Source: an uncultured Clostridia bacterium | GTDB lineage: Bacteria > Bacillota > Clostridia > TANB77 > CAG-508 | Direction: 5' to 3' | Assembly (NCBI GenBank): GCA_947627105.1 | Contig: CANQUT010000011.1 | Location: 1 to 36,137 of the forward strand | Length of the DNA: 36,137 bases | In this document: in pieces, positions 1-36,137 of the stretch | Layout: every line of letters begins with the position of its first letter | How positions within the stretch are numbered: position 1 is the first letter of the stretch | Notes under the pieces: generated by a model | Databases searched by the model: none | Seen by the model: the letters and a program-made list of their open reading frames with translations, nothing else | What the model was told of the DNA's origin: nothing | Program-made: the position numbers and the translations under genes

Positions 1-101
1 GCAACAATTAAATAATCTCCTAATGCTTTTGCTCTTTTTAATAATCTAATATGTCCATAATGTAATAAATCAAAAGTTCCATAAGTTAAAATTCTTTTCA
101 T
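1..101 (-). CDS. Glycerol-3-phosphate cytidylyltransferase-like (TagD/TarD family), N-terminal fragment cut by the window edge
   Basis: Reverse strand from 101 reads [34 protein letters not shown], the nucleotidyltransferase GTFD.xHxGH motif typical of TagD. Confidence 0.9.
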
Positions 102-115
102 AATTTTCTCCTTTT

Positions 116-2926
116 TTATTCTACAAATTTATTAAAATCATTTAAATTATTAATTGGATCAATTAATTTTATATTTGAATCTTGTCCTAAATACTGTTTT
201 ATTATATCATAAGTTTCTTTATTAGTTACTAATATATAGTCTAAATTAATATAAGCGTTTTTGTTAATATTAGTGTTAAAATCTTCTACTTGGGCTACAT
301 ATAATATTTTTTTGCAGTTTAAATCCGATAGCTGATATATTTTTTTATAGTCTATATTACTAGAAAAAACAGCTGCTTTAAATTTAATAGCTCCAAATAT
401 TCTATCTAATTCTAACTGGTGCATTTTTTTATATTTATTTTTTAATATATCATATAATTTTTTATTGTTTTTAAGCAATTTAATTAATACAATATCTGTT
501 TTCTTTAAATTTGAATTTGAACCTAGTTGGCCATAAAAGTTTACGTTGTTAATAACTTTTTTAAATAAATCTTTATTGTTTCTTAAATTTTTAGTAATAT
601 AAGATACATAATAATTGTAATTTTTATCTTTTGTATTGTTTATAATTTTTATAAAATCTTTTGTTATATTATCTGGAGTAAAATTACCAATATATAATAA
701 AACATTTTCTTTTTCAGATTTAGGTATATCAATTATTTTTATTTCATTTTCTTTATTTAATATTACTTTTTCACAGATTAATTTAGAAATATCTTTTCTT
801 TCATATTTACAGAATTTATTTAAAAAGTCTGCTACATCATACTGTATAGGCAAGTTTATTTCTTTTATTAAGTCTTCTACTGTTTTTACTTTTGGAAAAG
901 GTAATTCGTTAAATTGTAAATATACACCCCTATTTTCAAAATATTCTTTTTCATCATACGCAAATAAAATAATTTTTTTATTAGTAGTAGCAAAATCAAA
1001 AAATACGCTTGAATAATCTGTTATTAATATATCACATATACTTAGGAAATCATATGTTTCAAGATTCTTAGGAAAAGTTTTAACATTGCTATATTTTTCT
1101 ACGTTAATTCTATTTCCTATATATGGATGCATATTTACATATAAAACTTGGTTTTCATTTAATTTTTCGCTTATTTGTTTTATATTATTTTCTGCTATTT
1201 TAATTTGCCTTTCTATATCAAAACTTCTAACAGAACCTCTCCATGTAGGCATATAAGCTATTAAAGTTTTATTATTAACTCCAAGCTTTTCTTTAATATC
1301 TTTTACATTATCTCTTAAAAATACTTCGTTTCTTGGATAGCCACATAGCATTATTTTATTATTTGATAAGCCTTGAACCATATAGTCTTTAATCATAATG
1401 TCCATCATGTAATTACTTGGGTATAGTAAATAATCTGCCATAACAAAATTTTTTTGGACATTTGCTATATCAAAGAAGTCATTTTCTGTACTTTTACCTA
1501 AAGTTTTTAGAGGTGTTCCATGCCATGTATTTAAATATACTTGTTCTTTTCTTTTTATAAAGTATACTGGCATACTAGTATCTGTAAATAGATATTTAGA
1601 TGTAGCAAGCAATTTAGCAAATTTAGATGTTTTATTTTTAACAAGTTTTACTCTATTTAAAATATTATAACTTTTTAACAATTTAATAAATTTTTCTTTA
1701 GCTTCTTTACTATAGCCTAAATAAATTTTAAAATCTTTATATTCACTATTAGTAGCAAGTTCTTTAGTTATATAGAACATATTTCCATGTAAGTTATTTC
1801 CTTGCTGAGAAAATATAAATATACTTTTTTCTTTAATTGCCTTTTTACATTGTCTTATATATATTGCACCAAGTTTTTTAGTAAATGCATACTTGAATGC
1901 CTTTTTTATTTTTCCATTTATATATTTTTTAGCAGTAGTTATATTAAAGCCTATTATAGTGCACAATTTCCAATAAGCTTTTGATGTATATTTCTTTTTA
2001 TTTTTATCTTGTAAATCAAAGTACATATTTTCTTTCCAGTTAGGGAATTTTTCATTAAGAAAATCAAATACTTTATTTATATATTTAAGCTTTAATTTCT
2101 TTTCTTTTCTAGCTGTGTTTTTTTCTAATATAACATATATGTGTTTTAATATTACATATAATAAAACATCTTTTAATTCTTCATACTTTCCAATTTCTTT
2201 ATAATAATTGTTTAATTTTTCCGTAACATTAAATATATCAAATCTTTTTTCTGTTAAATATTGTGTTAATGAACCAGCTCTAGAAACTATATAATAGTAC
2301 ATACAATCTTCAATTCTAGATATTTTATTTGCTTTTGAAAAAGCCTTGTAAGTAAATAATAAATCTTCATATATTCTCAAATCATTCTCAAATTTAAAAT
2401 TGTTATTTTTTATAATATCTGCTTTAAATATCTTATTCCATAGATATGGAACTTCATCAAATAGCAAATTAGCTTCATATATACTTTTGTTAAATACATC
2501 ATCTTTATCAATTTTTTTATTTCCAAATTTTTTAGCATTAAACTTCTTTTGCTCTTCTTTTACTCTATAATAATTACAGCAAACAATGTCTGCATTTTCT
2601 TTTATTGCCTTATTATAAAGTTTTTCGTACATGTTTTCTTCAATATAGTCGTCACTATCAACAAAGCCTATGTATTCGCCTGTTACGTGTTCTAAAGCAT
2701 AATTTCTTGCCTTTGATGCTCCACCATTTTCTGTGTGAAATGCTTTTATAATATCAGGATAATTTTTTTCATACTTATCTATTATTGCTTTAGAACCATC
2801 TTTGCTACCATCATTTACAATTATTACTTCTATATCTTTTAGTGTTTGATTAACTAAAGCTTCCAAACATCTTTCTAGATACTTTTCTACATTATATACT
2901 GGTACAATAATACTTACTTTTTTCAC
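116..2926 (-). CDS. Multi-domain glycosyltransferase: N-terminal GT2 ([24 protein letters not shown]) plus CDP-glycerol glycerophosphotransferase domain plus degenerate C-terminal GT-like domain
   Basis: 936 aa ORF; GT2 VPVYN and DSDD motifs; TagF-like [35 protein letters not shown] motifs. Confidence 0.9.
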
Positions 2927-2942
2927 TATATACTCCTTGTTT

Positions 2943-4193
2943 TTAATTAAATATTTTTTTTACTACTCTTTTTGCTGCTTGTCCATCATCTAAGTAATTA
3001 TATTTTTCATTAAACTTTTTATATTTTTCATCATATACAAAATCTTGGCTATTTTTAATTACATTAATAAGTTCTTCTTCCTTTTCTACTATTTCGCCTG
3101 GTAAATCTAAAATATCTATATAAAATCCTCTTAAGTTTTCTTTATACTGCTTTAAATCATACATATAAAATATTATAGGTCTTTTTAAATTTGCAAAGTC
3201 GAAAAATACGCTTGAATAATCTGTAATTAATAAATCTGATATTATATATAAATCATTAATATCATTATATTTTGATACATTATATACGAAGTTTTTGTAT
3301 TTTTCAAATTCAAATGAATTTGCTACTAAATAATGGGCTCTAAATAATATAACATAGTCTTCTTTTAGTTTTTCCTGCAATAAATCGAAATTAACTTCTG
3401 TTTTATAAGTATAGCCTACGCCAGATTGATGTTGGTTATCTCTAAATGTTGGTGCATATAATATTACTTTTTTGTTTTCTGGTATATTTAGCTCTTGCTT
3501 TATTCTTTTTATATCATTATTATTGTAATTATATAAAAAGTCATTTCTTGGGTAGCCTTCTTCTATTACCTTGTGCGTCATGTTATTTTCTGCTAAATTC
3601 CACGCGGTAATAAATTTTTCAGTTGCAAAATTTGAAGGTGATAAAATATAGCTAAATTTTTTTGCATCTAATTTATAACGACGGTAAATTTCTTTATCTG
3701 AATTCATAGAATTTTGACTATTTTTTAAATCATAACCAAGTCTTTTAAGTGGCGTTCCATGCCAGCATTGAACATAAACTTGATTTTTTTTAGGATAAAT
3801 ATGGTCTTCTACAGTATGATTAAAAATCCAGTATTTTGAGGCTGATAAATATTTTTCATACATTTTGCCACCATATTTTATTACTTTTGTATTTTTATTT
3901 TGTTCTAAAAATTTATAATTTTCTGGCTCTTCAAAGGCCCATATATATTTATAGCTTTCATATTTTTTCTGGCTGTTCATATATTCATAAATTGCCCTTG
4001 GGCTACAGCTGTAAGATTTTCCTTTAAACGAATTAAAAATTATTGTGTTAGCATCTACTTTTTTTCCAATTTCTCTTATTTTAAATCTAACATATTTGAA
4101 AGTTTGATTAACTTCTCTAAGTGTTATTCTAAAAAAAGGATGATTTTTAGAAAAATCTATTAGCTTTGTTTTTATATTTTTTAGTTTAGGCAT
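2943..4193 (-). CDS. CDP-glycerol glycerophosphotransferase family protein
   Basis: QCWHGTPLKRLG, LYAPTFRD and [12 protein letters not shown] motifs of the Glyphos_transf family. Confidence 0.92.
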   Translation of the reverse strand: MPKLKNIKTKLIDFSKNHPFFRITLREVNQTFKYVRFKIREIGKKVDANTIIFNSFKGKSYSCSPRAIYEYMNSQKKYESYKYIWAFEEPENYKFLEQNKNTKVIKYGGKMYEKYLSASKYWIFNHTVEDHIYPKKNQVYVQCWHGTPLKRLGYDLKNSQNSMNSDKEIYRRYKLDAKKFSYILSPSNFATEKFITAWNLAENNMTHKVIEEGYPRNDFLYNYNNNDIKRIKQELNIPENKKVILYAPTFRDNQHQSGVGYTYKTEVNFDLLQEKLKEDYVILFRAHYLVANSFEFEKYKNFVYNVSKYNDINDLYIISDLLITDYSSVFFDFANLKRPIIFYMYDLKQYKENLRGFYIDILDLPGEIVEKEEELINVIKNSQDFVYDEKYKKFNEKYNYLDDGQAAKRVVKKIFN

Positions 4194-4207
4194 TAAAATT
4201 CTCCTTA

Positions 4208-5332
4208 CTATTTTATATACTGCAATAAGTAATTAACGATTCTTTCTGTATTTTTAGTATCTATAGTTTCTATGTATTTTTTTCTAAAGTTTTCTAATTC
4301 TTCTTCATTATATAAATTGTTTTCTATTCTTTTAGCAATTTCTTTAATTTCATTAAAAGTTTCGTTTGGCATTTCCTGTTTTAAATTAATATTTAGCCCT
4401 CTTGCTTTTTCATATTCTTTTATATCATATAAATAAAAGAATATTTTTTTATTTATTGTAGCCGCTTCAAATGAGGCTGCAGAATAGTCTGTAATAATGT
4501 AATCTGCTATTTTTATTAAGTCCAATGTACTGTATTTATTGTTTATTAAAAATCCCTCATCTACTTTTGATTTATCTAGTGGATGTAATCTTATAATTAA
4601 ATTGTATTTTTCTTTATTAAAGCTATTGCAGATTTGTGTTAAATCAATTTCTACATTTTTTCTAAATGTTGGTACATATAAAATGTTTTGTTTTTCTTTT
4701 AATTTAGGGTATTCTTTATATATTTCTTCTATATTTTTATTAATATTTTCATTTAGTAAATAGTCTATTCTTGGCATTCCTAGTTTTAATATTTTGCTTT
4801 CATTAATGTTAAATGCTTGTGCATAAATTTTTTTGGTAGCTTCGCTAGTGCAGGTAATATTTGTATAGTTTTTGTGCATTTTCATTATTTTAGCTACGCT
4901 ATTATTACTGCCCTCTTTTTTATCTGTTATTTGATAGCCAAATTGCTTAATTGCTCCCATAGCATGCCAAATTTGCATAATTACTAATCCTTTTTTATGC
5001 TTTAATGCACTAACAGGAATTACATAGCCATCTACTATACAAATTTTAGAAGTTGCTAAATTATACATGCATTTTACTATATAAAAACAATATGCTATTT
5101 TACCAATAAAGTTTTCTGGTATTTTTTTGCATAATATTTTTACATTAATATTATTGTTTCTATTTTTAATTTCTTGATTAAGTAAGTTAAAATCAATACT
5201 AGGTGTATTTGACTGTCTACTAAGCATTAATATTTTATTTTTTTGCATGGGAAATAGTTTTATAAAGAAATATATAAAACTCATTGATAATCTAGCAATA
5301 TATAAAATACATTTTTGAATAAAATTTTTCAT
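4208..5332 (-). CDS. CDP-glycerol glycerophosphotransferase family protein
   Basis: MQIWHAMGAIKQFGYQ, LYVPTFRK and ITDYSAASFEAA motifs. Confidence 0.9.
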   Translation of the reverse strand: MKNFIQKCILYIARLSMSFIYFFIKLFPMQKNKILMLSRQSNTPSIDFNLLNQEIKNRNNNINVKILCKKIPENFIGKIAYCFYIVKCMYNLATSKICIVDGYVIPVSALKHKKGLVIMQIWHAMGAIKQFGYQITDKKEGSNNSVAKIMKMHKNYTNITCTSEATKKIYAQAFNINESKILKLGMPRIDYLLNENINKNIEEIYKEYPKLKEKQNILYVPTFRKNVEIDLTQICNSFNKEKYNLIIRLHPLDKSKVDEGFLINNKYSTLDLIKIADYIITDYSAASFEAATINKKIFFYLYDIKEYEKARGLNINLKQEMPNETFNEIKEIAKRIENNLYNEEELENFRKKYIETIDTKNTERIVNYLLQYIK

Positions 5333-5365
5333 ACTATTCCTTTTTAGTTATATTTACTGCTAATA

Positions 5366-5394
5366 ATATTATCATGTATAAGAATAGTTTTCAA
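5366..5394 (-). promoter_or_regulatory. Putative sigma-A-type promoter for the glycerophosphotransferase genes (TTGAAA-17-TAATAT on minus strand)
   Basis: Minus-strand boxes at 5394-5389 and 5371-5366 with 17-nt spacer, just upstream of the ORF starting at 5332. Confidence 0.45.
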
Positions 5395-5441
5395 GTTTTG
5401 AGATTAAAAATATTGTTTTTATAATAGATCATTGTGTAATA

Positions 5442-5592
5442 CACTATTATTATATATTTCTTCTGTTTTTCATCCGAACCGCATAGGTGTGTGAATTACT
5501 GTATGCTTTCTTTTTAGTAATTTACTTAGGCTATGCAAGAAGTAACAAATGCTCTCTAAATTCAAAACAGTGCGAAATATATAATAATAGTG
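5442..5592 (-). other. Structured intergenic element A: 19-bp perfect terminal inverted repeat with nested stems
   Basis: CACTATTATTATATATTTC (5442-5460) and GAAATATATAATAATAGTG (5574-5592) are exact reverse complements; inner CTGTTTT/AAAACAG, GCATAG/CTATGC and AATTACT/AGTAATT pairs. Confidence 0.75.
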
Positions 5593-5632
5593 CAATATAT
5601 AAAATAGTTATTTACTAAAAGTATTATGTATT

Positions 5633-6322
5633 TTAAGTAATATTGCAATCTTCTAATATCTTCCAACTACCAATAAAATTTGGAATAGAATAAAATGTTA
5701 AAGGCTCATTTGTTATAGGGTGATAAATTTGAAGCTTATAAGCCCAAAGGGCAATTTGCTTTCCGTGACCTCTTCCTCCATATTTTTGGTCACCGTAAAT
5801 ACTATGATTTCTACTAGATAACTGAACTCTTATTTGATGATGTCTACCTGTATGAAGTAGAATTTTTAAAACCGAAAGGTTAATTTCTTCATCATATTTT
5901 AAAACTTCATAATCTAAAACAGCAAGTTTACTGTTTTTGGTTCCTTCTTTTACAACTTTACTAATATTATTTTTTTCATTTTTTAGTAAATAGTCTTCAA
6001 GTGTACCTTTTTGTTTTTCCATTTTTCCATTTACTATTACTAAATATGTTTTTTGAAATTTCTTTTCTCGTACCTCTTCACTAAGCCTTGCGGCTGCTTT
6101 AGAAGTTTTTGCAAATACCATTACGCCACCAACTGGTCTATCTAACCTATGTACTAAGCCTAAATATACATTTCCTGGCTTATTATATTTTTCTTTTAAA
6201 TACTCTTTTATTAAAGTTAGCATATCTACATCTTCTGTTTTATCTGCTTGTGATGGAATGTTTACTGGCTTTTCTACAATTATTATATGGTTATCTTCAT
6301 AAATTACTTTTATTTGCTCCAT
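5633..6322 (-). CDS. RluA-family pseudouridine synthase (start trimmed to MEQIKVIYEDNHIIIVEKP)
   Basis: LVHRLDRPVGGVMVFAKT catalytic motif and HTGRHHQIRVQLS; the longer ORF start overlaps the upstream gene. Confidence 0.92.
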   Translation of the reverse strand: MEQIKVIYEDNHIIIVEKPVNIPSQADKTEDVDMLTLIKEYLKEKYNKPGNVYLGLVHRLDRPVGGVMVFAKTSKAAARLSEEVREKKFQKTYLVIVNGKMEKQKGTLEDYLLKNEKNNISKVVKEGTKNSKLAVLDYEVLKYDEEINLSVLKILLHTGRHHQIRVQLSSRNHSIYGDQKYGGRGHGKQIALWAYKLQIYHPITNEPLTFYSIPNFIGSWKILEDCNIT

Positions 6323-6330
6323 TTTTGCTC

Positions 6331-7194
6331 CTATTTTTCCCAGCGGGCGTAAATTCCGCATGGAAGTATTAATTTAGAATCCGTCATTGGCAAGCCTAAT
6401 TCTCCGCTAGAAACCTTGCCTTCGTACATTTTTCCAATAGTTAATCTTAAAATATTTTCTAATACTATACTAGAAATTCCAGTAGTATATGAATTAATTA
6501 AGAAAAATAGTGGATTATTTGATAAAACTTTAGAGCATAGCTCTACTAGCTCTGTTAAGTTTTCTTCAAATTTCCAAACTTCTCCATTAGTACCTCTTCC
6601 ATATGAAGGTGGATCCATTATTATTGCATCATATTTATTGCCTCTTCGTATTTCACGATTTACAAATTTAAATACATCATCAACAATAAATCTAACTGGA
6701 TTATTTTGTAAGCCTGAAGCTTGTACATTTTCTTTTGCCCATGTTACCATTCCTTTTGAGCTATCTACATGGCAAACTTCTGCACCAGCAAAGCTACAAG
6801 CTACTGTTGCACCACCTGTATAAGCAAATAAATTTAAAACTTTAACTGGCTTTTCTGATTTTTGAATTTTAGAAATCATCCAGTCCCAGTTAACTGCTTG
6901 CTCTGGAAATAAGCCTGTGTGTTTAAAACCCATAGGCTTAATGTTAAATGTTAAATCTTTATATTGTATTTGCCAAGTTTCTGGCATCTTTTTTTCATAT
7001 TTCCATCCGCCACCACCTGATGAACTTCTATGGTAAGTTGCATTTACATTTTTCCATTTTTCTGGAAAACTTTTTTCCTTCCATATAATTTGTGGATCAG
7101 GTCTTGATAGAATAACATTTTTCCATCTTTCTAATTTTACTCCATCTGCCATATCTAATATTTCATAATCTTTCCAATTATTTGCTACATCCAT
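6331..7194 (-). CDS. Class I SAM-dependent methyltransferase, RlmI/RlmK-like rRNA (cytosine) methyltransferase family
   Basis: VLNLFAYTGGATVACSFAGAEVCHVDSSKG and IIMDPPSYGRG motifs. Confidence 0.87.
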   Translation of the reverse strand: MDVANNWKDYEILDMADGVKLERWKNVILSRPDPQIIWKEKSFPEKWKNVNATYHRSSSGGGGWKYEKKMPETWQIQYKDLTFNIKPMGFKHTGLFPEQAVNWDWMISKIQKSEKPVKVLNLFAYTGGATVACSFAGAEVCHVDSSKGMVTWAKENVQASGLQNNPVRFIVDDVFKFVNREIRRGNKYDAIIMDPPSYGRGTNGEVWKFEENLTELVELCSKVLSNNPLFFLINSYTTGISSIVLENILRLTIGKMYEGKVSSGELGLPMTDSKLILPCGIYARWEK

Positions 7195-7229
7195 TTTTTT
7201 ATTTTATTAGGTTTTCCTAATTCCTTTCA

Positions 7230-7439
7230 TTAAATACTTGTAAGTAAATTCATAAAATTTGTTAATAATGCTATATCTATTGCTATAAACAAGCTTAAAC
7301 TTATTGTAGCAATAAATACTGTTTTGTGTTTTTTTATTCCATTTAAAATATTGCTTGTCCAATTAGATTTACCTTTTTCTAATTTGCGTTTAACACCTTT
7401 CATATTAACATTTAAAATTACATCTTCTGTATATTCCAT
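7230..7439 (-). CDS. Small hypothetical protein with a single C-terminal hydrophobic segment
   Basis: 69 aa ORF with a transmembrane-like segment; intergenic position colinear with neighbours. Confidence 0.55.
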   Translation of the reverse strand: MEYTEDVILNVNMKGVKRKLEKGKSNWTSNILNGIKKHKTVFIATISLSLFIAIDIALLTNFMNLLTSI

Positions 7440-7520
7440 AAAATCCCCCTAAATATATATTTTCTTTTTAAAATATATGATTGGGTTTTGTAAATTATTA
7501 CTAAAATCGTAATACAAATT

Positions 7521-9317
7521 TTATGGTGTTTCGAGAAAATTCTTTATTTTTTGAGCAAACTCTACAGTTATTCCTGGAATTTGTGCTATTTCTTCAGGGC
7601 TTGCTTTTTTAATATTAGAAATTGTTCCAAACTTTTTAAGTAATTCATTTTTTCTAACTTCGCCTATTCCATCTATTTTATTTAATGCAGAGTTTGTTAT
7701 TTGTTTATCTCTTAATTTTCTATGATAAGAAATCGCTGTATCATGTATAGCATCTTGAAAAGCTGTTATTTTTTTCATTACAGTTTCAGATACTTTTATT
7801 TCATTTCTATTCTCATCAATTAATGCCCTAGTACGGTGCCTACTATCTTTTACCATTCCATAAACAGGAATAGATAATTTTAGCTCTGAAATTGCTTGTT
7901 TAGCTGCTTTTATTTGAGTTATACCACCATCTACAAAAATTACATCTGGGAGGCTTCCAAATGCTCCTGTTGGGTCTTCTACAGAATGATGAAGTCTTCT
8001 TTTTATAACTTCCCAAATACATTTTGGATCATCTTGGTCTAATGCACTTTTTATTTTAAATTTACGAGATAAACTTTTATTTATCTCTCCATCTTTTAAA
8101 ACACACATAGCAGAAACAATATACTGGCCAGATAAGTTTGAAATATCATACCCTTCAATTTTTCTTGGCATTTTTTTCAAGTGTAAAACTTCTTTTAATT
8201 CTTTTATTACACTGTATTTTTCTCCTTCTTTATTTTTAAGAGTAATTTCTGCATTTTTTTCTGCCATTTCAACTAATTTTAGCTTTTCACCTTTTTGTGG
8301 AACCTTTATTTCTACTTTTCTTCCAGCTTGCTGTGAAAGCCATTCTTCAATTATTTTTTTATCTTCAATATCTTCTTTTATCATTATTTTATTAGGAAAT
8401 AGCATACTATCTATATAATATTGTTTTATAAAGTTAGAAAGTATTTCACTATCTTCTTCATCTTGTAAGTCTTCAAAAAAGTAATGGTGTCTTTCTATCA
8501 TTTTTCTATCACGAATTAAAAATAATTCTATACATACTTCTATTGCACTTCTTGCAATTCCTATAACATCAATATCAAATTCTGATATATTTGATACTTT
8601 TTGCCTTTCTTCTGTAATTTTTTGAATTGCAAGTACTTTATCTCTAATTTCTGCTGCTTTTTCGTAATTTAAATTTTGAGATGCTTCTTTCATTTCTTGT
8701 GTTAACTCTTTTACAACTTGTATTGTATCTCCATCTAATAAACTAATAATTTGATTTATTTGCTTTCTATAATCTTCTTTTGAAATTTTACCTATACATG
8801 GTCCGCTGCATTTTTTTATATGATAATTTAAGCATGCCCTATTTTTATATTTAAAATTTTTACATTGCCTAATTTGAAATTTAGATTTAATAAAGTCTAT
8901 CATTTCTTTTGCGCTACCACTGCTTGCATAAGGTCCAAAATATCTAGCCCCATCATTTAAAATTTTACGTGTTAAATATATGTCTGGAAAATCTGCTTTT
9001 ACATTTATTTTTATATATGGATATGTTTTATCATCTTTAAGTAAAACATTAAATTTGGGCATATTTTTTTTAATTAAATTACACTCTAAAATTAAGGCTT
9101 CTGATTCATTATCTGTAACAATATATTCAAAATGATCTATTAAAGCTACCATATTTTCAATTCTTTTTGTTTTATTAGTTTTTCTAAAGTACTGCCTAAC
9201 ACGGTTTTTTAAAGATATGGCTTTTCCAACATAAATAATATGGTCGTTTTTATCTTTCATAATATAAACACCAGGTTTACTTGGCAATTTTTTAAGTTCT
9301 TCTTCTATATCAAACAA
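7521..9317 (-). CDS. uvrC: Excinuclease ABC subunit C
   Basis: 598 aa; N-terminal LPSKPGVYIMKDKNDHIIYVGKA GIY-YIG domain, UVR segment, C-terminal HhH region. Confidence 0.97.
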   Translation of the reverse strand: MFDIEEELKKLPSKPGVYIMKDKNDHIIYVGKAISLKNRVRQYFRKTNKTKRIENMVALIDHFEYIVTDNESEALILECNLIKKNMPKFNVLLKDDKTYPYIKINVKADFPDIYLTRKILNDGARYFGPYASSGSAKEMIDFIKSKFQIRQCKNFKYKNRACLNYHIKKCSGPCIGKISKEDYRKQINQIISLLDGDTIQVVKELTQEMKEASQNLNYEKAAEIRDKVLAIQKITEERQKVSNISEFDIDVIGIARSAIEVCIELFLIRDRKMIERHHYFFEDLQDEEDSEILSNFIKQYYIDSMLFPNKIMIKEDIEDKKIIEEWLSQQAGRKVEIKVPQKGEKLKLVEMAEKNAEITLKNKEGEKYSVIKELKEVLHLKKMPRKIEGYDISNLSGQYIVSAMCVLKDGEINKSLSRKFKIKSALDQDDPKCIWEVIKRRLHHSVEDPTGAFGSLPDVIFVDGGITQIKAAKQAISELKLSIPVYGMVKDSRHRTRALIDENRNEIKVSETVMKKITAFQDAIHDTAISYHRKLRDKQITNSALNKIDGIGEVRKNELLKKFGTISNIKKASPEEIAQIPGITVEFAQKIKNFLETP

Positions 9318-9376
9318 TATAGTAGCCCCCTTTTACTATATGTATTGTAGCACAAATACTAAATTTTTACAATTTT

Positions 9377-9405
9377 TTGACACATTTTATTTTTTATAGT
9401 AATAT
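9377..9405 (+). promoter_or_regulatory. Putative glmS promoter (TTGACA-17-TAATAT)
   Basis: TTGACA 9377-9382 and TAATAT 9400-9405, followed by an AAGGAGGT ribosome-binding site before ATG 9440. Confidence 0.6.
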
Positions 9406-9439
9406 AGTATGTATAGTTATAATTTATAAGGAGGTACTT

Positions 9440-11278
9440 ATGTGTGGAATTGTAGGATATATTGGAAATAAAAAAGCTACTCCTGTTTTAATAAATGGAC
9501 TATTAAGTTTAGAATATAGAGGATATGATTCAGCAGGTATTGCTGTAATTGAAAATAATGAAATTTGTGTATTAAAAGATAAAGGTAGAGTTACTAATTT
9601 AAGAAAAATGCCAGAAATAGATACATTAGTAAGTTCTATTGGAATTGCACATACTAGGTGGGCAACTCATGGAAAGCCATCAAAAGAAAACTCTCACCCA
9701 CATTTAGATAATAGCAAACAATTTGCAGTTGTACATAATGGAATAATTGAAAATTATAATGAATTAAAAGAATTTTTATGTAGCAAAGGCTATAAGTTTT
9801 TATCTCAAACAGATACAGAGGTAATTCCTAATTTAATTCATTACTATTATACAAATGGTATTTCTGATGATGACAAGTTTTTAAGAGCAGTAAAGTCTGC
9901 TGTTGATGACTTAAAAGGTAGCTATGCTATTGAAGTTATTTCTAACTTATACCCTGATAGAGTAATTGTAGTTAGAAAAGATAGCCCTTTAGTAATTGGA
10001 ACAAGTAAGGAAGAAAATTTTATTTCTTCTGATATTCCAGCTATTTTGTCATATACAAAGAATTTTTATTTGTTAGATGATTATGAATATGCTGTAATTT
10101 ACAATGACCATATTCAATTTTTTGATAATTCTTTAGTTGAGCATAGTAAAGCTGTTAAAAATATTGAATGGGATGCAACTGCTGCTGAAAAAAGTGGCTA
10201 TGAAGACTATATGCTAAAAGAAATATATGAACAACCAAATTCTATTCGCGAAACAATTGGAACAAGATTTAAATTAGGTGAAAAATGTTGTTTTGATGAT
10301 ATTAATATAAGCAAAGAATATTTAAAAACAGTTAATAAAATTTATATAGTAGCTTGTGGTACAGCAATGCATGCAGGCTTAGTTGGTAAAGTAGCAATTG
10401 AAAAACTATGTAATATTCCTACAGGGGTAGATATTGCATCTGAATTTCGCTATAGAAATCCTATTATTGATGAAAATACACTTTGCATATTTATTAGTCA
10501 ATCTGGAGAAACTGCAGACACAATAGCAGCATTAAAATTAGCAAAAGAAAAGAAAGCTAAAACTATAGCAATTTCTAATGTAATTGGAAGTTCTATAACC
10601 AGAGTCTCAGATTACACTATATATACGCACGCAGGGCCAGAAATTGCTGTAGCTTCTACAAAAGCTTATACATCTCAAATAATATTGCTAGTAATTTTGG
10701 CTATGTATTTTGCAGAAAATTTAGAAAGCTGTAAAAAAGATGTTTTAGATAGCTTAAAAGTTGATATATTAGATCTTCCATCTAAAATAGAAGCTGTATT
10801 AAATGAAGTTACTGAAATTAAGGAATTTGCTAATAAGATTTATACTGAAAAAGATATGTATTTCTTAGGCAGAGGAAATGACTATTATGTAGCTATGGAA
10901 GGCTCTTTAAAACTAAAAGAAATTTCATATATTCATTCTGAAGCATATGCCTCTGGAGAACTAAAACATGGTCCAATTGCATTAATTGAAAATGATGTTA
11001 CAGTTATTGGAATTTTAACAGATAGTAATTTAGTAGATAAATCTATTAGTAATATTCAAGAAGTAGTATCAAGAGGTGCTAAAACTTTAGTAATTACAAA
11101 CCAAAGATTAACTAATAATAATTTTGATTTTATTATAAATATACCTGAAACTAATAATTTAATATCACCTGTACTTTCAGTAATTCCACTTCAACTTTTG
11201 GCTTACTATATTTCTAAAAATAAAGGTCTAGACGTAGATAAGCCAAGAAATTTAGCAAAATCTGTTACTGTAGAATAA
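9440..11278 (+). CDS. glmS: Glutamine-fructose-6-phosphate aminotransferase (isomerizing)
   Basis: MCGIVGYIGNKKA... N-terminal nucleophile Cys, SIS domains, C-terminal DVDKPRNLAKSVTVE; start placed after the RBS rather than at the longer ORF start. Confidence 0.97.
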   Translation: MCGIVGYIGNKKATPVLINGLLSLEYRGYDSAGIAVIENNEICVLKDKGRVTNLRKMPEIDTLVSSIGIAHTRWATHGKPSKENSHPHLDNSKQFAVVHNGIIENYNELKEFLCSKGYKFLSQTDTEVIPNLIHYYYTNGISDDDKFLRAVKSAVDDLKGSYAIEVISNLYPDRVIVVRKDSPLVIGTSKEENFISSDIPAILSYTKNFYLLDDYEYAVIYNDHIQFFDNSLVEHSKAVKNIEWDATAAEKSGYEDYMLKEIYEQPNSIRETIGTRFKLGEKCCFDDINISKEYLKTVNKIYIVACGTAMHAGLVGKVAIEKLCNIPTGVDIASEFRYRNPIIDENTLCIFISQSGETADTIAALKLAKEKKAKTIAISNVIGSSITRVSDYTIYTHAGPEIAVASTKAYTSQIILLVILAMYFAENLESCKKDVLDSLKVDILDLPSKIEAVLNEVTEIKEFANKIYTEKDMYFLGRGNDYYVAMEGSLKLKEISYIHSEAYASGELKHGPIALIENDVTVIGILTDSNLVDKSISNIQEVVSRGAKTLVITNQRLTNNNFDFIINIPETNNLISPVLSVIPLQLLAYYISKNKGLDVDKPRNLAKSVTVE

Positions 11279-11284
11279 AAATTC

Positions 11285-11322
11285 AAAAATCACCTTAAAG
11301 CATTAAGCTTAAGGTGATTTTT
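11285..11322. terminator. Bidirectional Rho-independent terminator between glmS and purA
   Basis: 14-bp perfect stem AAAAATCACCTTAA / TTAAGGTGATTTTT with 10-nt loop and T/A tails, between convergent genes. Confidence 0.88.
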
Positions 11323-11355
11323 GTTTCCCTTTAAAAGAGACTTTTTAAATAGATG

Positions 11356-12751
<1,396 letters not shown>

Positions 12752-12810
12752 GGGGCATTGGCTAAATTATGGTCTTTGTAGTTATAAATTAAGGGTTTTA
12801 TAATTAACCC

Positions 12811-12923
12811 GCTTAAATAGTACTATTTTTCGCAGTTTTGAAAGGTCCCGTTCTGACTCTACTTCTTTGAGTTCTCTTCTGCAACGGGCATTTGAAAAAC
12901 AAGAAAACTAGTACTATTTAAGC
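12811..12923 (+). other. Structured intergenic element B: 15-bp perfect terminal inverted repeat with nested stems; core resembles element A
   Basis: GCTTAAATAGTACTA (12811-12825) and TAGTACTATTTAAGC (12909-12923) are exact reverse complements; inner GTTTT/AAAAC, CCCGTT/AACGGG and ACTC/GAGT pairs. Confidence 0.75.
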
Positions 12924-12989
12924 AAGTTAGCTAATAAATCTCCATAGAATCTTATTTGATTTTTAGCTTTGTTAGATTTCATTTAACTT

Positions 12990-13250
12990 TTAAATAAAAA
13001 CCTTTAAAATAATTAATAATATTGCTCCTGGAATTCCTAAAATACCTACTAACAAAGATGTTACTACATTAAGCCCTATATGAAAGCTAAATATTTGCCC
13101 TATTAGGTTTATTATAAAAATTAGAAGTCCTCCTAAAACTGAATTTAATATAAGCCTTCCAATGGCTTTTAGTGGAATAGAAAAAATTTTCCCTATTATC
13201 CAAAAAGCAAATATACAACCTAAAATAATAAAAGCATTAAAAAAATCCAA
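12990..13250 (-). CDS. Pro-sigma-K processing inhibitor BofA family protein
   Basis: 86 aa hydrophobic protein with BofA-like NSVLGGLLIFIINLIG and GILGIPGAILLIIL C-terminus. Confidence 0.8.
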   Translation of the reverse strand: MDFFNAFIILGCIFAFWIIGKIFSIPLKAIGRLILNSVLGGLLIFIINLIGQIFSFHIGLNVVTSLLVGILGIPGAILLIILKVFI

Positions 13251-13307
13251 ATTATATCACCACGCCTTTATTAATCATTATGATATAACTTGGACAAATA
13301 TGACAAA

Positions 13308-13583
13308 CTATCCTACTTGATTTGTTCTAAAATATAATTCTTCAATCATATTTAAAGAAATTCCTACTTTTCTTGCTTTATTTACTAAAAAGTCTAACTT
13401 GCTTTTGCTTGCCTTAATTTGATAAATATAATAATCAACTAATCCTGCTTCTGCAGTTTCAAAATTTTTTATAGCTAAATCTAATTCTTTTTTTGATTTT
13501 AATACGCTTGTAATTAATTCAACTTTCTTTTCTTCGGCTGTTTTTTCAATAAATAAACTTTCTTTTTGGAAATTTTCGTACAT
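13308..13583 (-). CDS. DUF2508 (YaaL-like) family protein
   Basis: 91 aa; LDLAIKNFETAEAGLVDYYIYQIKASKSKLDFLVNKARK pattern; adjacent to bofA-like gene as often seen in Clostridia. Confidence 0.7.
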   Translation of the reverse strand: MYENFQKESLFIEKTAEEKKVELITSVLKSKKELDLAIKNFETAEAGLVDYYIYQIKASKSKLDFLVNKARKVGISLNMIEELYFRTNQVG

Positions 13584-13649
13584 ATTTATTCATCTCCTTT
13601 AAAACATGCTTGTTAAAACTTTTAGTATTATATACCAATTTTTATTTTT

Positions 13650-14498
13650 CTATTCAACAATGCTATATATTATAATTCCAAGTGATTGTATTACAAATAA
13701 ATTTACAATATTAGAAGTTAGCAAATTATTAGTAGCTTCTATTACGCCATCTTCTAAATTTTGTTTATTTAATTTGTAATGTTTTTGGGCTTCTAAAAAA
13801 GTAATTAGTTCTGGTATGCTTGTTATAAAGCCAAGTAAAATACCTATAAACCACTCTGGTACATTAAAAATAGAATTTAAATTTTCTAATGTATTACTTA
13901 GTAAATTTCCAATAAAATAAAGAAAAATTGATATAAAAATTAAAAATACAATATTTTTTATAACTATTTTTTTCTTTCCTTTTACCCATTTTTGTTCTTC
14001 TTGTATTTTCTTTTCTTGCTGAGTGGTTTTGTTTAAGTATAATTTATGAGAATTATTATTTATAAAGTAAAAAAGCAACAGTAGTAGCACAAATATTGGA
14101 ACAATTTGAATAGAAAAATCTATTTTAAATATAAAAAATAATACTGGAATAATAATTGTAAAAATAGCCATAATTAAATCTATTTTAATTGCTTTTTTAC
14201 TTAGAATTCTTTGATTTTTATTTAAAAATATTGTAGCTAAGTACTGAATTAAATTTATAACATTAGAACTTATAATATTATAACTACTTACAGAAATTAG
14301 ACCTGTAAATGCAGAAAAAGACACTGTTAATAATTCTGGCACAGATGTAGCTATTCCAGAAATGTTTCCCACTGTTTTTGGTTTTAAATTTAAACTCTCT
14401 GCTAAGTTTCTTAAAACTGTTACTAAAAAATATTTAGATATTAATACAATTATTGTTGTGTAAAAAATAAATTTTAAAAATTCTAAAATAAAATTCAT
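13650..14498 (-). CDS. CaCA-family sodium/calcium exchanger-like membrane protein
   Basis: Two inverted hydrophobic halves with alpha-repeat-like motifs GIATSVPELLTVSFSAF and GFITSIPELITFLEA. Confidence 0.75.
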   Translation of the reverse strand: MNFILEFLKFIFYTTIIVLISKYFLVTVLRNLAESLNLKPKTVGNISGIATSVPELLTVSFSAFTGLISVSSYNIISSNVINLIQYLATIFLNKNQRILSKKAIKIDLIMAIFTIIIPVLFFIFKIDFSIQIVPIFVLLLLLFYFINNNSHKLYLNKTTQQEKKIQEEQKWVKGKKKIVIKNIVFLIFISIFLYFIGNLLSNTLENLNSIFNVPEWFIGILLGFITSIPELITFLEAQKHYKLNKQNLEDGVIEATNNLLTSNIVNLFVIQSLGIIIYSIVE

Positions 14499-14512
14499 TG
14501 TAGGCCTTTCAT

Positions 14513-14644
14513 GTTACAATTCACAGCCTTAAAATTATCCGCCACGCGCCCAACGTATTATATATGTTTTTTCTAGGGCTAAAGCACGAAAAAACATATA
14601 TAATGAAGCAAGTGGCTACTCTAAAATTTATAATTAACTGTAAC
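14513..14644. other. Structured intergenic element C: 17-bp perfect hairpin with outer complementary segments
   Basis: ATTATATATGTTTTTTC (14557-14573) and GAAAAAACATATATAAT (14588-14604) exact reverse complements; outer GCCAC/GTGGC and GTTACA/TGTAAC pairs. Confidence 0.7.
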
Positions 14645-14689
14645 TAGTAGCTATTATTCCCATTTATTTCATGTTTTATTTAAATAGGA

Positions 14690-14718
14690 TTGAAAAATAT
14701 CAAATAAAGTGTTAAAAT
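14690..14718 (+). promoter_or_regulatory. Putative serS promoter (TTGAAA-17-TAAAAT)
   Basis: Boxes at 14690-14695 and 14713-14718. Confidence 0.5.
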
Positions 14719-14739
14719 AGCTTTATTCTAAAAGTTGTT

Positions 14740-14770
14740 TCTATGGAAAGTGTGCTTTCCTAAAAATAGA
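14740..14770 (+). promoter_or_regulatory. Hairpin in the predicted serS leader
   Basis: TCTAT-GGAAAG-TGTG-CTTTCC-TAAAA-ATAGA, just upstream of the AAGGAGG RBS. Confidence 0.45.
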
Positions 14771-14803
14771 TTTTGAAAATAACCAATTAAGGAGGAAATT
14801 AAA

Positions 14804-16090
14804 ATGATAGACATTAAATTTTTAAGAGAAAATCCAGATGTTGTTAAAGAAAACATTAAGAAAAAATTTCAAGATCATAAGCTTCATTTAGTAGATGAAG
14901 TAATTGAATTAGATGCAAAGAATCGTGAAGCAAAATTAAATGGTGATGAATTAAGGAGCAAAAGAAATTCACTAAGTAGCGAAATTGGCAATTTAATGAA
15001 ACAAGGTAAAAAAGAAGAAGCGGAAAATATAAAAAAGCAAGTTTCAGAAATCAACGAAAAATTACTTGAAAATGAAAAGCTAGAAGAAGAATATGGAATG
15101 CAAATTACTGAAAGAATGATGAAAATTCCAAATATTATTCACGAATCTGTACCTATCGGAAAAGATGATAGTCAAAATGTTGAAATTCAAAAATTTGGAG
15201 ATCCTATTGTTCCTTCTTATGAAATTCCTTACCATACAGATATTATGGAAGCGCTAGAAGGAATTGATTTAGATAGTGCACGTAGAGTTGCAGGAAACGG
15301 TTTTTATTACTTAATGGGAGATATTGCAAGACTTCACTCTGCTGTTATTTCTTATGCTAGAGATTTTATGATTAGCAAAGGATTTACTTATTGTGTTCCA
15401 CCTTTTATGATTCGTAGTAATGTAGTAACAGGTGTTATGAGCTTTGAAGAAATGGATGCTATGATGTATAAAATTGAAGGTGAAGATTTGTATTTAATTG
15501 GTACAAGTGAACATTCTATGATTGGTAAATTTAAAGATCAAATTTTACCAAAAGAAAACTTGCCATATACTATGACATCTTATTCTCCATGTTTTAGAAA
15601 AGAAAAAGGTGCACATGGTATTGAAGAACGTGGCGTTTACCGTATTCACCAATTTGAAAAACAAGAAATGATAGTTGTTTGCGAACCAGAAGATAGCTAT
15701 AAATGGTATGAAAAATTATGGTCTTATACAGTAGAATTATTTAGAAGTATGGAAATTCCAGTTCGTACATTAGAGTGCTGTAGTGGAGATTTAGCAGATT
15801 TAAAGGCTAAAAGCTGTGATGTTGAAGCATGGAGCCCAAGACAACAAAAATATTTTGAAGTTGGTAGCTGCTCTAATTTAACAGATGCACAAGCTAGACG
15901 TCTTGGAATTCGTATTAAAGGTGAAAAAGGAAATTATTACGCACATACTTTAAATAACACTGTAGTTGCTCCACCTCGTATGTTAATTGCATTTTTAGAA
16001 AATCACTATCAGGAAGATGGAAGCATTACTATTCCAGAAGTTTTATGGCCATATATGGGTGGTACTAAAATTTTAAGACCTAAAAAGTAA
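14804..16090 (+). CDS. serS: Seryl-tRNA synthetase
   Basis: MIDIKFLRENPDVVKENIKKK coiled-coil N-terminus; class II motifs (FRKEKGAHGIEERGVYRIHQFEKQE; NNTVVAPPRMLIAFLENHYQEDGS). Confidence 0.97.
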   Translation: MIDIKFLRENPDVVKENIKKKFQDHKLHLVDEVIELDAKNREAKLNGDELRSKRNSLSSEIGNLMKQGKKEEAENIKKQVSEINEKLLENEKLEEEYGMQITERMMKIPNIIHESVPIGKDDSQNVEIQKFGDPIVPSYEIPYHTDIMEALEGIDLDSARRVAGNGFYYLMGDIARLHSAVISYARDFMISKGFTYCVPPFMIRSNVVTGVMSFEEMDAMMYKIEGEDLYLIGTSEHSMIGKFKDQILPKENLPYTMTSYSPCFRKEKGAHGIEERGVYRIHQFEKQEMIVVCEPEDSYKWYEKLWSYTVELFRSMEIPVRTLECCSGDLADLKAKSCDVEAWSPRQQKYFEVGSCSNLTDAQARRLGIRIKGEKGNYYAHTLNNTVVAPPRMLIAFLENHYQEDGSITIPEVLWPYMGGTKILRPKK

Positions 16091-16103
16091 AGGATATTTA
16101 GCA

Positions 16104-16919
16104 ATGAACAAAGTAAATCAATATAGTTTTCGTAACATAAGAAAAGAAAAATTACTGCCATCTTCATTAAGAAAATCTTTAGAAGATGGTAAAGAATTTT
16201 TAGAAGATAATGAAGAAATAATACCAGATGCTATGGTATATGAATTAAATGATAATAAAGTAGTAGAAGAATATTTGTTTAAAGATGGAGCTGCTACTTT
16301 ATACTGTGATAATGGCGATGGTACTTTTGCGAAAATTTTTGATTCCCAAAAAAGTGGCAATGCTTATGTTTATACTATCTATAGACCAAATGGCATCTAT
16401 GCAATGGAAGCAGAAAATAGACATATAACTTATGCTTTTTATATGACAGCAAGAGATTTTGAAAAATATGGTGATATGCAAAATAAAATTAGCAAAATTC
16501 CTTATTCTATAAGAGAATTTATTACTGATTCTTTTTTCAATATGTCTGCAGTTCCTATTGTTGAAAAAGGTAGGGTTATTGGGAAGTTTGCTTCTTATTA
16601 TGAAACTTTAAAAGCACTTTTTATGAAATATTATATGGCATCAGAATATATTCCAGCAAGTGTTATTATTAACAATATATCTGGAATTTTAAATCATTAT
16701 ATTGCAACGGGAAAGTTAAGGAAAATAGAACTAATAGATAATTGGGTTAAATTAGGACATTTTCAGCAATTATGTTCATCTCCTTATGGTAAAATTAGAG
16801 CATTTGTTTCTGATCCTACTCATGTTGACTTAAGAGAACTTGCAGAAACATTACAAAAAAGTTCAAGAAACATCTCTAATTTATTAGATATGTATTTGCA
16901 AGAAGAATTAGAAAGATAA
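16104..16919 (+). CDS. Conserved-looking hypothetical protein between serS and engB
   Basis: 271 aa ORF, colinear and tightly spaced with serS and engB; no family recognised. Confidence 0.75.
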   Translation: MNKVNQYSFRNIRKEKLLPSSLRKSLEDGKEFLEDNEEIIPDAMVYELNDNKVVEEYLFKDGAATLYCDNGDGTFAKIFDSQKSGNAYVYTIYRPNGIYAMEAENRHITYAFYMTARDFEKYGDMQNKISKIPYSIREFITDSFFNMSAVPIVEKGRVIGKFASYYETLKALFMKYYMASEYIPASVIINNISGILNHYIATGKLRKIELIDNWVKLGHFQQLCSSPYGKIRAFVSDPTHVDLRELAETLQKSSRNISNLLDMYLQEELER

Positions 16920-16932
16920 GAGGTATTTAATT

Positions 16933-17520
16933 ATGATAATTAAAAATCCAGAGTTTAAAATTTCAGCTGTAAGTCCTAAGCAATACCCTAACGATAATTT
17001 GCCACAGCTTGTGTTAGTTGGAAAGTCTAATGTTGGAAAGTCTTCTTTTATAAATACTTTGCTAAATCGTAAACAGCTTGCAAGAACTAGTAGCGAACCT
17101 GGAAAGACAAGACAAATTAATTTTTATAATATGGACAATAAATTTTATTTTGTAGATTTACCTGGATATGGCTTTAGTAAAATGTCTAAACAAGAACAAG
17201 AAAAAGTAGGAAATTTTATTGAACAATATTTACAAACAAGCAAAAATATTGCACTTATTATTTTTTTAGTTGATATTAGACACGCTCCTACTGAAAATGA
17301 TAAATTAATGTATGACTACATTTTCAAAACAAATCTTCCTTGTATAGTAATTGCAAATAAAGCTGATAAAATTGCTATTACAAAGGTTGATGAATATGTT
17401 AAATCTTTGCAAGAGAATTTAAATCCTTTAAGAGATTTAGAGTTTCTTCCATTTTCTTCTGAAAAGAAAATATACACAGAAAGAGTTTGGGAAGTGATTG
17501 AAAATAGCTTAAATATTTAA
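16933..17520 (+). CDS. engB: Ribosome biogenesis GTP-binding protein YsxC/EngB
   Basis: LVLVGKSNVGKSSFINTLLNRKQLARTSSEPGKTRQINFY G1/G2 motifs, DLPGYGF G3, NKADK G4. Confidence 0.95.
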   Translation: MIIKNPEFKISAVSPKQYPNDNLPQLVLVGKSNVGKSSFINTLLNRKQLARTSSEPGKTRQINFYNMDNKFYFVDLPGYGFSKMSKQEQEKVGNFIEQYLQTSKNIALIIFLVDIRHAPTENDKLMYDYIFKTNLPCIVIANKADKIAITKVDEYVKSLQENLNPLRDLEFLPFSSEKKIYTERVWEVIENSLNI

Positions 17521-17562
17521 TATAAATAAATTTACTATTTAATATAAATAAATTTACTATTT
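17519..17562. repeat. Perfect tandem duplication of a 22-bp unit
   Basis: AATATAAATAAATTTACTATTT at 17519-17540 repeated at 17541-17562. Confidence 0.95.
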
Positions 17563-17565
17563 TAG

Positions 17566-17594
17566 TTGATTTTTTGTCAAAGTAAGAGTATAAT
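17566..17594 (+). promoter_or_regulatory. Putative promoter (TTGATT-17-TATAAT) for the 76-aa ORF
   Basis: Boxes at 17566-17571 and 17589-17594; followed by a strong AAGGAGG RBS. Confidence 0.6.
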
Positions 17595-17639
17595 ATATAG
17601 TAACTCCCAAGTGGAGAATATCTTAAGGAGGACATATAT

Positions 17640-17870
17640 ATGTCAAGAAACCGGAAGTATGTAATTGTCCGCTTTGCTGACCACGATTGTGCGATGAATG
17701 CTTTTGATGCATTTCGTAAGAATTTTCCGAGTCAGCTTGTTGCTTCACAGGATTTATCCAAAGTTGAAGAATCAACAGTTTATATTCAGGAAGACTCCCT
17801 TAATGTTTCCAATGGCACTGCAAGAACATTTTTGCAGGGATGCCACGGAGCCATTCCTGTTTCCGGCTAA
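17640..17870 (+). CDS. Small hypothetical protein (76 aa), G+C-richer than the surrounding genes
   Basis: Own promoter, strong RBS and own terminator; MSRNRKYVIVRFADHDCAMNAFDAFRKNFP... Confidence 0.75.
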   Translation: MSRNRKYVIVRFADHDCAMNAFDAFRKNFPSQLVASQDLSKVEESTVYIQEDSLNVSNGTARTFLQGCHGAIPVSG

Positions 17871-17883
17871 TCCTTACAAAATT

Positions 17884-17906
17884 AGAGGTGGCATTTAGCC
17901 ACCTCT
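17884..17906 (+). terminator. Rho-independent terminator after the 76-aa ORF
   Basis: AGAGGTGGC-ATTTA-GCCACCTCT followed by TTTATT. Confidence 0.9.
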
Positions 17907-17910
17907 TTTA

Positions 17911-18102
17911 TTATTTACTATTTTCATTAGTTATATTTTTAGTAATTGCCTTTAATGCCTTTTGCCTTTCCATAGTAACTATATGTCCACAGCCTAAACA
18001 TTTTAATTTAAAATCTACACCTACTCTTGTTAGTTCCCAAAGTTTGCTACCACAAGGATGCTCTTTTTTAGTTCTAACAATATCTCCAATATTATACTCC
18101 AT
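17911..18102 (-). CDS. DUF951 family protein
   Basis: MEYNIGDIVRTKKEHPCGSKLWELTRVGVDFKLKCLGCGHIVTMER is the typical DUF951 pattern. Confidence 0.9.
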   Translation of the reverse strand: MEYNIGDIVRTKKEHPCGSKLWELTRVGVDFKLKCLGCGHIVTMERQKALKAITKNITNENSK

Positions 18103-18134
18103 ATTTTTAATAATTTACCTTCCATTTTTACATT

Positions 18135-19784
18135 TTAGCTAATTATTTTTTGAATTCTTTTTTCTATACTTGCTTTTCCTAAAACTTGCATAATTTCATA
18201 AAGATCTGGTGTATTTTGTCTTCCAGTAAGGCTTACTCTTAAAACTGTGCTAATATCTCCAACATGTCCTGGCCATTTTTCTGGGTTTTGTTTATACTCT
18301 TTTACTTCTCTTGCATAGCCTAATTCTTCTGATAAATCTTTCATTTTATCAAACCAAGTTTGCTTATCATCATTTATGTTAAAATATTTTTCTAAGTACA
18401 AGCTTAATATTTTTTTGATTTCATTTTTATCATTTATTTTAGCATATTCAAAGTCTGAATCTTGTTTGAAAAATTCTTCATCATACATATAAATAATTGC
18501 ATTTTTAACATCAGACCATTTAGAAATATCTTTTCTTGGCTTAGCGTTTCCTCTTTCTATTCCAAAGATTTTAAGAGAATATTCTTTATTTTCTAATAAT
18601 TTTTCAAGCTCGCTATCATATCTTTTTGCCCATTCTAAAACTTCATTATACATTTCTTCTTTTGTATATTTAGAAATTACATTTTTAGAAACATCTAGTA
18701 ATTTTACTAAGTCAAATATTGCACCGCTTACGCTCATTTTGTTTATTTCAAATTTAAAATCTGACATTGGTGAATCTGGATTTGCTTTTCTCCAACTTTC
18801 AAAATTAGAGTTTCCAATATTAATTAAATATTCGCAAACTGCTTTTGCTGGAATACCTTCTTCATGATAATAGCTTACTGCAGCTTCTGGATCTTTTCTT
18901 TTGCTAATTTTACGTTTTTTGCCATCTTCTTCTTTTAATATAGGAGCATAATGGCAATATTTTGGTGTTTTAAAGCCTAATGTTTTAAATAGCTCTAAAT
19001 GTAATGGTATAGATGAAACCCATTCATCTGAACGAATTACATGTGTTACTCTCATTAAATGGTCATCTACTGCATGTGCAAAGTGATATGTAGGAAGGCC
19101 ATCCGCTTTAATAATAACTATATCTTGGTCATTTTCAGGAAAATCAATATTTCCTTTAATAACATCATGATGTCTTATTTTTCTCTCTTCGCTTCCCATT
19201 GATTTAAAACGAATAATGTATGGAATTCCTGCTTTTATTTTTTTGGCCGCTTCATCTACTGGTAAGTTACGGTATGTTGCCCAAACGCCATAATAACCTG
19301 TTCTAATTTTAGCTGCTTCTTGCTTTTTTCTCATTTCTTCTAGTTCTTCTGGTGTTGCAAAGCATGGATATGCTCTTCCCTGCTCAATTAAATATTTAGC
19401 ATAGGCTTGATAAATAGGTGCTCTGTTACTTTGTTTGTATGGTCCATAAGAACCTTTTTCTTCTGTTTCGTTTATCATTCCTTCATCAAATTCTATGCCA
19501 AAATCTTTAACTGCATTTACAATTTGTGCCACACCATTTTCAATTTCACGTTTTTGGTCTGTATCTTCTATTCTTAGTAGAAAAACTCCTTTAGTTTGGT
19601 TTGTAAGCTGTCTATTTATAACGCATTGCATTAAGCCACCAACATGAACAAATCCTGTTGGGCTTGGTGCAAATCTTGTAACAATAGCATCTTCTGGTAA
19701 ATTTCTTTCTGGATATTTTTCTTCATAATATGATATTTCCTTTGCATCTGGAAAAATCAAATCTGCTAATTCTTTATAATCCAT
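18135..19784 (-). CDS. gltX: Glutamyl-tRNA synthetase
   Basis: TRFAPSPTGFVHVGGL HIGH-type motif, KISKRKDPEAAV KMSKS-type motif. Confidence 0.95.
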   Translation of the reverse strand: MDYKELADLIFPDAKEISYYEEKYPERNLPEDAIVTRFAPSPTGFVHVGGLMQCVINRQLTNQTKGVFLLRIEDTDQKREIENGVAQIVNAVKDFGIEFDEGMINETEEKGSYGPYKQSNRAPIYQAYAKYLIEQGRAYPCFATPEELEEMRKKQEAAKIRTGYYGVWATYRNLPVDEAAKKIKAGIPYIIRFKSMGSEERKIRHHDVIKGNIDFPENDQDIVIIKADGLPTYHFAHAVDDHLMRVTHVIRSDEWVSSIPLHLELFKTLGFKTPKYCHYAPILKEEDGKKRKISKRKDPEAAVSYYHEEGIPAKAVCEYLINIGNSNFESWRKANPDSPMSDFKFEINKMSVSGAIFDLVKLLDVSKNVISKYTKEEMYNEVLEWAKRYDSELEKLLENKEYSLKIFGIERGNAKPRKDISKWSDVKNAIIYMYDEEFFKQDSDFEYAKINDKNEIKKILSLYLEKYFNINDDKQTWFDKMKDLSEELGYAREVKEYKQNPEKWPGHVGDISTVLRVSLTGRQNTPDLYEIMQVLGKASIEKRIQKIIS

Positions 19785-19820
19785 TTTTTAAATCATTCCT
19801 CTCAAATATGTTTTTTTATA

Positions 19821-21746
19821 TTATACTTCCATAATAATAGGCAAAAGCATTGGGTTACGTTTTGTTTTTTCAAAAATATAATCTCTTAAAGTATCTTTTA
19901 CATTAGTTTTTATAGTAGACCAATCACGAATATGATTTTCTTCACATCTTTTAACTTCTTCCCTTGCTACTCTTTTCACATCATCCATTAAGTTTTCAGA
20001 TTCTCTAACATAAACAAATCCTCTTGAAACTACATCTGGTCCAGAAACTATTTCTCCTGTAGATGAATCCATTGTCATTACAATAACAATTAAGCCATCT
20101 TGTGATAAATGCTGTCTATCTCTTAAAACAATATTTCCAACGTCTCCTATTCCTAAACCATCTACTAATATTTTGCCATTTGGTACTGAAGTAGTAATTT
20201 TAGCTTCATTTTCATTTAATTCTAATGTTTTACCATTTGACATTATAAAAATATTTTTAGGCTCAATTCCAACTTTTTTAGCTGTTTCTGCATGTGCAAT
20301 AAGCTGTCTATATTCACCATGAACTGGCATAAAGTATTTTGGTCTTGCTAAAGTTAATATTAATTTTTGCTCTTCTTGGCAAGCATGGCCAGATACGTGA
20401 ATATCTTCTAGTGAGCTATAAATAACAGTTGCACCTATTTTCATTAATTCATCTATTACTTTAGATACTAGCTTTTCGTTTCCTGGTATTGGAGTTGCAG
20501 AAATAATAACCATATCATTTGGTGTAATTGTTACTTTTTTGTGTTCTCCATTTGCCATTCTGGTAAGTGCAGACATTGCCTCGCCTTGACTACCAGTTGT
20601 AATTATAACTAATTGATCATCACGGTAATTTTTTATATTATCTATATCAATAAAAGTATTTTCTGGTACATTAATATACCCTAATTCAATAGCGGCATCT
20701 ATCATATTCATCATACTTCTACCACATACGGCAATTTTTCTACCATATTTTATAGATGAATTTACAATTTGTTGTACACGGTGAACATTAGAAGCAAAGG
20801 TTGCAACAACAATTCTTTTTGTGTTGTTTAAAAATAGCTTATCAAATACTTCTCCAACAGAGCTTTCCGACATTGTAAAACCTTTTCTTTCGCTGTTTGT
20901 ACTATCTGAAAGCAATGCTAAAATTCCTTTATTACCTAGTTCTGCTATTCTTCCTAGATCTATTACTTTATCATCAATTGGAGTATAATCAATCTTAAAA
21001 TCTCCTGTGTGAAGAACAATTCCTACTGGTGTATGAATAGCAAGCATAACAGAATCTGGTATACTATGATTACTTCTAATAAATTCTACTTTTATTTTTC
21101 CAAAATTAATTGTTTTTCCTTGCTCAACAACATGTATTTTGGCAGTTTTTTCTAGATTATGTTCTTCTAATTTATTTTTTATTAAAGCAACAGTTAATTT
21201 AGTTGCATAAATAGGAATATTAATTTGTTTTAATATATATGGTATTGCCCCTATGTGATCTTCATGCCCATGAGTAATTACTAAACCTTTGATTTTTTCT
21301 TTATTTCTTTCTAGATAAGTTATATCTGGTATTACTAGGTCTACACCTAGCATGTCATCTTCAGGAAACTCTAATCCGCAGTCTACAAGTATAATTTCAT
21401 TTCCATATTCAAAAACTGTAATATTTTTTCCTATTTCTTCTAATCCACCTAAAGGAATAATTTTTAAACTTTCTTTTTTAAATTCAAATTTAAGTTTTTC
21501 ATCTAATGATTTCTTTTCCGATAACCTAGAATGTGTAGTTTTTGTTTGTTCGCTCCTTGTATGCTCAGTTCTTGTTTGTTTTGGTCTACTTTGCTCTTGC
21601 ATAAGTATATTTTGAGCATTGTTTTCTTTTTTAGAATCTAGATTTTTAGAGTCTAGTCTAGAATTTTTATAATTATTTCTTCTTTTGTCTGTAATAGTAT
21701 CAGTTTTGCTTTTTATATTACTTTGATGTCTTTCATTTGTTAACAT
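19821..21746 (-). CDS. rnj: Ribonuclease J with a polar N-terminal extension
   Basis: IIPLGGLEEIGKNITVFEYG, VITHGHEDHIGAIPYIL metallo-beta-lactamase motif, PVHGEYRQL, C-terminal RNase J domain. Confidence 0.94.
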   Translation of the reverse strand: MLTNERHQSNIKSKTDTITDKRRNNYKNSRLDSKNLDSKKENNAQNILMQEQSRPKQTRTEHTRSEQTKTTHSRLSEKKSLDEKLKFEFKKESLKIIPLGGLEEIGKNITVFEYGNEIILVDCGLEFPEDDMLGVDLVIPDITYLERNKEKIKGLVITHGHEDHIGAIPYILKQINIPIYATKLTVALIKNKLEEHNLEKTAKIHVVEQGKTINFGKIKVEFIRSNHSIPDSVMLAIHTPVGIVLHTGDFKIDYTPIDDKVIDLGRIAELGNKGILALLSDSTNSERKGFTMSESSVGEVFDKLFLNNTKRIVVATFASNVHRVQQIVNSSIKYGRKIAVCGRSMMNMIDAAIELGYINVPENTFIDIDNIKNYRDDQLVIITTGSQGEAMSALTRMANGEHKKVTITPNDMVIISATPIPGNEKLVSKVIDELMKIGATVIYSSLEDIHVSGHACQEEQKLILTLARPKYFMPVHGEYRQLIAHAETAKKVGIEPKNIFIMSNGKTLELNENEAKITTSVPNGKILVDGLGIGDVGNIVLRDRQHLSQDGLIVIVMTMDSSTGEIVSGPDVVSRGFVYVRESENLMDDVKRVAREEVKRCEENHIRDWSTIKTNVKDTLRDYIFEKTKRNPMLLPIIMEV

Positions 21747-21904
21747 TATTTTTTTATCTCTCCTTTTTCTTTGCTTTTCAATTTATATATTTTAATAAAC
21801 TACAAAAACAAATAAATCATTTTTACTATTTCTATGATTTACTATTTTTTTATTTTTTAAACTAAAAACAATATAAAATAAATATTTTTTATTAAATAAA
21901 ACAT

Positions 21905-21939
21905 ATATGTTTAATTTAAATGCCGCACATTAAACATAT
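21905..21939 (-). promoter_or_regulatory. 11-bp inverted repeat in the rnj upstream region
   Basis: ATATGTTTAAT (21905-21915) and ATTAAACATAT (21929-21939). Confidence 0.5.
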
Positions 21940-21994
21940 TTTTATTTTATTTTTAATATTTTACTTTGCTTTTTAATATATATAAATCTCCTCT

Positions 21995-22010
21995 TTACCA
22001 AAATTGGTAA
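21995..22010. promoter_or_regulatory. Operator-like dyad TTACCAA-AA-TTGGTAA upstream of rnj
   Basis: 7+2+7 inverted repeat in an otherwise AT-rich intergenic region. Confidence 0.4.
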
Positions 22011-22138
22011 TAACTGTTATTTATTATAACGTTTTTTTTTGATTTTGTCAAATTATTTATGTTAACTACTTGTACAAGAAGTTTTTAGCCTGTTTCAAAT
22101 TATAACAAGGCCGAAAAATGGATTGGCCCGATACTACT

Positions 22139-22183
22139 GACCTGTCCCTAATAGCTTAAAAACAAGCACTTGGACCTGTCCCC
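22139..22183. repeat. REP-like motif pair (GACCTGTCCCT ... GGACCTGTCCCC) flanking GCTTAAAAACAAGC
   Basis: Copies at 22139-22149 and 22172-22183; same composite unit recurs at 23215-23260. Confidence 0.8.
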
Positions 22184-23067
22184 AATACTGCACCAATAAT
22201 TCCTGCATCATTTCCTAATGTAGCAAGTTTTAGTTCTGGTAATTTTTCTTTATTAAAAACATATCTTTTTTTATTATATTCATTTAATAATTCTTTATAT
22301 AAAATATTTTCAAAATAAACAAAACTGCCGCCAATTGAAATTGCTTGTGGCTCAAATATGTCTATTATATTAGAAAGTCCTACAATTAAATTATTTATAT
22401 ATTCTTTTATAATTTTTTGAAGCTTTTCATCTTCTTTTTTAGTATTTAATATTTTTAATAAATCTTTAGCTGGAATCTCTTTATTTAGCCCTAATTCTTT
22501 TATTAATCTATTCTTTAATCTTTTTATAGAGCAATAAGTTTCAAAGCAACCTCTTTTGCCACAATTACAAAGCTTTCCATTTTTATTTATAATCATATGT
22601 CCTATTTCAAATGCTGGGTATCTAATAGGCTGTAACTGCTTATTTTCAATAAATACACTTCCACCAATTCCAGTTCCTAAGCATAAAAATACACAGTCAT
22701 GATATTTTTTTAGGCTACCATAAGTTTTTTCTGCTAATGCAGCACATTTAGCATCATTTCTTACTATTATTTGACCATTATATGCTTTCTTTATAATGCT
22801 AGTAATATCTAATTCTTTTAATTTTAAATTTACCATAGAAGTAATTTTGCCATTCTTTGGCGTTCCTGCACATGCTATGCCAATTAGCTCAATACTGTAA
22901 TTTTCTTTTATTTTTGTAATTATTTCTATAATGTAGTTTTCTATAAATTTAGCTATATTACTTTCTTTTATTTTTATATCTGTTTCATATTTTTTTATTA
23001 TTTTTCCATTTTCATTTACTAAGCCAATTCCAATGTGGCTTCCACCAATATCAATTCCTATTTTCAT
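22156..23067 (-). CDS. ROK-family protein (glucokinase/N-acetylmannosamine kinase-like); start trimmed to MKIGIDIGGSHIG
   Basis: IGIDIGGSHIGIGLV, CLGTGIGGSVF, and C-x-CGKRGCFETYCS ROK zinc motif. Confidence 0.92.
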   Translation of the reverse strand: MKIGIDIGGSHIGIGLVNENGKIIKKYETDIKIKESNIAKFIENYIIEIITKIKENYSIELIGIACAGTPKNGKITSMVNLKLKELDITSIIKKAYNGQIIVRNDAKCAALAEKTYGSLKKYHDCVFLCLGTGIGGSVFIENKQLQPIRYPAFEIGHMIINKNGKLCNCGKRGCFETYCSIKRLKNRLIKELGLNKEIPAKDLLKILNTKKEDEKLQKIIKEYINNLIVGLSNIIDIFEPQAISIGGSFVYFENILYKELLNEYNKKRYVFNKEKLPELKLATLGNDAGIIGAVLGTGPSACF

Positions 23068-23074
23068 AATTAAT

Positions 23075-23118
23075 TGCATCCTTTCTAAATAGTATATGCA
23101 TCCTTTCTAAATTGTATA
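23075..23118. repeat. Imperfect 22-bp tandem duplication covering the ROK gene RBS
   Basis: TGCATCCTTTCTAAATAGTATA followed by TGCATCCTTTCTAAATTGTATA. Confidence 0.85.
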
Positions 23119-23162
23119 TAACCTGTGTCTATAATCACAAAAGCGTCATGTTGCCTATTTTG

Positions 23163-23314
23163 TACCTGTCCCTCAGGTGTCTTGTCGCATTAGGTACATA
23201 TACAAAAGCATTTTGGACCTGTCCCCAAGTGCTTAAAAACAAGCAATTGGACCTGTCCCCAAAGAAAAAAGGACCTGTCCCTAATTACCCAAAAGGGGAA
23301 AAAGGGACTGTCCC
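23163..23314. repeat. Cluster of five REP-like GGACCTGTCCC(C) motifs
   Basis: 23163-23173 TACCTGTCCCT; 23215-23226 and 23249-23260 GGACCTGTCCCC; 23271-23282 GGACCTGTCCCT; 23304-23314 GGGACTGTCCC. Confidence 0.85.
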
Positions 23315-24661
23315 TTATACTAATGCATCGATTAACCAGTTGCCCATGTATAATTGGATACATGGTACAAGTACTACTACTACTAAGAATATTAATACTA
23401 TTCCAACGAATAAGTAAGAAATTTCTGGTAATACTTTCATTATCTTGTTTAGGCTTTCTTGAATATCTACATCCATGTAGTCTAATAATTTTTCCATCAT
23501 TTCTGGAAGGTCTGTTTGCATACCTATCTTTAACATTTCAATTTCCATTGACCTACATAATCCTGAGTTTTCAAATGGCTCAATCCATGAACCACCAATA
23601 AGTAAATTGTTAATAGAGGTTTCTATTATTGATAGCATTACATAGTTTTTAATTACACTTTTACTAACCTCTAATGCTTCTTGAATTCTCATTCCATTTT
23701 GTAAGTTTAAAAGCATTGCTCTCATTAATCTTGAAAAGTCTATACCAAATATTAATCTTCCAAAAACAGGTGCTTTGTATTTAAAGTAATGCCAATTGTA
23801 CTTTCCTTTTGGAGTATTTATATAAGCAATTATGCCACCTATTATTGCTAAAATAACGCCAACCGGTAAATACCAATATGCCATAAGCCAATCTAAAAAG
23901 TCCATAAACCATAGCGTAATTCCTGGCAAAGTAGCACTACTACCCATTTGCATAAATACATCTTGAATAGAAGGTAATACATATATTGTTCCTATAATTA
24001 ATAATGCAATTATTGCAACAAATTGGCCAATATTTGGAATTAAAATACTTTTTATTTTTCTATTTCTTGTTGTTGTGTCATCTAGGTATTTTACTGCTTG
24101 CTCTAAAGATTTTGTAAGTGAACCTGAAAGCTCTCCTACTTTAATCATATTTATATAAATGTATGGGAAAATATCTGAATAATACTCCATTGTAGTATAC
24201 ATATATTCTCCAGCTTCTACACCTGCTAAAATATCTTCTATTACACCTTTAAAAGAAAGGTTTTCTGTACTACTTATAAGTGTATTTAAAGCATGAATAT
24301 TATTGAAGTTAGCCTTTTTTAATAAATAGAAATTTTGCGTAAATACAATAAGATCTCTTTCAGTAATTCTTTGTCCAACAGATAAAGCAATATTAAATTT
24401 TTCTCTTGCAGTTTGCTTATTAGCAGTTCTTCCTTGCATAATAGTTGCAGAGTTAGAGGCTTGCATAACTTCATCTATATCTATAACATTTCTTCTATTT
24501 GCTTTTGATTTTCTACTTTTATAGCCTATTTGTATTACTTCAATAGGAAGTAAATCATTATTTTTTAGCATTTTTATTAAATTATTTTTACTAGGTTGCT
24601 CTACTCTGTTCCTAACAATTTGTCCTTGTTTAGTAACAGCTCTGTACATATATTCTGGCAC
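23315..24661 (-). CDS. pilC: Type IV pilus assembly inner-membrane platform protein PilC/GspF
   Basis: T2SSF-type protein; MPEYMYRAVTKQGQIVRNRVE start, VKVGELSGSLTKSLEQ-like and paired transmembrane segments. Confidence 0.92.
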   Translation of the reverse strand: MPEYMYRAVTKQGQIVRNRVEQPSKNNLIKMLKNNDLLPIEVIQIGYKSRKSKANRRNVIDIDEVMQASNSATIMQGRTANKQTAREKFNIALSVGQRITERDLIVFTQNFYLLKKANFNNIHALNTLISSTENLSFKGVIEDILAGVEAGEYMYTTMEYYSDIFPYIYINMIKVGELSGSLTKSLEQAVKYLDDTTTRNRKIKSILIPNIGQFVAIIALLIIGTIYVLPSIQDVFMQMGSSATLPGITLWFMDFLDWLMAYWYLPVGVILAIIGGIIAYINTPKGKYNWHYFKYKAPVFGRLIFGIDFSRLMRAMLLNLQNGMRIQEALEVSKSVIKNYVMLSIIETSINNLLIGGSWIEPFENSGLCRSMEIEMLKIGMQTDLPEMMEKLLDYMDVDIQESLNKIMKVLPEISYLFVGIVLIFLVVVVLVPCIQLYMGNWLIDALV

Positions 24662-24684
24662 ATTATCATCTCCTTTTGTTTATA

Positions 24685-25809
24685 TTAATTATTAATTTTT
24701 GATTTTTCCGCACTATCTTTTTTAATTTTTAATTGCATAATTGTTCTATTTAAAGTTTCAATATTTTTTTCTTCTATTTGTGATTTAGCTTGATCTAATG
24801 TAATTTTATCTGCTACAAATAGTTCGGCAAGTGAATTTATTAAACCAATACTTCCTTTATCTGAATTACTTTGTATAGCATCTTCTATTTCTGAAACGCT
24901 AATTTTATCTTTACGAATTATACCTGATACAATGTTATCTACTACCATTACTTCTGGTACTAAAACAAGTGAGCCGTCTTTACCTTTTAACAATCTTTGA
25001 GATACTACTAATTTTAATAGTGAGGCTATTAAATATTTTATAGTTTGTTGATCACGTACATCATAGAAGTTAATCATTCTATCTATGGTTTCTGCACAAG
25101 ATTTTGTATGAAGTGTTCCTATTACTAAGTGACCTGCTTCTGCTGTTTCTATTGCTGCTTCCATAGTTTCTTTATCACGAATCTCTCCTATGATTAAGAT
25201 ATCGCAGTCCTCTCTTAAAGAGTTTTTAACACCACTACTATAATCTAAACAATCTCTTCCTACACCTATTTCTTTTTGTACAATAATTGATTTTTTGCAT
25301 TTATGTTTATATTCTACAGGGTTTTCCAAAGTTAATATTTTTTTACTTTGACTTTCATTTATTTCATTAATAAGGGCATTTAATGTAGTTGTTTTACCAG
25401 AGTTTGTTTTACCAGTTACTAATATTAAACCTTGTGGCTGGTTCATCATTCTTCTAACAATATCTGGTACACCTAAATCTTCATACTTTGGAAGTGTATT
25501 TTTTATAAGTCTTAGTACTACTACTGGCACATCATCTACTGTAGAAATATTAACCCTTAGTCTAATATCTCCAAATACATAAGAAGAATCTAATTTTTTA
25601 GTTTCTCTATAAACTTTATCTTTATCTACATTTCCTCTTACAAAATAATCATAAATTTCTGACATATCTTCATTTGTTAATTCTTCAGAGTCTTCTACTG
25701 TTACTAAATCCCTTCTGATTCTTAAAATAGGTTTAATACCTGGAATTAAATGTACGTCTGAAGCATCTTTTTTTACAGCCTCATTTAAGACTTTTTCTAT
25801 ATCAATCAT
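24685..25809 (-). CDS. pilT: Type IV pilus retraction ATPase PilT-like
   Basis: DASDVHLIPGIKPILR, Walker A GKTNSGKTT, GEIRDKETMEAAIETAEAGHLVIGTLHT. Confidence 0.92.
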   Translation of the reverse strand: MIDIEKVLNEAVKKDASDVHLIPGIKPILRIRRDLVTVEDSEELTNEDMSEIYDYFVRGNVDKDKVYRETKKLDSSYVFGDIRLRVNISTVDDVPVVVLRLIKNTLPKYEDLGVPDIVRRMMNQPQGLILVTGKTNSGKTTTLNALINEINESQSKKILTLENPVEYKHKCKKSIIVQKEIGVGRDCLDYSSGVKNSLREDCDILIIGEIRDKETMEAAIETAEAGHLVIGTLHTKSCAETIDRMINFYDVRDQQTIKYLIASLLKLVVSQRLLKGKDGSLVLVPEVMVVDNIVSGIIRKDKISVSEIEDAIQSNSDKGSIGLINSLAELFVADKITLDQAKSQIEEKNIETLNRTIMQLKIKKDSAEKSKINN

Positions 25810-25826
25810 TGTTTTCCTCCTATGTA

Positions 25827-27446
25827 TTAATAAATAACTAGTTTATTATTTAATTCTTCTAAAGTAGTAACTCCACTTAATACTTTATAAATTCCATCTA
25901 CAATTAGTGGTTTATAGCCTAATTCTAATGCAGCTTTTCTTATTTCCATACTAGAGCTATTATTTGAAATTAATTCCTTAATTTCGTCATTAATATTTAG
26001 TATTTCAAAAATACCAATTCTATCTAAGTAACCACTTTGATTGCAATGTTTACAACCTACAGCTTCATAAGTTTTTTTGCCTTTTAAATCAAATTTAACG
26101 TTATATTTTTCTCCAATTTTATTTATAATTTCAATTTCTTTTTCGCTAAAATCTCTTTCTTTTGCACAATGAGGGCATATTCTTCTAACTAATCTTTGAG
26201 AAACTGATGTTGCTAAAATACTAGCAATATCATAATTAGATATACCTATTTTTCTAAGTCTTGTAATAACCTCTATACTGTCTATTGTATGTATTGTAGA
26301 TAAAACATAGTGTCCTGTTTGACCTGCTTGCATTGCAATTTCTGCTGTTTCTTTATCACGAATTTCTCCTACTAGTATAATATCTGGGTCTTGTCTTAAA
26401 ACAGTTCTTAACGCATCTGAAAAACTTTCTTTAGCATCTATTTCAATTTGGTTTAGTCCATCTATTCTAATTTCTACTGGATCTTCAATTGTAGTAATAT
26501 TTATATGTGGATTATTTAAATAATCTATAATACTATAAAGTGTTGTTGTTTTACCTTCTCCAGTTGGAGCTGCAACAACGGTAATACTATTTCTTTTATT
26601 AAAGCTATTTTTAACTAATTCTTCATCTTCTGGAAATCCTAATTCAAAAATTCTTTTAATATTAGCATTTTTCTTTAATAATCTTAATACAAATTTTTCT
26701 CCATATACATTTCTTTGTGAAGAAACACGAATATTATATTCTGGGTAAAGAAGTATTCTACCATCTTGAGATTCTTGCTTTTCTTGATGCATATTAGAAA
26801 TTGCTTTTAACCTACCTATTAATTGAGATTGCTTATCTTTATCAATTTGTACTGCTGAAAATAATCTACCATCTATTCTATATCTAACTCTTACACTATC
26901 TTCTTGAGGCTCAATGTGAATATCACTTGCTCTTTTTTCTATAGCAGATTTAATAATAGTATCTACCAATCCAGAAATATCTGCATTTGCATTTATTTCT
27001 TCTGATGCACTTCCTTCAAAGCTATCTATTAATTTATCTATATTACTTTCAAAAGTAATATATTTCTCCATAATTAAGCCTTTGTTTAGCAATAATAATC
27101 TAACAACATCTATAGATCTTTTGTTAGAAGTATCTGCAAAACAAACTTTTATTTTTCCTGCTCCTATTTCAAATGGTATTGCTTTATTTTGTTTTATTAA
27201 ATCTAAAGAAATAAAATCTGTAGGAGTTATTTTTATATCTGCATCTGTTAAATAAATAGCTTTTTCTTCTAATATTTCTCCTATTGCTTTAATTAAAACA
27301 TACGAATCGCAAAGTCCTAATATATTAAGAATATCTCCTATTTTTTTTCTTGGGTGCTCCTTTTGATAATCTAATGCTTGTTGAATATTGCTTTCTGTAA
27401 CAATTCCCTTTTTTACAAGTTCAATTCCTAGTGGTTGTTTGTCCAT
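25827..27446 (-). CDS. pilB: Type IV pilus assembly ATPase PilB/GspE-like
   Basis: GspE N-domain, RASDIHIEPQ, Walker A APTGEGKTT, GEIRDKETAEIAMQAGQTGHYVLSTIHT, CxxC zinc motifs. Confidence 0.94.
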   Translation of the reverse strand: MDKQPLGIELVKKGIVTESNIQQALDYQKEHPRKKIGDILNILGLCDSYVLIKAIGEILEEKAIYLTDADIKITPTDFISLDLIKQNKAIPFEIGAGKIKVCFADTSNKRSIDVVRLLLLNKGLIMEKYITFESNIDKLIDSFEGSASEEINANADISGLVDTIIKSAIEKRASDIHIEPQEDSVRVRYRIDGRLFSAVQIDKDKQSQLIGRLKAISNMHQEKQESQDGRILLYPEYNIRVSSQRNVYGEKFVLRLLKKNANIKRIFELGFPEDEELVKNSFNKRNSITVVAAPTGEGKTTTLYSIIDYLNNPHINITTIEDPVEIRIDGLNQIEIDAKESFSDALRTVLRQDPDIILVGEIRDKETAEIAMQAGQTGHYVLSTIHTIDSIEVITRLRKIGISNYDIASILATSVSQRLVRRICPHCAKERDFSEKEIEIINKIGEKYNVKFDLKGKKTYEAVGCKHCNQSGYLDRIGIFEILNINDEIKELISNNSSSMEIRKAALELGYKPLIVDGIYKVLSGVTTLEELNNKLVIY

Positions 27447-27529
27447 TTCATACCTCCATATCTTTAGTATTAATATTATTATACTACATATTTGGTTAAA
27501 ACAGTGAATTTTGCGCTATTTACATAAAA

Positions 27530-28036
27530 TTACCAGTATTTTAATACATATTCTATAGTTTTATCAAACTTAGTATATAATGCTTTATCTACTTTTTCTT
27601 GAGATGTACCTTCTACAATTTGTTTTCCAATAGTTAAGTGAACATTAATTAACTTTTTTGTTATACCAACTTCTGGTTCATCTGAATTTACAGCCTTATA
27701 TTCACCTGATGTAAACGTAGCTGCTTGTATTTGACTTGCTATTTTAGTTTCGTTTCTATAAATATCTGTACCTCTTAGTTCATAAACAACAGAGTTATTA
27801 CCATCTCCAAAGGTTATTTTTGTAGATTCTACTTTTGCATCGCTATAACTTTTTACATCATTTACAAAAAACATATTAAATTTATTAAATTCAACTGCAT
27901 ATTTATCTTGACTTTTAATTATATCTACATTTGAATAAAATCTTGAGCTCATAAATGCAATTATAGAAATAACAATAGTAGCCACTATAATATAAATAAC
28001 TAATGCAAGTAATGTAACACCTTTTTGATTTTTCAT
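27530..28036 (-). CDS. Prepilin-like minor pilin
   Basis: MKNQKGVTLLALVIYIIVATIVISIIAF class III signal-like N-terminus; operon position. Confidence 0.8.
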   Translation of the reverse strand: MKNQKGVTLLALVIYIIVATIVISIIAFMSSRFYSNVDIIKSQDKYAVEFNKFNMFFVNDVKSYSDAKVESTKITFGDGNNSVVYELRGTDIYRNETKIASQIQAATFTSGEYKAVNSDEPEVGITKKLINVHLTIGKQIVEGTSQEKVDKALYTKFDKTIEYVLKYW

Positions 28037-28458
28037 TAACTTTCTTCTTTAAACTCCTTTATTTTTAATGTTTTTATTGAAATACCTCTATCTTTATTAT
28101 TAAAGTTATAACCTAATTTTACATTTACTGATTTTACAAGTTTATTTGTAATATCATCTGGTTCTATTTCAATATTAATGCTAAATTTGTCTGGTATGCC
28201 AAAGTCTACTCTCATATTATAAATTAAGTTACTCATATTTTCTTCTGAAACATCATTATATGCTAACTTATCTACACGTTCCATTATTTGAACTGCAAAA
28301 AGCATAGCAACTGAATCTAGTTTTGTTTCTGCTTGTATTTTATATATTGTTATAAAAGTAGAAGTTATTATACCAACAAATAAACATATAACTATTATTG
28401 CAATTGCTAAGTCTTGAAATGTAAATGCTTTATTTGATTTTAATTTTGCAAGTTTCAT
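28036..28458 (-). CDS. Prepilin-like minor pilin with atypical cleavage motif
   Basis: KSNKAFTFQDLAIAIIVICLFVGIITSTF N-terminal hydrophobic helix; operon position. Confidence 0.7.
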   Translation of the reverse strand: MKLAKLKSNKAFTFQDLAIAIIVICLFVGIITSTFITIYKIQAETKLDSVAMLFAVQIMERVDKLAYNDVSEENMSNLIYNMRVDFGIPDKFSINIEIEPDDITNKLVKSVNVKLGYNFNNKDRGISIKTLKIKEFKEES

Positions 28459-28481
28459 ATTGTATTCCTTTCATAAGTTTT

Positions 28482-29288
28482 TTAAAAAAATATATAATAA
28501 TTAGCTAAAATTAAGCATATAATATTTGTAATACATAAGTAATAGCCAATTGGAACTGGTTTTTCTTCTTTAGTATCTACATTTTTTCGTATTATATTAA
28601 TTAATTTTTTAATAATTAAACTTATAGCAATTACTAATAAGGTAAAGTATATTGTTAATATGCTAATTGCTTCATATGTAAACATTAAAAACATTATACA
28701 AAGTAGTAATATATCTAATGGGTAGCTGCTTTTTACTTTTTTTCTTAAGTAAAAAGTGTTTACTAAAACAAGAATAAGCACAATTATTAAATATATAACA
28801 TATCTATATACATTAGGATCTTTTTCTACTATATATAGATAAATTATATATAAAGTTTGCATTATATAGCCAAATAATAATACACCTTTTTCTATTTTGT
28901 GATTTTCTTTATCTATTCCAGCAATTATAAATAATGTAGCAATATAAATTAAACCAAATACAAAATATATTATGGTGCTTATATTAGTAGTATATATACT
29001 TAATTTTATAGACATAGCAAATAAAACAAAAACTATACCAGATAAAACTTCTAAAATTAAATATCTTGGTCTTATTTTTTGTCTACAATATCTACATTTT
29101 CCACCTAAAAATATATAACTTAAAATTGGAATCATATCAAAAAAGCTTAACTTATGATTACAGTTTGGGCAATAAGAACGCTTATGTGTAATGTCTTGCT
29201 TTAGTGGTAATCGATATACTGCTAAAGTAAAAAAGCTACCAAATAATGTTCCAATTATGAAGATTATAATATATAAAAATATGTCCAT
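28482..29288 (-). CDS. pilD: Prepilin peptidase (A24 family), PilD-like
   Basis: GSFFTLAVYRLP, CPNCNHKLSFFDMIPILSYIFLGGKCRYCRQKI tetracysteine domain, multiple transmembrane helices. Confidence 0.9.
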   Translation of the reverse strand: MDIFLYIIIFIIGTLFGSFFTLAVYRLPLKQDITHKRSYCPNCNHKLSFFDMIPILSYIFLGGKCRYCRQKIRPRYLILEVLSGIVFVLFAMSIKLSIYTTNISTIIYFVFGLIYIATLFIIAGIDKENHKIEKGVLLFGYIMQTLYIIYLYIVEKDPNVYRYVIYLIIVLILVLVNTFYLRKKVKSSYPLDILLLCIMFLMFTYEAISILTIYFTLLVIAISLIIKKLINIIRKNVDTKEEKPVPIGYYLCITNIICLILANYYIFF

Positions 29289-29360
29289 TTATTTGCTATT
29301 TTCCTTTTTTATTTATTGTTTCATTTTTTGCTTAAATTTTACAGGCATTTATAAAAGTTT

Positions 29361-29387
29361 AGGCATATACACTTTTTGCATATGCCT
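29361..29387 (-). promoter_or_regulatory. Hairpin between the pilin gene and pilD
   Basis: AGGCATAT (29361-29368) / ATATGCCT (29380-29387); no U-tract on the minus-strand transcript. Confidence 0.5.
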
Positions 29388-29416
29388 TTTGCTTTTATTA
29401 AAATATAATATTTAAA

Positions 29417-29908
29417 TTATTTGGTTACAACAACAGTTGCTGTTCCATTTGTATAAGTTACTTCGAATACTTTTCCGCTACTAATTGCTTTAACATATAG
29501 CTTTGACCCGTCAGTGATTTGCGTTGCTTTTTCTGCTACAGGCAACGCTTGATCAGTATCTGTGTCTACCGCTTCTGTGGCAGACTTCATTACTGTATAA
29601 AGTGTTGTAGGGAAATATTTTTGTGCTTCTGCATAAGATACACCATCTGAGCAATCAGGATCGAAGGTAAGAGCGTTAGCTCCTACTGCATTTTTTACTG
29701 TACATTGAGTCATAACATCTCCTTGAATATTTGAAGCATAATCTTGGATTTGTCCAGCTACTTGTGCATCAGCAGCATCTCGTGCCGTTTTAAAAACACC
29801 TCCATCAGCTAAAACATAAGTAATAGTAATACCTGCTAATATTAATAATACAACTATTGTTACTACTAATGCTATTAAGGTAATACCATTTTCATTAGTT
29901 TTTTTCAT
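29417..29908 (-). CDS. Type IV pilin-like protein (probable major pilin)
   Basis: MKKTNENGITLIALVVTIVVLLILAGITITYVLADGG N-terminus, 163 aa. Confidence 0.85.
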   Translation of the reverse strand: MKKTNENGITLIALVVTIVVLLILAGITITYVLADGGVFKTARDAADAQVAGQIQDYASNIQGDVMTQCTVKNAVGANALTFDPDCSDGVSYAEAQKYFPTTLYTVMKSATEAVDTDTDQALPVAEKATQITDGSKLYVKAISSGKVFEVTYTNGTATVVVTK

Positions 29909-29978
29909 ACGTTTTTTCTCCTTTCTCTTTAGATTATTGTTATATTTTTATATTTATTTAAATAAATATAACCTAAAA

Positions 29979-30392
29979 TTATTTTAGACCTGTATTTTCA
30001 AAGTATGTTCCTGTTGAGTTTGGGTCTGCTGTTTGATTTGTGGAACCAGAGCTTCCTCCAGATGTTCCACCATCTTCTATATTTTCATCTATAGTAGTAC
30101 TTGCTGAAAATGGATCCGGCTTTCCTGATACATAACTATTTGTTTTTTCATAAAATGAAAGATCTGCGCCTGTAATTTCATATACTAAAGTTTCTTCTGT
30201 GTTTAAATTAGATCCTTCTATTTCCTGTTCTATTTCTGCTTTAACATTTTCAGGAGTAGTATATGCTTCTAGTTTATTTGGCACTGCCTTATTTGCTGGA
30301 ATATAATCATAAAATATAACTCCTAAAACTAAAACAATTGCCACACATAATAATAACATTATAAAAGTTTCTTTTAAAACTGATTTAATCAT
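29979..30392 (-). CDS. PilP-like pilus assembly protein (start trimmed to MIKSVLKETF)
   Basis: N-terminal transmembrane segment and KPDPFS motif reminiscent of PilP; position after pilO. Confidence 0.5.
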   Translation of the reverse strand: MIKSVLKETFIMLLLCVAIVLVLGVIFYDYIPANKAVPNKLEAYTTPENVKAEIEQEIEGSNLNTEETLVYEITGADLSFYEKTNSYVSGKPDPFSASTTIDENIEDGGTSGGSSGSTNQTADPNSTGTYFENTGLK

Positions 30393-30414
30393 ATTCTTCT
30401 CCTTCTTTTGAATT

Positions 30415-31086
30415 TTACTGTTCAGTAGTATTTGTATTTTCTTGCTCATTTGTAGGTGCCTCAGCTGATTTTCCCTCTGCAACTGATGAGCCAGAGTTTT
30501 CAGATGTTAACTGTTCGTGTTTAACACTAACATTTGTTACTAAAAATGTTGCTGTTAAGCTTTCTCCGCCTGGTATTAATTTAAAGTTTCTAATTCTAAA
30601 ACCTAATTCTGTATCATCTTCTATATCTGATAAGAATGTTATAATACGGCTATAAGTACCAGAAACAGTAAAGTTAATATTATTAACGTCTGAAGTAGAT
30701 CCAGATGAAATTTCATATTTTAAATTAACACCTCTTTTAGTAGCATGTCTACCAAGACTTGTTAATAAAAATTCTACTGTATATTCTTCCTTTTGAGTTG
30801 CCTTTTTAATTTCATCTTCTGTACTAACACTTGCTAAATCTAAATATTCATCTCTAGCTCTTAGTAAACTAGAAACGTCAGTATCTAGCTCGTTAGTTTT
30901 TGCTGGGTAATTAGTACTCATTAATATTTCTGTTTGAGCAATTTCTTGTGTAAGCTTTTCATTTTCATGTTTTATTTGTTCTAAACTTAATACCTTTATA
31001 TTACCAATGGCTATTCCTTTAATTATTGCGAAATATGCCATGATAATTAATAATATAATTAAAATACTTATTAAAACTTTTTTCAT
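30415..31086 (-). CDS. pilO: PilO-like pilus assembly protein
   Basis: N-terminal transmembrane helix, coiled coil, ferredoxin-like C-terminal region; immediately downstream of PilMN. Confidence 0.78.
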   Translation of the reverse strand: MKKVLISILIILLIIMAYFAIIKGIAIGNIKVLSLEQIKHENEKLTQEIAQTEILMSTNYPAKTNELDTDVSSLLRARDEYLDLASVSTEDEIKKATQKEEYTVEFLLTSLGRHATKRGVNLKYEISSGSTSDVNNINFTVSGTYSRIITFLSDIEDDTELGFRIRNFKLIPGGESLTATFLVTNVSVKHEQLTSENSGSSVAEGKSAEAPTNEQENTNTTEQ

Positions 31087-32720
31087 GGCAAAACTCCTTC
31101 TATGGTAATTTTAACTAAGTTTCCATCTTTTGTACCCGGTGTTGAAACTACATCTGTTAAGATTCCTTGTGTTTTTAAAATTGCCTTAAAATAACCTAGT
31201 TGTTCATATTTTTGTGATTGTGCATTTATAACAATACGGTTTTCAGATGTATTTTCTATTGATGTTAATTGTACTCCTTGTGGAATTGAAAACATTATTT
31301 TTGTTAATAAGTTAGGAATTATTTTTCTGTTTTTTGCATTATCTTGTACTTGTGCTCTAATGTTTTTCAAATTTTCTGTTAATCCTTCATATTCACTTGT
31401 TTTATTTTTGGTTTTTGTAATATCAGATTCTACTGCAGAAATTTGTGCTAAAGTATCTTGCTTAACATCTAATACTTGCATATTTTTAATATTAATAGCA
31501 TAATTTAAATACATAGAAAATGCAGAATATATAATTGTTAAAAATAAAATTCCGCCAGCTACACGTAATAGCCATCTTTCTGTATTATCTAAGGCTTGTC
31601 TAAAATCAAGTTTAAAGAATTTAGATAAACTAGCTGATACGCTTTTATCTTTTTTAGTGCCATCATCACCTATTGTAATATTAAATCTTTCAAGGACATT
31701 ATTTAATTCGTCTTTCCATGTTTTCTCTTTAAAGTTCATGTCTTTTAAGCCATATTCTAGACCTTGAAGGGCTAGGGCTATAGCTGAGTTTACTTCTATA
31801 TAGTCTTTCATGTTAATTTTTAAGCTATCTTTGATGAAAAATGGTTTTAATATTTCACATTTTTCTGTTTTAAAGAATTCTTGGAAATATAAATCTATAT
31901 TATTAACTACAGATAATGTACCTGTTAAATAAATTCTATCTATTTTAACTGTACTACTTGAAAGTATTTCTTGTACACCGCTTGCTATTTTATATAATGT
32001 AGGCATAATATCTTCTAAGTATTCATTTGCTTCATCTTGAAGTTCTTTGCCTTCCATTGTATAAATAGTACTGTTTTTGCATATTTCATATGCTTTTGAA
32101 TAAGAATTTTCTTTTATATTAATGCTATTTAATACATCGCCAGAGCCTTCTTCTAGTTTTTCTACTGAATATATTTTGTTATTTACAATGGTTGTTAATG
32201 TTGTTTTTTCTTCCATATTAATAATTAATATATTTTCTTTTTCTTTTAAGTTTGCAATGTTTGAAATACTAACTGATATTGGAGAAATAGTAGATACATT
32301 ATATTCTGTAAAAGGTTGCATAATTGTATTAATAGTATTTTTATTTGCAGAAATATGAACTACTTTTATTTTTTCTTTATCATCTATATCATTTACTAAT
32401 GCGTATCTTGTTTCTAATGCATTTCTATTGTAACCTTTTTCTGAGCAGAATGATTCAAATTCTGTTTCTATTGCTTTTTTAAGGTCATTTTTGTTTAGCA
32501 AGCTAAACATTAAAAAATATTGGTAAGTTTCTTCTGATAAGTTTATACTTATTGGAACTTTATAACTATAAGTATCTGATATAATTTGTTTTATTGCCTC
32601 ACCAATTTTGTCATAAAATTTTATTCCAAAGGAGTCTACTACTAAGATATCGCGCTCTTTTGTGACTTTTGCATATTTTATAATATTTGGTTCTACATAT
32701 ATTCCTAAGCAACTAGACAT
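31083..32720 (-). CDS. PilM-PilN fusion protein
   Basis: N-terminal PilM/FtsA-like region, then transmembrane segment WLLRVAGGILFLTIIYSAFSMYL and PilN-like periplasmic domain (IPQGVQLTSIENT...). Confidence 0.85.
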   Translation of the reverse strand: MSSCLGIYVEPNIIKYAKVTKERDILVVDSFGIKFYDKIGEAIKQIISDTYSYKVPISINLSEETYQYFLMFSLLNKNDLKKAIETEFESFCSEKGYNRNALETRYALVNDIDDKEKIKVVHISANKNTINTIMQPFTEYNVSTISPISVSISNIANLKEKENILIINMEEKTTLTTIVNNKIYSVEKLEEGSGDVLNSINIKENSYSKAYEICKNSTIYTMEGKELQDEANEYLEDIMPTLYKIASGVQEILSSSTVKIDRIYLTGTLSVVNNIDLYFQEFFKTEKCEILKPFFIKDSLKINMKDYIEVNSAIALALQGLEYGLKDMNFKEKTWKDELNNVLERFNITIGDDGTKKDKSVSASLSKFFKLDFRQALDNTERWLLRVAGGILFLTIIYSAFSMYLNYAINIKNMQVLDVKQDTLAQISAVESDITKTKNKTSEYEGLTENLKNIRAQVQDNAKNRKIIPNLLTKIMFSIPQGVQLTSIENTSENRIVINAQSQKYEQLGYFKAILKTQGILTDVVSTPGTKDGNLVKITIEGVLP

Positions 32721-32844
32721 TATTTTTCTCCTTCGTTTAAAATTTTAAAAAACTATTATTATATTTAACAAATTTAGTGAAAACATACTTGAATTTTTTG
32801 TTTTATTTGACAATTTTTGATTAATTTCATTTTTTTATGTATTT

Positions 32845-32872
32845 ATTTTATATGTTTTAGAATAAAAGTCAA
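32845..32872 (-). promoter_or_regulatory. Putative promoter of the type IV pilus operon (TTGACT-16-TAAAAT on minus strand)
   Basis: Minus-strand boxes 32872-32867 and 32850-32845. Confidence 0.45.
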
Positions 32873-32985
32873 TATATAGATTTATTATTTAATATAAATG
32901 TAAAATTTCTGTAACATATTTGTAATATTTTAAGTTACAATTTTTGAATAACTATAAATTGCGTTTTATAATAGTGTGGTAATTT

Positions 32986-33789
32986 TTATTTTATGATAAG
33001 AAGTGTAAGTATTATTATACCAAATATTACACGGTATATTGCAAACCATTTGAAGTCTCCTTTTTTTAGATAATTTAATAAAAATTTAATAACAAAAATT
33101 CCTACTATGAAGCTTGCAAATACACCAACAAAAAATGGAATACTAAATACGAAGTCTTTTGCTTTAAAAATTGTAGCAGCTAATACTATTGGAGCAGATA
33201 GCATAAATGAATATTTAGCAGCTGATTCTCTTTTTACTCCCATAATTCTTGCTGTTGTCATTGTAACACCTGAGCGTGAAACACCAGGAATAAAAGCAAG
33301 TGCTTGTGATAAGCCTATTAAAAATGTTTGTTTTAAACTCATATTTTCATAGTCTGTTACAGATTTGCATTTTTTATCTGCTATGTAAAGTACAATTCCC
33401 ATTACAATTAAAGCAATGGCTATAATTAAAGGTGTTGTTAAAGCATCTTCTAAAAATTTGTCTAATATAAAGCCAATAATTCCTCCTGGAATTGTTGCTA
33501 AAACAATATACCAAAACATTCTTCCTTCTGTTGTATTTTCTTTTTTTATTACTTGGTTAAAGCCACCTTTTATTAACTGTAACCAATCTTTGAAAAAGTA
33601 TAATCCTATTGCTAAAAGTGTGCCAAAGTGAAGTGCTACATCAAAGCCTTCAAAGGCTAAATTAAAATCTGGGTTATTAGTCCAGCCGAAAATCCATGGT
33701 ATTATTGCTAAGTGTGCAGAACTAGATATTGGTAATAGTTCTGTTAATCCTTGTATAATACCTAAAATTAATGATTGATATATTTGCAT
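32986..33789 (-). CDS. uppP: Undecaprenyl-diphosphatase (UppP/BacA)
   Basis: LGIIQGLTELLPISSSAHL and PGVSRSGVTMTTAR motifs. Confidence 0.96.
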   Translation of the reverse strand: MQIYQSLILGIIQGLTELLPISSSAHLAIIPWIFGWTNNPDFNLAFEGFDVALHFGTLLAIGLYFFKDWLQLIKGGFNQVIKKENTTEGRMFWYIVLATIPGGIIGFILDKFLEDALTTPLIIAIALIVMGIVLYIADKKCKSVTDYENMSLKQTFLIGLSQALAFIPGVSRSGVTMTTARIMGVKRESAAKYSFMLSAPIVLAATIFKAKDFVFSIPFFVGVFASFIVGIFVIKFLLNYLKKGDFKWFAIYRVIFGIIILTLLIIK

Positions 33790-33803
33790 TTTGTTTTCTC
33801 CTT

Positions 33804-35012
33804 TTAAATTTGTTTTTCTTCTTTATCTATTTGTTTTTCTTTAGTTTTTCTAATAACTTTTAAATCTTCATTGCTTAAATTTTCTACTAACATACACATT
33901 TTGCTTAAGTGTTTATTTACATTTGTTTCTTTTTTAGTTAAAGTTTTCTTTATTTCTTGTTTTTCTTCTTCTACAACTTCTTGTGGAGGTGGAACTTCCT
34001 CCTTTATTGGTGTAAAAAGAGGGTCTTTTTGCATTTGTTTATATGCTTTTGAATCTAACTGTACAGCTACATTCATATAATTTTTAGCTTTATCTTCATC
34101 ACCTTTTAGTAAGGCGATTTGTGAAAGGTAATAATATGATCCTGCTTCTAAATCATCTTGTTTTAAAGATTGTCTAAAATAATTTTCTGCTTCATCTAAA
34201 TCTCCATATATTAATGCAATTTGGCCTAAATTTAGTTTTGCATTATATGCAAGTGAGTTAACTTCTGCTGCTTTTTCATAAAATTCTTTTGCCCTTCCAA
34301 AATCATTCATCATGGTATATGTCATACCTAAGTTGTAATATATATCAAAACTTCCAGGATGGTAGCGAAGTGATGCCATATATAGAGATGCTGCTTCTTT
34401 ATACCTTTCTTGTTCAAAATAAATTTCACCTAACAAGTTTGTAACTTTTTCGTTTTCTGGAGCATTTTTTATAATGTCTTTAAGTATATTAATTGCTTCT
34501 TCATTTTGCTTGTTTTTATTTAATACTATAGATAAGTTATAGTAATCTTCAATATTTTTTGTGCCAAGTTCTGTTACTCTAATATATTCATTAACTGCTA
34601 AATCGTAATTTTCTCCTTTTTCATAGATTTGGGCTAATAGCTTATGTGCTATATAACTATTTTGATTTTTGTTTAAGAAATTAGTTAGTATGGTTTTTGC
34701 TTCTTCTGTTTTTCCCACTTTTTCTAATATTGGAACTGCTAAGGTAATAAGTAACTCAGATAATTCTACTTTTTTAATTTTTTCTATTGCAAATAATGCT
34801 ATTGGTAAAATAATAGATAATAAATACATTAGAAGCTTTAAACTCCAATGAAATGGAGTTTTTAAAAATAATCCTATAAAATTAATTGCAATTCCTATAA
34901 ATTCTACTGCTAAAACATAAATATATGTTGTGTCATTTTTTTTAATTAATTTTAAAAATGTAATTGTAAATAAGGCAATTGCTATTGTTGTAAAAAATAT
35001 TTTTTCTATCAT
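33804..35012 (-). CDS. Membrane-anchored tetratricopeptide-repeat protein
   Basis: N-terminal hydrophobic helices followed by several TPR units (e.g. SFDIYYNLGMTYTMMNDFGRAKEFYEKAAEVN). Confidence 0.85.
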   Translation of the reverse strand: MIEKIFFTTIAIALFTITFLKLIKKNDTTYIYVLAVEFIGIAINFIGLFLKTPFHWSLKLLMYLLSIILPIALFAIEKIKKVELSELLITLAVPILEKVGKTEEAKTILTNFLNKNQNSYIAHKLLAQIYEKGENYDLAVNEYIRVTELGTKNIEDYYNLSIVLNKNKQNEEAINILKDIIKNAPENEKVTNLLGEIYFEQERYKEAASLYMASLRYHPGSFDIYYNLGMTYTMMNDFGRAKEFYEKAAEVNSLAYNAKLNLGQIALIYGDLDEAENYFRQSLKQDDLEAGSYYYLSQIALLKGDEDKAKNYMNVAVQLDSKAYKQMQKDPLFTPIKEEVPPPQEVVEEEKQEIKKTLTKKETNVNKHLSKMCMLVENLSNEDLKVIRKTKEKQIDKEEKQI

Positions 35013-35023
35013 AATTTTCCTCT

Positions 35024-35551
35024 TTATTTGAATTTTTCTTGGTAATTTCTTATGGATTTTTCAATAATTTCTTCTGCTTCTTTTCTGCCAAGCATTTTGT
35101 CTACAGATGTAGTTTTATTTTCTAATTGTTTATATACTTCAAAAAAGTGCATAATTTCAGAAGAAATTTGTGCTGGTATTTCTGAAATGTCTTTGTAAGT
35201 ATTTAAAAATGGATCTTGTTTGCAAATAGCAATAATTTTTTCGTCATACTCTTTTTCGTCTGTCATGGTTAAAACACCTATTGGATAGCAATCTACCAAT
35301 GTTAATGGCATAATTTCTTCTTGGCATAATACAAGTACATCTAACGGGTCATTATCATTTGCATACGTTCTTGGAATAAAGCCATAATTAGCAGGGTAAT
35401 GCGTTGAAGTGTATAATACTCTATCTAACCTAAGCATTCCTGTTTGTTTATCTAGTTCATATTTATTTCTACCATTTTTGCTTATTTCTATTACAGAAAC
35501 GAAATTATCTTTTTTTATTCTACTTTCTGAAATATCATGCCAAATGTTCAT
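35024..35551 (-). CDS. ppa: Inorganic pyrophosphatase (family I)
   Basis: NYGFIPRTYANDNDPLDVLVL signature and YELDKQTG / LDRVLYTSTHYPANYG. Confidence 0.95.
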   Translation of the reverse strand: MNIWHDISESRIKKDNFVSVIEISKNGRNKYELDKQTGMLRLDRVLYTSTHYPANYGFIPRTYANDNDPLDVLVLCQEEIMPLTLVDCYPIGVLTMTDEKEYDEKIIAICKQDPFLNTYKDISEIPAQISSEIMHFFEVYKQLENKTTSVDKMLGRKEAEEIIEKSIRNYQEKFK

Positions 35552-35624
35552 TTTTTTAATTCCCCTATTCTTATATTTTTAAAACATTCTTTTATTTTAA
35601 AGCATTTTTTCTTTCTATTATATT

Positions 35625-35840
35625 TTAAAGTGTTTTTTCCTTTTTGTAGTTTTTGTATATATCTTTGCATATATCTGAAAATTTAATTCCAGATAAATAC
35701 CCTAATGACTGACTTGTTAAAAGATTTTTTGCAAATGCAATTTTATTCCAAACTTTTTCTGTTGGAATTGATTTATTTTCTTTGATATATTGCGTTAATG
35801 CTTCTATACTTTCTTGATAATATTGTTCATAATTTGCCAT
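35625..35840 (-). CDS. Small hypothetical protein (71 aa)
   Basis: ORF with plausible start and spacing; no family recognised. Confidence 0.55.
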   Translation of the reverse strand: MANYEQYYQESIEALTQYIKENKSIPTEKVWNKIAFAKNLLTSQSLGYLSGIKFSDICKDIYKNYKKEKTL

Positions 35841-36033
35841 ATTAATAACCTCGTATTTTGTTTTTATTTATTTTATCATTATATGTTTATTTAAGTCAAT
35901 TATTTTAGATTTATTATTTATATTGTTTATTTTTTAATTACTTTATAAATTTTTTAATTATTAATATTTATTTTATTCAATTTGTTTTTTTCTATAACTA
36001 GAATGGATTTTTTATATTTTTTTATTTTAATAC

Positions 36034-36063
36034 TTGACATTTTATTAGTAATTGTAGTAAAAT
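36034..36063 (+). promoter_or_regulatory. Putative promoter (TTGACA-18-TAAAAT)
   Basis: Perfect -35 box at 36034-36039 and near-consensus -10 at 36058-36063. Confidence 0.6.
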
Positions 36064-36090
36064 CCTAAGTTTGACAGTTTAAGAAAAATC

Positions 36091-36133
36091 AAAGCTCGTA
36101 TCACATTGATATATGTGACATACGAGCTTTTTT
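36091..36133 (+). terminator. Intrinsic terminator or attenuator hairpin
   Basis: AAAGCTCGTA (36091-36100) / TACGAGCTTT (36121-36130) plus inner TCACAT/ATGTGA, followed by T-tract. Confidence 0.8.
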
Positions 36134-36137
36134 GGTA

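Follow-up and report, generated by a model that had tools for sequence, protein, structure and literature searches.

The hairpin at positions 12811–12923 of the window (the whole 36,137-nt stretch of DNA analyzed, from an uncultured Clostridia bacterium) belongs to a dispersed repeat, here called element B, that has about 45 copies in this 1.33-Mb genome. Element B is very probably a miniature inverted-repeat transposable element (MITE). The enzyme that moves it would be a transposase supplied in trans, one that leaves 8-bp target-site duplications and recognizes ends like GTTACTA(G/A)TTAAT. Its copies are dispersed and have defined ends, 8-bp duplications, and a clean empty site, and derivatives occur in which the center has been lost or inverted in place. 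The first-pass annotation, which had compared this hairpin with a second one (element A), missed that B is a transposable element, as its ends, target duplications, and empty site show. From the sequence comparisons, B appears to represent a new MITE family whose center keeps its fold and can invert in place, and whose orientation is biased in relation to transcription.

The hairpin, confirmed at the coordinates first given, is the longest inverted repeat in the window, and its predicted RNA fold (-45.9 kcal/mol, z = -5.96) is far better than those of shuffled sequences, none of 200 being as good. The parts of the hairpin itself are described on the plus strand. The 5' side of the outer stem (helix 1; 12811–12831, GCTTAAATAGTACTA-T-TTTTC) has one T.C mismatch at 12826, and its 3' side lies at 12904–12923 (AAAA-C-TAGTACTATTTAAGC). 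Next comes the GCA side of an asymmetric internal loop (12832–12834), in which CA is invariant and G nearly invariant among 34 diverse copies. It is followed by the GTTTT side of a short helix together with the GA of a tandem G.A/A.G mismatch (12835–12841). The opposing segment (12894–12903) contains the other GA of the mismatch, the AAAAC side of the helix, the AA side of the internal loop (12901–12902), and the closing G. The inner helix (helix 3) has CCCGTTC on its 5' side (12847–12853) and a G, a bulged C, and AACGGG on its 3' side (12881–12888). The apical loop (12854–12880) is variable, with a CTTCTTTGAA-like center conserved in the alignments. Comparison with other copies and the consensus ends places a decayed left outer arm of X type at 12781–12810, within which GTTATAAATTAAGGG (12781–12795) is the counterpart of the consensus end GTTACTAGTTAATGG. 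The right outer arm (12924–12955) is also decayed and marks the approximate end of the full element, with no recognizable TAGTAAC end. Elsewhere in the window, a promoter-like pair (12751–12723) and a terminator-like hairpin (CCTTGTATG...CGTACAAGG-TTTT, 12701–12678) lie on the minus strand within 12678–12751, between B and purA, and are possibly a purA leader. An inverted repeat with perfect 17-bp arms and a 14-nt spacer (14557–14604) occupies the gap between an ORF ending at 14498 and serS.

At least 40 matches to the B core are scattered through the 1.33-Mb genome, the best 40 having 86–97% identity. A pattern search recovered 42 copies, and a covariance model recovered 45 within 590 kb around copies. 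The close relatives G009, G013, and G019 have 20–50 copies or more, G006, G011, G021, and G040 have 8 to 23 each, and CANQCT also has many. The highest count, at least 128 copies in about 1.6 Mb, was found in G043, which is likely the best place to seek an active transposase. Overall, 15 of the 30 genomes of the genus have matches, some of them weak, and copies appear and disappear between close relatives. A search of 119 genomes from the order gave no match outside the genus. The B model matched none of six pattern hits in viral contigs and none of the tested pattern hits outside Clostridia in a genome collection. Rfam scans at gathering and relaxed thresholds gave no meaningful match. Based on these scans and a non-exhaustive literature search, the family is previously undescribed. 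One relative (L361, 7744–7870) has an enlarged apical part with 126 nt between the core motifs and an extra hairpin, which shows that the apical loop tolerates insertions.

Full-length B is about 168–178 bp, bounded by GTTACTA...TAGTAAC; most end-defined copies fall within this size (range 167–204 bp). It is thus short (<500 bp) and without coding capacity, as MITEs are. Although most copies have decayed ends, 35 have the terminal inverted repeats GTTACTA(G/A)TTAAT with up to two mismatches, and eight of these 35 are flanked by perfect 8-bp target duplications (e.g., TTTATGTG, ATATAATG, AAATTAAT, and GAAAAAAA), with two of the eight (L076 and L157) being mutual orthologs. Across all 35 copies, the 8-bp flanks have a mean of 4.97 matches compared with 3.06–3.12 in shuffled pairings. 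This excess of 1.9 matches peaks only at 8 bp, being 0.6 at both 7 and 9 bp. Moreover, the site corresponding to L013 is cleanly empty in G009, with a single target and neither the outer palindrome nor the center present; other orthologous sites contain remnants or are less clean. An autonomous partner would be expected to have GTTACTANTTAAT ends and to act on B in trans. No autonomous element, or longer B-ended element with a transposase gene, was found in the approximately 2.5 Mb (with redundancy) examined, which is part of the genome.

The target duplications also bear on the idea that B is a REP/BIME-like palindrome moved by a RAYT (Y1 HUH) transposase, which we regard as most improbable. 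HUH enzymes do use folded single strands with mismatches as substrates, and B resembles REP/BIME systems in being palindromic and intergenic in a genome with one Y1 transposase; a single-copy Y1_Tnp gene is present in both G000 and G009. However, to our knowledge HUH enzymes make no 8-bp target duplications, and the gene is not linked to B copy number, given that the copy-rich G013 has no Y1_Tnp match and that many B-less genomes have Y1_Tnp genes. The single-copy RAYT-like gene of G000 (L201; G000:C10:14057-14380) has an open frame of 262 aa, and its 1.5-kb flanks contain no B copy. As for what defines REP/BIME elements (lack of target duplications, tetranucleotide-tagged palindromes of 20–40 nt, and association with a RAYT gene), B does not have these features.

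The two outer arms, X and Y, occur in both orders around the center (XY in 15 copies and YX in 35), and at five of 24 orthologous sites the central ~90 bp is inverted in place, with flanks and arms unchanged. At one such site (G009 L102 and G019 L116), the 24-nt loop is identical in the two genomes and the flanks agree, with the center reversed, indicating that the center was turned there rather than replaced. At inverted sites with differing loops, the center may have been replaced instead. Apical loop identity is 0.85 at orthologous sites with the same orientation and 0.69 elsewhere. The center can also be lost: G009 and G019 each have a center-less palindrome at the L002 site, and further ones were read in G009. 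The borders of this invertible and deletable center are TAGTACTA palindromes. Inversion and loss may both originate in the palindromic arms, by template switching or by recombination between them, and loop inversion by template switching has been described for RNA hairpins (PMC8794818).

The same patterns could be read as two nested elements, the center having entered an older palindromic MITE in one orientation or the other, since both arm orders and center-less palindromes exist and TAGTACTA borders the center on both sides. We consider this distinctly unlikely. In-place inversion accounts for the two arm orders, and deletion between TAGTACTATTT repeats accounts for the center-less form. Furthermore, TAGTACTA looks like a duplication only because it is palindromic, given that the flanks of the center in the divergent relatives L097 and L098 are inverted, not direct, repeats. 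The L013 empty site also lacks both layers at once.

The fold of B is strongly conserved. Among the 34 diverse copies, 94.4% of the alignment cells in the fold pair, and 110 cells have changes on both sides, compared with 30.7 ± 4.4 in shuffles (reached by none of 500) and 4–24 for slid structures; the shuffle control takes no account of copy relatedness. Changes on both sides occurred at 13 of the 19 pairs in helix 1, and the outer stems of relatives have widely different sequences that still pair. The inner helix CCGTT/AACGG is swapped for CCGAG/CTCGG or CCAAG/CTTGG in relatives. For the B family, the excess of double changes over shuffles thus bears out the covariation-like pattern that had been proposed from two hairpins, and the further homologs with the GCA/AA loop that this proposal called for were found in large numbers with the loop conserved. 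The earlier wording, a structured RNA or hairpin-recognized element family, holds for a structured element family, and a structured RNA is possible.

This pairing need not all reflect selection, because template switching can make compensatory changes in inverted repeats without selection (PMC8794818). The perfect pairing of differing outer arms, which the first-pass annotation had emphasized, is partly expected from an inverted-repeat element with template-switch repair, such that outer-arm covariation alone is no proof of RNA function. A better argument for selection comes from the mismatches, which persist even though template switching would tend to erase them. The GCA/AA loop and the tandem G.A are retained among copies despite pairing changes elsewhere, and the GA/GA opposition is kept in 29–30 of the 34 copies, with C-G/A-T instead in three G011 copies. 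In addition, the drawn strand has 72 G.U cells and 17 A.C cells (about 27 and 17, respectively, without two columns). Together with the tandem G.A, this surplus suggests that it is the fold of the drawn strand, as RNA or single-stranded DNA, that is being maintained.

The strong compensatory change, the conserved internal loop, tandem G.A, and apical motif, and the persistence of non-canonical positions that template-switch repair would tend to erase would all suit a structured non-coding or cis-regulatory RNA family (riboswitch-like or a 3'-UTR element), in which function explains the copies and mobility is incidental. We nevertheless judge this explanation unlikely. Copies come and go between close relatives and carry target duplications, about half of the genus lacks B, and Rfam contains no relative even at relaxed thresholds. 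In tandem gaps, moreover, the transcripts of neighboring genes run opposite to the structured strand.

This orientation bias was evaluated with gene context defined by ORFs of at least 70 codons rather than by curated annotation. In G000, 27, 11, and 4 copies lie in tandem, divergent, and convergent gaps, respectively, compared with total gap lengths of 54, 16, and 8 kb, so placement follows intergenic length. In tandem gaps, the drawn strand runs against transcription in a ratio of 26:1, whereas between divergent genes the ratio relative to the regional direction is 5:6 (Fisher p = 0.001 for the difference). A replication-strand cause of the bias is disfavored, as copies in divergent gaps are random with respect to regional gene direction; a single discordant tandem case (L231) points the other way. 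In contigs of CANQCT, the most copy-rich genome, the tandem ratio is 20:9, a weaker bias, as one would predict were recent insertions being filtered by selection. One explanation is that the drawn strand is mildly harmful within the mRNA of a neighboring gene, and that copies between co-directional genes survive mostly in the orientation opposite to transcription. The location of copies in tandem gaps, at a median of about 60 nt after the upstream stop codon, might point to an intrinsic transcription terminator that has spread between genes. This idea has very little probability in our view, given that the core lacks a G+C hairpin followed by a T run (a weak match occurs in the outer arm only) and that divergent gaps contain a quarter of the copies, matching their share of intergenic length.

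Element A (5442–5592, minus strand) represents a second family, which has the loop and mismatch module of B and is present in four copies in this genome, with one more found in G003. As the first-pass annotation had claimed, A and B have a common order of outer stem, GCA-AA loop, GTTTT-AAAAC stem, and G-A/A-G mismatches. Their similarity score of 47 compares with 27 ± 4.2 for random palindromes of A's composition and was reached by two of 5000, in a control that ignores the prior selection of A by that annotation. In 590 kb of the genome, A was also the top non-B match of the B covariance model (28.8 bits; the next match had 21.9). At E <= 3 in the stretches searched, the model picks only the window copy of A and not the other three. 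Since only one of the four copies is found in this way, the alignments no more than suggest a common descent of A and B. Other details of the original comparison fared less well. The proposed inner helix of A (GCATAG/CTATGC) pairs in the window copy, whereas in the three sister copies it is disrupted and their consensus fold lacks it; the G003 copy, read by eye, may form a shorter equivalent. The reported recurrence of TACTTCTT in both elements did not hold, as just one of this genome's four A copies has it at the stated position, with TGCTTCTT in G003, and the bases preceding CTTCTT in B are variable. No clear target duplication was seen for A, and its five copies follow no orientation rule relative to genes. 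At one orthologous intergenic site, G013 has a B copy (L169) and G000 an A copy (L032/L042). The folded module common to A and B is probably a binding site for a protein, either of the host or of the element. A more specific proposal is conceivable but doubtful: two MITE families with unrelated ends would have the same module (GCA/AA loop and tandem G.A) as a working RNA or single-stranded DNA part, such as a protein-binding site that aids mobilization or protects the host, and selection would preserve it by way of compensatory changes.

Several known repeat families resemble B. Correia elements (CREE/NEMIS) of Neisseria are likewise short and non-autonomous, with terminal inverted repeats and many intergenic copies (review PMC10969869). 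However, their target duplication is TA rather than 8 bp, they belong to a different phylum, and B, compared with them by Rfam scan alone, has a conserved internal fold with compensatory change. Correia elements give a hairpin transcript (PMC10969869), and a passage of the same article that cites Elbeyioglu et al. (2017) reports their inversion. The BOX, RUP, and SPRITE elements of Streptococcus pneumoniae are small interspersed repeats of a Firmicute, as is B. SPRITE is terminator-like (PMC10969869), whereas the B core lacks a terminator signature and B has 8-bp target duplications. ERIC of enterobacteria, an imperfect palindrome near gene 3' ends, comes from a different host and is not known to share the sequence of B. 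Where ERIC inserts near gene 3' ends, it exposes an RNase E site and so alters the amount of mRNA (PMC10969869), and by analogy this effect is a possible model for the orientation bias of B. QMITE1 and QMITE2 of Coxiella burnetii, another different host, are similar to B in having tens of copies, and they give a hairpin transcript, with direct repeats of 7–9 bp in QMITE2 (PMC10969869). The in-place inversion and the orientation opposed to transcription observed in B may not distinguish it from these two.

Taken together, B constitutes a MITE family that is restricted to one genus of uncultured Clostridia from the rabbit gut and is rich in presence/absence and inversion polymorphisms among closely related genomes. 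Because conserved mismatches sit within otherwise self-correcting arms, the family is a natural setting in which to test whether selection or template switching accounts for compensatory change in a mobile hairpin. It can likewise serve to test why, in transcribed gaps, such hairpins are mostly tolerated in a single orientation.
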